Origin: Natronococcus sp. A-GB7
GTDB lineage: Archaea; Halobacteriota; Halobacteria; Halobacteriales; Natrialbaceae
Assembly: GCF_029688865.1 (NCBI RefSeq)
Contig: NZ_JARUKV010000023.1
Location: forward strand, 1 to 64,000
DNA: 64,000 bases
Direction: 5' to 3'
A program made the position numbers and the translations under genes. The first letter of the stretch is position 1; every line of letters starts with the position of its first letter. This document shows, one piece after another, positions 1-64,000 of this stretch. The notes beneath the pieces were generated by a model, which saw only the letters and a program-made list of their open reading frames with translations, did no database searches and was not told the DNA's origin.

Positions 1-40
1 CATTCATTTATAGCAGACACAGGTATAATATAATACAGCG

Positions 41-1234
41 TTATCCTGCCGTGATATCTGTCCAGATCTCGTCATATCGCTCGATGACGTCGTCTGAACG
101 CGGCCAGCTATGGTACGACCGGTCGAGTTCGTCTTCGGTGATGACGAGGTCGTCGATGAAATCCTCAGCATCGCCTTCTTTCTCCCACTCGTCGTCCCAC
201 TTTTCACGAATGGTGTCTCCAAACTCGCCGTCAGTAAACGCCTCATTCTCCATTGGCGGACGATACACGGTTGTTTCGACAAGTTTCTCCATTCCTTCGT
301 CTGAAAACAGAAAGTCCGTGTACATCGTGCTTGTAACCGGATGCGGTCCGCCCGTCGGAATTGCGACTTCGTTTGGACTTACAAGCGTTCCTTCCTCCGG
401 AATGAACCAGTCAACGTCCGCGCCGTGATTGTACATCGCTCTGAATGCCCGACCGTCCGTATGGGTTCCGAGAGCAGCATCGCCACTCATGAGCAACTGC
501 ATCTGTGTCTCGTGTTCGTCGGCGTAGTTGAAGACGAGGTCGCGCTGCTGTTCGAGCACTTCTCTAATTTCCTCGAAGTCGTCGGGGTCGTTCGGATCTT
601 GTCCGGTGTAGAGCGCACCGACTTCACAGAGGAAGCCACTGAGGTGCGCCATCATCGAAATTTCGTCGGCGAACTCTTCATCCCAGAGGATGTCAATCGA
701 CTCCGGCGGATCTTCGATTTCGTTGGTGTTGTACAGGACAACCGGACCGAGTACAATGGCATGAGGAATGCCATATACACCTCCCACTCCATCGTCGCTC
801 CAGAACAGATCCCGGTGCAGATCAATATACTGGTCAGCTACATCCACGTTCGGCAACTCGTCAACTGGAATCGGTTCAAGGGCATCTTCTTCGTTCGCCC
901 GATGAATCCACTCGGTGTTCAGCCCGACGTGATCAATCCCGTGATTGTCCGGGTTCGATTGGACGTTCGTGAACCAGTCTGACGGTGTTGCGTATACCTC
1001 CGTTTCGTAACTGCTGATATCGTACTCTTCAGCGAAAGCTTCTGCTCCCCATTCGTTCCATTCCCCATACCAGTTCCAGGCGTGGAGTCCGTCTTCGTAC
1101 TCCTCCGGAGGCCAGTCATCGAAATCGATTTCGACTGGTCTTGTGTACTCTTCCTCCTCCCCGCCCAGACATCCAGCCAAGCTTGCTAAACCGGCCGCTC
1201 CAGCACCTTTCAGTATGTTCCGTCGACTTGTCAT
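41..1234 (-). CDS. ABC transporter substrate-binding lipoprotein, spermidine/putrescine type (paralogue 1)
   Basis: Extracellular solute receptor of a PotD-like importer. The protein (397 aa from the chosen ATG) starts with a twin-arginine signal (TSRRNILKG), a short hydrophobic stretch and a lipobox (LAGCLGG), so it is probably Tat-exported and lipid-anchored at the cysteine. The rest is an acidic periplasmic-binding fold closely similar to the products at 4242-5432 and 12848-14044. A longer GTG start at 1249 exists, but the ATG at 1234 puts the arginines at the usual place. It is last in the minus-strand cluster, 123 bp after the permease at 1358, and has its own TATA-like AAAAATTTAAG at about 1270-1282. 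The real ligand cannot be read from the sequence; the neighbouring hydrolases suggest an amine, ureide or N-acyl compound rather than spermidine itself. Confidence 0.9.
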   Translation of the reverse strand: MTSRRNILKGAGAAGLASLAGCLGGEEEEYTRPVEIDFDDWPPEEYEDGLHAWNWYGEWNEWGAEAFAEEYDISSYETEVYATPSDWFTNVQSNPDNHGIDHVGLNTEWIHRANEEDALEPIPVDELPNVDVADQYIDLHRDLFWSDDGVGGVYGIPHAIVLGPVVLYNTNEIEDPPESIDILWDEEFADEISMMAHLSGFLCEVGALYTGQDPNDPDDFEEIREVLEQQRDLVFNYADEHETQMQLLMSGDAALGTHTDGRAFRAMYNHGADVDWFIPEEGTLVSPNEVAIPTGGPHPVTSTMYTDFLFSDEGMEKLVETTVYRPPMENEAFTDGEFGDTIREKWDDEWEKEGDAEDFIDDLVITEDELDRSYHSWPRSDDVIERYDEIWTDITAG

Positions 1235-1357
1235 TGTATAACTAACCACACGTTTGTCGCTTTCCCCCTTAAATTTTTGGGCGTAAAAAGGATTTCACGA
1301 GTGAGCCGATAGCAAACTAAGTAACCTCAGCCCCATCCATGAAAACCGATAACAATA

Positions 1358-2185
1358 TTAGCGAATTGTGATCCGTTCAACGTCGGTAATTATCACTGCC
1401 AGTGCAACCATCAGCACTGCAACCGCTAAGAACACGATACTGATGACATTGATTTCAGGGGTCATCGTGTGTTCGATACGGCCCCAAAGGTACACTGGGA
1501 GTGTCTCCATGCCAGTGCCACGGACGAAATACGTGTAGACAAACTCATTGAACGAGATCGTAAATGCGAGTAGTCCCCCAGCGACGACACCCGGGAGAAT
1601 ATTGGGCAACGTCACCCGTCGAAACGTCGTAATTGAGTTTGCCCCGAGGTCCTTTGATGCTTCTTCTAGCGTCGTATCGAATGAGAGAAACGATGGAAGG
1701 ATAATGAGCGCTGCAAACGGGAGAATACGAACAATATGTGCAATAACAACCTCCCAGTACGAACCGGACCCGCCGAGCATACCAAATAGCAGCGTCAATG
1801 CAATACCGACAACGATCAGTGGCACAATTAGTGGAAGCGCAATGAGAACGGTTATAACTCCCTTTCCCGGGAAGTCGTACTTGGCGAACGCATACGAGTA
1901 CATTATCGCAAGAGCGACAGCGATCGGTGTCGCAACGGCACTCACTTGGAGCGAAGTGAAGATTGCGGATCTCGCTTGACTGTTCTCCACGAATATATGA
2001 TAGAACTCTAGCGTGAGATTTTCGGGTGGGAAGGTAAGAACGCTATCGGAAAATGACATTAATGCGACGACGATAATCGGGAGCCACAGAAACAGGAAAA
2101 GAGGGATCAGCACGAGTAATCCAACCTGCTTCCCATGGTCCTCAAGGAACCGTTCGAGTGGACGGATAATGGTGTTGACGTTCAT
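1358..2185 (-). CDS. ABC transporter permease, PotC-like
   Basis: Inner-membrane subunit of the polyamine-type importer, 275 aa, about six transmembrane helices. The cytoplasmic EAA loop that docks on the ATPase is visible as EEASKDLGANSITTF near residues 165-180 followed by the typical RVTLPNILPG. The first helix lies around residues 20-45. Its start codon overlaps the stop of the upstream permease (2185), so the two are translationally coupled and form the usual PotB/PotC heterodimer. Length is normal for PotC. Substrate is not known. Confidence 0.9.
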   Translation of the reverse strand: MNVNTIIRPLERFLEDHGKQVGLLVLIPLFLFLWLPIIVVALMSFSDSVLTFPPENLTLEFYHIFVENSQARSAIFTSLQVSAVATPIAVALAIMYSYAFAKYDFPGKGVITVLIALPLIVPLIVVGIALTLLFGMLGGSGSYWEVVIAHIVRILPFAALIILPSFLSFDTTLEEASKDLGANSITTFRRVTLPNILPGVVAGGLLAFTISFNEFVYTYFVRGTGMETLPVYLWGRIEHTMTPEINVISIVFLAVAVLMVALAVIITDVERITIR

Positions 2186-3105
2186 TAGTTTTCACCTCCG
2201 GTATCAGGACGTTTCAGAATCTTGTCTTCGACGCCGGCGAGCACGGCCAAGAGCAACGACGCGACCACGGCGAGCGTGAGGAATACGCCGAGTGCCGCTC
2301 CGAAGTTCCAGTTGAAAGCTTGGTTGAACTGATTATCGATCACCATGCCAATCATTACTGACCCCGTTCCACCCAATAGTGCTGGCGTAACGAACGCACC
2401 AAAGGCCGGGACGGCAACGAGAATCAGGCCAGCGTAGATTCCGTTCTTCGTCATTGGCAATGTGACAGTGAAGAACGTCTTCAGCGGGCCAGCACCGAGG
2501 TCCTTCGCCGCTTCGATGAGGTCTTCGTCCATCGTCTTTATCGACGCGTAAAACGGTAGGACGGCTAACGGAAGCCAGACATATATTAGCCCGACGAGGA
2601 CCGCCTCATGTGAGAACATGAACCGTTGGGACCCCTCGACAACACCGCCGGTGTTTAGTAGCCAGTTGAGAACTCCATCCGCTTGCAGGATGTTGATCCA
2701 AGCGTACATCCGCACAATGTAGTTAGTCCAAAACGGCAGAATGACGAGCAACAGAAGTAGCGTCGTCTTTCTGGAGAACCGGACCATACTGTACGCGAGC
2801 GTGTAGCCAAGCGTCACGGTGAAGATGGTCGTTGCAACGGTGATTAGGAATGTATCCCCGATAATCCCTAAGTAGAGCGGATCAAAGATCCGGCTGAAGT
2901 TTTCCATCGTGTAGTCGGCCGGAGGCAGTCCGGTGAGAAACGCATACCAGACCATGATGAGTACTGGGACGATGAAGAACGCCACCAGGAGTCCAGCTGT
3001 CGGCCCTGCCAGCAACAGCACTTGCAGCCGCGGTCGATCACGAATGTAATCGAGAACTGACTGTGAGTACTCATTGAATTTGGACGTCTCCGTTTTCGTC
3101 GCCAT
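2185..3105 (-). CDS. ABC transporter permease, PotB-like
   Basis: Second membrane subunit of the importer, 306 aa, with an N-terminal cytoplasmic tail of about 30 residues followed by about six transmembrane helices. The EAA motif reads EAAKDLGAGPLKTF then TVTLPMTKNG, as in PotB. The gene starts one base after the stop of the ATPase gene (3107) and overlaps the next permease by one base, so ATPase, PotB-like and PotC-like genes are one transcription unit. Product acts in the cytoplasmic membrane with the ATPase at 3107-4201 and the binding proteins on either side. Confidence 0.9.
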   Translation of the reverse strand: MATKTETSKFNEYSQSVLDYIRDRPRLQVLLLAGPTAGLLVAFFIVPVLIMVWYAFLTGLPPADYTMENFSRIFDPLYLGIIGDTFLITVATTIFTVTLGYTLAYSMVRFSRKTTLLLLLVILPFWTNYIVRMYAWINILQADGVLNWLLNTGGVVEGSQRFMFSHEAVLVGLIYVWLPLAVLPFYASIKTMDEDLIEAAKDLGAGPLKTFFTVTLPMTKNGIYAGLILVAVPAFGAFVTPALLGGTGSVMIGMVIDNQFNQAFNWNFGAALGVFLTLAVVASLLLAVLAGVEDKILKRPDTGGEN

Positions 3106-3106
3106 T

Positions 3107-4201
3107 TTATGCTACCTCCTTGCTAGGGAACACAAGACAGTCATCCGTCTTCCACTGCACGTAGACGTCTTCACCGATCTCGAATTCAGTCCTCGTATCC
3201 TGTTGTTCGATTACCAAGAACTCCTCATCTTCCGTGTCGACTATGTACGCGATGTTGTCCCCACGGTACATCCGATTTATCACCGTTCCACCGATCTCGA
3301 ATGCTGTTCCATCTCCATTCGAGGACGTTTGTTGGAGGGTAACGTTCTGCGGTCGGACGCCGATGTCGACCGCCTCAGCGTTGAGGGCTGGGGTTGTGGT
3401 TTCCATTACCGGTACCCGGACTAAAGTTCCGTTCGTTTGTACTTCAACTGTATCATCGTTCGCTTCGACGACCTTAGAGTACACCGAATTCAGGTCCCCA
3501 ATAAATTGTGCGACGAACTGCGACTCTGGATCACGGTAGATCTCTTCTGGCGTGCCGATTTGCTCGATCTTCCCCTCGTTCAAGACAACCATACGGTCGG
3601 AAACAGACATCGCTACTTCCTGGTCATGAGTCACGTACAGAAACGTAATCCCGGTTTCCTCCTGTATCTGCTGAAGTTCGAACTGCATCCGCTGGCGGAG
3701 TTTACGGTCGAGAGAGGCGAGCGGCTCGTCAAACAGTACGACACTCGGTTCGTTAACCAGCGCTCTCGCCAGTGCAACACGTTGTTGTTCGCCGCCGCTC
3801 AGCTGATCGATGTCTCGATTGCCGTAGCCTGCGAGGTCGACTATTTCAAGCATCTCCGTGGCACGGCGTTGTTGTTCGTCTTTCGAAACCCCCTTTTGTT
3901 GGAGTCCGTACTTGATGTTCTCGGCGACGGTGAGGTGTGGGAACAACGCCAGATCCTGAAACACCATGTTAACTTCCCGCTCGAACGGCGCCATTCCGAC
4001 CACCTCCTTGCCGAGAATTTCGATCGACCCACTTGTCGGTGATTCGAATCCGGCGATCATTCGCAGAATTGTCGACTTCCCGGACCCGCTCGGCCCTAGT
4101 ACGGAAACGAACTCCCCCTCTTCGATGTCGAAATTTGCACCCTCAACGGCAGTAACGTTACCAAACTCCTTCCTCAAGTCTTGAATTGATACGATTGACA
4201 T
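3107..4201 (-). CDS. ABC transporter ATP-binding protein, PotA/CysA type
   Basis: Energises the importer by ATP hydrolysis on the cytoplasmic face. In the 364-aa protein Walker A is GPSGSGKST (residues 36-44), the Q-loop follows at FQDLALF (81-87), the signature is LSGGEQQ (134-140), Walker B is VVLFDEP (154-160), and the switch histidine lies in YVTHDQ. The C-terminal 120 residues form the TOBE regulatory domain typical of PotA, MalK and CysA proteins, including RPQNV. It lies between binding protein 2 (upstream, 40 bp) and the two permeases (immediately downstream). Family identification is firm; transported substrate is open. Confidence 0.93.
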   Translation of the reverse strand: MSIVSIQDLRKEFGNVTAVEGANFDIEEGEFVSVLGPSGSGKSTILRMIAGFESPTSGSIEILGKEVVGMAPFEREVNMVFQDLALFPHLTVAENIKYGLQQKGVSKDEQQRRATEMLEIVDLAGYGNRDIDQLSGGEQQRVALARALVNEPSVVLFDEPLASLDRKLRQRMQFELQQIQEETGITFLYVTHDQEVAMSVSDRMVVLNEGKIEQIGTPEEIYRDPESQFVAQFIGDLNSVYSKVVEANDDTVEVQTNGTLVRVPVMETTTPALNAEAVDIGVRPQNVTLQQTSSNGDGTAFEIGGTVINRMYRGDNIAYIVDTEDEEFLVIEQQDTRTEFEIGEDVYVQWKTDDCLVFPSKEVA

Positions 4202-4241
4202 GGTATTTCTCCTTGCTATTTGCTGTCGTAGGTCTTAATGT

Positions 4242-5432
4242 TTATCCAGCGGTAACCGCGGTCCAGATTTCGTCGTAGCGTTCGATGACATCGCTCGATC
4301 GGGGCCAGTTATGGAACAGGTTGTCCAGTGTCTCTTCAGAGAGAACCAGATCGTTAATGAAGTCCTCCGCCTCGCCGTACTTCTCCCACTCGTCATCCCA
4401 CTTCTCACGGATGATATCGCCGAGTTCACCATCAGTAAACTCTTCGTTGTCCACTGGCGGGCGATACAGAGATGTCTCGATCATTCGTTCCATCCCCTCG
4501 TCGCTGAAGAGGAAATTCAGGTACATAGTGCTCGTAACTGGGTTCGGGGCGTTCTTAGGAATAATAATCGTGTCAGTCCCCCACGTTGCACCTTCTTCAG
4601 GAATAAACCAGTCGACATCGCCACCCTGGTTGTACATCGCCCTGAACGCTCGTCCGTCCATATGTGTGCCGACTGTCGCATCACCGCTCATCAAGAGTTG
4701 CATCTGCGTCTGATGATCATCGGCGTAGGTGAAGACGAGGTCGCGCTGCTGTTCGAGCACTTCTCTGATTTCCTCGAAGTCGTCGGGATCGTTCGGATCC
4801 TGTCCCGTGTATAAGGCGCCCGCCTCACACAGGATCGCAGGCTGATGAGCGATCATCGATATCTCGTTAGCGAACTCTTCATCCCAGAGGATGTCGATCG
4901 ATTCGGGTGGGTCTTGAAGTTCTTGCGTGTTGTACATCACGATCGGACTGATCACGACCGAGTGGGGAACACCGTAGAGACCGCCTACCCCCTCGTCGCT
5001 CCAGAACTGCTCTTGATGGGCATCAAGATATTGATCGGGAATCTCCACGTTGGGCATCATCTCGATCGGGATCGGCTCCAGCAAATCCTCTTCGACGGCC
5101 CGATACTGCCACTCTGTGAAGGCACCTATCTGATCGATACCATGGTTTTCCGGATTTGACTGAAGATTGGTGAACCAGTCACCTGGTGCTGCATACGTTT
5201 CGGTCGAGAAACTATCGAGATCGTGTTCTTCGGCGAACGTTTCGGTCCCCCACTCATTCCATTCAGCATACCAATTCCAGGTATTGAGCTCGTCGGTGTA
5301 CGATTCCGGCGGCCAATCCTCAATTTCAACCGGCCGGACGTACTCACTGTTGCTGTCTCCTCCGAGACAGCCTGCGAGACTACCTATCCCGATCGCTCCG
5401 GCGGATTTAAGGACATTACGCCTGTTTATCAT
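4242..5432 (-). CDS. ABC transporter substrate-binding lipoprotein, spermidine/putrescine type (paralogue 2)
   Basis: First gene of the importer cluster, 396 aa from the ATG at 5432 (a longer ATG at 5453 adds seven residues before the Tat motif). Signal peptide NRRNVLKSAG, then lipobox LAGCLGG. Very similar to the product at 41-1234 over its whole length, with shared blocks such as PNDPDDFEEIREVLEQQRD and MDGRAFRAMYN. Two receptors in one cluster around one set of permeases suggests that they bring different ligands to the same channel. An A/T-rich TATA-like element (AAAATTTTAAGT on the minus strand, about 5467-5478) precedes it. The divergent IclR gene begins 223 bp away and is the obvious candidate regulator. 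Confidence 0.9.
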   Translation of the reverse strand: MINRRNVLKSAGAIGIGSLAGCLGGDSNSEYVRPVEIEDWPPESYTDELNTWNWYAEWNEWGTETFAEEHDLDSFSTETYAAPGDWFTNLQSNPENHGIDQIGAFTEWQYRAVEEDLLEPIPIEMMPNVEIPDQYLDAHQEQFWSDEGVGGLYGVPHSVVISPIVMYNTQELQDPPESIDILWDEEFANEISMIAHQPAILCEAGALYTGQDPNDPDDFEEIREVLEQQRDLVFTYADDHQTQMQLLMSGDATVGTHMDGRAFRAMYNQGGDVDWFIPEEGATWGTDTIIIPKNAPNPVTSTMYLNFLFSDEGMERMIETSLYRPPVDNEEFTDGELGDIIREKWDDEWEKYGEAEDFINDLVLSEETLDNLFHNWPRSSDVIERYDEIWTAVTAG

Positions 5433-5610
5433 GGTGACATTCATCGGAACCATCTTCGACTACTCACTTAAAATTTTCCTGGACGAGTGTGCGCTCATAC
5501 CATTTTCTCTCCCGAACATTTGATCTGAAACAGAACCTCATTCATTGGTCGGTCAGCCCCGGGATGCCACTTTTTTATTGTTTGTTCTCTCGGTCGACTA
5601 TGGCTTTCGA

Positions 5611-5641
5611 CTATCCGAAACAATAATGAGGTCCGGAATAG
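5611..5641. promoter_or_regulatory. Imperfect inverted repeat before the IclR gene
   Basis: CTATCCG (5611-5617) and CGGAATAG (5634-5641) are near-complementary arms about 16 bp apart, just upstream of the IclR start at 5656 and inside the divergent promoter region shared with the importer cluster. TCGACTA also occurs twice 14-15 bp apart around 5594-5614. IclR proteins usually bind such sites near their own promoter; this assignment is inference only. Confidence 0.3.
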
Positions 5642-5655
5642 ATATGAGATACGTA

Positions 5656-6444
5656 ATGACGACTCACACTCGGGCGAAAAACCCAGTAAAAGGGGTTGAG
5701 AGGGCGTTCCACATACTCGAAACAGTAGAGGAGCACCATAACCTACGGTTGACAGACATCGCAGCCGAAGTCGGTTTGGCACGAAGCACCACCCACCGCT
5801 ACCTGAAGACGCTCGAATCGATGGGCTACTTAGTCCGAGATGATAACCAATACACGCTCTCCCACCAGTTTCTTCGATTTGCAACACACGTACGTACACG
5901 TGACCCGAGATACAGCTTGATTGATGAGAAAGTACAACAGCTCGCACAGGAAACGGGTGAACTCGTCCAGTTCATAATTGAAGAACACGGACAGACAATC
6001 TACGTTCTTCAGAGCATTGGTGAGAACGGCGTCCAGATCAATACGAAACTGGGAAAGTCTGACCCAGTTCACACTACCGCCGCCGGGAAAGCAATTCTCT
6101 CGACGTGGTCAACGGCGGAGGTTGACAATCTTATTGACGAGTACGGACTTCCGGAACTGACGCCCCAATCAATTACCAGCCGAGATGAACTCTTTGAGGA
6201 GATAGACCGAATTCAAACCCGGGGATACAGCGTCAACAATCAGGAGAACGTTGACGGGTTGAAGGCCGTCTCCGTCCCCATTATGGACTCCAGGGACAGA
6301 GCACTCGGATCACTGAGCGTGTCTGGACCGACACACCGAATGAAAGGTGACTGGTTCACGGACGAGCTTCCTGATTTACTCCTCGGTATAAGTAATGAAC
6401 TTGAGCTAAACTTCAGGTATTTACAACAGTCCAGTCCCAAATAA
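5656..6444 (+). CDS. IclR family transcriptional regulator
   Basis: DNA-binding regulator of catabolic genes, 262 aa. An N-terminal winged helix (about residues 10-70) contains LRLTDIAAEVGLARSTTHRY, and the C-terminal part is the IclR effector-binding GAF-like domain with HTTAAGKAILS around residue 140 and a GSLSVSGP block near the end. I chose the ATG at 5656 because it gives the usual family length; the open frame extends 37 codons upstream without homologous-looking sequence. It is divergent from the binding protein/ABC cluster and so probably controls it and perhaps the hydrolase genes on the far side. The effector is not predictable. Confidence 0.9.
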   Translation: MTTHTRAKNPVKGVERAFHILETVEEHHNLRLTDIAAEVGLARSTTHRYLKTLESMGYLVRDDNQYTLSHQFLRFATHVRTRDPRYSLIDEKVQQLAQETGELVQFIIEEHGQTIYVLQSIGENGVQINTKLGKSDPVHTTAAGKAILSTWSTAEVDNLIDEYGLPELTPQSITSRDELFEEIDRIQTRGYSVNNQENVDGLKAVSVPIMDSRDRALGSLSVSGPTHRMKGDWFTDELPDLLLGISNELELNFRYLQQSSPK

Positions 6445-6831
6445 AGGAATTAATATTGTATGAGAGCTAAAACCCTCCGTTTTTAATTCACTTATCGATA
6501 CACTACTTTTCACTGGTGAAAATTTATAAACATAAGCATCGCTTTACTGAAGTACTGATGTAAATATTCACTAGTTGCCGACCTGTATTCACCTCTCAGT
6601 AGTAATCTATTCTCATACATTTTTCCGTATATTCGAAATCCACTAACCGCTCAGGATATACGGATACCCGGCAGAATGAATCTCATAAGATAATCAGAGT
6701 TTCCTACCGAGGAAATTAGACCGCAATTCACCTAGAACACCGCTGCAGGCACGTCTATATCTTTCTTTGTTATCACCGAGTCCAGAACGCGGTATGGATC
6801 ACAAGGGAGGTGGTCCCTTGATATGCTGGCG
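6445..6831. other. Convergent AT-rich intergenic region with two inverted repeats
   Basis: 387 bp between the 3' ends of the IclR gene and the amidohydrolase gene, clearly richer in A/T than its neighbours. It has the symmetric TTTTCACTGGTGAAAA (6507-6522, 7-bp arms, followed by a TATA-like AATTTATAAA) and TCCGTATA...TATACGGA (6624-6631 and 6657-6664). No convincing protein-coding frame. It may hold two terminators or a small RNA; nothing more can be supported. Confidence 0.4.
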
Positions 6832-8112
6832 TCACTCGGTTACTTTGTGCTCTGGCAGGAGTTCGCCGTCCCGAGCGACGACTGTACCATCCTTGATGAC
6901 GTATCGGCGAGTCGCTTGCGAAATGATGGCCCACTGGGGCGACGGCTCGTCAAATACCACGAGATTAGCGGGGTTCCCTTCTTTGAGGCCGTACTGTTTT
7001 TCGATATCGAGTGCCGTCGCTCCCTGTTCGGTAATCATACTCCAGAGCCAGCCGAGTCCCTCGTTTGTGTCGAACCACCGGTAGTCGTCGACGAACGTCC
7101 GATCGCCGTGGAGTTTGGTCGACTCGACAAGTGCACCCTCCAGCGAGTCGGCGTTACCGTGCGGGAAGACGAAATCCCGGTCGTTGTCAGTCCCGTGAGC
7201 GAGGGTAACACCGCTTTCCAGGAGTTCGCGGACTGGCATTGACGGCCTGGTACTCTGATAGCAGGAGACGACGCTCGTCTCTCGTGCATTGAACTCGTCG
7301 ATCAATCCGTCTATCTGCCACTCCGGGAGGTGGGAGAGACAGAAGCAGTGACTCGCGGTCACCCTGCCGTCGTACCCGTTCTTCTCGGTGTACTCAAGGA
7401 GGCGTTCGAGGGTATAGCCGCCGAGCGTTCCGCCGTCTTGGATGTGCACGTCCAGTCCGACATCGTGCTCACTCGCGATGTCGAACCACGCTTCGATGGT
7501 TCCTTCGATGTTCTTGTTGCTTCCCGCCGGATCGCTCCCGCCGACGAGTACCGGCTCATTGATCGATCCGCTGTGCTTCCCGAGTTCGATCGCGTCGCTG
7601 AGGATCCGTTTTCCTGCCTCGTCAGGAACGTGTCTCGCCGCGGGGACGAGTTGGATGTCCGCGAGGTGACTCGCCTCGTCTCGTGCCGCAGTTACTGCCT
7701 CCATATTCTGTAGCCCGAACGTCTCGTGATTCACGGTGACGTGACTACGAATATAGGTGGTTCCCGCGGCGACTGCCATTTCGATGTTCTGTAACGCACG
7801 TTGCGTTATCTCTTCGACGGATGCGTCGGCGAAGTACTCCTCTTCGCGAGCCATGATCTCGGCGAAGTCGAACGATGATTCGTTCCCTTTCGGCCGCCGT
7901 TCGCCACACGCGGCGAACGACTTGTCGATGTGCATGTGGCTGTCGACGAATCCTGGTCCGACGAGGTTCTCTTCGGCATCGATTTCGGTGTCAGCACCCG
8001 CATCGATCTCCTTTTCGAGCGTAGCGATCGTTCCGTCTGCGATCCCGATGGCGAGTGTCCGGTCGTGTTCGTTACTGTACGCGTTGCGGATGATAATGTC
8101 GTATTCTGCCAT
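6832..8112 (-). CDS. Amidohydrolase family protein, cytosine deaminase-like
   Basis: Metal-dependent hydrolase of the amidohydrolase superfamily, 426 aa, related to cytosine deaminase and N-isopropylammelide-type hydrolases. Visible ligands and catalytic positions: DSHMHIDK (first metal HxH, about residue 60), DVHIQDGG (third His, about 220), TASHC (fourth His) and AHGTDND (metal Asp, about 315). Cytosine deaminase has an HxxE at the third position; here it reads HIQD, so the substrate or mechanism may differ. N-terminal beta-sandwich residues and the C-terminal NLVVFDEPSPQ segment are normal for the superfamily. It has its own TATA-like element (about 8165-8177 on the minus strand). Probable role: deamination or hydrolysis of a cyclic N-compound imported by the nearby ABC system. 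Confidence 0.8.
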   Translation of the reverse strand: MAEYDIIIRNAYSNEHDRTLAIGIADGTIATLEKEIDAGADTEIDAEENLVGPGFVDSHMHIDKSFAACGERRPKGNESSFDFAEIMAREEEYFADASVEEITQRALQNIEMAVAAGTTYIRSHVTVNHETFGLQNMEAVTAARDEASHLADIQLVPAARHVPDEAGKRILSDAIELGKHSGSINEPVLVGGSDPAGSNKNIEGTIEAWFDIASEHDVGLDVHIQDGGTLGGYTLERLLEYTEKNGYDGRVTASHCFCLSHLPEWQIDGLIDEFNARETSVVSCYQSTRPSMPVRELLESGVTLAHGTDNDRDFVFPHGNADSLEGALVESTKLHGDRTFVDDYRWFDTNEGLGWLWSMITEQGATALDIEKQYGLKEGNPANLVVFDEPSPQWAIISQATRRYVIKDGTVVARDGELLPEHKVTE

Positions 8113-8230
8113 CGTTTCTCCTCTAACGCTGTTGAGTGCGTTACGTCGTTACGTGGTTGAAATACTGTATAAGTGTTTGGGGAGAGAACACTGTTCACGG
8201 AATCGACGCGTAGTGAACGAGTTCATCAGC

Positions 8231-8256
8231 GTGGTGTCTCCACCGCTAGACACCAC
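8231..8256. promoter_or_regulatory. Perfect 9-bp inverted repeat
   Basis: GTGGTGTCT (8231-8239) and AGACACCAC (8248-8256) are exact complements with an 8-bp spacer, located between the M20 hydrolase 3' end (8434) and the amidohydrolase start (8112). It could be a hairpin ending the upstream transcript or an operator about 120 bp upstream of the amidohydrolase. The remaining 8113-8433 sequence contains no gene I can support. Confidence 0.4.
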
Positions 8257-8433
8257 AAACCGTTGGGAGCGCTGTATACGAAGACGGTTCGCGAACCGAG
8301 TTTTCAGGAAAACACGGCCAATCGTTCTCGGCCGAAGAGGAAGGGTGGTCGGCGCCGATCCGATCAGCGGCCCGCTCGCGGAGTTCGCGTCGCTTGCGTG
8401 CACGTAAGCGTCCGAACCGGACCGGTGCGACAG

Positions 8434-9747
8434 TCAGTCTTCGCGAACACCACACCAGTCCATCGCCGTCAGCGCGAGGATCTGAGCCGTTTCGACGAGG
8501 GAGTCGATTTCGGCGAATTCGTCCGCAGCGTGGGCGTTCTCCCCGCGCGGCCCGACGCTCGGACACGGGATGTCGTAATACCGATTGTAGAACCGCTCGT
8601 CGTTCCCGGCGAGTCCGCCGCGGTAGTCGACGTCGCCGTCGGTCGTTTGCCTGGTTTTCTCGCAGACGAGTTCGAAGAAGTCGCTCTCGAAATCGACCTC
8701 ATGTGGGTTCGTGTTCCAGCCGAACCACTCGATTTCGGGCGGGTTCTCCGCGAGCCACTCGTCTTCGTCGACGACCTCGGAGATTGCCGCTTCGACCTCC
8801 TCTCTGATGTCCTCGCGTGTCTGCTCTGCGCTCGGCGGCCAGCCGATCCGGTACTCCATCACCGCTTCCCCTGGGACGGTCGACGTCCACGATCCTGGGA
8901 CTTCGATGTTTGTCAGGCTGAGGTTCGTCGTACTGCCTTCAGCGTCCGGATACTGGTTGATGGCGGGGCCGTAGTCCTCAATACGCTCGTTTCGCTCCTC
9001 GTACAGGTCCATCAGTCGCTGGTAGATCTTGAACGCCTTTCCGACGGCGTCGACGCCGCGGAATTGGAAAGCCGTGTGCGCTGCCGCCCCTGGGACCCGC
9101 ACCCGGAAGTATCGAACACCGGCGCTCGCGACACCGAGCGTCGGGACGCCGGACGGCTCGGTGATGACCGCCGCATCGGGCTGGTAGCCGCGTTCGAGCG
9201 CGGAGAGTACGCCGCCGACGCCGCCGGCTTCCTCCTCGATCGTCGTCTGGAGCGTCAGATCGCCATCGAGCTCGACGCCTAGTTCTGTGAGGGCCTGGTA
9301 AGCCATTGCCATCGCGGCGACGCCGCCTTTCATATCGTACGTGCCGCGGCCGTAGATCCGCCCGTCCTCGACGGTTCCCTTCCACGGCTCGTACGACCAG
9401 TCGGAAAGTGGCTCGGGCGAGACGACGTCCACGTGCCCACTGAATGTCAGCGACGGTCCGTCACTGTTGCTGAAGTCGGTTGCTGCGATGTTCTCCCGCC
9501 CCTCGTACCCGTACTCGGTGTACGTGTTCGTCTCGAAGAACGCCGGATGCTCTCGCAACGTCTCGATATCCGGTTCCCAGGCGTCGATTTCGAGCCCTAG
9601 TTCTTCGAATTTCTCGCGCATCACCCGCTGCGCCGGTTGCTCCTCGCCGGGAAGCGATTGAGCAGCCACTAACTCCGAGAGAAAGTCGACCAGTTCGCTG
9701 CGATTCGACTCGATGTGTTCACATACTTCTGCTTGTGTAATTGACAT
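8434..9747 (-). CDS. M20 family metallohydrolase, ArgE/DapE/ACY1 type (paralogue a)
   Basis: Cytosolic zinc-dependent amide-bond hydrolase, 437 aa. Catalytic elements are complete: SGHVDVV (His105), GRGTYDMKGG (bridging Asp138), TIEEEAGG (general base Glu171 and metal Glu172), and a late metal His in the ENAHAADEF block; the central dimerisation/lid domain occupies about residues 195-320. Family members remove acyl or succinyl groups from amino acids or open amides; the true substrate is unknown. It is one of three close paralogues here (with 14142-15461 and 15616-16905). A TATA box (about 9768-9780) lies just before its start, so it probably begins its own transcript. Confidence 0.88.
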   Translation of the reverse strand: MSITQAEVCEHIESNRSELVDFLSELVAAQSLPGEEQPAQRVMREKFEELGLEIDAWEPDIETLREHPAFFETNTYTEYGYEGRENIAATDFSNSDGPSLTFSGHVDVVSPEPLSDWSYEPWKGTVEDGRIYGRGTYDMKGGVAAMAMAYQALTELGVELDGDLTLQTTIEEEAGGVGGVLSALERGYQPDAAVITEPSGVPTLGVASAGVRYFRVRVPGAAAHTAFQFRGVDAVGKAFKIYQRLMDLYEERNERIEDYGPAINQYPDAEGSTTNLSLTNIEVPGSWTSTVPGEAVMEYRIGWPPSAEQTREDIREEVEAAISEVVDEDEWLAENPPEIEWFGWNTNPHEVDFESDFFELVCEKTRQTTDGDVDYRGGLAGNDERFYNRYYDIPCPSVGPRGENAHAADEFAEIDSLVETAQILALTAMDWCGVRED

Positions 9748-9865
9748 CAGTCCCCGAAAACGAGGAACATCTATTTATATATTTCACAATAGGTGATATT
9801 TGCTGACCATTCACATAGGCAGGGCCATCACCGTTGCACTCCGGTCTGCAACGCGGCGATGTCGC

Positions 9866-11128
9866 TCACTCGATCGGCACCGCACCGGCGAGGTCGGCCA
9901 GCGCGCCAGTGAGAATTTGTGTCGCCCGGGTACACTCTTCCCACGCGGTCCACTCCTGCGGTGAGTGTGAGATTCCGTCCTTCGACGGGGCGAACAGCAT
10001 TCCAACGTCGGTCACTGATGCGAGCTGCATGGTATCGTGACCGCCGCCGGACGGCAGCCGTCGCGTCTCGATACCGTTCCGGTTGCTCGCATCGGCGAGC
10101 GCTCGTTGACACCGCTTGCTCATCGGCACCGGCTCCACGGTCCGATACCGATCTAGTGCCGTATCGACACCTCGCTCCCGTTCCAGACGCGCCAAACTTT
10201 GATCGGTGAGTGCGACGATTTCATCCATCACATCCAAATCGACGTCGCGGATATCGACACTGAGCGTTACGCTCCCTGGAACGACATTGCGCGCGTTTGG
10301 GGTGACCGTTACCTCGCCGACCGTCGCGACCGCGAACTCGCTCTTTGTTGCGACGAGTTCAGTCGCGATCCGTTCAATGTCACGGATGAACTCACTCGCA
10401 GCGACGAGACAGTCGGTTCGACCGTCCATTCGGGTACTACCGGCGTGGTCGGCTTCGCCGCTGATTTCGACGCGGCAGTTCGTGATACCAGTGACCGATG
10501 TCACGATTCCGGAAGAGACGCCGGTGTCTTCAAGCATCGTCGATTGTTCGATGTGGAGTTCGAGCCACGAATCCCACTCGCCGGCATCGATTCGCTGTTC
10601 GCCACGAAAGCCGATGTCCTCGAGATACTCGGAAAGCGTCGTCCCGGTATCGTCCTCAAGGGTGAGCGCTTCCGACGCAGAGAGTTCCCCGGCCGCAACC
10701 GACGATCCGAGCAAGCCACGGTTGAACCGCTGTCCCTCCTCTTCGGTGAATGAGACGACTTCGATCGGCCTTTCGAGCGTGAGGTCGCTCTCTTGGAGCG
10801 TCCGAACCGCTTCGACGGCGGCGTAGACTCCCAGCGGCCCGTCGAATAGCCCGCCCTGCGGAACCGAATCGAGGTGGCTCCCGGCGGCGACCGGGTTCGC
10901 GTCCTCCGGACAACCGTCGGGTTCCCAGCGACCAGCGATGTTCCCAACCGGATCGACACGAACGTCGAGGTCCAGCGATCGCAGTTGCCCGACGAGATAC
11001 TCACGGGCCTGTCCGTCGGCCATTGAACCGGTCAGCACCGTGCGTCCGTTCCCGCCCCTCCTCTCCGTGCTCCCGAGCGTTCCGTTGGTCAGGATATTCT
11101 CTCGGAGCCTGTCTTTGTCAACTTTCAC
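9866..11128 (-). CDS. M20 family N-carbamoyl-L-amino acid hydrolase / allantoate amidohydrolase-like
   Basis: Zinc-dependent hydrolase of the AmaB/HyuC/AllC branch, 420 aa, which typically releases CO2 and ammonia from N-carbamoyl amino acids, ureidopropionate or allantoate. Diagnostic blocks: GSHLDSVPQGGLFDGPLG (metal His and Asp), FTEEEGQRF (Glu pair), LELHIEQ (metal His), GEADHAGS, and the C-terminal GGGHD with a metal His. The start codon is GTG (11128). It lies 54 bp downstream of the hydantoinase gene on the same strand, the classical hydantoinase-carbamoylase order, so ring opening followed by carbamoyl removal is the likely two-step route. Stereochemistry and precise substrate are open. 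Confidence 0.85.
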   Translation of the reverse strand: MKVDKDRLRENILTNGTLGSTERRGGNGRTVLTGSMADGQAREYLVGQLRSLDLDVRVDPVGNIAGRWEPDGCPEDANPVAAGSHLDSVPQGGLFDGPLGVYAAVEAVRTLQESDLTLERPIEVVSFTEEEGQRFNRGLLGSSVAAGELSASEALTLEDDTGTTLSEYLEDIGFRGEQRIDAGEWDSWLELHIEQSTMLEDTGVSSGIVTSVTGITNCRVEISGEADHAGSTRMDGRTDCLVAASEFIRDIERIATELVATKSEFAVATVGEVTVTPNARNVVPGSVTLSVDIRDVDLDVMDEIVALTDQSLARLERERGVDTALDRYRTVEPVPMSKRCQRALADASNRNGIETRRLPSGGGHDTMQLASVTDVGMLFAPSKDGISHSPQEWTAWEECTRATQILTGALADLAGAVPIE

Positions 11129-11182
11129 ACACGCTTTTCTCTCCCGATTTGTTATAATACTTCACATGGTCCCACCGGAAAG

Positions 11183-12589
11183 CTATCTCGTGGCGGTTTG
11201 CGTCGTCCGCTTCTCCCATTGCGGTCGGTCGCGATCGACGAACGAACCGGTGCCGGCACTGCCAACGAGTTCACCGTCGTCGACGATCACCCGTCCGCGA
11301 ACGAGAGTGGTCGTCACCGTTCCGGTCACCTCACGTCCCTCGTAAATCGAGAACGTCGCGTTTGACGCGTTTCTGCTCGACGTGACCGTCTGGGACTCGT
11401 TCGGATCGAACAAGACGATGTCCGCGTCGGTACCGGGTTCGAGGGTTCCCTTCTGTGGCAGTCCGAAGGTTTCGGCCGGGTTGGTACACATCACACTAAC
11501 CAGAAACGGATAGGAGTAGCCGCGTTCGACCACGGCCTCCTGATGGAAGAGGGGGAGGCTCCACTGGACACTGTTCGCACCGTAGGGGCTGTTCCACCAG
11601 TTCTCTACCTCTTTGAACGCTCGGTGGTAGACTACGTGGTCGGTGGACACCACGCTCAGGGTGCCTTTCTCGAGGTAATCGAACATCGCTTCCCGATCGT
11701 CGTCAGTGCGTATCGGTGGCGCGACTATAGGGAGCGTTCCCTGTTCCTCATACACCGAGTCGTCGAGCACCGTATAGTGGGTACACGTCTCTGCCCGAAT
11801 ACGGCTTCCGTCGCGGCGGAACCGTTCGATTTCTTCGGCGGCTTTCCGACACGAGGTGTGAACGCCGTAGTATTTGACACCAGTTTCGTCGGCTAGTCGG
11901 AGTGCAGCGGCCGCACCCATGGCCTCGGCGTAATCCGGTCGCGAGTCGGGGTAGTGAATGGCGTCACCTTTTCCCGCTTCCCGGAGGCGGTCGAGTTGCG
12001 CGGTACAGACCGCCGGCTCTTCCGTATGGACGATCGCCACGGCGTTTCGGTCAGCGATGTGGCGGAAGGCACGATCGAGGAACCCCGCGTTCACCCCGAC
12101 GTCATAAGTCGACATGAACAGCTTGAACGACGTGACGCCAGCGTCGACCGCGGTATCGATCTGCGCTAGCGTCTCAGGATCATCGCGATGAAGGACACCG
12201 TGAAGCCCGTAATCGACGTACGCTTGGTCCGCTTTCGCCTTCTTGTGTTCGATGCCATCGTAGAGGTTGCTGTTTTCGTTCGCGATACTTCGGTCAGTCC
12301 CTTGCCAAGCGAAGTCGAGGACCGTCGTCACCCCGCCAAGCGCAGCAGCGGCGGTTTCGCTCTCGTAGGTGCCCGCGCGATTTCCCGGCACCTCGTCAAT
12401 GTGAACATGTGGATCAACTACCCCGGGAATGATCAGTTGGCCCGTCGCATCTATCCGGCGGCGTGCGTCCGGAAGTACCTCTTCGTTCCCGATAGAGACG
12501 ATGATCCCGTTATCGATCGCAATACTAGTTTGGCGGACGGTAGTGGCCGTCACGAGATGTCCGCCAGCGATCACAGTCTCAACGACCAT
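11183..12589 (-). CDS. Dihydropyrimidinase / hydantoinase family cyclic amidohydrolase
   Basis: Opens cyclic ureides (hydantoins, dihydropyrimidines) to N-carbamoyl amino acids. The protein is 468 aa from the ATG at 12589; the 14 extra upstream codons are not family-like. Metal sites: DPHVHIDE (HxH, about residue 58), SFKLFMS (the carboxylated lysine that bridges the two metals), then GVHTS and VSTDHVV (metal Asp, about 315). WWNSPYGANSVQWSLPLF corresponds to the substrate loop. Just upstream of the carbamoylase-type M20 gene. Allantoinase-type activity cannot be excluded. Confidence 0.87.
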   Translation of the reverse strand: MVVETVIAGGHLVTATTVRQTSIAIDNGIIVSIGNEEVLPDARRRIDATGQLIIPGVVDPHVHIDEVPGNRAGTYESETAAAALGGVTTVLDFAWQGTDRSIANENSNLYDGIEHKKAKADQAYVDYGLHGVLHRDDPETLAQIDTAVDAGVTSFKLFMSTYDVGVNAGFLDRAFRHIADRNAVAIVHTEEPAVCTAQLDRLREAGKGDAIHYPDSRPDYAEAMGAAAALRLADETGVKYYGVHTSCRKAAEEIERFRRDGSRIRAETCTHYTVLDDSVYEEQGTLPIVAPPIRTDDDREAMFDYLEKGTLSVVSTDHVVYHRAFKEVENWWNSPYGANSVQWSLPLFHQEAVVERGYSYPFLVSVMCTNPAETFGLPQKGTLEPGTDADIVLFDPNESQTVTSSRNASNATFSIYEGREVTGTVTTTLVRGRVIVDDGELVGSAGTGSFVDRDRPQWEKRTTQTATR

Positions 12590-12805
12590 GAGCCCAAATA
12601 ATGCGTAACTGTTATTTAGTTGTTTAGTCATCTCGTGAAATCAGATCAACCCGTGAAAAGATTGTGTTCAGCTCAACCGATTGTGTCCACACCGGTCCGG
12701 GCGATGAAACGCCGGTTGCAGTCCGGTCTCGGCTGGTGACTATCGGCGTAGGTACTCTCAGCAGGCTTCTCTTCCTGTCGAAATTCATATTAATACTGAC
12801 CGAAT

Positions 12806-12818
12806 ATTTAAATAAGGT
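12806..12818 (+). promoter_or_regulatory. TATA box of binding protein 3
   Basis: ATATTTAAATAAG lies about 35 bp before the ATG at 12848, the spacing of an archaeal promoter with a leader of about 10 nt. The stretch 12590-12805 between this and the divergent hydantoinase gene has no coding sequence I recognise. Confidence 0.5.
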
Positions 12819-12847
12819 GCCGTGATGAGTTGTGGTGTGATAACACG

Positions 12848-14044
12848 ATGGTTAACCGACGCGACGTCATCAAAGGTGCGAGTGCAGCTAGCATAGCGGG
12901 TCTGGCCGGTTGTCTCGGTGGAGACGATGGCGGGACGGACGTCAGACCGGTTGAGATCGATTTCGATAACTGGCCGCCCGACGAGTACGGAGACGGCCTC
13001 AACGCGTGGAACTGGTACGTCGAGTGGAATGAGTGGGGAGCCGAGGATTTCGCCGAGGAGTACGATCTCAGCAACTACAGCACGGAGGCGTACTCGACGC
13101 CGACAGATTGGTTCAGCACCCTTCAGGCGAATCAAGAGAATCACGGCATCGATCACATCGGGGCCTTCACGGAGTGGGTTCACCGCGCTCGGGAAGAGGA
13201 TATGATCGAACCGATTCCGATCGACGAGATGCCGAACGTCGATGTGGCTGATCAGTATCTCGACCCACATCGGGAAATGTTCTGGAGTGATGACGGCGTT
13301 GGAGGCGTCTACGGTCTGCCACACTCGGTTGTGATCAGTCCGATCGTGATGTACAACACCGATGAAGTCGAGGACCCGCCCGAGTCGCTTGACATCCTCT
13401 GGGACGAGGAGTACGCGGATCAGATTTCGATGATGGCACACCACGGCGGGATACTCTGCACTGCCGGCGCCCTGTACACGGGGCAGGATCCGAACGATCC
13501 GGACGACTTCGACGAGATACAAGAAGTGCTCGAACAGCAGCGCGACCTCGTCTTCAACTACGCCGACGAACACGAGACGCAGATGCAACTCGTAATGAGC
13601 GGTGACGCGGCGATCGGCACCCACACCGACGGACGAGCGTTCAGGGCGATGTACAACCATGGCGGCGACGTCGACTGGTTTATCCCTGAAGAAGGCGCGA
13701 CCTGGGGAACGGACGTGATCCTGTTGCCGCGGAACGCCCCGAACCCGGTCACGGCGACGATGTACATCGACCACCTCTTCACTGACCTCGGCTGGGAGAA
13801 GTTCGTCGAAACGACCGTGTATCGCCCGCCGTTCGAAAACGACGAGTTCACCGACGGCGCGCTCGGAGACACCATCCGCGAAAAGTGGGACGACGAGTGG
13901 GAGAAGCATGGCGACGCTGAGGATTTCATCGACGACCTCGTCATCACCGACGAGGAGTTCGACCGGATGTATCACAACTGGCCCCGCTCTGACGACGTCA
14001 TTGATCGGTACGACGAGATCTGGACTGAAGTTACCGCTGGATAG
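12848..14044 (+). CDS. ABC transporter substrate-binding lipoprotein, spermidine/putrescine type (paralogue 3)
   Basis: Third member of the receptor family (398 aa from the ATG at 12848). Tat motif VNRRDVIKGAS and lipobox LAGCLGG near residue 25, then the same acidic binding fold and conserved blocks (GQDPNDPDDF, DGRAFRAMYNHGGDVDWF) as the products at 41-1234 and 4242-5432. No permease or ATPase lies beside it, so it presumably docks on the importer at 1358-4201, about 8 kb away. It is flanked by hydantoinase and M20 hydrolase genes, tying it to the same catabolic task. A long open frame on the opposite strand is a codon-bias shadow. Confidence 0.9.
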   Translation: MVNRRDVIKGASAASIAGLAGCLGGDDGGTDVRPVEIDFDNWPPDEYGDGLNAWNWYVEWNEWGAEDFAEEYDLSNYSTEAYSTPTDWFSTLQANQENHGIDHIGAFTEWVHRAREEDMIEPIPIDEMPNVDVADQYLDPHREMFWSDDGVGGVYGLPHSVVISPIVMYNTDEVEDPPESLDILWDEEYADQISMMAHHGGILCTAGALYTGQDPNDPDDFDEIQEVLEQQRDLVFNYADEHETQMQLVMSGDAAIGTHTDGRAFRAMYNHGGDVDWFIPEEGATWGTDVILLPRNAPNPVTATMYIDHLFTDLGWEKFVETTVYRPPFENDEFTDGALGDTIREKWDDEWEKHGDAEDFIDDLVITDEEFDRMYHNWPRSDDVIDRYDEIWTEVTAG

Positions 14045-14141
14045 GACGTGTGTCGCTCTTTTCACCGGCAAATCGATCTCCGACAGCGCGAGTGCCGTTC
14101 AGCGAGGTATACACGGAGACGGAGGCCTGGTCGACCGTAAC

Positions 14142-15461
14142 TCACTCCGTGGTGCCACACCAATCGATCGCCGTCAGCGCGAGCGTCTGTGCGGTCTCGA
14201 CCAGCGAGTCGACCTCGACGAACTCGTCCGCGCCGTGGATGTTCTCTCCGCGGGGCCCGACGCTCGGACACGGGATGTTGTAGTAGTTGACGTAGAACCG
14301 TTCGTCCAATCCCGCCAATCCGCCGACCCACGTTCCTTCCTCGCCGATGACGGATTCTGCGTTGTCGCTGGCGAGTTGTGTAATCTCCGCGTCGCGGTCA
14401 ACTTCGTGAGCCTCCGCGCTCCAGCCGAACCACTCGATTTCGGGCGGGTTCTCTGAGAGCCACTCGTCTTCCTCGACGACCCCCTGAATCGTCTCTTCGA
14501 TCTCCGCACGCACTTCTTCGCGTGATTCACCGGGCGGCCATCCAAGCCGACACTCCATCGTCGCTTCGGAGGGAACCGTCGACGGCCAATCACCGGAATC
14601 AAAGATTCCGACGTTCAGGTTGGTCACGCTCCCTTCCGCCTCCGGTCGCTCGTTGACCGCAGGCTGGAAGGAGATGCGCTGTTTGCGCTCGGCCTCGAGT
14701 TCTCTGAGCGCTTCAAAGATCCGTGTCGCCTTCCAAGCCGCGTTGACTCCGTTGAACGCGTGTGCAGCGTGGGCCGCTCTGCCCGGGACGATCACTCTGA
14801 AGTAGAGCACGCCCGCACTGGCGACGCCGATGTCCGGAACGCCGTATGGCTCCGTGATGATCGCCGCATCGGGTTGATAGCCGCGCTCGAGTGCGGAGAG
14901 CGCACCACCGGTCCCACCGGCTTCCTCATCGATCGTCGACTCGAGGATCAGATCACCGGCGAGTTCGATCCCGAGTTCGTCGAGTACCTTTGCCGCGTGA
15001 ATCCCGGCGGCGAGACCGCCCTTCATGTCACAGGACCCGCGGCCGTAGATGCGATTGTCTTCGACCGTCGCCACCCACGGATCATAGGTCCACTTGTCCT
15101 CGTCGACGGAGACGACGTCGATGTGACCCATGAACCCGAGCGAGCGTCCGTCCCCCGATCCTTCGATGGTGGCGGCGACATTCGGCCGACCTTCGTAGCC
15201 ATACTCCTCGTAGATTTTTGTATCAAAGTAGCCGGGGTGGTCTTCCAGTTTCGAGACGTCCGGTTCCCAGACGTCCGTCTCGAGTCCGATCCTTTCCAGT
15301 TCGTCGATGATGACTTCCTGCCCGGCCGCTTCGTTCCCCTCGTGGGTCGGCTGTTCGACGAGCGATTCGACGAGCGCTATTAGTTCGTCACGCGTCTCTT
15401 CGACCCGGTCTATAACCTCACGGCGCTGTGCTTCGGACATAACGTTGATATCTGTTGACAT
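14142..15461 (-). CDS. M20 family metallohydrolase, ArgE/DapE/ACY1 type (paralogue b)
   Basis: Second of the three related zinc hydrolases, 439 aa. It keeps GHIDVVSVDE (metal His), GRGSCDMKGG (bridging Asp), TIDEEAGGTGG (Glu pair) and the C-terminal ENIHGADEF histidine. An internal ATG at 15440 would remove seven residues; the first ATG is kept because it is closest to the divergent promoter region. Convergent with binding protein 3 and divergent from paralogue c (15616), with a shared 154-bp intergenic region. The paralogues probably differ in substrate side chain or stereochemistry; this is inference. Confidence 0.88.
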   Translation of the reverse strand: MSTDINVMSEAQRREVIDRVEETRDELIALVESLVEQPTHEGNEAAGQEVIIDELERIGLETDVWEPDVSKLEDHPGYFDTKIYEEYGYEGRPNVAATIEGSGDGRSLGFMGHIDVVSVDEDKWTYDPWVATVEDNRIYGRGSCDMKGGLAAGIHAAKVLDELGIELAGDLILESTIDEEAGGTGGALSALERGYQPDAAIITEPYGVPDIGVASAGVLYFRVIVPGRAAHAAHAFNGVNAAWKATRIFEALRELEAERKQRISFQPAVNERPEAEGSVTNLNVGIFDSGDWPSTVPSEATMECRLGWPPGESREEVRAEIEETIQGVVEEDEWLSENPPEIEWFGWSAEAHEVDRDAEITQLASDNAESVIGEEGTWVGGLAGLDERFYVNYYNIPCPSVGPRGENIHGADEFVEVDSLVETAQTLALTAIDWCGTTE

Positions 15462-15580
15462 CGACCTAAAGGTATCGGTGAAGAGGGATCAAAGCGCCAC
15501 GGGCGCGATCGCTGACTGGTCTTCGGTCTATCTCGCGGATATCCGTTGCGTCTCAGTCAACTCCTGTCTCCCATGTAGGA

Positions 15581-15593
15581 TAAAATATAAACC
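15581..15593 (+). promoter_or_regulatory. TATA box giving a leaderless transcript
   Basis: TAAAATATAAACC lies 23-35 bp before the ATG at 15616, the distance expected between an archaeal TATA box and the transcription start. The transcript would therefore begin at or within a few bases of the start codon, and this supports 15616 over the much longer open frame that begins at 15307. Confidence 0.5.
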
Positions 15594-15615
15594 AGATACC
15601 GTGATTGATGGGAGC

Positions 15616-16905
15616 ATGAAGTCTGAGGTGTGTGACCATATCGAACAAAAACGGGGTCGGATGCTGGACCTGCTCGAAGAACTTGTCGCGGCGCAATCCG
15701 TTTCGGGGCAGGAACAACCCGGCCAACAGCTCGTTTACGACCGTCTTCAGGAACACGATCTAGAGATCGACACCTGGGAACCGACGGTGGACAATCTCAA
15801 AGACCATTCCGGCTTCTTCGAGACGGTTACGTACGAAGAGTTCGGCTACGATGGCCGCCCGAACGTCGTTGGTAAACGGACAGGTACTGGAGATGGGCCG
15901 AGCCTCGTGTTCAGCGGCCATATTGACGTCGTAACCCCCGAACCGGTGTCTGACTGGACATACGATCCGTGGGATCCGACGATCGAAGACGGCAAGATGT
16001 ACGGTCGCGGGACGATGGACATGAAAGGTGGCATCGCCGCGTTCATCCACGCGTACGAGGTCCTCGAAGAACTGGACATCGAGCTTCAGGGCGACCTGTT
16101 GCTCCAGACGACGATCGAGGAGGAAGCTGGCGGCGTCGGCGGCGTACTCTCCGCGCTCGAACGCGGCTACCAGCCCGATGCGGCGATTATACCGGAGCCG
16201 TTCGGCGTCCCGAACATCGGCATCGCGGGCGCAGGGGTATCGTATTTTCGGGTGACGGTCCCCGGAAAGGCCGCCCACACCGCCCGTAAGTATCGCGGAG
16301 TGAACGCGATTGGGAACGCGATGGACGTCTATCACGCGCTTGAAGAACTCGATCAGAAACGACGCGAACGGATCTCGTACGAACCCGCCGTCGAGCAGGA
16401 TCCGAAGGCCGAAGGAAGCGAGACTAACCTGAGTGTCAGCGTCGCGGAGGCAGGCGACTGGGTATCGAAAGTGCCCGGTGAGGCGGTGTTGACCGGCCGC
16501 ATCGGCTGGCCGCCGGGCGAGCGGAGCGAAGAGGTTCGCCAGGAAGTGATCGACGCCATCATGGGTGTTGCCGAGGATAATCCCTGGCTGGCCGAGCACG
16601 AACCGGAGATCGAGTGGTTCGGCTGGGACGCCGATCCGCACGAAGTCGATACCGATCAGCAGATCGTCCAACTCGCGACGGAGCACGCCGAACAGGTTAC
16701 CGGCGGCGAAACCTCGTACGTCGGTGGACTCGGCGGTGTCGACGAACGATTCTACGAGCTTTACTATGACATTCCGGCAATTTCCGTCGGTCCGCGTGGT
16801 CAGGGCGGCCATGGTGCAGACGAGTTCGTCGAGGTCGACTCGCTGGTCGAGACCGCACAGACGCTCGCGCTGACGGCGATGGAGTGGTGCGGAACTGAGT
16901 CGTAG
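15616..16905 (+). CDS. M20 family metallohydrolase, ArgE/DapE/ACY1 type (paralogue c)
   Basis: Third M20 paralogue, 429 aa, most similar to paralogue a: both share the block LSALERGYQPDAA and similar N-termini (VCDHIEQKRG versus VCEHIESNRS). Catalytic residues present: FSGHIDVV, GRGTMDMKGG, TIEEEAGGVGG and GGHGADEF. The start at 15616 is fixed by the TATA box and by alignment with paralogue a. The upstream 100 codons of the open frame overlap paralogue b and are not coding. The adjacent 16906-17088 stretch has no feature I can name. Confidence 0.88.
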   Translation: MKSEVCDHIEQKRGRMLDLLEELVAAQSVSGQEQPGQQLVYDRLQEHDLEIDTWEPTVDNLKDHSGFFETVTYEEFGYDGRPNVVGKRTGTGDGPSLVFSGHIDVVTPEPVSDWTYDPWDPTIEDGKMYGRGTMDMKGGIAAFIHAYEVLEELDIELQGDLLLQTTIEEEAGGVGGVLSALERGYQPDAAIIPEPFGVPNIGIAGAGVSYFRVTVPGKAAHTARKYRGVNAIGNAMDVYHALEELDQKRRERISYEPAVEQDPKAEGSETNLSVSVAEAGDWVSKVPGEAVLTGRIGWPPGERSEEVRQEVIDAIMGVAEDNPWLAEHEPEIEWFGWDADPHEVDTDQQIVQLATEHAEQVTGGETSYVGGLGGVDERFYELYYDIPAISVGPRGQGGHGADEFVEVDSLVETAQTLALTAMEWCGTES

Positions 16906-17088
16906 CGAAGGGATTCGGCGGTCTCCGTACCCGGAGCTGTACCCCTGTCGGCTCATGGTTACACGGAAAACAGAAAAATTCCACGACTTCGGTCATGCGG
17001 AGAACGTCAATTCGAGGTATGAGGACACAAGATGAGGCAGCTCGCGCCGAGAACGAGTCTGATTTCTGCGCTTATCGAACCGATCGTC

Positions 17089-18339
17089 TCATAGCCGTTC
17101 TCGAACCGTTCGACCGAGTGCCGCTATCCCGCGTTCGAGCTCGTCGAGCGGGACGTAGCTGAACGAGAGCCGCAAACTGTTGCTCCCCTCGTCCGTGGGG
17201 AAAAACATCGACCCAGGTAGATAGGTGACGCCGTTTTCAGCTGCGTCGTGCAGCATCTCCTCGGTGTCGATGTGTATCGGGAGCGTGACCCAGACGAAGA
17301 ATCCGCCCTCGGGTTCGGTCCACTCGGCGGCCGGCGGCATGTGCGTTTCCAAGGCGTGGAGTATTCGATCGCGTCGCTCCTCGTACACGTCTCGTAACTC
17401 CTCGATGTGCTCGTCTAGCTTTCCCGTCGTACAGTAGTGAGCGACGAGACTCCGCGTGAACGTGTTCGTTCCGCCGGCGTTGAGTTTGCGAAGCGCTTCG
17501 ACGATTTCGTTGTTCGCGATGATCCAACCGGTTCGGACGCCCGGAGCGATCGTCTTAGAGAAGGTACCGATGCGGACGACTCGTCCCGTGTCATCGAGGG
17601 CTTTGAGCGTCGGCAGTTCGTGCTCAGTGTATCGAAGATCACCGTACGCATCGTCTTCGATGAGTACGAAATCATATTCATCGGCCAATTCAAGCAGTCG
17701 GTTTCGGCGGTCCAATGAGAGCGTGACTCCGGTCGGGTTCTGGAAGTTCGGAATCGTGTACAGTAGTTTCGGGATCTCGCGACCTTCTCGTTCGCGCGTA
17801 CGCAACTCCTCAGCGACGGCATCAACGTCGAGTCCGTCGGTATCGACGTCGAAGCTGTCGATCTCTACGCCGTGGTTTCTGAAGACGCTGATCGCTCCCA
17901 TGAACGTCGGCCCCTCTACGATCAGTGAATCGCTTGGTTCGAGGAACGCCCGACAAACGACGTCGATGGCGCGAGTTCCCCCGTTGGTCAGCAATATGTT
18001 CGATGGATCGCAGTCGATGTCGCTGCTTTGGGCGCGTTCGACGAGAAAATCCGTGAGCTGCTCGGTGTAGCTGCCGCCGCCGTACTGAAGAACGTGCTCG
18101 CCTTCGTCTGCGAGCACGGCCTCAGTGACTGTAACGAGATCGTCCGACGGAAGCGAGGACGGGTAGGGGAATCCATACCCCAGCGACACTGCGTCAGAGG
18201 CTGATACCAGCCGCCAGTCACCGTACCCCGTGCTTCCGATCTGGTCTTGCACCGTCGCCGTAAAAAGGTGGTCGAACGCACCCGATCTGTCGGACTCTTT
18301 CATACACTTGCTCTGCGTACTTTCTATCGTGTCACTCAT
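17089..18339 (-). CDS. PLP-dependent aminotransferase class I/II, LysN/2-aminoadipate type
   Basis: Fold-type I aminotransferase, 416 aa. The PLP lysine is in GTFSKTIAPG (about residue 245), the PLP-binding Asp/Tyr in LIEDDAYGD, the phosphate-anchoring block in TNGGTRAIDVV, and NPTGV is intact. It resembles the catalytic part of MocR regulators and archaeal aminoadipate/aromatic aminotransferases, but no N-terminal winged helix is present, so it is an enzyme rather than a regulator. Start choice between ATG 18339 and ATG 18303 is uncertain. It is divergent from the ThDP enzyme, suggesting transamination to a 2-oxo acid followed by decarboxylation. Confidence 0.85.
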   Translation of the reverse strand: MSDTIESTQSKCMKESDRSGAFDHLFTATVQDQIGSTGYGDWRLVSASDAVSLGYGFPYPSSLPSDDLVTVTEAVLADEGEHVLQYGGGSYTEQLTDFLVERAQSSDIDCDPSNILLTNGGTRAIDVVCRAFLEPSDSLIVEGPTFMGAISVFRNHGVEIDSFDVDTDGLDVDAVAEELRTREREGREIPKLLYTIPNFQNPTGVTLSLDRRNRLLELADEYDFVLIEDDAYGDLRYTEHELPTLKALDDTGRVVRIGTFSKTIAPGVRTGWIIANNEIVEALRKLNAGGTNTFTRSLVAHYCTTGKLDEHIEELRDVYEERRDRILHALETHMPPAAEWTEPEGGFFVWVTLPIHIDTEEMLHDAAENGVTYLPGSMFFPTDEGSNSLRLSFSYVPLDELERGIAALGRTVRERL

Positions 18340-18516
18340 AATCAAGATACTCATTCGTTGACTATTTCTGATGAATACCGGACTCGTCCCGTGCGTCTCA
18401 CTCGAAGACAGGAAGGAACTCCCGAAGATCGCGAGCAGTCACTTCCCGACCACCGGCCTGTCCGGACGTACGGACCGACCCAAACTTATTTAGCCACTTG
18501 TTTGGTGCTAACAGAT

Positions 18517-20202
18517 ATGACAACCGCCCGAACAGGGGCCGAGTACGTCGCCGAGGCGTTGGAACAGTATGGAGTGAAACACTTCTTCGGTAATCCTGGA
18601 ACAACTGAACTCCCGGTCGTCCAGGCGCTGAGCGAGAGTTCAATCGAGTACGTCCTCGGTCTTCACGAAGACGTCGCCGTCGGAATGGCTTCAGGCTACG
18701 CCAGAACGCGGCGCTTTCACTCCCACCACGACGACCAGGTCAACCCGATAGGGATCGCCAACCTGCACGTTGCTCCAGGTCTCGCACACGGGATCGGCAA
18801 CGTTATCGGCGCCTATTTCGCCGGGTCGCCGTTGCTCGTGACGGCCGGCAATCACAGCACCGACTTCCAGCATGAAGAGCCGATTCTCTCCGGCGATCTC
18901 GAGGCGATGGTACACCAGTACACGAAGTGGAGCGCCGAAGTCAAATCCGTCGATGCTCTTCCGACGATGTTACGCCGCGCGATCCGCTACGCACTCACCC
19001 CGCCGACCGGTCCTGTCTTCCTCGGCCTTCCACTGGACGTGATGCTGGACGAGACGGACCGTGAGGTCGAACGCCTCGGGCCGATTCCGAGTGCCGGACG
19101 CGGCGACGCCGAATCCATCGCGGCCGCCGCCTCCGAGATAGCCGATGCAACAGAGCCAGTGATCATCACCGGCGACGAAATCGCCCGATCCGGACCGGAG
19201 GCCGTCGATGCAGCCGTCTCGTTCGCTGAGGCGAGCGGTGCCCGAGTTCACGGTGAGTTCCTTCCCGGAGAAGTCAACTTCCCAATGGGACACCCTCAGT
19301 GGGGTCATCACGTCCCCGGGACGGAAAATCAGTTCGCCGAACTCGTTGATACCGACACGGTCGTTCTCGTCGGCTGTTCGTCGCTGACAACGTCGATCCG
19401 CCATGAGGAACCGCTCTTCGCGCCGGAGACAACGATTATTCAGATCGGACCGAATCCGCGCGAACTCGGCAAAAACCGCCCGGCCGATATCTCCGTGCTG
19501 GGTGATCCCGGCGCCGTCATGAGCGAACTGGCCGTAGAACTCGAATCGCGCATCTCGGCGGACGAACGGCAGACGCGAATCGAGACCGCTCGCGAGGCGA
19601 TCAAGGCGTTCAGCGAACAGCAACGACCTGCTGGCACGAACGATGATGATCCTCGTGCGTCGAAAGATGAACTCGGACAGGCAATGTTCGAATCCGCGTC
19701 GGACGCCTTCCTCGTCAACGAAGGCGTTACGAGCGGACGAGCAGTTCGGTGGCACGTTCCATACGGCCCCGAAGGAAAGATCGCGAACAAAAGCGGTGGG
19801 CTTGGATACGGACTCCCGGCGGCGGTCGGCGCGGCGATTGCTGAACGCGAACGACCCGAGTCGCGGGATGTAGTCGCGTTCATCGGCGATGGATCGTATT
19901 TCTACTATCCACAGTCGATTTACTCCGCCGTTCGGTACGATGTCGATCTCACCGTCGTCGTCGCGGATAATCGGAACTACCGCATTCTTAAGGACAATAC
20001 TCTTCGGGTACTCGGTGGCAGCGAGGACGAGCACGATTTCGTTGGGATGGATTTCGAACCGGCCCTGAATATCTCCAAAAACGCAGAGAGCTACGGTGCA
20101 AACGGCCGGATAGTCAAATCTGCGAGTGAAATCACCTCAGCAATCACCGATGGCCGGCAACAAGACGGCACGACGGTATTAGACGTACTGGTTCACGATT
20201 AG
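18517..20202 (+). CDS. Thiamine diphosphate-dependent enzyme, benzoylformate decarboxylase / acetolactate synthase-like
   Basis: 561-aa ThDP enzyme with the three usual domains: an N-terminal PYR domain (GNPGTTELP and the catalytic Glu in LHEDVAVGMASGYA, about residue 50), a central Rossmann-like domain, and a C-terminal PP domain with GDGSYFYYPQ ... ADNRNY, the GDG(X~26)N motif that binds Mg and diphosphate. The family includes 2-oxo acid decarboxylases (benzoylformate, indolepyruvate) and acetolactate synthases; no regulatory subunit gene lies nearby, which favours a decarboxylase. A TATA-like AACTTATTTAGCC (18482-18494) supports the ATG at 18517. Confidence 0.85.
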   Translation: MTTARTGAEYVAEALEQYGVKHFFGNPGTTELPVVQALSESSIEYVLGLHEDVAVGMASGYARTRRFHSHHDDQVNPIGIANLHVAPGLAHGIGNVIGAYFAGSPLLVTAGNHSTDFQHEEPILSGDLEAMVHQYTKWSAEVKSVDALPTMLRRAIRYALTPPTGPVFLGLPLDVMLDETDREVERLGPIPSAGRGDAESIAAAASEIADATEPVIITGDEIARSGPEAVDAAVSFAEASGARVHGEFLPGEVNFPMGHPQWGHHVPGTENQFAELVDTDTVVLVGCSSLTTSIRHEEPLFAPETTIIQIGPNPRELGKNRPADISVLGDPGAVMSELAVELESRISADERQTRIETAREAIKAFSEQQRPAGTNDDDPRASKDELGQAMFESASDAFLVNEGVTSGRAVRWHVPYGPEGKIANKSGGLGYGLPAAVGAAIAERERPESRDVVAFIGDGSYFYYPQSIYSAVRYDVDLTVVVADNRNYRILKDNTLRVLGGSEDEHDFVGMDFEPALNISKNAESYGANGRIVKSASEITSAITDGRQQDGTTVLDVLVHD

Positions 20203-20916
20203 TTTATAATTGTTCCGTCACACCTTTGTTCTTCACCGTTTACTCCAAGGATGGCTCAACGTCGTTAGCAACGACAAACGAACCCACCAGCTCGAGGACC
20301 AAGTAAATAACAACTCTACTCCGTACTAGGCCAACCACCAGCCCGTCCGATAATGAGGTCACCACCGCCTCAGACGAGGGTTCCAGTACAGGTTGTGCGA
20401 CCTCACACAGTCCAGTAACCACCAACCCAGGGCGACTGAGCCGACTACTTTTGTTTTGAACGGCGCTCTGATTGCCACCCAGTACTCATCACGGCGACGG
20501 TGTCCTGGCCATCTCTGAGGGATTGTAGAGACATACTTTTTGTGAACGTCTATAACGATTACAGCACCTGGAATCTGGGGTACCATTCACAGACGGATAG
20601 TCTCGAAGTAGTCAATGCCAATGGCAGCGAGAGGTGTGTGGTTAGCGTTCCGACTCTGCTGAATATCGGCAATCGGGATTCGAGAACTCGTTTTTGCTGG
20701 TTGATCCGGCTGTCCCCATGTACGAACTACGCCTACAGCGCCGATTGGCCCGATCACTTCGGCTACACGCTTGGCCTTTCGAGGTAGAGTAACGGTGGCC
20801 AGTGAGTGGATTGATAAAATGATCGGACCGCTCGAAACCGTGCTCAAGAATGCTTGTGATGTACGCGTCGAGTTCTGGCCGGTGTATTTATACAATAGTA
20901 TGATGTGTGTGATGGT
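20203..20916. other. Non-coding or decayed region
   Basis: About 700 bp in which both strands show only short broken frames without acidic haloarchaeal composition. I tried to read it as a transposase remnant but found no family motif. TGTATTTATACAATAG near 20882 is the probable promoter of the aminotransferase at 20917. The rest is unexplained. Confidence 0.4.
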
Positions 20917-22239
20917 ATGGCATCCGAACGACCGAAGCCGGTAGAGGAGCGCTCCTCAATGCCGGTTCCGCACTGGTACACCGCGGACGAAGAGGTGGCG
21001 ACGCTCATTGACGGGAATGGTGTCACCGTCTCCGACGCCGACGGTACGGACTATCTAGACTTCCAGTCACAGTTGTACTGCGTCAACGCTGGCCACAGCA
21101 ACCAGCAGATTATCGACGCAATCGCCGAACAACTCTCCCGAATTCCGTATGTTTCCTCCGGCAAGCACAACAACACGCGAAGCGAGTTAGCGGCGCGCCT
21201 GCTTGAAATCGCCCCAGATCCGATGGCAAGAACCGTCTTCTCAGTCTCCGGCAGCGAGGCAAATGAGACCGCAGTGATGATCGCCCGGGAGTACACCGGT
21301 TCGCCGACAGTGCTCACCCGCTGGCGGTCATATCACGGAGCAACCTACGGGGTGGCTAGCTTGACCGGCGATACGGATACCCGAACCGCTATTGAAGCCC
21401 ACGCGGCGACCACAGGGAACGCTAAGTTCTTGCCGCCGATCCCATCTGCGTTTGGTGGCGCGACAGGTGAAGAACTCGCCGAAAGGGCTGCGAACCACCT
21501 CGAATTCGTTATTCGTAATGAAGGACCAGACTCGATCGCTGCGCTCCTGACTGAGATCGTCGCTGGCTCTAGTGGGGGGTTTACCGCTCCACCAGGGTAT
21601 TATGAACGGGTCCGGGAACTCTGTGATGAGTACGATATTATTTTGATTGCCGACGAAGTGATCACCGGTTTCGGTCGTTGTGGCGAATGGTTCGGCGTTG
21701 ACACCGAGGATATCAACCCGGATATGATGACATTCGCGAAGGGCGTCACAAGTTCATACGTTCCCCTCGCAGGCGTCATGGTGAGAGAAGAGTTCGCAAC
21801 CCATCTTGAGGATGATGGCTTCGACGTTGGGCAAACTTTCGCCGGCCATCCGGTCGGGTGCGCGGCTGGATTGGCCGCGATCGATGCGTACGAGGATAAT
21901 CTCCTCGAAAATGCACGGGCAATAGAACCGCGACTGAAAGCCGGCCTTGAGACTATCGATGAGCGGTTCGATGTCGTCAGCTCTGTCCATGGTCGGGGGC
22001 TTCTCTGGGGTGTCGAGTTCGCCGACCCCGGCACCGGCGAGCCGTTGGTTGATCCGCGGGTGTGCGGCGCGGACAATCCTGTCAAACAGGTTCTGAAGCA
22101 TGCTAGTAACCAAGGTGTGTTGTTCGGACTTGGCCGTCCGGGAATTCAACTGCTCGTCGCCCCGCCGCTGTGTGTTGATGAGACCGAGATCGACAAGGCG
22201 ATCGCCGCGCTCGAATCCAGCATCAAAGCAGTGTTCTGA
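20917..22239 (+). CDS. Class III aminotransferase (omega-amino acid/pyruvate or taurine type)
   Basis: PLP enzyme of 440 aa that transfers a terminal amino group, for example from an omega-amino acid or amine. The PLP lysine is Lys275 in TFAKGVTSSYVPL, the cofactor Asp is in LIADEVITGFGR (about residue 246), and SGSEANETA (about 112-120) binds the phosphate. The KGVTSSYVPL form of the lysine motif is typical of the omega-amino acid:pyruvate subgroup. ATG 20917 is preferred to a start four codons earlier. It likely feeds on amines released by the hydrolases of this island. Confidence 0.87.
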   Translation: MASERPKPVEERSSMPVPHWYTADEEVATLIDGNGVTVSDADGTDYLDFQSQLYCVNAGHSNQQIIDAIAEQLSRIPYVSSGKHNNTRSELAARLLEIAPDPMARTVFSVSGSEANETAVMIAREYTGSPTVLTRWRSYHGATYGVASLTGDTDTRTAIEAHAATTGNAKFLPPIPSAFGGATGEELAERAANHLEFVIRNEGPDSIAALLTEIVAGSSGGFTAPPGYYERVRELCDEYDIILIADEVITGFGRCGEWFGVDTEDINPDMMTFAKGVTSSYVPLAGVMVREEFATHLEDDGFDVGQTFAGHPVGCAAGLAAIDAYEDNLLENARAIEPRLKAGLETIDERFDVVSSVHGRGLLWGVEFADPGTGEPLVDPRVCGADNPVKQVLKHASNQGVLFGLGRPGIQLLVAPPLCVDETEIDKAIAALESSIKAVF

Positions 22240-22461
22240 GTTAGCGGTTCGGCTCGTTTCAGTGGCGGTTCCGTAGCTCAGTGACTCCTCAGCACGATTC
22301 GTTCGAGTGGGATAAGCCTCTTTATCGCCATCACTGAGATCGTCATCGCGACAGCGGACCTCGCAATTCAATTGTAGTGAAGTCGGATGTGCTCCCCGCT
22401 GTATAGTCTACAGGAAGTCTACTATGACTAATGAAGGGATGTTAAGAGATTAGTTCGAGAG

Positions 22462-23233
22462 CTATCTAGTCATTTCAGCGTACACTTCTGAATCCGTGAT
22501 GGCGTCGTCCCAGTCGGTGTACTCGGCTTCATCGTGAGTTTTCTTATTGATGCTCGGGACGAAAAGCATCGCCGTTTTCGTAGAGTCGTTTAAATAACTT
22601 GCCTCGTGCCCCGTACCGCTGATTATAGTGGGGTGTGACGTGTCTACTTTACGTGCTGCTTTGATCGCGGCCTTAATAACCATCGGCGAAAACTCGGTAT
22701 GTGTGATTTGCCAGATCTCCTTGAGATCGTAGTCGGTTCCCTCACGTTCGCAGGAGTTCTCCACGACGGCATCGTTATAATTTCCGACGCCAGCCGTGAA
22801 GCGGACCTCCGAAGGGATGATCTTAATTGGACGGAGCAAACATCAAGTTTGCCGACAGTTATAGCCATATCCGTTGCCAACTGATTCGGGAACCGGCGAA
22901 CAGCTCTAACAGTATCTGAAGCGGTGAAGAGCGCGTCCTTGCGCGAATGCATCGAAGAGGGGCCTGCGTGGTCGGAGTCACCAGAGATTGTCGACTCGAG
23001 CCCAGCCATCCCGTAGACGCCTTCAACGACTTCGACGGTGATTTCCTTTCCTTCCAGCTTTGGACCCTGTTCGATATGCAGTTCGAGGAACGCGTGATAC
23101 TCCTCATGCGGTTCGCACGGTTTGTTCACGTAATAGCCGATTTCCTCCGGTGCCTCCTCCACAGTAACGCTGTCACTGTTGGTCTGAGCAAGCATGTCCT
23201 CAATATCGAATTTGCCGGCGAATCCGTCAAAAC
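22462..23233 (-). pseudogene. Broken M20 carbamoyl-amino-acid hydrolase (5'-truncated, frameshifted)
   Basis: Minus-strand sequence matches the intact hydrolase at 38554-39837 from about its residue 165 to the end, but in two frames. The first part runs FDGFAGKFDIEDM through FLELHIEQGPKLE and SGDSDHAGPSSMHSRKDAL to about 22840. After a frame change around 22820-22850 it continues EVRFTAGVGNYND through SGTGHEASYLNDS and KKTHDEAEYTDWDDA to the stop at 22462. The N-terminal 40 percent, with the first metal ligands, is absent: the frame is closed by a stop at about 23240, right next to the 3' end of the permease gene. A deletion plus a frameshift has therefore inactivated it. Confidence 0.85.
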
Positions 23234-23258
23234 GGGTTTAAACCTTCCAGAGCCCGGC

Positions 23259-24668
23259 TTAGTCGTCTTTCAAAGCGCTCACCTTTTCAGCTACTTCCTC
23301 AGCTGTCTCCACTTCAGAATCTCCAGAGAGTAGATAGAGTACGATTCCCAGGACGCACCATCCGAGGACGATCAGCCATTCGTACGGCCAGAGTAGTGCA
23401 GATTGACCACCAGGGAGATAGAGAAAAATGAAAATTGCCGTCGTAATGAACGCAACTACTCCCACAAACAGCCCAGCCGGAACCTTATAGGGACGTTCCA
23501 TTTCTGGCTCGCGATATCGAAGAACTAGGAACGAGACAACAACTAAAAACCAAGCAACGACAATGCCGAGTCCTCCAGCGTTAACAATCCATGTCAGCAT
23601 CTGTTCACCGAAAAACGGTGCCAGTACGGACAGCCCACCGACTAACAGGATGGCATTGCTGGGGGTGTTGTACTCTGGGTGTACTTTTGAGAGAAACTCT
23701 GGAAGCATACCAGATTCCGAAAGAGCGAACAGTGCTCGGCTGCCACCAATAATGAAAGCATTCCAGCTTGTAAGGATTCCTGCCACACCTGCAAGTGCCA
23801 TAATTTGGCCGATAGTCTGGCTATCATAGAGGACAGCCATTGCCTCTGCAGCTGGGAGGGGGCTTTCGACGAGCTCTGCACCTGGAAGCGCGCGGCTGGA
23901 TCCCCAAATAACTGCTATATAGAACAGTGCTGCCATTCCAACAGAAAGGAGAATCAAAAGACCAAGCGTTCGTGGCGGTATGTCCGCTTCTTCTGCAGAC
24001 TGCGGAATAACGTCAAATCCGACGAACATGAACGGCGTCATCAGAACAACAGCAAGAATACCAGCAGTTCCTGCACCAAATGAACTGTCAGGAGATGGTT
24101 GACCACTAGTAACTGCGCCAGCAATGAGTACGACACCTGCAAACGCAATAACGAGGGTCATGATTATCTGAAATTGCGCTGCTATTTTAATTCCGATATA
24201 ATTCAGATACGTGACTCCTACCGTTCCAAGTACTCCCACGAGAATCCAGGTCGCATAGACGGGTTCACCAGCTACACTCCAGAGTGGAAATGTGTTGAAT
24301 CCGGGGACAATAAACGCCATCGCAGACGGTAACGCAACTGCTTCAAAAGCAGCCACTGTAACATAGCCAAATATGATCGCCCAAGTACAGACAAACGATC
24401 CTATCGGACCAAGTGCGCGTAGGCTGTAAACGTGCTCTCCACCGACTAGTGGCATTGATGAGGCTAATTCGCTGTATATGACTGCAACTATACAGACGAC
24501 GAACCCACCGATGAGGAACGCCGTAACGGCACCTATTGGACCACCATCTTGGACCCAATCACCAGTGAGGATAATCCATCCCCACCCAATCATAGCACCG
24601 AACGACAAGATTAGCATCTCTTTTTTTCCAAGTGTTTTTTCTAAGCCACTTTGTGATTTTCCTGACAT
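23259..24668 (-). CDS. APC superfamily amino acid/amine permease
   Basis: Polytopic membrane transporter, 469 aa from the ATG at 24668, about 12 transmembrane helices. The first helix contains the APC helix-breaking motif GAMIGWGWI (about residues 22-30) that lines the substrate site, and the following LVGGEHVYSLRALGP segment is typical of the family. The C-terminus is short and charged (VETAEEVAEKVSALKDD). It probably takes up an amino acid or amine used by the neighbouring enzymes. The broken hydrolase ends up directly downstream. Codons are more A/T-rich than in the 0-20 kb genes. Confidence 0.87.
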   Translation of the reverse strand: MSGKSQSGLEKTLGKKEMLILSFGAMIGWGWIILTGDWVQDGGPIGAVTAFLIGGFVVCIVAVIYSELASSMPLVGGEHVYSLRALGPIGSFVCTWAIIFGYVTVAAFEAVALPSAMAFIVPGFNTFPLWSVAGEPVYATWILVGVLGTVGVTYLNYIGIKIAAQFQIIMTLVIAFAGVVLIAGAVTSGQPSPDSSFGAGTAGILAVVLMTPFMFVGFDVIPQSAEEADIPPRTLGLLILLSVGMAALFYIAVIWGSSRALPGAELVESPLPAAEAMAVLYDSQTIGQIMALAGVAGILTSWNAFIIGGSRALFALSESGMLPEFLSKVHPEYNTPSNAILLVGGLSVLAPFFGEQMLTWIVNAGGLGIVVAWFLVVVSFLVLRYREPEMERPYKVPAGLFVGVVAFITTAIFIFLYLPGGQSALLWPYEWLIVLGWCVLGIVLYLLSGDSEVETAEEVAEKVSALKDD

Positions 24669-25142
24669 ATTTAACCTATAGCCTATTGGTAAATGAGGTA
24701 TGAGGACGACCATCAATATACTTTTCGAATATTGTGAATTCTATCCTAACGGACCCTCTGCGAATGTACCAGATCCAATTTCAAGATGTATAATTGAATA
24801 CTGTTTACAGTCATCTACAATGTGGCATATAATTAAAAAGCAACTATGGAGAAATCCAATAAAGGGTCAGCGATAGCATCTGTACAGGTGTAACTGTAAG
24901 ACTACCCGAGAGGAATTGCAACAAAGCCAGTCGAAGTGATAGAGGGACTCAATAGATACATCTGTACTTCCACGAGAAACAGAAATGAGACTACTTCATC
25001 ACATTGTCCACAAAATTATGATTTTCCAGTTCAACTGTGATACCGCACAGTACCTGCTGAAATGCTATTCCCGCACAGAAGTGTTCAATTAGACAGCACT
25101 ACACTACCCGAGGAATCACTAAGCTGGACAGCTCTAAAATTC
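24669..25142. other. AT-rich intergenic region
   Basis: About 470 bp between the permease start and the end of the broken amidase gene. It should contain the permease promoter. I see no open frame with haloarchaeal composition, no RNA gene and no clear repeat. Confidence 0.4.
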
Positions 25143-25930
25143 TCATTCTCTGTGATTGCTATCATAGATTTCTGGTCGTCGATCATCAATATATCGGAGG
25201 GTTTCAGCGCCTTCCGCTTGTAGCTCAACGGCCGCAGTCAACTCGGTGGTGATATCTTCGCCGCCTGAGACAAGAGCCTGCCCCGCTCATTGAAAATCGC
25301 GCTTTTGCCAAAGAATTCAATACCCCGTTCTTCGCCGACTCGATTACAAATGATATGCGGTCGAATATTTTCGAGCGCTCGGACTGCCCCAAAGATTGGC
25401 TGGTCAGATTGGAACGGCCGCATGTTTGCGAGTGGCGTAATCAGAATTTCAGCACCAGCTAACGTCAACTGTCGTGCAACTTCTGGAAATTCAACATCAT
25501 AGCAAATTTGAATACCAAGAGAACCCGCACTGGTTTCAAAAACCGGAAATGATGAGCCGGCATCAAAGACCGTTCCTTCCTTCCCATAAAGGTGTGTCTC
25601 ATGATATGTTCCGATGTGTTCCCCTTGATCGATGATAGCCGCAGAGTTATACTGCTCCTCGCTGTTTTTAGTCACGGTACCAATGACTACAGTTGTCTCC
25701 GTTGCAGCAGCAGTAAGCTTGTTGATAGCCTCCTCTGCTTCTTCAACTACGGCCGCTTCTAGCTTTCCTACGTGGTATCCTGTGAGGAACAACTCAGGGA
25801 AGACAAGCAAATCGATTTTGTCAGCTGTCGCTTTCTTTATCGCTTCCTCGGCGATGCGAGTATTGTACTCGATATCTCCAAGAGTAGGTTGAGTCTGGAC
25901 AGCTCGAACGTCAATAGTGCGTGTCTCCAT
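25143..25930 (-). pseudogene. Carbon-nitrogen hydrolase (nitrilase superfamily) with a C-terminal frameshift
   Basis: The first 225 residues are a normal amidase of the nitrilase superfamily: catalytic Glu in VFPELFLTGYH (about residue 46), Lys in the YHETHLYGKEG region (about 112), Cys in IQICYDVEFPE (about 146). In the open frame the protein then runs into AAKISPPS and stops at 25238. One base out of frame the expected end continues, GEDITTELTAAVELQAEGAE followed by LRYIDDRRPEIYDSNHRE and a stop at 25143; LRYIDDRRPEIY is the usual C-terminus of this family. A one-base deletion in a GGCGGCG tract near 25255 explains it. It is either a recent pseudogene or a sequencing error. Confidence 0.8.
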
Positions 25931-26237
25931 AGTCTCTCCAATGTTTTCTTTTGACTTTATATTATCACAAAACCGGAGCCTCGGCTGTTATGGTGGTTTA
26001 TCTATACCTGAGCCGGAGATATACAACCAATAGCGAAGCTAAACACGGCTAACATCGGTTACCTCATCTAATACAGCCAGATATCACCCAACTACTACCG
26101 TTCCCGAAGTATACGATTCGGCTAGCGAGGAGACTATCAGTTACGGATTCTTTGCACTGGTGACTGACTTGGCTTCCAGACAACATATGTGAACATTCGA
26201 TCCATCTGGCCGGCCAATTCATAGCCTTCGCAATTGA

Positions 26238-27464
26238 TCAGATGATTCCCTGATTGGTGAGTTGGGTAATCTCTTCCATCTCGAAGCCTAGCTCCTGAAG
26301 AATATCTTCCGTGTGTTCACCAAGTAGTGGTGGGTGAGTCTCAATACTAGCTGGAGTCTCTGAGAAATGCATTGGACATCCGGCCATCTCAAGAGAATCA
26401 ATAGTCGGATGCGATATTGTTTGACGCATATTTCGTGCTTGCACCTGTGGGTGGTCAAACACCTCCTCTAAATCACGGACGCGGCTTGCTGGAACGCCTA
26501 CTTCCTCCATACGAGCAACAATCTCAGCAGTTGTATACTGAACAAACTCCGCTTCGAGGATTTCGTCAAGCTCTGCCCGGTGTTCGACTCGCTTTGAATT
26601 CGTTTCGAACCGCTCAATATCGAGTAGGTCTTCTCTGTCGATAGCACGACAAAACCTTGGCCAGATCTGCTCAGATGCAGAAGCAACTACAGCATACCCA
26701 TCGCTGGTTTCAAAGGCCTGATATGGTGTGATCGTCGGGTGTTTACTTCCCATCCGTTGTGGTGGGTCGTTCGTTGCGAAATAGTTTGAAGCCATATAAC
26801 TCATCCACGCGACCTGCCCATCGAGAAGACTTACGTCGATCTTCTGGCCACCCCCATCGCCGAGCTCGCGGTGTAAAAGTGCGGCAAGGATAGCCTGAGT
26901 AGCATACATTCCGGCTCCGATATCAGCAATCGCGACGCCAACCCTAACTGGTGGACCGCCTTCCTCACCAGTAATACTCATCATACCACCCTCTGCTTGC
27001 ATCATGATATCATAGGCAGGACGGTCCTTGTATGGTCCCCATTCTCCATATCCAGAGAGTGAACAGTAGATAAGCGAGGGGTTCTCTTCGCGCAGTGTCC
27101 CGTAGTCTAATCCCCATTTCTCCATCGTTCCGACCTGAAAATTCTCTACCAGAACATCTGCTTCGGTTGCAAGCTCACGAAAGATTGCTTGTCCCTCTTC
27201 ACTCGCAAGATTGAGCGTCAGCGAGCGTTTATTCCGGTTGACACTCACATAATAGGCACTCTCCTCGCTGTCACCAACGGTTGGAGGATGCCAGCCACGC
27301 GTTTGGTCACCACCATCTGGCCGCTCGATCTTGATAACATCTGCTCCAAGATCACCAAGTTGCATCGTACAGAAGGGGCCAACAAGGACCCGTGACGCAT
27401 CTAAAACAGTAATTCCTTCCAGCGGTCCTTCCTCACCAGCTGCGTCGCGTGCTTCGCCGACCAT
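26238..27464 (-). CDS. Class III (CaiB/BaiF) CoA-transferase, probably succinyl-CoA:glutarate type
   Basis: 408-aa CoA-transferase. Family blocks: LEGITVLDASRVLVGPFCTM at the N-terminus, LGADVIKIERP, NRNKRSLTLNL, and the catalytic Asp in PAYDIMMQAEGG (about residue 170). It begins two bases after the stop of the glutaryl-CoA dehydrogenase gene, so the two are coupled. Known pairings of these families (GcdG/SUGCT with GcdH) move CoA from succinyl-CoA to glutarate before oxidation, so this role is inferred from context; other dicarboxylate CoA acceptors remain possible. The 307 bp downstream (25931-26237) contain nothing I recognise. Confidence 0.87.
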   Translation of the reverse strand: MVGEARDAAGEEGPLEGITVLDASRVLVGPFCTMQLGDLGADVIKIERPDGGDQTRGWHPPTVGDSEESAYYVSVNRNKRSLTLNLASEEGQAIFRELATEADVLVENFQVGTMEKWGLDYGTLREENPSLIYCSLSGYGEWGPYKDRPAYDIMMQAEGGMMSITGEEGGPPVRVGVAIADIGAGMYATQAILAALLHRELGDGGGQKIDVSLLDGQVAWMSYMASNYFATNDPPQRMGSKHPTITPYQAFETSDGYAVVASASEQIWPRFCRAIDREDLLDIERFETNSKRVEHRAELDEILEAEFVQYTTAEIVARMEEVGVPASRVRDLEEVFDHPQVQARNMRQTISHPTIDSLEMAGCPMHFSETPASIETHPPLLGEHTEDILQELGFEMEEITQLTNQGII

Positions 27465-27466
27465 AC

Positions 27467-28630
27467 TTATTCGTAGGCAGCGAACCCAGTTAGGTCCTCT
27501 CCGAGGATGAGCGTATGAATATCGTGTGTTCCCTCGTAGGTATAGACTGTCTCTAAGTTAGCCATATGTCGCATTGGCGAATAATCGGCCGTGATTCCAT
27601 TTCCGCCGAGTACTTCTCGAGCAATACGCGACTGATCACGAGCCATTCGGACGTTATTGCGTTTAGCTAGCGAAACATGTTGTGGTCGAAGTTCACCCCG
27701 TTCTTTCAGGTCAGCAAGTCTGTGGGCCAGCAACTGAGCTAGTGTAATTTGTGTTGCCATCTCCGCTAGCTTGTCCTGTTGGAGTTGAAACCGAGCAATT
27801 GGGCCACCAAACTGCTCGCGGTCGGTCGCATACTGACGGGCAGTCTCAAAGCAGTCTCGCGCTGCTCCAACTGCACCCCATGCAATGCCGTAGCGAGCCT
27901 GTGTAAGACAGGAGAGCGGCCCCTTCATCCCCTTCACGTCTGGCAGCAGATTTTCCTTCGGAACCCGAACGTTCTGAAGGGAAATTTCGCCAGTGATTGA
28001 CGCCCGCAGAGATAGCTTTTCATCGATTTTGTTTGTCGTCACACCATCCCGATCCGTTTCGACCAAGAAACCCCGCACCGGTGTATCTGGATCAGACCGG
28101 TCTCGAGCCCAGACGATGGCAACATCGGCGATTGGGGAGTTCGTAATCCACGTCTTTGATCCGGATAGGATGTATTCATCTCCGTCTTGTTTGGCATACG
28201 TCTCCATTGCTGACGGATTCGATCCATGCTCCGGCTCAGTCAATCCGAAACAACCGACGGCCTCACCTTGGCCGAGTTTGGGAAGCCACTGTTCTTTCTG
28301 CTCTTCAGAGCCGAACGCGTGAATTGGATACATAACGAGTGCACCCTGCACCGAGGCCATCGACCGAAGTCCAGAATCACAGGCCTCGAGCTCCTGCATT
28401 AGCAACCCGTATGCAGTCTCACTAACATTGGGTGACCCATATCCGTCTAAGTTTGGTGCATAAAATCCCAGCTCGCCCATTTCTTCAATAAGATCGGTTG
28501 GGAACGTTCCATCGATCCAGTGCTCACCAATGGCCGGTTGCACCGACTCTTCAACGAATTTCTGTGCTGTGTTTTGTATGAGCTGCTCTTCTCCCGAAAG
28601 GTCTTTTTCCAGCTGAAGATAGTCGAGCAT
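27467..28630 (-). CDS. gcdH: Glutaryl-CoA dehydrogenase-like acyl-CoA dehydrogenase
   Basis: FAD enzyme, 387 aa, expected to oxidise and decarboxylate glutaryl-CoA to crotonyl-CoA. It has the glutaryl-CoA dehydrogenase hallmarks: substrate-carboxylate Arg in GLRSMASVQGALVMYPI (about residue 85), CFGLTEPEHGS and GSKTWITNSP for FAD binding, QARYGIAWG, and the catalytic Glu (Glu366) in TYEGTHDIH. First gene of a two-gene unit with the CoA-transferase, transcribed divergently from the HyuA/HyuB genes across 173 bp; on the minus strand TATAAATA lies close to the start. Glutarate arises from lysine or aromatic breakdown. Confidence 0.87.
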   Translation of the reverse strand: MLDYLQLEKDLSGEEQLIQNTAQKFVEESVQPAIGEHWIDGTFPTDLIEEMGELGFYAPNLDGYGSPNVSETAYGLLMQELEACDSGLRSMASVQGALVMYPIHAFGSEEQKEQWLPKLGQGEAVGCFGLTEPEHGSNPSAMETYAKQDGDEYILSGSKTWITNSPIADVAIVWARDRSDPDTPVRGFLVETDRDGVTTNKIDEKLSLRASITGEISLQNVRVPKENLLPDVKGMKGPLSCLTQARYGIAWGAVGAARDCFETARQYATDREQFGGPIARFQLQQDKLAEMATQITLAQLLAHRLADLKERGELRPQHVSLAKRNNVRMARDQSRIAREVLGGNGITADYSPMRHMANLETVYTYEGTHDIHTLILGEDLTGFAAYE

Positions 28631-28763
28631 CGACTATCTGTTTTATTTATAGTGAATTAAGCTTATCGAACGCCTTTCAACTACACCCCTATCTGAGGAC
28701 AGTGGTTCAATAGCGAGTTAGTATATTAGACTATATACGAAATCACCTACAAAATAATAAAAA

Positions 28764-28771
28764 TTTATATA
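28764..28771 (+). promoter_or_regulatory. TATA box of the HyuA/HyuB operon
   Basis: TTTATATA lies 33-40 bp before the ATG at 28804, in the divergent region shared with the glutaryl-CoA dehydrogenase gene. The region 28631-28803 is strongly A/T-rich and has no open frame. Confidence 0.5.
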
Positions 28772-28803
28772 GGTCTTCAGCTACTAGTCATTGTGATCGT
28801 GAT

Positions 28804-30828
28804 ATGATACGGTCTGGCGTGGATATTGGTGGCACCTTTACAGACGTGATCGTGTTTAACGAAGAGACCGGTCAAATAGATATTGAAAAAACGCCGTCAA
28901 CCCCAGCAAACCCAGCAGAGGGAGTGATAAACGGACTGCTAAAGGCAGATACTGAGATCGATGATTTAGACTTTTTCTCCCATGGATCGACTGTCGGCAC
29001 GAACGCACTCATTGAACGGGAGCTTCCCAAAGTAGGTCTCATAACGACTGAAGGTTTTCGAGACGTCCACGAGATTCGTGATGGAACGAAAGACAACCTC
29101 TGGGATGCATACGAAGACGTTGCAGAGCCATACGTGCAACGTCGTGACCGACTTGAGGTCCCTGAGCGCGTTAATGCTGCTGGAGATATTGTTGGTGAAT
29201 TAGACGAAGACGCTGCTCGTGAAGCGGCCCAAATTTTCAAGAAGCGAGGGATTTCAACTATCGCGATCTCGCTGATTAACGCCTATCTCAATGGAGATCA
29301 CGAACAGCGAGTAGCTGAGATCGGAGCTGAAGAGCACCCTGATGCGTTCGTCTGTACATCTCATGAGATCTTGCCGGAGATGTTCGAGCATGAACGGACG
29401 AGCACGACTGTTATCAATGCCGCGTTAGTACCAGTCGTTCGAGATTACCTGACTGATCTCTCATCCCAACTTAGTAACCGTGGATACAACGGCGACGTCC
29501 TAGCGATGCATTCTGGTGGCGGTGTCATGACGACAGAGGCCATAGCGTACTACGCTGCTCGTATCGCTAACTCTGGTCCTACTGCGGGCGCAATCGCAAG
29601 CCAATATGTAGCCAGCCAGTGTGGTTTCGAGAACGCGATCGGGTTCGATATGGGCGGAACCAGCGCAGACGTCTCGCTCACCTATCAGGGTGATATCGAG
29701 ATGACTGATGAATGGGCCGTCGAATACGGCTATCCGATTATGTTCCCATCTACTGACATCGAAACAATCGGTGCTGGCGGTGGTTCGATCGCCTGGATCG
29801 ACGGAGGAGGGTCGCTTCGGGTCGGACCAAAGAGCCAAGGTGCAGATCCAGGTCCTGCCTGTTATCTTCGTGGCGGAGATAAGCCGACTACGACGGATGC
29901 AAACGTTATCCTAGGGTGGGTTGATCCTGACAAGTTCCTTGGCGGCGATATGGATGCCACAGCAGAACCCGCAAAAAGGGTCATCGAACGTGATATCGCA
30001 GAGCCACTGGGATTAGATCTCACTGAGGCAGCCTCCGCTATCGAGCGTATCGCTGTTGCGAACATGTGTAACGCGGTTCGGCTCGTGTCGACCAGCAAAG
30101 GCTACGATCCACGTGATTTCGCACTCGTCGCCTTTGGGGGTGCAGGACCGCTACACGCAGCCCATGTCGCCCGGGAAATGAACGTCCCACAGGTTATCAT
30201 TCCGTTGTATCCAGGTATCAACTCGGCACTCGGTTGCCTATTAGTCGATGTCGAACACGACCTATCACAGACGCTTATCGAAGACGCAACTGAGGACTCT
30301 ATCGATGGTATTGAACACGCCTTTGCTGAAATGGAGAGTGAGATCCGTGAACGGCTCGCTGAAGAGGGCGTGGATGATGAAGAGATGCGTATGGATCATG
30401 AGATCAAAATGCGCTATACCGGCCAATGGCGTTCGCTCGAAATCTCCTGTGCACGGCCGATCGATAGTATAGAGGAAATTCGAGAGCGGTTCCATCGTCA
30501 ACACGAGCAAACGTATGCTTATTCAGACGAGGAACAGCCCATCGAAATCTATGGACTCCATGTCACTGGTCGTGGTCTCGTTGAGAAACCCTCGTTCCCA
30601 ACAATAGACACTGAAGAGAGCGCAGAGGCTCATCGTGGTACTCGAGAAGCGTACTTTGAATCGGCTGGAAGCTACGTTGAGACCGATATTTATAATCGCG
30701 ATGAACTCGGTGCCGGTGTCTCACTGAAAGGACCTGTGATTGTAGAGCAGATGGACTCCACAGTCGTTATTCCCCCAAATTCGACAGCTGAAGTCGACGA
30801 AGTTGGAAATATAATCATTACGGTGTAA
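28804..30828 (+). CDS. hyuA: Hydantoinase/oxoprolinase family protein, subunit A (HyuA)
   Basis: ATP-binding subunit of a hydantoinase/5-oxoprolinase-type enzyme, 674 aa. The N-terminus has the actin-like phosphate loop GVDIGGTFTDVIVF (residues 6-19); a second nucleotide motif, GFDMGGTSADVSL, sits near residue 280; the C-terminus ends with the family's GPVIVEQMDSTVVIPPN block. These enzymes use ATP to open a lactam or cyclic imide (hydantoin, N-methylhydantoin, 5-oxoproline); related proteins carboxylate acetone or acetophenone. Two bases separate it from the HyuB gene. With no gamma subunit next to it, a hydantoinase role is favoured over acetone carboxylase. Confidence 0.88.
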   Translation: MIRSGVDIGGTFTDVIVFNEETGQIDIEKTPSTPANPAEGVINGLLKADTEIDDLDFFSHGSTVGTNALIERELPKVGLITTEGFRDVHEIRDGTKDNLWDAYEDVAEPYVQRRDRLEVPERVNAAGDIVGELDEDAAREAAQIFKKRGISTIAISLINAYLNGDHEQRVAEIGAEEHPDAFVCTSHEILPEMFEHERTSTTVINAALVPVVRDYLTDLSSQLSNRGYNGDVLAMHSGGGVMTTEAIAYYAARIANSGPTAGAIASQYVASQCGFENAIGFDMGGTSADVSLTYQGDIEMTDEWAVEYGYPIMFPSTDIETIGAGGGSIAWIDGGGSLRVGPKSQGADPGPACYLRGGDKPTTTDANVILGWVDPDKFLGGDMDATAEPAKRVIERDIAEPLGLDLTEAASAIERIAVANMCNAVRLVSTSKGYDPRDFALVAFGGAGPLHAAHVAREMNVPQVIIPLYPGINSALGCLLVDVEHDLSQTLIEDATEDSIDGIEHAFAEMESEIRERLAEEGVDDEEMRMDHEIKMRYTGQWRSLEISCARPIDSIEEIRERFHRQHEQTYAYSDEEQPIEIYGLHVTGRGLVEKPSFPTIDTEESAEAHRGTREAYFESAGSYVETDIYNRDELGAGVSLKGPVIVEQMDSTVVIPPNSTAEVDEVGNIIITV

Positions 30829-30830
30829 TA

Positions 30831-32801
30831 ATGTCACAGACTGACCCACAATCCGATATCGACCTCGATCCGGTCACCTTCGAGGTTCTGCGCAGCTCGT
30901 TCAAAAACCTCGTCGATCGAATGGCCGAACAGATCCAACGAACCTGCTATTCGTTCGTTATCTACAATCGTGACTTCAGCAACTGTCTGAACGACGCGAA
31001 TGGAAACACTGTGATGCAAGGGTCCCAAGACATTGCAGTTCACGTTGGGACGCTCCATTACACCTGTCAAGAAACCCTAGAGTATTTCGAAGGGAGGATC
31101 GAACCTGGTGATGTCTACATCATCAATGATCCGTACCTGGGAGGAACACATATTAACGACGTTCGGATCTTACGCCCTGTCTTTCACGAGGGTGAACTCA
31201 TCGCAGTAACTCAGTCGAACGGCCACTGGGCTGACGTCGGTGGTCCAGCACCTGGCTCTTTCAATATTGGAGCCAACGACCACTTCGCAGAGGGACTTCG
31301 TATTCCTCCGATGAAAATCTGGGATGCTGGTGAGTTTCGCGATGATGTTGCAAATTTCATGACGACAAATATGCGGCTTTCAGAGGACCGTATGGGTGAT
31401 TTACGGGCTCAGGCTGAAGCAACCCGCATTGCTGAGGAACGGCTGCTCGAGCTTGTCGACAAATACGGCGTCGATACGGTTCTGACTGCCTTCGACGAAT
31501 CGAAGAACTATGCAGAACGCATTATGCGTGAGCAGATTCGTGATTTACCAAACGGAACATGGCATACTCAGGACTACATTGACGCAGATGCTGACCAAAG
31601 CGACGGATACGTTACCGTTGATGTCGAAATGACCATCGACGACGACGAGGTCCATTATGATCTGTCCGGCTCCGATCAATACATCGGGAACTTCCTGAAT
31701 GCGACCTTTGGAACATCGTTTTCGGGAGTTGTGGCTGGGACAAAGATGTTCTTCCCGGAAGTGCCGCTGAATTCCGGAATGTACCGGGTTGTCAGTGCTG
31801 AGCTGCCTGAAGGAACGGTGGTCAATGCTCCCGAACCGATCCCTGTTACTGGCTCAGTCGCTGGAGCGTACGAAAAGGTAATGAACGCCATTTTCGAGCT
31901 TTGGTCGGAAGTACTACCAGAGCGGGCGATGGCCTGTGCGTTTAACCTCGAGTACCTGCTTGCTGGTGGTACCGACAAGCGTCCTAATCACGAAGACAGC
32001 GAATTCGCCTGGTACGATTGGATGGCCGGGGGATGGGGTGGTCGGAATGGAAAGGACGGCGCGAACGCGACTGCACCGGTATTCGGTGCTGGGCTCGCAG
32101 TGCAATCTCTTGAAGGCCAAGAACGTGATGCACCTCTTCTTACAAGCCAACATTCGATTGTAACTGATTCGGCAGGCCCAGGAGAGTATCGTGGCGGTTG
32201 CGGGCTTCGAAAAGGTGGACAAATGCGTGAGTGCGAAAACAGCGTGATCTCCTACTGTTCCGATCGGGCTCGATCGATCACGTGGGGGATCAACGGTGGA
32301 CTCCCAGGTGTCCCTCACGGCGTAACGCTCACACGAAACGGTAATGCCGAAGAGATGGGGACGGTATTCTCAAGCGAACCCATTAACGAAGGCGACAAGT
32401 TCGTTCGACCATCCTCAGGCGGTGGCGGATTCGGTGACCCTCTCGACCGTGATCCAAAGGCTGTATTAGAAGACGTCAAAGACGACTACGTGTCTCTCGA
32501 GCGAGCAGCGACAGACTACGGTGTCGTGATCGAAGAGATTGACGCCGACCTCTGTGAATACGAAATTGACTCTGATGCGACTGACGAGCAACGAGACTAT
32601 ATCCGAAAAAACCGAGAAGCGTGGTTACGCGAGGACCCTCAGGCCGTCGTTGATCAGTATCACGATGATGAATTAGACCGCCTCGATCTCATCCGTCGGT
32701 ACGGAGTCATCCTTGATTGGGCAGAGGGGACACTACTTGAGGAGACAACTATGGAGTTCCGTGAGATGCTTCGACAACGAGCAGTCAGTGACTGGACCTA
32801 G
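30831..32801 (+). CDS. hyuB: Hydantoinase/oxoprolinase family protein, subunit B (HyuB)
   Basis: Partner subunit of 656 aa, cytosolic. Family signatures: DPVTFEVLRSSFKNLVDRMA at the N-terminus, the metal-site block HVGTLHYT, INDPYLGGTHINDV (about 95-110), and the GPGEYRGGCGLRKGG segment near residue 450. The C-terminal 120 residues after the SSGGGGFGDPLDRDP block are very acidic, common in halophilic versions. Translated from an ATG two bases after HyuA, so the pair is stoichiometric. Like HyuA its substrate class is clear (cyclic amide/imide or ketone) but the exact substrate is not. Confidence 0.88.
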   Translation: MSQTDPQSDIDLDPVTFEVLRSSFKNLVDRMAEQIQRTCYSFVIYNRDFSNCLNDANGNTVMQGSQDIAVHVGTLHYTCQETLEYFEGRIEPGDVYIINDPYLGGTHINDVRILRPVFHEGELIAVTQSNGHWADVGGPAPGSFNIGANDHFAEGLRIPPMKIWDAGEFRDDVANFMTTNMRLSEDRMGDLRAQAEATRIAEERLLELVDKYGVDTVLTAFDESKNYAERIMREQIRDLPNGTWHTQDYIDADADQSDGYVTVDVEMTIDDDEVHYDLSGSDQYIGNFLNATFGTSFSGVVAGTKMFFPEVPLNSGMYRVVSAELPEGTVVNAPEPIPVTGSVAGAYEKVMNAIFELWSEVLPERAMACAFNLEYLLAGGTDKRPNHEDSEFAWYDWMAGGWGGRNGKDGANATAPVFGAGLAVQSLEGQERDAPLLTSQHSIVTDSAGPGEYRGGCGLRKGGQMRECENSVISYCSDRARSITWGINGGLPGVPHGVTLTRNGNAEEMGTVFSSEPINEGDKFVRPSSGGGGFGDPLDRDPKAVLEDVKDDYVSLERAATDYGVVIEEIDADLCEYEIDSDATDEQRDYIRKNREAWLREDPQAVVDQYHDDELDRLDLIRRYGVILDWAEGTLLEETTMEFREMLRQRAVSDWT

Positions 32802-32923
32802 ATTCCATTCCTCTTTTCACAGAAGACAAGCCACAGACAGTAAGTGGTCGAACCCCATCCGGAATTTTAGTCTGGAATAGAACCAAAGGCAAAAACTATG
32901 TGAGTTGATGTCTACAGTCCAAT

Positions 32924-34282
32924 ATGGCTACTGGACCGCCAATTGAAGAACTTCACTTCGACAACGCACCGTCAGTTAATACTATTCCAGGACCTGATTC
33001 GAAGCGATTACTCGAGCGACAACAGGAAATCGACAGTAGTGCTGTCGCCTATCCTGAACGCATTCCAATTGCCCTCGATGAAGCCCGTGGAGCTACAGTT
33101 CGTGACGTAGACGGGAATACGTTCCTCGATTTCTTTGCAGGGATTGGGGTTCTGAACGTTGGTCACTCGAACCCCTACGTAGTAGAAGGCGTCAAAGAAC
33201 AGCTGGAAACATACACTCATACGATCGACTTTCCGACGGAGGCACGGCTTGATCTTATCGACCGGCTTCGGGAAATTGCTCCCGGGAATCTCCAAAATGC
33301 CAGTAAGGTCGTATTCGGAGGACCCACTGGAAGCGATGCAATTGAAGGATCGATCAAACTCGCGAAACATAATACTGGTCGGCATGGTTTGTTAGCATTC
33401 GAAGGATCGTATCATGGGACAACCGCTGGCGCTCTCACACTTACTGCTGGAAAACAGTACAAGGAGGGGTATGGTCCCCTGCTTCCGGATGCAGTTCATA
33501 TGCCATATCCATCGGCGAGTGAGAACGGAGATGTCGACTGTGACCAAGCGCTTGAGGCTACCAAACGAAAGTTCGAGAATCCATATGGTGGCCACGAAAC
33601 TCCGGCTGGAATTTGGGTCGAACCGATTCAGGGTGAAGGTGGAGTAGTCGTTCCACCAGCAGAATTCCTCCAGGGGTTACGGGATATCGCTGATGACAAC
33701 GACGCCCTCCTGATCGTCGATGAGATCCAGACTGGTATTGGACGAACAGGAGAGTGGTTTGCCTCAGATCACTTTGACGTAACCCCCGACGCGATTACGA
33801 TGGCAAAAGCGCTTGGCGGTACCGGGCTTCCGATTGGAGCAACTCTCTACCACGAAAAGTTTGATACTTGGGGATCTGGCGGTCACGTAGGAACGTTCCG
33901 AGGAAATGTTCCTGCGATGGTCGGAGGGCTTCGAGCGATTGAGTATATCGAATCACACGGCTTGTTGGCACACGCAACCGAGCTTGGTGCTTATCTTCGA
34001 AACCGGTTCGAAGAGATTGCTGCAACAACATCTGAGATTGTAGACGTACGGGGCAAGGGACTCTTCATCGGTGTTGAGTTTGTCGACGAGGCTGGAAACC
34101 CCGACAAAGGACTCGTCACAGCCGTTCAGGAACAATGCTATGAGAATGGAGTGCTGGTTTGGAATGCTGGTCGATACAAAAGCGTTCTTCGCCTGATTCC
34201 GCCACTTGTTTTGACTGAAAAGCAAGCCGAGATTGGTGCAGACATCATCTGTGAGGCTATCGAAGACGTCACTGGAACTTAG
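32924..34282 (+). CDS. Class III aminotransferase, 4-aminobutyrate type
   Basis: 452-aa PLP enzyme. PLP lysine is Lys295 in TMAKALGGTG, the cofactor Asp is in IVDEIQTGIGRTG, and GPTGSDAIEGSIKLAK binds the phosphate; the IQTGIGRTG and ALGGTGLPIGA forms resemble 4-aminobutyrate and 5-aminovalerate aminotransferases. 5-Aminovalerate transamination leads to glutarate, which would link it to the CoA-transferase and glutaryl-CoA dehydrogenase at 26-28.6 kb; this is inference. It follows HyuB after 122 bp and may have its own promoter. The Lrp-type regulator lies convergently just downstream. Confidence 0.87.
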   Translation: MATGPPIEELHFDNAPSVNTIPGPDSKRLLERQQEIDSSAVAYPERIPIALDEARGATVRDVDGNTFLDFFAGIGVLNVGHSNPYVVEGVKEQLETYTHTIDFPTEARLDLIDRLREIAPGNLQNASKVVFGGPTGSDAIEGSIKLAKHNTGRHGLLAFEGSYHGTTAGALTLTAGKQYKEGYGPLLPDAVHMPYPSASENGDVDCDQALEATKRKFENPYGGHETPAGIWVEPIQGEGGVVVPPAEFLQGLRDIADDNDALLIVDEIQTGIGRTGEWFASDHFDVTPDAITMAKALGGTGLPIGATLYHEKFDTWGSGGHVGTFRGNVPAMVGGLRAIEYIESHGLLAHATELGAYLRNRFEEIAATTSEIVDVRGKGLFIGVEFVDEAGNPDKGLVTAVQEQCYENGVLVWNAGRYKSVLRLIPPLVLTEKQAEIGADIICEAIEDVTGT

Positions 34283-34325
34283 AAACTTTCCCAGTATCTA
34301 CTCCGTCTTATTTTCTCATCAAGTG

Positions 34326-34823
34326 TTATAGTATAGAGAGTAGCATGTCTTTGTCATAGTCACGAATCATTCCGATGCTAGTATCTTCTTTGATTGTTGT
34401 GATCGCAAACTTTGAACTTGTCCGGCTGATTTCGTCGATTGATTCATACTCTTCTACGAGGCCCTCAACCATATCACGCGACGTAAGCCGTGAAATGACC
34501 ACAAAGTCTGTATCACCCATTGTAAAATAGACTTGGTTCACGCCATTGATTTCGGCAAGCTTTTGGCCGATTTGTTCGTGATATCCTTTACCGAATTCTG
34601 CCCATACTTCCGAAATGATCGTTATCTCGAGTCCGAGCTTCTCCCGATCAATCTCAAATAAATCGTTTTTGATAATACCACTCTCTTTCATATTTTTAAT
34701 CCGATAATGGACTGTTGACTTGGGGATCCCTGTAACTGCGTGGAGTTCCTCAGTACTGGAGGACTCGTGCTCTGCAATGGCGCACAAAATATCGATATCT
34801 CGCTCATCTAGTTCTTCACTCAT
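34326..34823 (-). CDS. Lrp/AsnC family transcriptional regulator
   Basis: 165-aa one-component regulator from the ATG at 34823 (the open frame extends 17 codons further without homology). N-terminal helix-turn-helix (about 5-55): LDERDIDILCAIAEH ... IPKSTVHYRIKNMKESG. C-terminal RAM domain: a NGVNQVYFTMGDTDFVVI core and a SRTSSKFAITTIKED strand that form the amino-acid-binding dimer interface. It ends 43 bp from the aminotransferase stop, tail to tail. Such regulators sense an amino acid and usually control adjacent transport or transamination genes. Confidence 0.88.
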   Translation of the reverse strand: MSEELDERDIDILCAIAEHESSSTEELHAVTGIPKSTVHYRIKNMKESGIIKNDLFEIDREKLGLEITIISEVWAEFGKGYHEQIGQKLAEINGVNQVYFTMGDTDFVVISRLTSRDMVEGLVEEYESIDEISRTSSKFAITTIKEDTSIGMIRDYDKDMLLSIL

Positions 34824-35207
34824 CAATTTCCAGTGTGTGATGTAACCACTTGATTGTAGGGTGATGATAATCAATCTAATTTACACAAGTTATTGTCATT
34901 TGTTCAACTTCTCTCTATTAGCTGGTATTCAGGTGCGTCGAATAGATAATCTTGAGAGCGTTACAGTACCGGAATCGGTGTGAGCACCAGCGTGACGAAT
35001 ACGTTGGCACTGCCGGTGGTTACTACGGTACGTATCGACATTGAATCCGTCTCCATCTCGAACGGCCTGGCTGCGGGAACGTCAATCTTCCACGGGATCG
35101 CGGTCATGGCGGCGCCGCCACGGTCGGCTTTGCTGGCTACCTCGTCTGGACCGGGTCTCTGCAGCGGATTCTCCCGTGAACCCCCAGCCACCGCATGGTA
35201 CGTGGCT

Positions 35208-35262
35208 GGCAGACTCCTGTATCTACGGCGATAACCCAACCCCATAGAGGCTCGACGCCGAT
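35208..35262 (+). pseudogene. Short remnant of a LamB/YcsF (5-oxoprolinase subunit A) gene, copy 1
   Basis: Translated fragment ADSCIYGDNPTP followed by a stop and RLDA. It corresponds to the ADTICVHGDNP motif near the C-terminus of PxpA/LamB-YcsF proteins and repeats the sequence found about 200 bp later at 35420-35460. Too short to be functional. The preceding 34900-35207 is GC-rich, without an intact gene. Confidence 0.45.
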
Positions 35263-35344
35263 CGCCTTCCTTGCGTACTTCGCCGCGCTCGAGGTCGCCC
35301 CCGTCGTACTCGTTATGCCGCTACGCCGAGGGGGGGCGGCGTCG

Positions 35345-35528
35345 CCCCGATCCCGAACCACGAGCGGTCGATCACGGACCGTCTTGTCGACGACGGAAAG
35401 GTGATCGACGTTCCTGCCGAGAGCATCTGTATCCACGGCGACAACCCCAACTCCATAGAGGCACTCGAACGATCCACAACCGCTTCGGCGCAGAGGGGAT
35501 CGAATTGAAGCGACTCGACGCCCTATGA
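35345..35528 (+). pseudogene. Remnant of a LamB/YcsF (5-oxoprolinase subunit A) gene, copy 2, frameshifted
   Basis: Reads NHERSITDRLVDDGKVIDVP, AESICIHGDNPNSIEALER, then after a one-base shift near 35472 IHNRFGAEGIELKRLDAL and a stop. This is the C-terminal third of the LamB/YcsF family, which with PxpB/PxpC hydrolyses 5-oxoproline. The catalytic N-terminal part is gone. Immediately upstream (35265-35335) a hydrophobic fragment LAYFAALEVAPVVLVMPL looks like a piece of an EamA-type transporter. Together this marks 34.9-36.0 kb as a decayed gene cluster related to the lactam/hydantoin theme. Confidence 0.6.
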
Positions 35529-35774
35529 CACCTTTCATGGCGCTCACGGCGGAGTAATCGGCCGGCGATCGCGACTGACCGACGATCAATTCTTGAAACC
35601 AGTTCACGGACGCTGGCTCGCCGCCGGCGATCAGAGATCAAATCGACGGGGATCGGGCTACTCACGCGGGAACGGACGCGTCTAGATGGTCCAAGCAGGT
35701 TAAAACCAAACACTCATTATATTTGATACGGAGGGGCAAGAAGTATGTCACTCACCACCGCGGTGCGGCGGTGA

Positions 35775-35909
35775 TTGTCCAGTCCCGACGAGATTCTCTA
35801 CGAGTGTCGACACTGTGGAACGACGGTTGAACCGACCGATCGGCGATGCACGACCTGCGGATCGGATGAGATCGCGGAGTTTGATCCCTCAGAGTACGAC
35901 GCGCCGTAA
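35775..35909 (+). CDS. Small zinc-ribbon protein, start uncertain or interrupted
   Basis: A 44-codon frame with two CxxC knuckles: YECRHCGTTV and RRCTTCGSDE, then an acidic tail EIAEFDPSEYDAP. Such tiny double-CxxC proteins are common in haloarchaea and bind zinc. The only in-frame start is TTG at 35775. An ATG with a good GGAGGGG upstream lies at 35745 in the same frame, but a TGA (35772) separates the two. So either a weak TTG start is used or the gene was recently broken by a stop. Function unknown. Confidence 0.5.
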   Translation: MSSPDEILYECRHCGTTVEPTDRRCTTCGSDEIAEFDPSEYDAP

Positions 35910-36087
35910 GGCACTCGGCCTGATCGAGAGACGGGGAGCAGGCATCGCTTCGAAGATGTTCCGGGAACGTGCCGAGAATGTGCCTGTTCCCCGTCGTCTG
36001 GTCCCCGGTCCGCCGCACCTACGTGGTTGTTCGAGAGCAAATGTTCTGCAGTGGCGTTAATAATCCCCAAGACATCCTTCTATGTAG

Positions 36088-37110
36088 ATGACCGACGGAG
36101 CACAATCAGGTGGTTCGCGTATCGAATCGTTCGAGCAACGCCATCCGGACGCGAACGTCGAACTGGCCTACGCCGGGATCAAGACGTTTCTGAAAGGCGA
36201 CACGCGACCCGTCGAGGATCTTGAAGGGGTGGACGTGGGTGTGCTCGGAGCGCCGTACGACGGGGCGGTGAGCAACCGGCCCGGAAGCCGGTACGGACCC
36301 GAGTCGATCCGCCGCGCCAGCGGCTGGTGGGCGTACCTCTCGGGATACAAAGGTGGGCTCACCAACATGTATACCGGGGCGCAGGTTGACTACGACGACC
36401 TCGAGGTCGCCGACTGCGGCGACGTCCCGGTGTTCCCGATGGATCGAGAGGCGACCGCCGAGAGCATCACCGCACACGTCGCCACCGTCGCCGAGCAGGC
36501 GTTTCCCGTCCTGCTCGGCGGCGATCACTACTGTACGTTCCCCGCGTTTCGCGGCTTCGCCGAGGGGAGCGACGCCGACGCCGTGGGGCTCGTCCAGATC
36601 GACGCCCACACCGACACCGTCTCGGAGAGCGCGGTCTTCGGCGAGCACTTCCACGGCTCAAGCACGAACCTGATCGCCGAGAGCGAGCACACCGCGTACG
36701 AACACGTCAGCCAGGTCGGCATCCGCGGCTACGAGAGCCCCGAGTTCTTCGAGTTCGCCGACGAGACCGGCCTGAATCTCTACACGATGGCAGATATTCA
36801 CGATCGCGGGATCCAGGCGGTGATCAAGGACGCGGTCGCGGCCGCCGCAGTCGACACCGACGCCGTCTACGTCACGTTCGATATCGACGGGGTCGATCCG
36901 AGCGTCGCGCCGGGCACAGGAACGCCCGTGCCCGGCGGGTTGAGCGCGACGGACGCGCTGGCGGTGATGCAGGTCCTCGGCGCGCACGACGCCGTCGGCG
37001 CGGTCGACATGATGGAGGTCGCTCCGCGCTACGACCCAACCGAGGGCACTCACCGGTTGGCGGCTTATCTGCTCATTACGCTGCTCGAGCGCCGGTTTGC
37101 GGAACAGTAG
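36088..37110 (+). CDS. Agmatinase-family ureohydrolase
   Basis: Binuclear manganese enzyme of the arginase/agmatinase family, 340 aa, which hydrolyses a guanidino compound to an amine plus urea. Metal ligands are all visible: GGDHYC (His147), DAHTD (Asp172, His174, Asp176) and FDIDGVDP (Asp265, Asp267). The N-terminal RPGSRYGPESIRRAS block is standard. Agmatine would give putrescine; guanidinobutyrate or other guanidino acids are equally possible, and the loop residues that choose cannot be judged here. Convergent with the SSS symporter gene. Confidence 0.88.
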   Translation: MTDGAQSGGSRIESFEQRHPDANVELAYAGIKTFLKGDTRPVEDLEGVDVGVLGAPYDGAVSNRPGSRYGPESIRRASGWWAYLSGYKGGLTNMYTGAQVDYDDLEVADCGDVPVFPMDREATAESITAHVATVAEQAFPVLLGGDHYCTFPAFRGFAEGSDADAVGLVQIDAHTDTVSESAVFGEHFHGSSTNLIAESEHTAYEHVSQVGIRGYESPEFFEFADETGLNLYTMADIHDRGIQAVIKDAVAAAAVDTDAVYVTFDIDGVDPSVAPGTGTPVPGGLSATDALAVMQVLGAHDAVGAVDMMEVAPRYDPTEGTHRLAAYLLITLLERRFAEQ

Positions 37111-37128
37111 GTACTGCGGCGGTGAACG

Positions 37129-38502
37129 CTAGGGGTTGCCGTCACTGGTGAGGAGAGTCACGCCAACGAGCACGAGCAGATTCGTGCTAATCCCGTACAA
37201 GATAGGGACGGTCGAGTCGAGACCGTAGACGTTGAGGCTGAGCAGGATTACGGCAATGCTCGTCCCCATCGCCGCGATGACGCCGGTCGAGGTAGCCCGA
37301 CGCCAGAAGAACGCGGCCAGCACCGGGACGAACAGCCCGCCGGTAAGCAGCGCGTAAGCGATGTTGAGTGCGTTGATCACGTCCTGGATCAGTACGGCGA
37401 TCGCGATCGCGACCACGCCGAATCCGAGGATCAACACTCGCGTCCACCGGATGAGTGATTCCTCCCCATCGTAGTCCAGCACCGGATCGAGGATGTCGTT
37501 GACCAGCACCGTCGAAGAGGCGAGGAGATTGCTGTCGGCAGTCGACATCGTCGCGCTGATCGCTGCCGAGAGCAACAGCCCGGCGAGCCCTGCCGGCAGC
37601 AACGAGAGTGTCAACGCCGGAAACGCTCCGCCGCCGTTCTGGAGGTCAAGTGTCACGAGTGCAATCATGCCGAGAACGGCTGCGACGATACCGTAAGCGA
37701 CCGAGTAAAAGCCGGCCAGGAGCGTACCGGTGCGGGCGGTCGCGTCGTCTTGGGCGGTGAACACGCGCTGCCAGATGTCCTGGCCGACGATCATCCCGAA
37801 GAAGTAGAGGACGAATAGCGTGAAGATCTCTCGCGTACCGACCCCGACCGGTGACGTGTGCCCGGCGTCGAGTTGGTTCTCGAGTCCCTGCCAGCCGCCG
37901 ACTTCGAACAGGCCGAGCGGTAACAGCAGGAAGAACACGCCGACGGTCATGATGACAAACTGGAGGAAGTCAGTGATAGTGACCGACCACATACCTCCAG
38001 CGGTGGTGTAGGCGATGATCACGCCGCCACCGAGGACGATCGCGAGCGGCAAACTCACGTCGAAGATGATGCGGAGGATTTCACCGATTGCCGTCATTTG
38101 TGTGACGACGAGCAACAGGCAGTTGACGATGACGATCACGGCACTGACGTACCGTGCCCCCTCGCCGAACCGGTCGTGGAGTGCCTCGGAGAGGCTGACC
38201 GCGCTGAGTTCCGAGAGCCGAGTCGAGAGCAGGATGCCGAGTGCGGTGATCCCCAGCCCGATCCAGATGACCAGCCACGCCCCCGAGAGCCCGTCCTCGT
38301 AGCCGAGTTCGGTCCCGCCGATCGTCGAGGCGCCGCCGAGGATCACGGCCGCCATCGTCGGGCCGTACATCCACAGCGGCAGTCGCCGCCCGGCGACCCA
38401 GAAGTCCTCTTCTGTCTTAGTCATTCGGGCGCCGTAGTAGCCGACGCCAAGTAGTACAACAAGATACGCTCCGATCGCGAGATAGTCAAGTGATTCTGGC
38501 AT
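37129..38502 (-). CDS. Sodium:solute symporter family (SSS) transporter
   Basis: 457-aa membrane protein with about 13 transmembrane helices. The N-terminus YLAIGAYLVVLLGVGYYGAR and the following EEDFWVAGRRLPLW are the classic SSS start. A sodium-site region appears around ISATMSTADSNLLASSTVLVND (about 315-336). It is divergent from the carbamoylase-type M20 gene with only 51 bp between the starts, so both are probably controlled together, and the solute is then likely a ureide, carbamoyl amino acid or related compound. Pantothenate, proline or nucleobase transport are alternatives. Confidence 0.87.
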   Translation of the reverse strand: MPESLDYLAIGAYLVVLLGVGYYGARMTKTEEDFWVAGRRLPLWMYGPTMAAVILGGASTIGGTELGYEDGLSGAWLVIWIGLGITALGILLSTRLSELSAVSLSEALHDRFGEGARYVSAVIVIVNCLLLVVTQMTAIGEILRIIFDVSLPLAIVLGGGVIIAYTTAGGMWSVTITDFLQFVIMTVGVFFLLLPLGLFEVGGWQGLENQLDAGHTSPVGVGTREIFTLFVLYFFGMIVGQDIWQRVFTAQDDATARTGTLLAGFYSVAYGIVAAVLGMIALVTLDLQNGGGAFPALTLSLLPAGLAGLLLSAAISATMSTADSNLLASSTVLVNDILDPVLDYDGEESLIRWTRVLILGFGVVAIAIAVLIQDVINALNIAYALLTGGLFVPVLAAFFWRRATSTGVIAAMGTSIAVILLSLNVYGLDSTVPILYGISTNLLVLVGVTLLTSDGNP

Positions 38503-38553
38503 TCGCTCGTATTCGCCATGGAAACAACACCGAAAAATAATTTGGCATAGCGG

Positions 38554-39837
38554 ATGGTCTGGCCACCGTACGAGGAGCTACTATCCCGCCACGGGGAAAC
38601 CGAGGGTGTGACGCTCGACATTAACGCCGACAGGTATCGAGAGTCGTTCGAGGCGTACTCGGAGATCGGCGCGACTGCGAACGATGGGTTGCATCGGCTC
38701 GCGCTCTCGGAGGCCGATCGGACGGTGCGCGACCGGTTCGTCGACGATCTCGAGGCGCTCGGGCTCGACGTCCGAGTCGACGAGGTTGGCAACGTGTTCG
38801 GTCGACGCGACGGAACCGATCCCGACGCCGAGCCGGTCCTGATCGGATCTCACCTCGACTCGCAACCGTACGGCGGCCGGTTCGACGGACAACTCGGCGT
38901 GCTCACGGCGCTCGAAACGATGCGAACGCTCGTCGATTCGGACGTCGATCACCGGCGACCGATCGAGATAGTGAACTGGACGAACGAGGAAGGATCGCGG
39001 TTCAAACCTGCGCTGATGGGGAGCGGGACGTTCGTCGGCGAGTTCGACGTCGAGGAAACGCTGGCCGCCACGGATGCCGACGGAACGACCGTCGAAGAGG
39101 CACTCGAGGAAATCGGCTACCGGGGAACCGAGCCGTGCGAACCTCGCGAGGGAATCCACGCCTATCTCGAACTTCACGTTGAACAGGGTCCCAAGCTAGA
39201 GGAACGCGACCGCTCCATCGGAATCGTCGAAGGGATTTTCGGGATGGCGTGGCTCGAGGCCACGATCCGCGGCGAATCCGACCATGCGGGTCCGTCGCCG
39301 ATGCACGCCCGACAGGACGCACTGGTCGCGGCTACTGACGTCGTCTCGGGAGTACGTCGACTCTCGAATCGCCTCGCCAACGACGTCGTCACGACGGTCG
39401 GAGAGTTCGAGGTCTCGCCGGGCTCGATCAACGTGATCCCGGATAAGGTCGAGTTCACCATCGACGTCCGCAGTTACGACGACGACGTGGTAGCCGAACT
39501 CGTCGACCGCGTTGACGCGGAGCTTGACGCTGCCTGCGCCCGTGAAGGGACCACGTACGAGCTCGAGGAGCTCTGGCGGATTCCGCATACCGAGTTCGCG
39601 GAGTCGGTCCGCGAGGCCGTCCTCAAGAGCGCTCAGGCGAGAGACGCGTCCCACGTCGAGATGGTCGGCGGCGCGGGGCATGACGCCTCGTACCTGAACG
39701 ACATCACCGATGCGGGGATGATGTTCGTTCCCAGCGTCGACGGAAAAACCCACAACGAGGCCGAGTTCACGGAGTGGGACGACGCGATCGCGGGTGCGCG
39801 AGTGTTCGCGGACACGACGCGGCGACTCGCCCGATAG
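38554..39837 (+). CDS. M20 family allantoate amidohydrolase / N-carbamoyl amino acid hydrolase
   Basis: 427-aa zinc hydrolase of the AllC/HyuC/beta-ureidopropionase branch. Ligands: GSHLDSQPYGGRFDGQLG (His, Asp), WTNEEGSRF (Glu pair), YLELHVEQGPKLE (His), GESDHAGPSPMHAR, and GGAGHDASYLND near the C-terminus. It is the intact relative of the broken copy at 22462-23233 and more distant from the protein at 9866-11128. Shares a short divergent promoter region with the SSS symporter at 37129-38502. Expected products are an amino acid (or ureidoglycine), CO2 and ammonia. Confidence 0.88.
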   Translation: MVWPPYEELLSRHGETEGVTLDINADRYRESFEAYSEIGATANDGLHRLALSEADRTVRDRFVDDLEALGLDVRVDEVGNVFGRRDGTDPDAEPVLIGSHLDSQPYGGRFDGQLGVLTALETMRTLVDSDVDHRRPIEIVNWTNEEGSRFKPALMGSGTFVGEFDVEETLAATDADGTTVEEALEEIGYRGTEPCEPREGIHAYLELHVEQGPKLEERDRSIGIVEGIFGMAWLEATIRGESDHAGPSPMHARQDALVAATDVVSGVRRLSNRLANDVVTTVGEFEVSPGSINVIPDKVEFTIDVRSYDDDVVAELVDRVDAELDAACAREGTTYELEELWRIPHTEFAESVREAVLKSAQARDASHVEMVGGAGHDASYLNDITDAGMMFVPSVDGKTHNEAEFTEWDDAIAGARVFADTTRRLAR

Positions 39838-40048
39838 CACGTGAACGATGAAAGCCTCGATCCCTTGTGTCTATTGTAGGTCAAAGTCCGAAGAGACTTC
39901 TTCGAGACCTTGGAGCAGTATCTGTATGACATCTAGTGAGCCATCAATCTCTTCGATTGTGGTTCATCCTCTCGGTCAAGCACCAGCTGCTCGAGCCACT
40001 GAAGTTGAGCTTGGAATCATAATTCGCTCGAGCAGTTCGGACTGGGGG

Positions 40049-40516
40049 ATGATCTTCAAGGACGGCTGGTGGCGACATACGGACGAGCTAGAGGGGATGA
40101 TTTACGAGCGGCCGGATGACCGCAACGACGTTCGGATTGAATTTCGTCACCGATTGGGTCGGAATCGTGATCTCGCGGTTGGTAAGCAAACGCTGAGGGT
40201 GTACTTCCGAAATATGGGCGCGAACGATCAGGCGTTTATCGATGCGTTCGCGGATTCGTTTGACGAGAACGAGCCTGTGATCGATGATCTGCTTCCCTTG
40301 TCTGCGGAGGTTACGGGCAACAAGCGGAATATGATCGAGGCAACGTACGATATCGATGTTGACGCTCACGAGGACTTCTTCGATGCGTACGTTGCTGCGT
40401 TGCAGGAAGCGTTCGTTGACCTAGTGGTCGAGAACGAGGAGCTGATTGCGACTATTGACGAACTCTATGATGAGTCGATAGAGCAGGTGTATGGCGTGTC
40501 AGCCGGTTCTCGATGA
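40049..40516 (+). CDS. Hypothetical acidic protein (GANDQAFID family)
   Basis: 155 aa from the ATG at 40049 (MIFKDGWWRH). The open frame reaches back to 39848, but the first 60 codons are serine-rich and look non-coding. Visible: a basic patch RIEFRHRLGRNRDLAVGKQT (about residues 31-50), the motif GANDQAFIDAFADSF (about 60-74), and an acidic helical C-terminus. No catalytic motif recognised. A truncated second copy of the GANDQAFID motif lies at 43759-43884, so the family brackets the accessory segment. It may be a remnant or a small mobile-element cargo gene. Confidence 0.5.
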   Translation: MIFKDGWWRHTDELEGMIYERPDDRNDVRIEFRHRLGRNRDLAVGKQTLRVYFRNMGANDQAFIDAFADSFDENEPVIDDLLPLSAEVTGNKRNMIEATYDIDVDAHEDFFDAYVAALQEAFVDLVVENEELIATIDELYDESIEQVYGVSAGSR

Positions 40517-40596
40517 GATGCGACTCGAGGGGTTTTGAGAATCGATACGGCAGTTGGTTGTGCTTAGTTTGTGGAATACTATATTTAATATAGCAC

Positions 40597-40960
40597 TCAG
40601 GTCGGAGGGGTGTTTTCACAGACGGTACATAGCTCCTTTTTCCACTCGGAGCAACTTTCGAGCCACAATCTTCGCTTGAGGACCTGTGCTATAGTAACAA
40701 CTGAAACGAGTTCCACATGCTCACAGACAGCGTCTAGAGACCGGGCCGTTCCGTCCGGCAACCGGGCGTACTCTCGTGAGCGGGTGTGCGACCGCTTTCA
40801 GTGGCTACTATAGTTGGTTCTCGAGTTCGGCTACAGAATCTTGATCTCGCTCTCGGCTTGCTCCACAGGTGATGCCGTTTCCCCTGGATAGCCGCAAACA
40901 CCGAACTCTGGGTTTCTCAGAATCGCTTCAGCTGAAGTCGAAAGTAGCATGGGAATGAGT
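40597..40960 (-). pseudogene. Decayed gene fragment interrupted by a MITE-like element
   Basis: On the minus strand, pieces EQAESEIKIL (about 40830-40860) and AQVLKRRLWLESCSEWKKEL (ending at a stop at 40597) match, in the same order, the EQAENEIKILQAAELENQL and AQVLKRK sequence of 41991-42140. Between them sits a 125-bp insertion with terminal inverted repeats. A stop follows EIKIL directly. The complete parent gene is not in the window. Confidence 0.5.
40689..40813. mobile_element. 125-bp MITE-like element with about 20-bp terminal inverted repeats
   Basis: Left end CTATAGTAACAACTGAAACG (40689-40708); right end, read as its complement, CTATAGTAGCCACTGAAAGC (40794-40813): 16 of 20 bases agree. 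No coding capacity. The empty-site equivalent is present at about 42005-42060, where GAGGACTTGTGCTAGCTGG continues without the insertion. A target duplication of CTA or TAG is possible but cannot be separated from the element ends. Non-autonomous; the transposase that moves it is not in this window. Confidence 0.6.
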
Positions 40961-41016
40961 TCGATATAGAACGAATTGCCTCAACCTATATTAAGACAGG
41001 GCACGAAACGTATTGT

Positions 41017-41556
41017 ATGACTCGAGACGAATCGAATTCAGGGAGCCTGATGGAACGCCAGACAACAGGCGAAGACCGGGTTCGGATGGTTGTCCGGCAA
41101 CTTTCGGAGCCACGGACAGCAAATTGGATCGCTTCCGAAGCGGGCTGGTCACATGAGCCGACTAAACGCGTCCTCGAACGGCTCGTCGACGATAGTATCC
41201 TCCACCGTGACGACAGCGGCACCCATACCACGTACTACCCCGATTACCGCCGCCAAGCAATGCAGGAAGCGATGCGGCTGCGAGACAGCGGACACACTGT
41301 TGAAGAGCTCACAGATCGTCTCGGCGAAATGAAGGCACAAATTCGGGACTGGAAAGACGAGTTCGACATTGACTCACCGAATCAACTTCGCGGGACGCTT
41401 GCCGACGACGCCTTAGATCTCGACGAAGAAGACCGTCGCCGCGAGATCGCACGCGAGTGGGAACATCTCCAGCGACGAATCCAAATCGTGGGATTCGCTA
41501 TTCGCGAATGGGATTTCCTCGAACCAACGACGGTACCTGCTGAGGCCAGCAGCTAA
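41017..41556 (+). CDS. Winged-helix protein, DUF7342-like haloarchaeal family
   Basis: 179 aa. Residues about 20-75 form a winged helix (VRMVVRQLSEPRTANWIAS ... SHEPTKRVLERLVDDSIL) followed by a beta wing TYYPDYRR and a long charged helix region (EELTDRLGEMKAQIRDWKDE, about 100-120). The family is widespread in haloarchaeal accessory DNA and resembles TrmB/ArsR-type regulators. Four bases separate its stop from the start of the next gene, so the two are a unit. A TATA-like CTATATTAAG (about 40987-40996) precedes it. Possible autoregulator or antitoxin of the pair; the role is unproven. Confidence 0.65.
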   Translation: MTRDESNSGSLMERQTTGEDRVRMVVRQLSEPRTANWIASEAGWSHEPTKRVLERLVDDSILHRDDSGTHTTYYPDYRRQAMQEAMRLRDSGHTVEELTDRLGEMKAQIRDWKDEFDIDSPNQLRGTLADDALDLDEEDRRREIAREWEHLQRRIQIVGFAIREWDFLEPTTVPAEASS

Positions 41557-41559
41557 CGG

Positions 41560-42000
41560 ATGTCGGTCCCCCACCCTGGCGGTGACCCGAACGCGAATCT
41601 CTACGCGCAGCTGAAACGGGATGTCCTTGACCGTGTCCCACAGATCATGGGAGTTGAGTATGTTCCGGATGATATCGAGGCTAAGCAGTTGCGAGCAATT
41701 TTCGATCCGGACCGTCTTCACCCACCAACGGGGCCGGAGTCGCCGGAACTGACCATTAAATGGTATCGACAGGACCCACACGATTGGTTCCGTATCAACT
41801 ACATTGACCCAAACACGGATTTTCATGCTGGCTGGCACCAAGATGAGGACCATCCCGATCTCGGACGGGCGCATTTCCAGTACTCAATTGCTGATGAAGC
41901 GGATCGATGGGGAATTACATTTGACCTCGAGACTCCGTCGTTGATTCTCTGGAAAATCGTCGAAGAACTCCTCGAGGATATTCGTCCAAACTACCAGTAG
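41560..42000 (+). CDS. Hypothetical protein partnered with the DUF7342-like gene
   Basis: 146 aa, acidic, no signal peptide or membrane segment. Features: an N-terminal helix, a PDDIEAKQLRAIFDPDRL block, an aromatic-rich core LTIKWYRQDPHDWFRINYID with GWHQDEDHPDLGRAHFQY (about 65-110), and a C-terminal helix WKIVEELLEDIRP. Several histidines and aspartates (HDW, HQDEDHPD) could bind metal. I do not recognise the family. Its placement after a small winged-helix gene is the arrangement seen in toxin-antitoxin-like pairs, but nothing in the sequence proves toxicity. Confidence 0.6.
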   Translation: MSVPHPGGDPNANLYAQLKRDVLDRVPQIMGVEYVPDDIEAKQLRAIFDPDRLHPPTGPESPELTIKWYRQDPHDWFRINYIDPNTDFHAGWHQDEDHPDLGRAHFQYSIADEADRWGITFDLETPSLILWKIVEELLEDIRPNYQ

Positions 42001-42140
42001 GCTAAGAATTTCCGTTTGAGGACTTGTGCTAGCTGGTTCTCGAGTTCGGCGGCCTGCAGAATCTTGATCTCATTCTCTGCCTGTTCCTCGAGTAACACTG
42101 TCTCGCGTTGCAGGTCGTAGACGACGGGCAGCCAGAAGAT
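41991..42140 (-). pseudogene. C-terminal gene remnant (helical tail)
   Basis: An uninterrupted minus-strand frame reads FWLPVVYDLQRETVLLEEQ, AENEIKILQAAELENQLAQV, LKRKFLAYW and stops at 41991, overlapping the end of the preceding plus-strand gene by 10 bp. No start codon is available. It looks like the coiled C-terminus of a lost gene, of which a second, MITE-split copy lies at 40597-40960. The two copies flank the DUF7342-like pair. Confidence 0.45.
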
Positions 42141-42778
42141 TAGAAGAGTTCGTCGAGAGGTCGGTCTGCACCAGCTTCGGTCTCGACGTTTTCGTCCGGT
42201 TCAATAGGGGGCGCATCGAAGAGCTGGTCGCCACCGCGTTCTCGGACAGCGAGCGCGTCATCAATAATGGCCTCTGTTTCGTCGTCTATTTCTGGGATTT
42301 TGAGGGCTTCACTAACGTCTTCTGGCAGTTCTGGTCGCGGTGCATCCTGATGCCGTTCAATTTTCTCAGTCAGATAGAGATTTTCCTGTAGGGCACGCAG
42401 AACCGGGACGTACCGGAGGTAGCTGTACTCATCTAAGAGGTTAATCCCGTAACTGGTGAACCCCCAGAACTCCCGTGGCTCGTTACGCTCGGTCTCATCT
42501 CCACGGTATTTGTACTTCGCCATCACCTGCTTCTCTGCAAGCCGGTCAAGATGCTCTCGGATAGTGGAGCGATTCTTGGGCACGAGGTATTCGAGCTCGT
42601 CGAGTGTCGCTAGGTACGTTGGATGTCCAAGCACGGCTTGGATGATGTGGTAGCGGGTTTCCTGCGTGAGGAATTGGTGTGCCCGTCGCTGTTTCTCGAT
42701 CGGCATGATGTTATCACCTCCAAATGGGTCTGTCTTGCCGCCGATCGGATTTCCTGAACCCCCCGTACTATTACTCAT
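42140..42778 (-). CDS. Winged-helix (ArsR-like) DNA-binding protein
   Basis: 212 aa. A glycine-rich N-terminal tail (about 1-25) is followed by a winged helix, HQFLTQETRYHIIQAVLGHP ... PKNRSTIREHLDRLAEKQVM (about 34-85), a wing with KYKYRGDETERN, and a C-terminal acidic region rich in Glu/Asp/Pro (about 145-212) that is probably disordered. Divergent from the gene at 42894 with 115 bp between starts; it probably represses both itself and that gene. Related single-domain regulators are common in haloarchaeal proviruses and islands. Confidence 0.7.
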   Translation of the reverse strand: MSNSTGGSGNPIGGKTDPFGGDNIMPIEKQRRAHQFLTQETRYHIIQAVLGHPTYLATLDELEYLVPKNRSTIREHLDRLAEKQVMAKYKYRGDETERNEPREFWGFTSYGINLLDEYSYLRYVPVLRALQENLYLTEKIERHQDAPRPELPEDVSEALKIPEIDDETEAIIDDALAVRERGGDQLFDAPPIEPDENVETEAGADRPLDELF

Positions 42779-42893
42779 ACGTGTCTATTCCGTCTCCATT
42801 CACGTAACTGTTCGGGACGACCAGGTTGGCAAAAGTGGTACTTTCCCAACTCGCACATGAACGCTTAAGACGAACACTTCTGTAGACAGTAGT

Positions 42894-43733
42894 ATGAGTG
42901 GACCACGCGTTCCACGCAATTCATACGCCATCTATCGGGCTGTCAACCGTATTTTTGAAGGAATTAGCTCCCCACCGCAGGGGGACTACCACGAAGTCGT
43001 CCGCTATATGAACGAAGAACTCCCCCGGTTCGAGCAAGCCAATAGTAGCTACCTGGTTCTTGGAAGCTACCGCGGCGCGTACGGACGACGCCTTCGAGAG
43101 TTCGCTAACTGCCTCAACATGCCAACGAACGCCGAATCGATCGTTCTCGGGGATACGATCAACTTGGACACCGCGGTTGTCCCCGAATTCGACATTAAGA
43201 TCAACCTCCTTGGTGAGGCAGCAGATTACATTGCTGGTGTCTATGAGAAGGAAAGCGGTGGTGAGAGCCCGGAACTCGGGGTTGTTAGAGCACTCTTCGT
43301 GAATAAGACATTCGTGTTCCCGCGCGACTATACTGGCCTTACCCGTGATAGTCTGGAGACACGAGAAGACGTCATCCAGGCTGCTCTGGCGGTATACTAC
43401 GCTGACTTCGATCATATTGATAATGAGCAGAGAGTTGCCGAGAAAAAGAAAAAGGAAATCGCATCACTGCTGGCAGCCGCGCAAGAGGAAGGCATCGACA
43501 TCAACGAGCGAGAACTCACCGATCTCATCAAAGAGCGTCAAAACGACATTGATGAGCCGCCCGCCGAATATAGCTGGGTTCATCTGAGCTTCTTCAAACG
43601 GTTTGAAGCGATGACTCAGTGCCATCCCTGGACGACGATGACCGAACTGCGAGGTCATGCTGATGAGATGCCGGGGCCAGAACGCCCGCGATGGGAAACT
43701 GAATTTGATGTAGGGATGTTCTGCGACGAGTAG
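42894..43733 (+). CDS. Unknown protein with a nucleoside deoxyribosyltransferase/TIR-like N-terminal region
   Basis: 279 aa, cytosolic. The middle of the N-terminal half has alternating strands and helices: SYLVLGSYRGAYGRRLREFA (about 52-71), AESIVLGDTINLD, then ADYIAGVYEKESGGESPELG (about 110-129) followed by a strand NKTFVFPRD. A strand with D/E, a Gly-rich link and a conserved Glu in ELG followed by a hydrophobic strand is how deoxyribosyltransferase-like and TIR/SLOG-like nucleotide enzymes place their catalytic glutamate (here Glu127). The C-terminal half is helical and highly charged (EKKKKEIASLLAAAQEEG). I do not recognise a named family; a sensor or effector of a defence or stress module is a hypothesis. 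Confidence 0.6.
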   Translation: MSGPRVPRNSYAIYRAVNRIFEGISSPPQGDYHEVVRYMNEELPRFEQANSSYLVLGSYRGAYGRRLREFANCLNMPTNAESIVLGDTINLDTAVVPEFDIKINLLGEAADYIAGVYEKESGGESPELGVVRALFVNKTFVFPRDYTGLTRDSLETREDVIQAALAVYYADFDHIDNEQRVAEKKKKEIASLLAAAQEEGIDINERELTDLIKERQNDIDEPPAEYSWVHLSFFKRFEAMTQCHPWTTMTELRGHADEMPGPERPRWETEFDVGMFCDE

Positions 43734-43758
43734 CCGCATTCACGGACTACGTACCTTT

Positions 43759-43884
43759 CTGATCGTGGGAGCGAATGATCAGGCGTTTATCGATATGCTC
43801 GCAGATTCGTTCTACAGGCGGAGCAGGCCGAGTGCCTCGGGGCTTGACCCCGAGGCGGTTCACTGGACTCTGAATTACATGTGA
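43759..43884 (+). pseudogene. Truncated second copy of the GANDQAFID gene
   Basis: Frame reads LIVGANDQAFIDMLADSFYR, RSRPSASGLDPEAVHWTLNY, M and a stop at 43884. The first part matches residues 58-74 of the product at 40049-40516; after ADSF the sequences differ. It contains the hairpin at 43834-43856. Probably the product of an insertion or recombination that ended the accessory segment. Confidence 0.5.
43834..43856. repeat. Perfect 9-bp hairpin, possible IS200/IS605 right-end remnant or terminator
   Basis: GCCTCGGGG (43834-43842), loop CTTGA, CCCCGAGGC (43848-43856). GC-rich hairpins with a short loop of this type mark the ends of IS200/IS605-group elements in haloarchaea. No TnpA or TnpB gene is present, so only a scar could remain. 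It also lies between convergent genes, where a terminator would fit. Confidence 0.45.
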
Positions 43885-43923
43885 CGACTCCGCCCGCGAG
43901 ACGGGAAGCGACGGCGCGACCTA

Positions 43924-45042
43924 TCAGGAGCCGTCGCCGGAGACCGTTATCTCGCCGACAGCCTCGAGCTGAGACTGATCGAGGTAGACCGACATCTCCT
44001 CTTTCGCGACGAACTCGACGGTCTGGCTCTCGCCGTCCTCGTCGAGAAACGGCGATCGAACGTGGGTGTTCCACTCGTCGCTGTCGTCGCCCTCCGCGAC
44101 CACGAAGTTATGGCCTGGAAGCTGTTCCCCCGGTTCCATCTCGCCCTCGTCGAGTCGCCGTCCGATCGCGTTCTCCCACTCGACCGCGTAGGTCTCATCG
44201 GCCTCGAGTTCGAGGGTGGGGTTGGTCTCGTCGGCGATCTCCTCGGGTTCGACGCCCCGCCAGGCGTCCTCCTCAAGGACGAGCTCGAACGTTTCGACGG
44301 GATCCTCGGTCTCGAGCTGGGACATCGCGACCGTCAGCTCCTCGTCGTCGCCGTCGATCGTTACCTCCTCAGTGACCCGCTCGTGGCCGTACGTCCAGAC
44401 CTCGAGGGAGTACTCGCCGTCCTCGAGCAGGTCGAACCGGGCGATTCCGATGTCCTCGTCTGGCCCCGGACGGGAGGCGATGTTCGAGAACGTGTGTCGA
44501 TCGTCGAGGTACACCTCAGCCTCGAACGGGTCGCCGTCCTCGTCCTCGACGAGCACCTCGAGCTCGTGGGTCTCCTCGGGATCGATTAGCTCGACCGGCC
44601 CCCGCATCTGTGCCGGGTGCGGATCGCAGTAGTACTCCTCCATTTCCGGCTCCGCGGTGAAGGTGAGCTCCTCGAACTCGCCGGCTTCGTCGGTGAACTC
44701 CGTCGCCTCGAGGATGTCACCGTCCTCGTCCTCGATCATGAAGTTGTGGTTCGCGCCGTCACCGTTAATCCAGACGACAGTGTTCTCGACGCCCTCGACC
44801 AGCCGCAGGGGCGGTCCGGTCGCCCCGTCGATCTCGTCGGGTTCGAGGCCGATCCAGCCGCTGACGATCCCCTCGAGTATGAAGGTTCGACCCTCGACAT
44901 CGTTCTGGATCGCCGGGCGCGGTTCGTCGAGCTGTTCGAGGTAACCGGGCGTCGAGCCGGCGACGGCGGCGGTTCCGGCCGCGGCCGTCCCCTTGAGGAC
45001 GCCCCGTCGCGAAAGTTCGTCGGTAGTGCGTTCCTGTGACAT
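43924..45042 (-). CDS. Tat-exported cupredoxin-domain (halocyanin-like) protein
   Basis: 372 aa. Signal peptide SRRGVLKGTAAAGTAAVAG (Tat type). Residues about 75-152 form a blue-copper domain with a full type 1 site: His99 (GANHNF), Cys139, His142 and Met146 (YYCDPHPAQM). A middle region (about 155-250) looks like a carboxypeptidase-regulatory/Ig-type beta domain. A second cupredoxin-like domain follows (HNFVVAEG, then EFVAKEEMSVYLDQSQ) but lacks the Cys-His-Met loop, so it should not bind type 1 copper. It starts 7 bp after the PQQ dehydrogenase stop and probably accepts its electrons on the cell surface. Confidence 0.82.
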   Translation of the reverse strand: MSQERTTDELSRRGVLKGTAAAGTAAVAGSTPGYLEQLDEPRPAIQNDVEGRTFILEGIVSGWIGLEPDEIDGATGPPLRLVEGVENTVVWINGDGANHNFMIEDEDGDILEATEFTDEAGEFEELTFTAEPEMEEYYCDPHPAQMRGPVELIDPEETHELEVLVEDEDGDPFEAEVYLDDRHTFSNIASRPGPDEDIGIARFDLLEDGEYSLEVWTYGHERVTEEVTIDGDDEELTVAMSQLETEDPVETFELVLEEDAWRGVEPEEIADETNPTLELEADETYAVEWENAIGRRLDEGEMEPGEQLPGHNFVVAEGDDSDEWNTHVRSPFLDEDGESQTVEFVAKEEMSVYLDQSQLEAVGEITVSGDGS

Positions 45043-45049
45043 GATGTAA

Positions 45050-46753
45050 TCACTCCTCCATCGAGAACACGGCGAGGGTATCGCCGCGGGGGCCCTGTCG
45101 GAGCCAGCCGCTGCCGCCGACCTGTACGGCGACGTACTGCCGCTCCTCGTCGGGGTCGTACCAGCTCATCGGCGATGCGCTGATCGGCACGTCGAACTCG
45201 TACTCCCAGAGGCGGTCGCCGCTTTCGCCGTCGTAGGCGACGAACTCGCCGTTCTGGGTGCCATTGAAGACGAGCCCCGTCGAGGTCGACATCGAGCCGC
45301 CCCACATGTAGTGGTCGCTCTCGATCTGATCCTGCCAGACAACCTCGCCCGTCGAGGGATCGACCGCGCTGAAGTGGGTGATGTAGCCGTTCCAGTCGTC
45401 GGGCATCTCGTCCGCGGGGTCCTCGAGGCCGCCGCCCCAATAGGGCTCGCCCTCGTCGTAGGTCTCATAGCGCCAGTACAGGTCCTGCGGGAAGTTCTGA
45501 GCCACGAAGTACGCCAGACCCGTCTCGGGACTGTATGAGGGCGGCTGCCAGTCGTTTCCGCCCGGCGCGCCAGGTACGAACGGCACGTACTCGTCCTCGC
45601 TAATGTGGGAGATCATTCCCCACATATTGATGTGTTGGCAGATCTCCTCGCTTCGCTCGTAGAGATATCCCTCGTCAGGATCGAGCATGTACGTCCAGCC
45701 GGTCTTGCCCGCTCCGATCACGACGTCGGTTTCTTCGCCGTCGATCTCGATGTCGCGGACGAGGACTCGCGGCGCGGCCGAATCGTAGTCCCAGACGTCG
45801 TGGGGGCTCTCCTGGAATCCCCACTGAATCTCGCCGCTCTCGAGATCCATCGTGAGCGTCCCGCAGGTCGGGAAGTTCGGCCCCGGTCTGACAGTGCCGT
45901 CGAAGTCGGGACCGGGGTTGCCGATCGGGGTGTAGAGCTGGCCCCGTTCCTCGTCAATCGTCGGCGTCATCCAGCTTGTCCCGCAGCCGTTGTCGCGGCT
46001 CGCGCCGATCCACTCGTCCTCGGGGAGCGTGTCGGAGTGCCACACTTCGTCGCCGTTCTCGGCGTCCAGTGCCGCGAGAAAGCCCAGCACGCCGTACTCG
46101 CCGCCCGCGCTGCCCGTGTAGACGGTCCCTTCGTAGACCACGGGCGCCCACGTCGCGGAGTAGCCGACCTCGTGGTCCGCGGTCTGGGTGTACCACTCTT
46201 CTTCGCCGGTGTACCGATCGAGCGCGACGACGCCCGCGTCGAGCGTCGTCACGTACACCCTGTCGCCGTAGACGGCGGCGCCGCGGTTGTTGTCGTCACA
46301 ACAGAGGATGACGTCGATCGGCGGGGCGTAGGTGTAGCTCCAGAGAACCTCCCCCTCGCGGGCGTCGATCGCCTTCACGTGGTTGGGGCCGTTGGTCTGG
46401 TACATGATCGGCGGATCGCCAGGGACGACGATCGGGGTCCCCTCCATGCTCGACCCGGTGCCGACTGAGAGCTCGTACTCGAGCTCAAGCTCGTCAACGT
46501 TGTCGGGGGTGATGACGTCGGCGGTGGTGTTTCGCTGCTGCTCGTAGCCACCACCGTACATCAGCCAGGATTCGGGATTCTCGCTCGTTTCGCTCAGCAT
46601 CTCCTGGTCGACGTCGAGTTCGGGGATTCGGTCCGTGTCGTGCTGTTCGGTCACTGACTCGTCGGGCAGATTCGTCAGCGTGTAGCCGTCCTCGATCTCG
46701 GTGAGTTCGATCTCCCGTGCGGCCTCGACGGCCCTGTCGTTGCGTAGTGCCAT
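45050..46753 (-). CDS. PQQ-dependent (quinoprotein) alcohol/glucose dehydrogenase-type protein without signal peptide
   Basis: 567-aa eight-bladed propeller of the methanol/ethanol dehydrogenase family. Visible active-site elements: vicinal cysteines Cys151-Cys152 (ILCCDDNNRG), which form the disulfide ring over PQQ; Glu219 (AGGEYG), a metal ligand; and HDVWDYD with catalytic Asp322 and, two residues later, Asp324. An Asp at this +2 position accompanies lanthanide binding in XoxF-type enzymes, but it also occurs in other quinoproteins. There is no Sec or Tat signal, and an in-frame stop just upstream rules out extension. No cytochrome c domain. Starts 6 bp after the gene at 46760. Electron acceptor probably the cupredoxin next door; substrate unknown. 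Confidence 0.85.
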   Translation of the reverse strand: MALRNDRAVEAAREIELTEIEDGYTLTNLPDESVTEQHDTDRIPELDVDQEMLSETSENPESWLMYGGGYEQQRNTTADVITPDNVDELELEYELSVGTGSSMEGTPIVVPGDPPIMYQTNGPNHVKAIDAREGEVLWSYTYAPPIDVILCCDDNNRGAAVYGDRVYVTTLDAGVVALDRYTGEEEWYTQTADHEVGYSATWAPVVYEGTVYTGSAGGEYGVLGFLAALDAENGDEVWHSDTLPEDEWIGASRDNGCGTSWMTPTIDEERGQLYTPIGNPGPDFDGTVRPGPNFPTCGTLTMDLESGEIQWGFQESPHDVWDYDSAAPRVLVRDIEIDGEETDVVIGAGKTGWTYMLDPDEGYLYERSEEICQHINMWGMISHISEDEYVPFVPGAPGGNDWQPPSYSPETGLAYFVAQNFPQDLYWRYETYDEGEPYWGGGLEDPADEMPDDWNGYITHFSAVDPSTGEVVWQDQIESDHYMWGGSMSTSTGLVFNGTQNGEFVAYDGESGDRLWEYEFDVPISASPMSWYDPDEERQYVAVQVGGSGWLRQGPRGDTLAVFSMEE

Positions 46754-46759
46754 TCGTGT

Positions 46760-47662
46760 TCACCTCAGTTCGCTGGGCGCGCGCATCTCGTCGGTGATGT
46801 AGAAGACGTCCCGCATCAGGTCCTCTTGACAGATGATCTGGATCGCGGCGGTACCCATAAATGCCCCCGTCACCGTTTCATCGGCGAACGAACGACTCGT
46901 CGCGAGGTCGGCGACGGCGGTCGCCGCCGCGTAGATCGAACCCAGCAGTGCCTTTACGTACCAGACTGCGTCGTCGAGGATTGGCTCCGTGACGAGCGGT
47001 TCGTACTGCCAGAGGTGGCGATCGAGGCCGCGGATCCACAGCAACGCCCCTCCCATCGTGCGCTGGTACAGCGGCGGAACGATACTCGTGTCGAACTCGA
47101 CACCGTCTGGGATCTGGTTGGCCGGCACCCAGCGGGCGAGCCGGTTGTTGTTGGTCGCGACCGCGGCGAGCAGTGCCGTCCGCTCGGTTTCGTCGAAACC
47201 GACATCCGCGAGGACATCAGAGAGTTCCTCGGTGCCGACCAGTGCTCGCGTCATCCCCTCGATAGTGTCCGACTCAAACCGCGGCAGCGTCTCGTCGAGG
47301 CGCTCGAAAAGGCCGACCTCGAGGAGATGCTCGTAGAGGCGCCATCCGGGTTTGGCGACGGCCGTATAGGGTCCTTCCGGTCCCTTGGGAACTCCACCGT
47401 CGCGAACCGTCGGGAGGCGGTCGATCGCGTCCTCGAGGTTCGCGAGGACGTCCGCGACGAGCGCCCCGTCGAGTTCCTCCTCGAGCCCGTCCCGGATCGC
47501 CTCCCCCGTCGAGGCGAGGGTCGGATCGGGCTCCGTCTCGATGCGGCCAGCGAGACGATCCCACGTTACCACCTCCGCCCGCTCGACGTCGACCTCGAGC
47601 GCGGCAGCCAGGTCGCGTCGCTGTCCGACCGTTACGTACTCATCGATGGGTTGCATTGTCAT
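46760..47662 (-). CDS. Unknown helical protein of the PQQ dehydrogenase operon
   Basis: 300 aa from the ATG at 47662 (MTMQPIDEYV); a longer start at 47728 adds a hydrophobic stretch that is probably not translated. Mostly alpha-helical and acidic, with blocks GPYTAVAKPGWRLYEHLLEV (about 100-120), QRTMGGALLWIRGLDRHLWQ (about 200-220) and a small-residue helix LGSIYAAATAVADLA (about 240-255). No catalytic motif or signal peptide. The 6-bp gap to the quinoprotein gene implies a linked role, perhaps maturation, PQQ loading or an accessory subunit. I do not recognise the family. Confidence 0.7.
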   Translation of the reverse strand: MTMQPIDEYVTVGQRRDLAAALEVDVERAEVVTWDRLAGRIETEPDPTLASTGEAIRDGLEEELDGALVADVLANLEDAIDRLPTVRDGGVPKGPEGPYTAVAKPGWRLYEHLLEVGLFERLDETLPRFESDTIEGMTRALVGTEELSDVLADVGFDETERTALLAAVATNNNRLARWVPANQIPDGVEFDTSIVPPLYQRTMGGALLWIRGLDRHLWQYEPLVTEPILDDAVWYVKALLGSIYAAATAVADLATSRSFADETVTGAFMGTAAIQIICQEDLMRDVFYITDEMRAPSELR

Positions 47663-47914
47663 GGTAACGACCAGCAATATCTGCCACCAATCGAGTAAAT
47701 AATACTTATCGATGATTTCCGCCACCACAGTCGCTGCCTAAGTTCACAGTTGGGTAGCAAAAAGAAAATTCAGGGCAGGTTACCAGGGTCGGCCACGGGC
47801 CGCGGTAGGCGACGGCTACTGCCGGTCGTGAGCCGCGATCCCGACCCCGGCCGTCGGGAGCGAAGCCGTGGCCGCCGGTAGGGTCGGCTCCGCGAGGGGT
47901 CGCCCGAGCCGTCC

Positions 47915-48073
47915 TCACAACAGGAGCGCGATCACCGCGAGGATGATGAAGATCAGCACGATCCACATTGAGACGCCCGCGACGCCGCCGGCACCGACTG
48001 CGGTGGCGACGAGACCGTTCGAACTCGAGGTTTCAGACAATTCAGTACCGAATGTAGGTCGGATACGAGCCAT
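47915..48073 (-). CDS. Small (52-aa) single-helix membrane protein
   Basis: ATG at 48073 to a stop at 47915. The first 30 residues are polar to glycine-rich (ELSETSSSNGLVATAVGAGG), and the last 17 are a clean transmembrane helix (MWIVLIFIILAVIALLL) ending at the C-terminus. It precedes the quinoprotein cluster by 252 bp on the same strand and may share its regulation. Could anchor or help assemble a surface complex; role unknown. The 47663-47914 gap has no gene. Confidence 0.5.
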   Translation of the reverse strand: MARIRPTFGTELSETSSSNGLVATAVGAGGVAGVSMWIVLIFIILAVIALLL

Positions 48074-48181
48074 ACACCGGTTTGTCCGTAAGGAGGAGTG
48101 AATGGGTGGACATTAGGCTACGGCTGCATAAGGCGATATTCAGCATCGTCTAGTTTAGCGTATCCAGTGTTAGATTGCTTG

Positions 48182-49114
48182 ATGAGAGTGTCTACGAGTG
48201 TCTTTCCGCATTCAAAGTTACTGGTCTACCTCTCGAGGATCTTCGATCAGTCGGTATTCACCGATTGGCTGGTATCGGATTTCGGAGACGATGTCAATCG
48301 ACTCCGCCCGAAACTCGAGCGATCGCTCGAGACGCCAGCAGCGCTCGCTGAGGACGCTCCCGAATTTGCAGTCCGTGTTTCACTTTCAACAGTCGACCGG
48401 ACAGCCTATGCAGCAGCTGCGACGCGAATCCTCCAGGCCAAGAACCTGCGACTGACTCGAGAGACTGTTTCGTTGCTTCACGCATTGACCAGTTCGCCGT
48501 ACGCCGCTGCTCAAGCACCCCAACAATTCGCCGGCAAAGACGATCGCCGAGAGCTTCGACCGGATGAACTCCGCTATGCACTGGGAACGCTCGAGCCTGA
48601 GCAGTTGCTCTCTGATCTTCCGCCAGCAGTTGGTCGAATCGTTCGGACACTCCTCACAGCCGAAAGCCGGCTCTCACAACGTGAGCCTGCTGACCGAGCG
48701 GACGTCTTAGCACGAACGATCCGAAACTATCGCGATCGTCTCGAGGCGCTCGATCTCATCCGTGTCGGCGAAAACGGGTATCGGCTGGCATTGTCGTTCC
48801 AGACTGCCACCGAACGCCGCGATCCCGTTGTTCCGGCTGTCCTTGGGGAGATCGAAACGTTCCTCAATGCAGCTGACGCACTCCTCGAGACGCTGCTCTC
48901 ACCAGATCGTTACGGTGATCCTGATGATCCGCTTGGGAGTGTACTGTTTTGGCCACCGAACCCGTTACGATTACTCAAGCATTCGACGGCCGGCCTATGG
49001 ATGCGACTAGCCGCTGTACTCTCAGCGACAAATTGTCCCGAAGACAAGCAAGCAATCAGGATAGGGGTGCTGATCAAACAGCGATCGCTCTCCAACACCG
49101 TTCGTTGTCTGTAG
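48182..49114 (+). CDS. Winged-helix family gene, repeat copy A
   Basis: 310 aa from the ATG at 48182 (start uncertain; homology with copy B begins near 48300). Conserved core: ETPAALAEDAPEFAVRVSLS, TRILQAKNLR, HALTSSPYAAAQA, ELRPDELRYALGTLEPEQLL, then a winged helix VGRIVRTLLTAESRLSQRE ... TIRNYRDRLEALDLIRV, and a C-terminal half including DRYGDPDDPLGSVLFWPPNP and a WMRLAA block. Relative to copy B the HTH has changes (REPADRADVLARTIRN against RELADRADVSTRTVRN) and a diverged C-terminus, so this copy may be degenerating. It lies convergent to HEPN gene 1. Function unknown; DNA binding is inferred. Confidence 0.55.
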   Translation: MRVSTSVFPHSKLLVYLSRIFDQSVFTDWLVSDFGDDVNRLRPKLERSLETPAALAEDAPEFAVRVSLSTVDRTAYAAAATRILQAKNLRLTRETVSLLHALTSSPYAAAQAPQQFAGKDDRRELRPDELRYALGTLEPEQLLSDLPPAVGRIVRTLLTAESRLSQREPADRADVLARTIRNYRDRLEALDLIRVGENGYRLALSFQTATERRDPVVPAVLGEIETFLNAADALLETLLSPDRYGDPDDPLGSVLFWPPNPLRLLKHSTAGLWMRLAAVLSATNCPEDKQAIRIGVLIKQRSLSNTVRCL

Positions 49115-49161
49115 TTTGTCCACGACCGATTCGAAAGCGATGCAAAGAGTCCCCTCAAAAA

Positions 49162-49644
49162 TCACTCGCAGATACAGTCTTGTGTCCGAGTCAGTTGAAC
49201 GATCTCGTTATGGAGCTGTCTGCCAAGTCTGTAGATCATTCGAGCACGGTATTCACCAGCAACACCGGTTCGATAATACGACTCCGACCGATTCTCGAGC
49301 CAGAGTGCCTCAAGTCGATCAGCGATATCTTGCGAGAAGAGTCCTGCTTGGACACCCAAGTCGTAGACCTCAGTATGGCGCTGCCCGGCTACGTCGTATC
49401 CCTTTTCTTCAACATAGAATTGAATCGAACGCTCGATGGAGACGAAGCAGGCCTCGATGATGACCGTGAAATGGCCGTTTCGATCGAGCAAGAAGCCTGC
49501 AGCATCGAGGAGGCGACATGCTTTTCGCAACTGGAGAACCGCTGCATCGGAGACGTGCTCGAGTCCGACCTCAGGATTGGTGGGCTTTCTCTGGAAAGCG
49601 TCCTCTGCATCAGCAAGCGCCGTTTCCAGTTCCTTTGAAGTCAT
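49162..49644 (-). CDS. HEPN-domain toxin of MNT-HEPN module 1
   Basis: 160-aa four-helix HEPN protein. The RX4-6H catalytic motif of HEPN RNases is present as Arg139-x5-His145 (RLGRQLH) in the last helix; before it is ENRSESYYRT (117-126). The C-terminus ends in a C-x-C motif (DCICE). Its start overlaps the stop of the upstream nucleotidyltransferase by 4 bp, the standard MNT-then-HEPN order. In studied pairs the MNT protein nucleotidylates the HEPN toxin next to its active site to silence it. Domain call is strong; activity is inferred. Confidence 0.83.
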   Translation of the reverse strand: MTSKELETALADAEDAFQRKPTNPEVGLEHVSDAAVLQLRKACRLLDAAGFLLDRNGHFTVIIEACFVSIERSIQFYVEEKGYDVAGQRHTEVYDLGVQAGLFSQDIADRLEALWLENRSESYYRTGVAGEYRARMIYRLGRQLHNEIVQLTRTQDCICE

Positions 49645-50300
49645 TCGTTTTCCCCTCCAAAGAGATCCCGTTTCACCTCATGCAGTATCGCACTCTCTTC
49701 GAGGATGATTCCCTTTTGAAAGATCGGCTGGAGATCTTCGCCTCGCCTGCGAGCGCTCTCGGGAGATTCAACGAACACCTCAAATTCGTACCGCTGTCCT
49801 TCGATCGGTTCCGACTCGAGTTCTCTCATAATATCAGAAATCGTTCGTCGAGCAGTCACTAGCTCAGTATCATCGTCAACGAGTACAAAAAGATCAATAT
49901 CACTCACACGATCGGCCTCTCCGCGCGCTACGCTCCCAAAGCAAACAATCCCAGCGACAGATGCGATCGTCTCGTTAGTTCTGTCTATAAATCTCCGAAG
50001 CGGTTCTCGGAATTCTTTCTGCGGGATTTCGAGAAACGGGTCATCAACTGCTTGGAGGCGCTGTTCGTTGATTCGATAGAAGGTTTTGTTGCCACTATCG
50101 CGTCTAATCACTAGATCCATTGATTCAAGTAACGAAAGAGCCTTCGAAACACTAGGACCGCCGAATCCAGTCATCTCTTGGAGGTCACGGTTTCCAAACT
50201 CAGTAGATGGATTCTGAGCGGTGAGCTCAAGGATATCATCCATTGCTTTGTATCTGAAAATCTGTTCCTCTGGTAGCGGTAGCCGCAGTTTGATATCCAT
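49641..50300 (-). CDS. Winged-helix/MNT nucleotidyltransferase antitoxin, module 1
   Basis: 219 aa. N-terminal winged helix (about 18-85: DDILELTAQNPSTEFGNRDL ... GGPSVSKALSLLESMDLV) fused to a minimal nucleotidyltransferase domain. The MNT signature is Gly122-Ser123 (CFGSVARGEADRVSDIDLFV) with metal Asp134 and Asp136; the third acidic strand is RYEFEVFVE. Starts 19 bp from a strong inverted repeat (50319-50339) that it probably binds through the winged helix. Antitoxin for the HEPN protein at 49162-49644. Confidence 0.85.
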   Translation of the reverse strand: MDIKLRLPLPEEQIFRYKAMDDILELTAQNPSTEFGNRDLQEMTGFGGPSVSKALSLLESMDLVIRRDSGNKTFYRINEQRLQAVDDPFLEIPQKEFREPLRRFIDRTNETIASVAGIVCFGSVARGEADRVSDIDLFVLVDDDTELVTARRTISDIMRELESEPIEGQRYEFEVFVESPESARRRGEDLQPIFQKGIILEESAILHEVKRDLFGGENE

Positions 50301-50318
50301 TATTATGCCTCATGTAAC

Positions 50319-50339
50319 GCGTTATACTACATATAACGC
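50319..50339. promoter_or_regulatory. Operator candidate of MNT-HEPN module 1
   Basis: GCGTTAT (50319-50325), ACTACAT spacer, ATAACGC (50333-50339): exact 7-bp arms, centred 29 bp before the antitoxin ATG at 50300 and overlapping its A/T-rich promoter. A site here would let the winged-helix antitoxin repress its own operon. Confidence 0.55.
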
Positions 50340-50424
50340 TTTCCGATCTCAGCAGTAGGAGAGATCTGATCGTAGCCGGAACTCTAGTCATTGGTTCTCT
50401 GGCCGTTCGCGTGGAAGACGTGCA

Positions 50425-51231
50425 TTGTGCCCCCGGCTCAAGCACTCGCTTGAGACGCCAACAGCACTCGCTGAGGACGCTCCTGAGTTCGCGGTCCACG
50501 TTTCCCTTTCGACGGTCGGCCGGACGGCCTACGCGACGACTGCGGCACGAATTCTCCAAGCCAAGAACCTCCGACCGACTCGAGATATCGTTTCGTTGCT
50601 TCACGCATTGACCAGTTCGCCGTACGCCGCTGCTCAAGCACTGCAACAACTCGCCGACGAAGACGAATGCCGAGAGCTTCGACCGGACGAACTCCGCTAT
50701 GCGCTGGGAACACTCAAGCCTGAGCAGCTACTCTCCGATCTCCCGGCGACAGTTGGCCGAATCGTTCAAACACTTCTCACCGCTGAGAGTCGACTCTCAC
50801 AACGAGAGCTTGCTGATCGAGCAGACGTCTCGACACGGACGGTCCGGAACTATCGCAACCGACTCGAGGCACTCGATCTCATCCGTGTCGACGAGAGCGG
50901 ATATCAACTAGCGTTGTCGTTCCAGAGTGCCACTGAGCGACACGATCCCGTTGTTCCGACCGTTCTCGAGGAGAGTCAGACGCTCCTCGACGCAGCTGAT
51001 GCACTGCTCGGGACGATTCTTCCGCCTGACCGCTACGGTGATCCCGACGACCTGCTTGGAGGTGCGCTGTTTTGGCCACCGAGTCCATCGCGATTACTCG
51101 ACCATCCAACGGTCGGCTCCTGGATGCGACTAGCAGCTACACTCACAGCGACAAAATTCACCGAGGACAACCGGGCCGTTCAGATGGGCTCTTCGCTCGA
51201 GCAGCAGCCACTTTCTCACACGACTCCGTAA
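50425..51231 (+). CDS. Winged-helix family gene, repeat copy B
   Basis: 268 aa in an open frame beginning at TTG (50425); no ATG precedes the conserved region, so the 5' end may be lost or the true start is atypical. Same family as copy A with high nucleotide similarity: TSSPYAAAQALQQLADEDE, ELRPDELRYALGTLKPEQLL, winged helix LSQRELADRADVSTRTVRNY and RNRLEALDLIRVDESGYQLA (about 135-170), DRYGDPDDLLGGALFWPP, and C-terminus QMGSSLEQQPLSHTTP. This copy has the best-looking HTH. It stands between MNT-HEPN modules 1 and 2. Possibly a repressor; ligand and targets unknown. Confidence 0.55.
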   Translation: MCPRLKHSLETPTALAEDAPEFAVHVSLSTVGRTAYATTAARILQAKNLRPTRDIVSLLHALTSSPYAAAQALQQLADEDECRELRPDELRYALGTLKPEQLLSDLPATVGRIVQTLLTAESRLSQRELADRADVSTRTVRNYRNRLEALDLIRVDESGYQLALSFQSATERHDPVVPTVLEESQTLLDAADALLGTILPPDRYGDPDDLLGGALFWPPSPSRLLDHPTVGSWMRLAATLTATKFTEDNRAVQMGSSLEQQPLSHTTP

Positions 51232-51339
51232 CAACGAGTCTCGTTCGATCCCCAATCTACTACCGGCGTAGTCGCTCTTGAAAGAAGCCGCGGAGAGGCA
51301 GTCTCCACAGTTCCGGAAGTCAGTGTTCCGCTCGCTCGA

Positions 51340-51846
51340 TCACCGGCCGCAGTCACAGACGCCGCCTTCACGGATCTGGTCGGTGACGTGTCGGTGGATT
51401 TCGCCAGCCAATCGACGCATCGCTTCGGCCTGCCGTTTCGTTGGATGGCGGCCGCCGTAGTAGCTGTCCGTCCGATTGTTGCCGTACAGGTCCTTGAGTT
51501 CACGCGTCAACTCCCGCGTGAAGAGACCGAATCGCGCCGCCTGATCGTAGCAGCGGCCGTGTGAGTCCGTCTGGAAGTCACGCAGCTCGTCACTACCCTC
51601 TGCAATGGCGAATGCCTCCAACGACCGCTCGATAATGCCGAAGCACAACTCGACGACGGCAGTGTAGTAGCCATCGCCCTCGATTTCGTCGACGACGGCG
51701 ACGAGACGGCACCCTTTGGTAAGCTGTGTCTTCCAGTCAGCGTCCGTATCGATTTCCGGTTCTCGTATCGGGACGCCATGGCCCTCTTCGTTGAAGGCAT
51801 CGACGGCCACGTCGAGCGCCTCCCTGACGGCGTTCGGATCACTCAT
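51340..51846 (-). CDS. HEPN-domain toxin of MNT-HEPN module 2
   Basis: 168 aa from the ATG at 51846, which overlaps the nucleotidyltransferase stop by 8 bp; the long upstream open frame is not coding. HEPN fold with Arg145-x5-His151 (RLAGEIH) and the preceding NNRTDSYYGG, matching module 1 (ENRSESYYRT). The C-terminus again ends in C-x-C (VCDCGR). Sequence is clearly diverged from HEPN 1, so the two modules are old paralogues rather than a fresh duplication. Confidence 0.83.
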   Translation of the reverse strand: MSDPNAVREALDVAVDAFNEEGHGVPIREPEIDTDADWKTQLTKGCRLVAVVDEIEGDGYYTAVVELCFGIIERSLEAFAIAEGSDELRDFQTDSHGRCYDQAARFGLFTRELTRELKDLYGNNRTDSYYGGRHPTKRQAEAMRRLAGEIHRHVTDQIREGGVCDCGR

Positions 51847-52531
51847 CGGCATCACCGTGCAGAACCATCTTTCGGACGGTGTCGAACTCGTTAGTTCGAT
51901 GGATGGCGATGCCGTCACGGAGGATTTCTCGAAGTTCGTCTGCGTAGTTTGGAATGGCTTGCAGGCCCTCGACGTCGATCTCGAAGGCGTAGCGTTCACC
52001 GTCGAACGCGTCCTCTTCAAGGGATTGTCTTACGCGGTTCGCCCGCCGCTGGTTGCCCATCCTGTCCTCGCGCACCAACACCCAGAGGTCAATGTCGCTG
52101 CGACGGTCAGCCTCACCGCGAGCGACGCTCCCATATAGGACGACGGCGAGGACGCCGTCGAGTTCGTTCAGTAACGCCTCCATCGCCGCCTTCACCGGCG
52201 CGTGGAACTCCGACTGCGGGATTTCGAGGTAGGGGTCATCCGGTAGGGTCAGCCGGTCGCGGTTGATTTGCACCATGCGACGCGAACCGTCGCGTTCTTC
52301 GACGACGAGGTCGTTGTTGGAGAGGACGTCGACGGTCTTGGTGATTGTCGGCCGCGTGTAGTCGACCGCCTCAGAGATGTTCGTCATCGAGAACGATTCG
52401 TCGCGGTGGCGCATTAAAAAGACGAGGATATCGTCTGTGGCACCCCCCTTGAATAATCGATCGTCTTGAAGGGGTAAATCGACCGATATCCGCGACCTAT
52501 TGATCAGGTTATCGTTCGATCTTGTTTGCAT
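51839..52531 (-). CDS. Winged-helix/MNT nucleotidyltransferase antitoxin, module 2
   Basis: 230 aa. N-terminal winged helix (about 30-90: ATDDILVFLMRHRDESFSMT ... YTRPTITKTVDVLSNNDLV) and MNT domain with Gly134-Ser135 (YGSVARGEADRRSDIDLWVL), metal Asp146 and Asp148, and RYAFEIDVE as the third acidic strand. Same architecture as the protein at 49641-50300. Divergent from the chimeric gene at 52575 with 43 bp between starts, where a short AAAGG/CCTTT repeat may be its operator. Confidence 0.85.
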   Translation of the reverse strand: MQTRSNDNLINRSRISVDLPLQDDRLFKGGATDDILVFLMRHRDESFSMTNISEAVDYTRPTITKTVDVLSNNDLVVEERDGSRRMVQINRDRLTLPDDPYLEIPQSEFHAPVKAAMEALLNELDGVLAVVLYGSVARGEADRRSDIDLWVLVREDRMGNQRRANRVRQSLEEDAFDGERYAFEIDVEGLQAIPNYADELREILRDGIAIHRTNEFDTVRKMVLHGDADE

Positions 52532-52574
52532 CGTAAAGGGATCCTTTGCACAAATACTTAATCTTTATTATGGT

Positions 52575-53687
52575 ATGGGAGGGGAGTTATTCCACGAGGG
52601 CCTCGAGACTGAGACACTCAAACGTCGTGTTGGATCACAGTCCGAATGGATCGACAACCTCGAGGATTTCGTCGAGAAGAACGAGCAGACCCGGACGGAT
52701 CTCGCAAAGAATGCCAACAAGGCGAAGTCGAAGATCCTCCAAGCCAAGAACTTGCGACCGACTCGAGACATCATCTCACTGCTTCAGGCGTTAACCGGCT
52801 CACCGTACACCGCTGCTCGAGCACTACAGCAACTCGCTACCAAAGACGAACGCCGAGAGTTTCGGCCGGACGGGCTCCGCTATGCGCTGGGAACGCTCGA
52901 ACCCAAGCAGTTGCTCACTGATCACCCACCGACGGTCGGCCGAATCGTTCACACCCTGCTCACCGCTGAGAGCCGGCTCTCACAACGTAAGCTCGCCGAC
53001 GCGACGGCGATCAATTTCGACAGGATGTACACCCGCGACCTCATCGACCGCGCCGAGATGACCGGCGAGCTCCCGAAAGACGCGGTGAAGCGCACTGACG
53101 ACGGGAGCAAGCAGGCAAATGGCCAGGACACGTTGGCCGACATCACGCAGGTCCAAAGCGTCGGACAGGAGAACATCAGCCTGCAGCACGCGGCGATCGC
53201 CCTCGCGACGAAAAAGAGCGACGCGACGGCCCGCCAGGTGAGCTACCAAGGCAATTTCAACGCGCAGGTCGCCTCCGCTGAGGCGCTGAACGTCTCGGAC
53301 GGCCACTGCAGTGGGTCCGCGGTGCTCCATGGCACCGACGCGAACGGCGACAAATCCTGGGCGCTGGCCTACGAGAACGGCGATACCGACGAGCAGACGG
53401 CCGCCGCCGAGATCGATCAGCTCCAGTTCGTCAGCCAGCTGAACGTCAACGAGCAGTTCACCGCGATCGCCTTCGCCGCCGACTGCGGCAAAGCGACGGC
53501 CGAACAGTTGAACTACCAGGCCAATGAGAACGTCCAACGGACCGAGGCGCGCGCGGTCGGCGAGGGCGATGGCGAAGAGAAAGACGGAAAGAAGGAGAAG
53601 AAGAACGGCAAAGACAAGAAGAACGAAAAGAAGGACCGAAAAGACGGAAAGGAGAAGAAAGACGAGAAGGAAAAGACAAAGCACTAA
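52575..53687 (+). CDS. Chimeric protein: unknown N-terminus, winged-helix-family segment, two 45-residue repeats, Lys/Glu tail
   Basis: 370 aa from ATG 52575. Residues 1-53 are an acidic/basic helical segment (GGELFHEGLETETLKRRVG). Residues about 54-140 are the middle of the winged-helix family of copies A and B (ILQAKNLRPTRDI to SRLSQRKLAD), which then stops in mid-HTH. From about 142 comes unrelated sequence with two repeats: QVQSVGQENISLQHAAIALA ... ATARQVSYQGNFN and QLQFVSQLNVNEQFTAIAFA ... ATAEQLNYQANEN. The last 40 residues are almost only Lys, Glu, Asp, Gly. No signal peptide. The segment in the middle looks inserted by recombination; whether the chimera is expressed is open. Confidence 0.5.
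   Translation: MGGELFHEGLETETLKRRVGSQSEWIDNLEDFVEKNEQTRTDLAKNANKAKSKILQAKNLRPTRDIISLLQALTGSPYTAARALQQLATKDERREFRPDGLRYALGTLEPKQLLTDHPPTVGRIVHTLLTAESRLSQRKLADATAINFDRMYTRDLIDRAEMTGELPKDAVKRTDDGSKQANGQDTLADITQVQSVGQENISLQHAAIALATKKSDATARQVSYQGNFNAQVASAEALNVSDGHCSGSAVLHGTDANGDKSWALAYENGDTDEQTAAAEIDQLQFVSQLNVNEQFTAIAFAADCGKATAEQLNYQANENVQRTEARAVGEGDGEEKDGKKEKKNGKDKKNEKKDRKDGKEKKDEKEKTKH
52733..52995 (+). repeat. Winged-helix family, internal fragment C
   Basis: Segment of about 260 bp in the same reading frame as the host gene, highly similar to copies A (about 48430-48690) and B (about 50550-50810), from ATCCTCCAAGCCAAGAACTT to the AGCTCGCCGAC that begins the HTH. Both junctions are sharp. The missing C-terminal part of a family member occurs 1 kb further on as fragment D. 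Confidence 0.65.
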
Positions 53688-53878
53688 GACGTAGACGACC
53701 GATCATCGTTCGAACATTTTGAACTCTCCGGGCAGACCGTAATCGTCAATCCGTTTCCTTTCGAACCCTTCTCGAGCGGGAGCTGTGGCGTCCAGCGTTC
53801 GCCGTCGCTTGCCGAAATCAACCGCGACAGACCCGGGTAGCTACGTTTGGTACCCCGCTACGTTGAAAAGCAGCCGAT

Positions 53879-54052
53879 TCAGTCCCGATCGGTCTCGTTC
53901 CAGTCGCAGCCCTAACATTTCTGCCTCGTGACGAACTCCGTGACCGAGGGTATGTAGCCGACCTCGAGGATTTCACCGCAAAACTCTCCACCAGCGAGTT
54001 CGATGGCCACAATCAATTCCGTGGATTTCACTTCTCGGAACGATTCTTTCAC
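53879..54052 (-). pseudogene. Small zinc-ribbon-like protein gene with an internal stop
   Basis: From GTG at 54052 the frame reads VKESFREVKSTELIVAIELA, GGEFCGEILEVGYIPSVTEF, VTRQKC, a TAG stop at 53912-53914, then GCDWNETDRD and TGA at 53879. Changing the TAG to a sense codon gives a normal C-x2-C knuckle (KCxGC), which suggests a recent nonsense mutation in a 57-residue protein. It ends exactly where fragment D begins, on the other strand. The neighbouring 53688-53878 has nothing I recognise. Confidence 0.4.
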
Positions 54053-54258
54053 CCAATCGCTACGGCAATCCTAATGATCCGCTTGAGAGTGTACTGTTCT
54101 GGCCACCAGATCCGGAACGATTACTCGAGCATCCAATGGTCGGCCCATGGATGCGATTAGCAGCTGCACTCACAGCGACAGAATTCACCAAAGGCAACCG
54201 GGCCGTACAGATGGGGTCATCACTCGAGCAGCAGCCACTTTCTCACACAACTCCGTAG
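54053..54258 (+). pseudogene. Winged-helix family, C-terminal fragment D
   Basis: Frame reads NRYGNPNDPLESVLFWPPDP, ERLLEHPMVGPWMRLAAALT, ATEFTKGNRAVQMGSSLEQQ, PLSHTTP, stop: the last 67 residues of copy B with few changes. No start and no upstream part of the family. Together with fragment C it may be one copy split by about 1 kb of foreign sequence, though the piece that would join them is missing. 54259-54629 contains no other gene; a TATA-like ATTATTTTATC near 54557 may serve the next gene. Confidence 0.65.
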
Positions 54259-54629
54259 TATCTGGATCGTCGTTCTATCTCCGACCTACCACCACGTGCA
54301 GTTAACCAACGGAGACCCTCTATTGTACCCGACGTTGGTTAAGCGGGCAATCCTGTGATCGAAACTAATCAGCTATGTACAGGTCAAGCAGGTAATAGAG
54401 AAGCAATCGACCTCACTGATAGCCGTCAAAACTCGCGTGAGGAATATAGAGGATGAGTTCAGCACGACTGCATCGTTTGTTTCACGGCTGTAGTAGTGAT
54501 TCGAGGGGCAGTGAATTCATATACTGGCAGACACAGTGGCGCTTGTTAGAAACATCCATTATTTTATCTAGCCATACCATGAAAGAATGGCGGACCCTTT
54601 TCCCTTCCTCCTGCCTTACAAACTCCAGC

Positions 54630-57575
54630 ATGGATTCGCCTGTCGGACAGAATACCGAATTGCAAAACAGAGTCCGGCAGCAGGAAGTTGCCGCCGAACT
54701 CGGCCAGCAAGCGCTCGAAACCAACGATCTCGAACGGTTGATGCACGAAGCTACGGTTGCTATCGCCGAGACACTTGATAGTGACTACGCCAAGTTGCTG
54801 GAATTACTCCTTGGCGGGGATGAAATGTTCCTTCGACAGGGTGTCGGCTGGCGCGATAGTCTCGTTGGTGACACAACGGTGCCGACGGGTGTAGACTCTC
54901 AGGCGGGTTACACGCTGCTCTCTGAGAAACCGGTCATCGTAGACGACCTTCGGACCGATGAACGGTTTTCCGGGCCTGAGTTGCTCACCAGCCACGATGT
55001 CGTCAGTGGCATCAGCGTTATCATTGGCTCTGTCGAGGAACCATGGGGTGTCCTCGGAGCACACACAACCGAGCGCCGCGAGTTCACCGACCACGACGTG
55101 AACTTCGTTCAGAGCATCGCTAACGTACTGGCAGCGGCAATTACGAAAGTAAACGCGAAGCAACAGCTCTACGAAAGGGAGAAGAAACTCAAAGAGACGT
55201 TCGACCGCATCACGGACGGCTTCATCGGAATAGATGCTGATTGGACCATCACATACATCAACGACCGCGGGAAGGAACTGATTGGCTTCGACGGCGAGGG
55301 ACTGGTCAGCAGGAACTTCTGGGACGTGTTCGAGCCGGCGCTCGGAACGACGTTCGAGGAGCGATACCGTGAGGTGGTTTCGGCCCAGGAGCCCACCTCT
55401 TTTGAGGAGTACTACCCGCCACTCGACGGCTGGTTCGAGGTTCACGTCTATCCGTCCGCCTCGGGTCTATCAATCTACTTCCGCGACATAACTGAGGACC
55501 GGAAGCGCGAACGTGATCACGCACTGTTCCGCACGTTATTTGACTATTCCACCGATGCCGTCTTCGTCGAAGACCCCAGGACCGGAGAAATCCTCGACGT
55601 CAACGATACCGCCACCCGACAGCTCGGCTACCCTCGTGAGGAACTACTGGATCTCACGGTAGCCGACATCGACACCGAACTTCCCACGATGGAGGACTAC
55701 CAGGCATTCGTGACGAACCTCAAAGACGATGGGCACACGACCTTTGACGGGACGCACCGGCGGAAAGACGGCTCCACGTTCCCGGTTGAAGTCAACGTGT
55801 CGTCCATCGAACTGGATCAGCTAGAACGGGGGTACGTCCTCGCGCTCTCGCGCGACGTCACCGAGCGCAAGCGCGCCGAAGAACGCTTTCGTGAGAACGA
55901 GGCGGCGCTCGAACGGCTCAACGTCGCAACCCAGGAACTGATCGACGCTGATCCCGAAGAAATAAAGCTCCGAACCGTCGACATCGCCCAGTCGGTCCTC
56001 AACGTCGAGTACTCCGGGCTTTGGCATTACGACGAGACGATCGGCGAGCTTAACGAATACGCCAGTCAAACGAGCCCCAACATCGACCCTGATACAGTTC
56101 ACCTACCCGCTCATCTTTCCGAGCGGGTCTGGCAGACGTTCGTCAGTGATGATGTGGACATCGAAAACGACGTCGAGAGTAGTGAGAGCGAGGCGGGGGC
56201 GTCACCACTGCAGAGTCATGTGCTCGCCCCATTGGGGAGACATGGCGTCATTTGTGTCGGCTCAACGCAGTCCGACACGTTCGACGATAGGTTAGTTGAC
56301 CTCGTAGAGACGGTCGCCACCACGGTCGAGACCGCCTGGGACCGTGCCGATGGCGAAGCGAAGTTAAAACAGCAGAACGCGGAGTTAGCCCGGGTTGATC
56401 GGCTCAACATGTTGATCAGGGAGATTGATCAAGCACTCGTCCGAGCGGAGACGGTCGAATCTATCGATGAGGCCGTTTGCGAGCGCCTGGCCGAGTCCGC
56501 CCTGTTCGAGTTCGCCTGGATCGGCGAGTTCGACCCCGGCGACACGGTTGCCGCTCGGGAGTGGGCGGGGATTGATGGAACCGCTCTGGAACAACTCACT
56601 ACGAGCGAGGAGTCTGTATGGTGTGAGAGCCAGGTCACCGCCGCAGTTCGGACAGGCGAGGTTCAAGTCGTCGCTGACACCGCAACAGATCCACGGGCGT
56701 CGCCGTGGCGCGAAGCCGCGCTGGAAGCTGGCGCGCGGTCGTGTATTTGCATTCCACTCGTGTATGACGAGTCTATCTACGGTGTCTTGGTTGTGTACGG
56801 CAGGACGCCACAACCCGACGAACGGAACGTGGACGTCCTCTCGGAACTCGGGGAGACGATCGCCCACGCGATTCATGCGGTCGAAACCAGAGTGACTCAG
56901 CAAACCGACAGCGTCGTCGAACTCACACTCCAAACGATGGCAGAAATGCCACTCGTTCGGCTCTCCCTGGAGACCGACTGTGTGATCGAGTTTGAGGGAG
57001 CGGTTCCGAGAGACGACGGGGACATGACTGTGTTCTTCACTGCGAATGACGTGTCTCCCGACGAGGTCATGGCTGCCAGTGAGCAATCACTCGTCATCAA
57101 GGAAGTATTTCCTTTACCTCAACAGGATACCGGTTCCCAATTCAAAGCACGGTTGGCTAACTCGACGCTAGCCAGCAAATTCCTCGAACAGGGTGCGACG
57201 ATCCGCTCGCTAACCATCGATGCGGGGACGGCTACTGCCGTCGTAGAGTTGCAGGAGGCAGCCGACGTCCGTGAGTTCATCGAGGGTGTGAAGCGTCACG
57301 TTCCCGATCTCGATCTGCTCGCTCGCAAGTCTCGAGCCAGGCTACCCGACACGGAACAGCAGCTCCAAACCACATTCGAGCAGCACCTCACCCCCCGTCA
57401 ACAAGAGATACTCCAACTGGCCTACCGGAGTGGATACTTCGAATCACCTCGCGTCCAAACGGGCAAGAGACTCTCAGACGAGCTGGACCTCTCGCAATCG
57501 ACGTTCAACTATCACCTCAGAGGGGGCGAACGCAAACTCCTGGCGATGGTGTTCGATCCCGACCCAGACGCGTAG
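54630..57575 (+). CDS. Multi-domain GAF/PAS sensor with bacterio-opsin activator (Bat-type) HTH
   Basis: 981 aa from the ATG at 54630 (the frame opens earlier at 54453 but the extra residues are not family-like). Domains in order: GAF (about 25-165), PAS (185-290, ITDGFIGIDADWTITYINDR), PAS (305-425, FDYSTDAVFVEDPRTGEILD with the PAC end ALSRDVTERKRAEERF), GAF (445-590), GAF (600-760), Bat-type sensory domain (775-915, EMPLVRLSLETDCVIEFEGA), and C-terminal HTH (920-975, LTPRQQEILQLAYRSGYFES ... LSQSTFNYHLRGGERKL). No histidine kinase domain. Such proteins sense redox, light or ligands and directly activate transcription. No opsin gene is nearby, so targets are unknown. Confidence 0.88.
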   Translation: MDSPVGQNTELQNRVRQQEVAAELGQQALETNDLERLMHEATVAIAETLDSDYAKLLELLLGGDEMFLRQGVGWRDSLVGDTTVPTGVDSQAGYTLLSEKPVIVDDLRTDERFSGPELLTSHDVVSGISVIIGSVEEPWGVLGAHTTERREFTDHDVNFVQSIANVLAAAITKVNAKQQLYEREKKLKETFDRITDGFIGIDADWTITYINDRGKELIGFDGEGLVSRNFWDVFEPALGTTFEERYREVVSAQEPTSFEEYYPPLDGWFEVHVYPSASGLSIYFRDITEDRKRERDHALFRTLFDYSTDAVFVEDPRTGEILDVNDTATRQLGYPREELLDLTVADIDTELPTMEDYQAFVTNLKDDGHTTFDGTHRRKDGSTFPVEVNVSSIELDQLERGYVLALSRDVTERKRAEERFRENEAALERLNVATQELIDADPEEIKLRTVDIAQSVLNVEYSGLWHYDETIGELNEYASQTSPNIDPDTVHLPAHLSERVWQTFVSDDVDIENDVESSESEAGASPLQSHVLAPLGRHGVICVGSTQSDTFDDRLVDLVETVATTVETAWDRADGEAKLKQQNAELARVDRLNMLIREIDQALVRAETVESIDEAVCERLAESALFEFAWIGEFDPGDTVAAREWAGIDGTALEQLTTSEESVWCESQVTAAVRTGEVQVVADTATDPRASPWREAALEAGARSCICIPLVYDESIYGVLVVYGRTPQPDERNVDVLSELGETIAHAIHAVETRVTQQTDSVVELTLQTMAEMPLVRLSLETDCVIEFEGAVPRDDGDMTVFFTANDVSPDEVMAASEQSLVIKEVFPLPQQDTGSQFKARLANSTLASKFLEQGATIRSLTIDAGTATAVVELQEAADVREFIEGVKRHVPDLDLLARKSRARLPDTEQQLQTTFEQHLTPRQQEILQLAYRSGYFESPRVQTGKRLSDELDLSQSTFNYHLRGGERKLLAMVFDPDPDA

Positions 57576-57616
57576 TTGAATACAAGTCGCTATTCATCCC
57601 ATTATTGCCTTCTGTA

Positions 57617-57627
57617 CTCTCTTTTTT
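57617..57627 (+). terminator. T-rich terminator after the Bat-type gene
   Basis: CTCTTTTTTAT lies about 45 bp downstream of the Bat-type stop codon; T-runs of this kind end archaeal transcripts. The rest of 57576-57804 holds no gene except the hairpin noted at 57789-57803. Confidence 0.45.
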
Positions 57628-57788
57628 ATTCACGTATCATCTCGACGTGTTCCTTGTATATTGGTGATTGGGGGGTTGAAGGAGCGTTTAGTAGGGAGAG
57701 CACGGATTGCGACAGATAGGCGTTCGCAATAGTGCGACGTAATCTCGGGTGCTGGCGCATTTTTTCGAGACTATTCTTTCATTGGTGT

Positions 57789-57803
57789 CCCCCCGATTGG
57801 GGG
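57789..57803 (+). promoter_or_regulatory. C/G hairpin directly before a start codon
   Basis: CCCCCC (57789-57794), GATT, GGGGG (57799-57803), with ATG at 57805. In RNA the five or more G-C pairs would cover the ribosome landing region of the small gene at 57805, so translation may be poor or conditional. Confidence 0.4.
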
Positions 57804-57804
57804 T

Positions 57805-58068
57805 ATGACCTGCAACCAGGAGGTGCGTAGTTCTGGCGAACACGAATCAGGGGAGCCGTCTCCCGGCGCGAACGTGCCAGCGGGACTATCGGGAGTGCTC
57901 AGCGTTCTGAGTCACCGGAACAACCGACGAATATTTTTCCAGCTCCTGAAGCAAGACGAACCGATCTCGGTCGATGCACTTACAGCATGGGTCGCATCGG
58001 ATGGCTCATCGCTTGCGACCGCCGGTACCGTGAGAGCTGAGGAACGTAACAAGGAGGTCTCCAGATAA
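57805..58068 (+). CDS. Truncated winged-helix protein (DUF7344-like N-terminal part)
   Basis: 87 aa. After a 28-residue polar leader it has the first half of the small haloarchaeal winged-helix fold, LSVLSHRNNRRIFFQLLKQ ... PISVDALTAWVA, and ends AEERNKEVSR, exactly where relatives continue into the recognition helix with LHHxHLPKL. It therefore lacks the DNA-reading half. Its end abuts the start of the complete relative at 58068, so the pair may be a truncated duplicate plus an intact gene. Confidence 0.5.
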   Translation: MTCNQEVRSSGEHESGEPSPGANVPAGLSGVLSVLSHRNNRRIFFQLLKQDEPISVDALTAWVASDGSSLATAGTVRAEERNKEVSR

Positions 58069-58409
58069 TGATGACCGAAAAGAGACATTCACCGCCGTCG
58101 ATGGACACCGTTTTAAATGTCTTAGAAAACCAGTATCGTCGTCGCGTGCTCGTCGCGCTGCTAGAACACAATCCGCAGGACGCCGAGGACCCAAAAACGC
58201 CTTCGGACAGTGAACTCGCAGATGAGGACTTGGAAACGCTTCGGATTCACATGACGCATACGCACCTTCCGAAACTGGAAGTGTCAGGATTCATCGAGTG
58301 GGAGCGGGACACAAACTCGATACGGAAGGGGCCAAACTTCGACGAGATTCAACCACTGCTGGAGTTAATGCAGAACCACGCCGATGAACTACCCGACGGC
58401 TGGCTGTGA
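58068..58409 (+). CDS. Small winged-helix protein (DUF7344-like)
   Basis: 113 aa. MDTVLNVLENQYRRRVLVAL begins the fold; LRIHMTHTHLPKLEVSGFIE is the recognition helix and linker, and RDTNSIRKGPNFDEIQPLLE the wing and C-terminal helix. Typical of the many ArsR-like one-domain regulators of haloarchaea, often next to Bat-type sensors. The first two codons are both ATG; the start could be either. It overlaps the end of the truncated relative by one base and is probably co-transcribed with it. Confidence 0.75.
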   Translation: MMTEKRHSPPSMDTVLNVLENQYRRRVLVALLEHNPQDAEDPKTPSDSELADEDLETLRIHMTHTHLPKLEVSGFIEWERDTNSIRKGPNFDEIQPLLELMQNHADELPDGWL

Positions 58410-58597
58410 CTGTAGTGGGCTAATGACAGTTGAAAGCTAAGTTTCCCTCCCGTCGCACTCTTCGGTGGTGAACTTGTGAATAACGCCATGTATCTTGCAC
58501 GCCTCGCTCAACTCATACTCCAAGTGTCACAAACGGCGTGCAGCATTCAGGGGATGTATACAGCAAACAATTTGTCCGCTCCGGTATAACCGATCGT

Positions 58598-58990
58598 ATG
58601 GAAGTATTGGTTCCCTTCGCGGTGCAGCCAGTTGGCGAACAGGCGGTCAGGACTGCAATCGGACTGTTCGGCAGCGACGATCGAATCCAGATTATCGCCG
58701 TCCACGTGACCAGTGGAGAGAACCCTTCTGCCGAGATAGCTGCCTCCGAGGTCGAATCCATGGGAGCGCGACAGGCCGCCTCCGTCGAGGCCGAAATCCA
58801 CCAGGTGGAGTCCGGAGCCAATTCCAAATCGGCGGTTCGTGATACGATCGAAGAGATCGTAGAATCCCGCGATATCGACCTTGTCGTGCTCGGATACGAA
58901 GAAAAATCGATTTTCGAACAGCTGTTCGAAACCGACACGACTGAACGGATGTTAAAAACGCACAATCTCCCTGTCCTTCTCGTTCCGTAG
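58598..58990 (+). CDS. Universal stress protein (UspA) family
   Basis: 130 aa from the ATG at 58598. Starts MEVLVPFAVQP like UspA strand 1, has IIAVHVT after helix 1, IEEIVESRDIDLVVLGYEEK near 95-115, and ends TERMLKTHNLPVLLVP. The ATP-binding loop G-x2-G-x9-G(S/T) is not obvious (GYEEKSIFEQLF), so this is probably a non-ATP-binding UspA. Cytoplasmic; role in stress or as an accessory of the adjacent regulators is inferred. Confidence 0.78.
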   Translation: MEVLVPFAVQPVGEQAVRTAIGLFGSDDRIQIIAVHVTSGENPSAEIAASEVESMGARQAASVEAEIHQVESGANSKSAVRDTIEEIVESRDIDLVVLGYEEKSIFEQLFETDTTERMLKTHNLPVLLVP

Positions 58991-59199
58991 CACGACCGCC
59001 CCGTAAGCACAGGTCTCGTTGCGGTCACACTCCAGCGCGGACTGCCGAGACGAAAAGGCAAAAGCGTCTTTTATTTGTTTGCTACATTCGCGCCCTGTAT
59101 CTCGCACGCTCCCCTCAAGCTATCCAGCAGCTAGCAGAATGGTCGTGTGACATCCAGAGCATATGTCATCATAAAACCACGCAGTCATCTTTGAGAGCG

Positions 59200-59535
59200 T
59201 CAGAACGTATCGGCAGGGAGACGTTCCCTATTGTCGCTGAGCAATCGAACTATCGGTTCGATCTCTTTCCAGTTTAGCCCCTTTACGATATTTCGATTGT
59301 CCCTGTTCCACACGATGTAATCCATCTCGTCAAGTTTCGGGAGATGATTGTGAAGAAGCTCCAACTCTCGTTTCTCGTTCTCTCGCGTATCGTTCTTCGT
59401 CACAACCTCTGGTTGCTCCACTGGATTGTGATCCAGTAGTTCCAACAGTATCTGCCGCCGCGTTTGATCTCCGAGGGCCTTGGCAATGTTGTCGAACCCT
59501 ATGCGTAGTCTCACGTTCCTATACAGGCGTGCCAC
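59200..59535 (-). CDS. Small winged-helix protein (DUF7344-like)
   Basis: 111 aa. FDNIAKALGDQTRRQILLEL begins the fold; ELELLHNHLPKLDEMDYIVW is the recognition helix, and NRNIVKGLNWKEIEPIVRLL the wing and last helix. Same family as the product at 58068-58409 on the opposite strand. The open frame starts with GTG (59535); another GTG at 59514 is possible and no ATG is available. The flanking 58991-59199 and 59536-59701 have no gene I can support. Confidence 0.72.
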   Translation of the reverse strand: MARLYRNVRLRIGFDNIAKALGDQTRRQILLELLDHNPVEQPEVVTKNDTRENEKRELELLHNHLPKLDEMDYIVWNRDNRNIVKGLNWKEIEPIVRLLSDNRERLPADTF

Positions 59536-59701
59536 ACGTGTTCTTTCGGTGCATGGTGCACAATCTGCCCTAGTAGAAATTTAGGGTGGGCCGTGCGATA
59601 TACGCGCCTTCTATGCAGCACCAGTCGCCACAAATACACCTATCCTGTTATTATCTGTATGTCGACTCTAGAGGGTCAGCACAGTAAATACGTGTACGTA
59701 C

Positions 59702-60532
59702 TCACTCCCAGACGCCGCGGTAGTCCTCCATGAACGTTTCTAGAGCGGTCGGTTCACGTCCCAGCAGTCGAGAGACGTCATCAGTCACCCGATCGGCAAG
59801 TCCGAGTCGAGCCGTCGTGTAGATTCCACCCATGACGAGAGACTTCGAGAGTCCACGATCGGTTCGGAGCGAATGAAGTAGAAATCGCCAGAGCGACGGG
59901 GCCGTGTACGTCACCTCGTGCTCAAGGGTTGCCGAGAGCTGTCGACAGACATCCTGATACCCCAGCGCCTCCGGTCCAGTTAGATCGTACTCGCCGGTCG
60001 TTCGCGTGAGGAGAGTCTCTGCAGCCACCGCAGCGACGTCGCGTGCATCGATGAAACTCGTCCGACCGGTACCGGCCGGGACGATCAGCTCGCCGGATCG
60101 GATCTCTTCGCGGTGGGTCGTCGAGAGGTTCTGCATGAAAAACGACGCCCGGAGGAACGTCGTCGAGAGGGGTGCCGACTCGAGCCACGATTCGATCCGT
60201 GCGTGTGGGACGAGACGGTTGCGGTCTGCCCCGATGACCGAGAGGAAGACCACGTGATCGACGCCGGCCCCAACCGCGGCAGCCAGCGCCGGGGCGATGT
60301 CGCGACGAACGCGAGACAGGGCGGGCGGGCGAACGAGAAACATGGAATCGACTCCTTCGAAGGTCTCTCGATAGGTCGACGGGTCGGTAAAGTCGAACGT
60401 GACAACCTCGTCGGCGGGTCCGTCGAAGCGGTCGGGGGATCGCACCCCTGCACGAACCTCGAGTGGGTCATCGGCAAGCGCCGCGCAGACTGTGCTTCCG
60501 ACCGTCCCGGTCGCGCCTGTTACGAGCAACAT
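59702..60532 (-). CDS. NmrA-like NAD(P)-binding protein
   Basis: 276 aa. Rossmann motif at the N-terminus, LVTGATGTVGSTVC (residues 3-16), then an atypical SDR/NmrA core without the Tyr-x3-Lys catalytic pair, and FMQNLSTTHREEIRSGELIV as seen in NmrA and azoreductase-like proteins. Start fixed at the ATG 60532; the open frame extends far upstream but overlaps the next gene out of frame. Shares one base with the DUF6069-type gene, so the operon is tightly coupled. Could act as a redox sensor or a quinone/azo reductase. Confidence 0.8.
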   Translation of the reverse strand: MLLVTGATGTVGSTVCAALADDPLEVRAGVRSPDRFDGPADEVVTFDFTDPSTYRETFEGVDSMFLVRPPALSRVRRDIAPALAAAVGAGVDHVVFLSVIGADRNRLVPHARIESWLESAPLSTTFLRASFFMQNLSTTHREEIRSGELIVPAGTGRTSFIDARDVAAVAAETLLTRTTGEYDLTGPEALGYQDVCRQLSATLEHEVTYTAPSLWRFLLHSLRTDRGLSKSLVMGGIYTTARLGLADRVTDDVSRLLGREPTALETFMEDYRGVWE

Positions 60533-60915
60533 TACACCGCCTCCCAGTCGACGAGGACAGCGATGACGACTGCTGCCGCGACGACGTGCATCGCCCCGAG
60601 AAACGCGACCCGTCCCGTGGTTGCGCCTTCGAACGTGGCTGCCTGCTGGAGCGTGAGAAACGAGAGTGCCGTCACGAGAAGGGCCACGATAACGAACCGA
60701 CGGTCGGCTGCATCTCCAAATGCACGCTTGAAGCCTTCGTAGACGACGACACCCCCGATGGCACCGACAGCGCTGGCAATCGCAACCGGTGGCACAGCGA
60801 ACGGGTCGAACCCGCCAGCACCGACAGTCATGAGGGCGAGTGTGAGAATGACGAGGTTTACACCGACTGCGCCGCCGATGACGAGGACGACTCGGTGTCG
60901 GTTGACAGCGGTCAT
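60532..60915 (-). CDS. DUF6069-type four-helix membrane protein
   Basis: 127 aa, four transmembrane helices (about 9-31, 42-62, 72-92 and 101-122). The short polar loop after helix 2 reads EGFKRAFGDAADRR. Overlaps the downstream NmrA-like gene by one base and the upstream oxidoreductase by four, so the three form one translation-coupled operon. Function of the family is unknown; the pairing with NAD(P)-binding proteins and an HxlR regulator is the only clue. Confidence 0.75.
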   Translation of the reverse strand: MTAVNRHRVVLVIGGAVGVNLVILTLALMTVGAGGFDPFAVPPVAIASAVGAIGGVVVYEGFKRAFGDAADRRFVIVALLVTALSFLTLQQAATFEGATTGRVAFLGAMHVVAAAVVIAVLVDWEAV

Positions 60916-61541
60916 GCGGGCCCCACCTTCGGCATCTCTCGAACGTACCGATTATCCTCAAGACAATCGAGAATGAACCGGGCGACGTCGCCACGATCGA
61001 TCGCGTCGAATCCGAGATCGATCTCACCGGCGCGGTACGTTCCCATCGGGTCGTCCTCGCTCAGCCGCGGCGCACGAACGACCGTCCACTCGAGGTCCGT
61101 CTCGCGGATGGACTCGACGTGGGATTCGGCGTCCTCGAGCACGTCTCTGGCGAGCAGTTTCAGGAAAACACCCATCATCTTCCCGCCAAGCGAGACGGAC
61201 TCTCCGTCCTCGCGAACGCCTGCACCGACGAGCGTGACGAATCGTGAGACGCCAGCCGAGTCCATCGCGTCGATGATGTGGTCGCCGGCGACAGTCAACA
61301 GATCGTCCGGAGAGCCCTCACCCTGACCGAGGACACTGACGACGGCGTCGACGCCCTCGACAGCTTCGGAAACGCCGTCGCCTGTGTAGGCATCTCCCTC
61401 TACGACGGTCACTCGATCGCTAGCGAACGGAATACGATCCGGCGAGCGAGCGTGGACGACGAGCTCGTGACCACGCTCGAGCGCCTGTTCGCAAAACGGG
61501 CGACCAGTGCGGCCGGTTGCACCGAAAACGGCGATTTTCAT
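60912..61541 (-). CDS. NAD(P)-binding oxidoreductase-like protein (atypical SDR)
   Basis: 209 aa from the ATG at 61541. KIAVFGATGRTGRPFCEQAL (residues 2-21) is the glycine-rich nucleotide loop; HELVVHARSPDRI, AVVSVLGQGEGS and FVTLVGAGVRED follow as in NAD(P)H-binding NmrA/BVR-B-like proteins. First gene of the operon with DUF6069 and NmrA-like products. Divergent from the HxlR gene, with a perfect palindrome between them; induction by reactive electrophiles or quinones is a plausible guess. Confidence 0.8.
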   Translation of the reverse strand: MKIAVFGATGRTGRPFCEQALERGHELVVHARSPDRIPFASDRVTVVEGDAYTGDGVSEAVEGVDAVVSVLGQGEGSPDDLLTVAGDHIIDAMDSAGVSRFVTLVGAGVREDGESVSLGGKMMGVFLKLLARDVLEDAESHVESIRETDLEWTVVRAPRLSEDDPMGTYRAGEIDLGFDAIDRGDVARFILDCLEDNRYVREMPKVGPA

Positions 61542-61577
61542 ACCCGGACGTACGGCGTCAAAAGAGATATACTTCCA

Positions 61578-61595
61578 ACTTCGAAGCTTCGAAGT
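61578..61595. promoter_or_regulatory. Perfect 18-bp palindrome, HxlR operator candidate
   Basis: ACTTCGAAGCTTCGAAGT reads the same on both strands and sits in the 127-bp region between the divergent oxidoreductase operon (61541) and the HxlR gene (61669), close to the operon's expected promoter. A related half site (TTTCGAAGT) and CTTCA-N5-TGAAG recur before the ABC exporter at 62175-62209. Confidence 0.6.
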
Positions 61596-61668
61596 AGCGG
61601 GTGGGAAATAGCTCGTAGCTCCATTTGCTCGGGAAACGATCTTGGCCTTCGAGGTCATCCAGTTGGGT

Positions 61669-62064
61669 ATGGACGACGATCGTGTAACTCGGTTGGACGC
61701 TGGACGGTCGCCTGAGGAAGCCCGCAGACTCCGCCAATCGCTGGAGCCGAGTGAACGCGAGCGGGTCGAACGAACGGTCGCTGACCTGCTCGATCTCCTC
61801 GGCCGGACGCACACGATGGCGGTGCTCTCCGAGTTCGCCTTCGCGAGCGGGCCGTTACGGTTCTCCGACCTCGAGACCGCACTCGAGGTACCGGCGAACA
61901 CGCTCTCGACACGACTCCGAGAACTGACCGATGCCGGGCTGCTCGACCGAACGGCCTACGACGAGGTTCCGCCACGAGTCGAGTACGAACCGACGGACAA
62001 AGCTCGAGCGATCTTCCCGGTGTTTGGCCACCTCCACAGGTGGGCGATGTCCTACGAGCTCTGA
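61669..62064 (+). CDS. HxlR family winged-helix regulator
   Basis: 131 aa from the ATG at 61669. Winged helix at about 40-110: LLDLLGRTHTMAVLSEFAFA, PLRFSDLETALEVPANTLST, RLRELTDAGLLDRTAYDEVP, wing RVEYEPTDKARAI. The cysteines that some HxlR proteins use to sense electrophiles are absent. It is divergent from the NAD(P)-binding operon with the palindrome between, and 180 bp upstream of the ABC exporter genes, so it may regulate both. Confidence 0.87.
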   Translation: MDDDRVTRLDAGRSPEEARRLRQSLEPSERERVERTVADLLDLLGRTHTMAVLSEFAFASGPLRFSDLETALEVPANTLSTRLRELTDAGLLDRTAYDEVPPRVEYEPTDKARAIFPVFGHLHRWAMSYEL

Positions 62065-62174
62065 GATCGTTCTACCCTGCAGGAAAAAGCAATCACTGAC
62101 TATCCGCGTCCACTCGACCGATCAAAAACTACACAATTGGTGACCGAGCAGTTTTACGAGCACGATAGGCGATA

Positions 62175-62209
62175 CTTCAATTACTGAAGCTACCACCGAG
62201 TTTCGAAGT
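62175..62209. promoter_or_regulatory. Inverted repeat and half site before the ABC exporter
   Basis: CTTCAATTACTGAAG (62175-62189, 5-bp arms) and TTTCGAAGT (62201-62209) lie 36-70 bp before the ATG at 62245. Both resemble the halves of the 18-bp palindrome at 61578-61595, suggesting the same HxlR protein binds here. Confidence 0.4.
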
Positions 62210-62244
62210 CGGACGTACTTCTTGCTCGGGCCCGTATCCACTGT

Positions 62245-63311
<1,067 letters not shown>

Positions 63312-63315
<4 letters not shown>

Positions 63316-64000
63316 GCACGCCGACCGAGTCGGGGATCGCCGACCGCGAGGTGGCGAGATCCACAAACACGTTCGCCGGGGACGTCTGGGTCAACTTCAA
63401 GCGGTGGAACCTCAAAGCCGTCCGGAACCCGTTCGTCCTCGTTGTCTCGCTTGCACAGCCGTTTATTTTTCTCGTACTGTTCACGGAGGTGTTCGGCAAC
63501 GTCGCCGGCGGCGCCGTCAGTCAGGGACTTCCGGGTATCGACTACACGACGTTTCTCGTCCCGGCGATCGCGATTCAGGTCGCACTCGCGTCGGCAGTCA
63601 CCTCGGGAATCGGGCTGGTCAACGACATCGAGAACGGTATGTTCGAGAAGGTGCTCGTCTCGCCGATGAACCGAACCGCCGTGTTCGTCGGGAAGACCCT
63701 CGCAGAGGTGTTCCGCATCGCCCTCCAGATAGCCATCATTCTCGGACTCGGTGTGCTCCTCGGCGCGGAGATTACGACCGGCGTCGTCGGTGCTGTCGGG
63801 ATCATGGCTGTCGGAATCCTCTTTTCGTTCTGGTTTATCGCGTTCTCGAACATGCTCGCGGTGCTGACTCGAGACCAGGAGTCGACGATCATCGGCGCGA
63901 ACCTCCTGCAGTTCCCGCTGTTGTTCCTCTCGAGTGCCTTTCTCCCCCTCGAGGTGCTCCCGAACTGGATTCAGCTGTTCGCTCGAATCAACCCCGTCAC
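63312..64000 (+). CDS. ABC-2 type transporter permease (DrrB-like), partial at the right edge
   Basis: Starts with the ATG inside the ATPase gene's stop (ATGA overlap) and stays open to the end of the window: 229 residues visible. N-terminal cytoplasmic tail (STPTESGIADREVARS), then membrane helices at about 40-60 (FVLVVSLAQPFIFLVLFTEV), 75-100, 135-160, 165-185 and 198-215. VLVSPMNRTAVFVGKTLAEV is the typical ABC-2 motif, and FPLLFLSSAFLPLEVLPNWI is close to the usual C-terminal region. It forms the exporter channel with the ATPase. Confidence 0.88.

Follow-up and report, generated by a model that had tools for sequence, protein, structure and literature searches.

A haloarchaeal quinoprotein dehydrogenase without an export signal of its own and its putative copper- and ferredoxin-linked forms

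Results

The window analyzed here is the whole stretch of 64,000 nucleotides from Natronococcus sp. A-GB7 (contig C16 of the source genome, G000, in our labels). On its minus strand, three genes are separated by only 6 and 7 bases. These encode an all-helical protein of approximately 300 residues that we named UP (46760..47665), the catalytic subunit of a PQQ-type quinoprotein dehydrogenase (45050..46753, 567 residues), and a predicted Tat-exported cupredoxin of 372 residues, CUP (43924..45042). The start codon of UP was taken to be an ATG at 47665 or 47659, the longest open frame reaching to 47728. A Shine-Dalgarno-like sequence, GAGGTGA, is located just 5′ of the quinoprotein ATG at the 6-base gap (46754..46759) and overlaps the stop codon of UP, and the two genes are probably polycistronic and translationally coupled.

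The 45050-46753 open reading frame encodes a PQQ beta-propeller (Pfam PQQ match 3.3e-53; PF01011 score 181.7 bits, cut-off 26.7), and its closest solved relative in HMMER searches is PedH (2.8e-67). The NCBIfam methanol/ethanol model TIGR03075 gave 376.8 bits, which is under its curated cut-off of 480.05, and the second-best NCBIfam match, TIGR04528 (acido-empty-quinoprotein), gave 275.7 bits (cut-off 650). The predicted structure has a mean pLDDT of 79.3 and a pTM of 0.86, with four weak loops, and it superposes on PedH over 490 residues (Z 39.1, rmsd 2.8, 31% identity). As modelled, the product is a genuine eight-bladed quinoprotein with a fold nearest to that of this lanthanide enzyme.

Residue equivalences to PedH were taken from the HMMER alignment, by which the PQQ and metal site of the window protein is intact, the residues for the quinone and the metal being kept together with the additional aspartate of lanthanide enzymes. 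In the WDYD motif (W321-D-Y-D324, 45782..45793), D322 corresponds to the catalytic Asp and D324 to the lanthanide-type extra Asp. D322, D324 and K350 are invariant in the family alignment (each 72/72 rows), while R157, W261 and N279 (each 71/72) and E219 (68/72) are nearly so. The adjacent cysteines C151-C152 (46298..46303) are each found in 61 of the 72 rows. A lysine instead of an arginine at the quinone site is also known from membrane glucose dehydrogenase. The first-pass annotation had pointed to the extra Asp of the WDYD motif, which is indeed present in every row, and the site, of the PQQ/lanthanide type, models onto that of PedH.

The first-pass annotation suggested looking for pqq genes in the genome, and PQQ synthesis by the known pathway was not found. 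None of 392 Halobacteriales genomes had a PqqC (TIGR02111) match over the cut-off, two weak hits reaching 19 bits, and the positive control, Sinorhizobium pSymB, scored 428 bits. The PqqE-like matches in the source genome were under the cut-off and uninformative, because such matches occurred in all 14 control genomes. As PqqC is missing, the organism probably scavenges PQQ from its surroundings, a task that would be simplest for an extracellular enzyme. The lack of PqqC over the cut-off would also fit a propeller used without PQQ, for example in a binding or structural role as in the acido-empty-quinoprotein group, whose model is the second-best match of this protein. We regard such an empty propeller as improbable, because the PQQ and metal residues are near-invariant, both aspartates and the quinone-side lysine being present in all 72 rows, and because the methanol/ethanol model scores higher than TIGR04528.

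The first-pass annotation described a quinoprotein with no export signal and no possible upstream extension, and both statements hold. PedH residue 28, at which its chain starts, aligns with residue 47 of the quinoprotein, and a conserved N-terminal extension (residues 1-46, 46616..46753) is located at the position of bacterial signal peptides. In the family N-termini inspected by eye, here and in the relatives, no Tat- or Sec-type leader was seen; the bacterial relatives L108 and L109 carry Sec-type leaders. Judged from the aligned sequences, the signal peptide typical of XoxF and ExaF is missing in the quinoprotein and, family-wide, in the haloarchaeal rows. It was also considered that a wrongly placed start codon or a fault in the assembly might hide a normal signal peptide, for which we found no supporting point. 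The open frame has 569 codons, only two of which lie upstream of the start, and the Shine-Dalgarno-like sequence sits before the ATG. Moreover, the starts of 27 aligned relatives coincide with this one to within a few residues, and their N-termini are conserved over approximately 46 residues, so that orthologues with a longer, signal-bearing N-terminus, named earlier as a refutation, are not what we found. A hidden signal is accordingly extremely improbable. A lost N-terminus or a frameshift was ruled out by the closed frame, the shared orthologue starts and the Shine-Dalgarno-like sequence.

The earlier account named the cupredoxin as the next gene and left unmentioned the main constant partner, UP. 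This protein has no match in Pfam or NCBIfam. Its model is all-helical (pLDDT 87.0, pTM 0.88) and no clear structural relatives were found in the PDB, the best Foldseek E being 0.27 and the best VIA-align Z being 7.0, within the range that is common for helical bundles. UP is located directly 5′ of the quinoprotein gene in 88 of 89 pairs (the exception being L049). In an independent scan of 392 genomes of the phylum, 7 genomes, all Halobacteriales, had UP, and all 11 UP genes adjoined a quinoprotein gene when set against the matches of the quinoprotein scan; among plasmid records UP was found in 8 of 72,556, all haloarchaeal. Public annotations list UP as ‘hypothetical protein’ and the haloarchaeal quinoproteins as ‘PQQ-binding-like beta-propeller repeat protein’. 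In several loci, the gene caller had missed UP or CUP, which were recovered by tblastn.

The UP proteins of early tree branches have a Tat-like RRxFLK motif in their N-termini (for example DRRNFLKILGVTGSVGAAS and QRRDFLKALGVGGAVATGA), followed by a run of hydrophobic residues (h 1.2-1.8, no more than 1 charge). The Pfam TAT_signal model matched 10 of 11 of these Tat-like UPs at E<0.5 (best 8.4e-4), the listed scores of 14 to 19.6 bits all being under the cut-off of 22.7 bits; as a scale for this model, the window CUP with its clear Tat signal scores 20.9 bits. The same model matched 0 of 29 UPs from the window and sister clades, of which three pieces (L085, L086, L102) begin past the twin-Arg position. 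RRxFLK plus a hydrophobic region is assigned to UP in 17 of 84 loci (Pfam matches under the cut-off) and is absent from the window UP, the UPs of the window clade being without the hydrophobic region of the signal. From gene adjacency alone, UP is known as the constant neighbour of the quinoprotein gene, and it is a candidate export escort.

CUP matches Pfam Copper-bind (37.3 bits) and is over the cut-off of the NCBIfam TAT_signal_seq model (21.6 bits, cut-off 16.7), in agreement with the earlier description of the next gene as a Tat-exported cupredoxin. Its score with the halocyanin model TIGR03102 is 31.1 bits, under the cut-off of 93.8. In the window clade, CUP is encoded on the same strand immediately 3′ of the quinoprotein gene in 23 of 23 loci, which include a few species that were fetched twice. 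The twin Arg of the Tat signal region (SRRGVLKGTAAAGTAAVAG..., 44941..45042) and the type-1 copper ligands H99, C139, H142 and M146 (44605..44748) are each present in 23/23 of these CUPs. No membrane anchor or lipobox was seen in CUP by eye. N-glycosylation sequons are abundant in the C-terminal tails of several window-clade CUPs, which would be expected of a protein outside the cell; the window CUP has none.

Relatives of the quinoprotein (E<=1e-60) were found in 73 of the 392 genomes of the order Halobacteriales. Those with a name belong to Natronococcus, Natrinema, Haloterrigena, Natrialba, Halostagnicola, Halalkalicoccus, Halogranum and further genera. A 72-row tree was rooted at its midpoint, and the program flagged some of its branches as long. 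In this tree, a crown clade of 53 rows unites the window clade (23 rows) with its sister clade (30 rows), and the Tat-like UP is absent throughout. It is found in several early branches, and it is also absent from the L067-L073 group, where the signal of UP was lost separately and a cupredoxin gene is located just 3′ in 6 of 6 loci. The simplest reading of the tree is that a Tat-like UP was ancestral and was lost at least twice.

We compared 84 loci that remained after the removal of repeats and that share ancestry, counting neighbours within 6 kb, which allowed us to distinguish three main states. The first consists of the 17 loci with a Tat-like UP, in which a cupredoxin gene is adjacent in 7, nearby in 5 and missing in 5. 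The second contains 28 loci without a Tat-like UP but with a cupredoxin gene directly 3′ on the same strand. No ferredoxin gene was found within this distance in either of these two groups. The third consists of 31 loci with neither signal, in which a gene for a [2Fe-2S] ferredoxin is nearby (NCBIfam Frdxn_Halo, 186.8 bits, cut-off 150). A further 7 loci have no Tat-like UP, cupredoxin or ferredoxin; two of these (L088, L098) are at contig ends, and some of the others have their closest ferredoxin gene 7 to 14 kb off. The remaining locus, L049, was set apart. Ferredoxin thus co-occurred with a Tat-like UP or a cupredoxin in 0 of 84 loci, and in the sister clade, which has no adjacent CUP, it was nearby in 31 of 38 loci. 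The kinship of the 84 loci means that a binomial figure for the ferredoxin linkage overstates its strength.

Sister-type quinoprotein genes had a ferredoxin gene within 5.5 kb in 25 of 28 cases (24 genomes with approximately 3 such ferredoxin genes each); the 28 include G193:C5, whose type was assigned from identity only, and two of the 73 ferredoxin genes that entered this count score just under the family cut-off. In the same 24 genomes, the corresponding numbers were 0 of 4 (Tat-like type) and 0 of 3 (window type). Genomes with two sister-type quinoprotein genes usually have one ferredoxin gene for each, and at L060, L056 and L125 a single locus contains two ferredoxin-type quinoprotein copies, and a separate ferredoxin gene accompanies each of them at close range. 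The quinoprotein and ferredoxin genes are usually on opposite strands, separated by 0.3-3.5 kb and by other genes. The ferredoxin gene is linked to the quinoprotein gene but lies outside its operon.

The source genome itself contains a second quinoprotein on contig C2 that is 64% identical to the first and likewise without a signal. Its gene (G000:C2:5855-7570; L047:5852-7570) has its own UP gene without a Tat motif, no cupredoxin gene, and a Frdxn_Halo ferredoxin gene approximately 2.4 kb away. This copy is predicted to be of the cytoplasmic type.

Several other genes recur around these loci. Of 63 quinoprotein loci (L037-L104), 30 have, within 8 kb, genes for NMT1/THI5-like ABC binding proteins or transporters, candidate importers of PQQ, the substrate or the product, and a gene of the Na+/Ca2+ antiporter family, perhaps for the supply of calcium or a lanthanide, is near 16 of 63 (for example L067:9515-10642). 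Neighbours in the window clade include a formaldehyde-dehydrogenase-like zinc alcohol dehydrogenase (8/18), an HbpS-like protein (7/18) and a molybdopterin oxidoreductase (6/18); the formate dehydrogenase alpha identity is over the cut-off in L055, and the others are under NCBIfam and over Pfam cut-offs. These neighbours, none of which was noticed in the window itself, are consistent with the oxidation of alcohols or C1 compounds. In the ferredoxin clade (for example L094:11423-15607), a CDC48-type AAA ATPase is encoded in 21 of 26 loci and a 184-aa protein whose start resembles a zinc finger in 16 of 26, and the same group holds an amphi-Trp protein, an ArsR-type regulator and a methyltransferase-like protein. 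The AAA ATPase is a possible maturation factor.

Elsewhere in the window, two similar gene pairs, each encoding an HTH-nucleotidyltransferase and a small partner, are located at 49162-50300 and 51340-52531, with a Pfam Polbeta/NTP_transf_2 match at 51839-52531; we take them to resemble duplicated HEPN/MNT toxin-antitoxin pairs. Three similar genes for Tat-type lipoprotein-like proteins (41-1249, 4242-5453 and 12830-14044) are near peptidase and amidohydrolase-like genes, and genes for an M20 peptidase, an SSF symporter and an arginase are found at 36088-39837. Together, these lipoprotein-like genes and the genes at 36088-39837 look like a region for the uptake and breakdown of amides and amino compounds.

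Discussion

Quinoprotein alcohol dehydrogenases of this type are extracytoplasmic and come mostly from bacteria that also make PQQ. The window sequence offers a gene with an intact site, a constant UP that is Tat-like in relatives and has lost its signal here, a conserved Tat copper protein, and a genome without PqqC. From these features we infer a physical complex, hitchhiking on CUP, PQQ scavenging, and with them the metal, substrate, electron path and localization, as follows. The UP-quinoprotein-cupredoxin operon would encode a haloarchaeal PQQ alcohol-dehydrogenase-like complex. The quinoprotein would fold in the cytoplasm bound to its partner, and the Tat pathway would then export the folded complex on the partner's signal, which would explain why the quinoprotein has none. 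The ancestral signal carrier would have been UP with its RRxFLK motif. In the window clade, where the signal of UP was lost, the Tat signal of the operon cupredoxin would be the only one left. Outside the cell, the complex would take up environmental PQQ together with Ca or a lanthanide, and the quinoprotein would oxidize an alcohol and pass the electrons to the type-1 copper of CUP. That the window enzyme is exported in this way, as a folded complex on a Tat signal that is now that of CUP, is the reading that we favour, at about even odds.

The main alternative is that the window quinoprotein is cytoplasmic like those of the sister clade, the signal of UP having been lost in their common ancestor and CUP being exported separately and merely sharing the operon. 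Its basis is the 53-row crown clade, in which neither UP nor the quinoprotein carries a signal, together with the sister clade, which lacks an adjacent CUP and mostly has a ferredoxin gene nearby. On the other hand, a Tat-type CUP with all its copper ligands is located directly 3′ in each of the 23 window-clade loci, none of which has the ferredoxin, and in the absence of PqqC a cytosolic enzyme would have to import PQQ as well. Taking these points together, we consider this alternative rather unlikely. Nevertheless, the sister clade keeps an intact enzyme without a signal on UP or CUP, which suggests that this fold can do without export, and the window enzyme may likewise have turned cytoplasmic. 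The first-pass annotation raised two options, export together with the cupredoxin or a quinoprotein that stays in the cytoplasm, and both are alive, probably one in each of two sister clades.

In the sister clade, to which the second copy in the source genome belongs, a cytoplasmic location is the better reading, with the ferredoxin as the likely partner. Among the relatives, the export tag is borne by a partner, or it has been lost and a ferredoxin is encoded nearby, which suggests that the quinoprotein family has changed compartment. It is conceivable, though we put it forward tentatively, that one haloarchaeal family has moved between compartments, the ferredoxin-linked clade with the second copy of this genome being cytoplasmic and using the ferredoxin as electron partner, and the window copy being exported and copper-linked. 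Haloarchaeal ferredoxin is of low potential, which PQQ is not, so that an electron flow from PQQ to ferredoxin looks uphill unless the paralogue near the quinoprotein gene differs. This redox mismatch, the position on the opposite strand and the shared ancestry of the loci call for caution in reading the ferredoxin as the partner.

The Cys-Cys ring had been taken as a guide to an extracytoplasmic location, which is not upheld. Among the rows of the signal-free ferredoxin clade that span these positions, 29 of 29 keep the pair. It is lost in 10 rows, each with a Tat-like UP or an adjoining cupredoxin, one further row being a gapped fragment. As a location marker, the pair was therefore rejected.

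This archaeal quinoprotein family seems to depend on partners for its export, with the signal swapped or dropped in parallel with the redox neighbour, a blue copper protein or a ferredoxin, and it keeps a lanthanide-type site in genomes without PqqC. The two copies in one genome form a natural pair with which to ask if the cytoplasm can house a working quinoprotein, if the Cys-Cys pair needs an oxidizing compartment, and how archaea obtain PQQ.

Tat hitchhiking is already known for other enzymes. In the literature that we searched, mostly without subscription papers, we found no Tat-hitchhiking quinoprotein, no haloarchaeal quinoprotein of this kind, no UP and no ferredoxin-linked quinoprotein. 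The window quinoprotein shares its fold with XoxF and the PedH/ExaF-type lanthanide enzymes (Pseudomonas putida PedH, 6zcv/6zcw), and it has in common with PedH the metal-site CC, Glu, Asn, Asp and extra Asp. Unlike these enzymes, it has an N-terminal extension of approximately 46 residues and no signal peptide of its own, its gene is associated with UP and with a gene for a cupredoxin or a ferredoxin, and PqqC is missing from the order; in addition, it has a Lys where PedH has an Arg. CUP shares the H-C-H-M ligands and the Tat signal with blue copper proteins of the halocyanin/plastocyanin type, and it differs from halocyanin in its TIGR03102 score under the cut-off, its extra C-terminal part and the lack of a lipobox by eye.

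The closest parallels to the proposed export are two bacterial systems. In the FAD glucose dehydrogenase of Burkholderia, the small (gamma) subunit is a helical partner beside a signal-less catalytic subunit and carries the Tat signal for the pair (PMC6719666). The early-branch UP, with its Tat-like motif, would have a similar part. The Burkholderia enzyme is a flavin enzyme, whereas the enzyme here would use a quinone, UP has approximately 300 residues and no clear structural relative, and the UP of the window clade has lost its signal. PaoABC is reported to be a ternary Tat hitchhiker complex in which several subunits are co-exported on the signal of one partner (PMC4273604). It is an aldehyde oxidoreductase, whereas the carrier proposed here is a copper protein.
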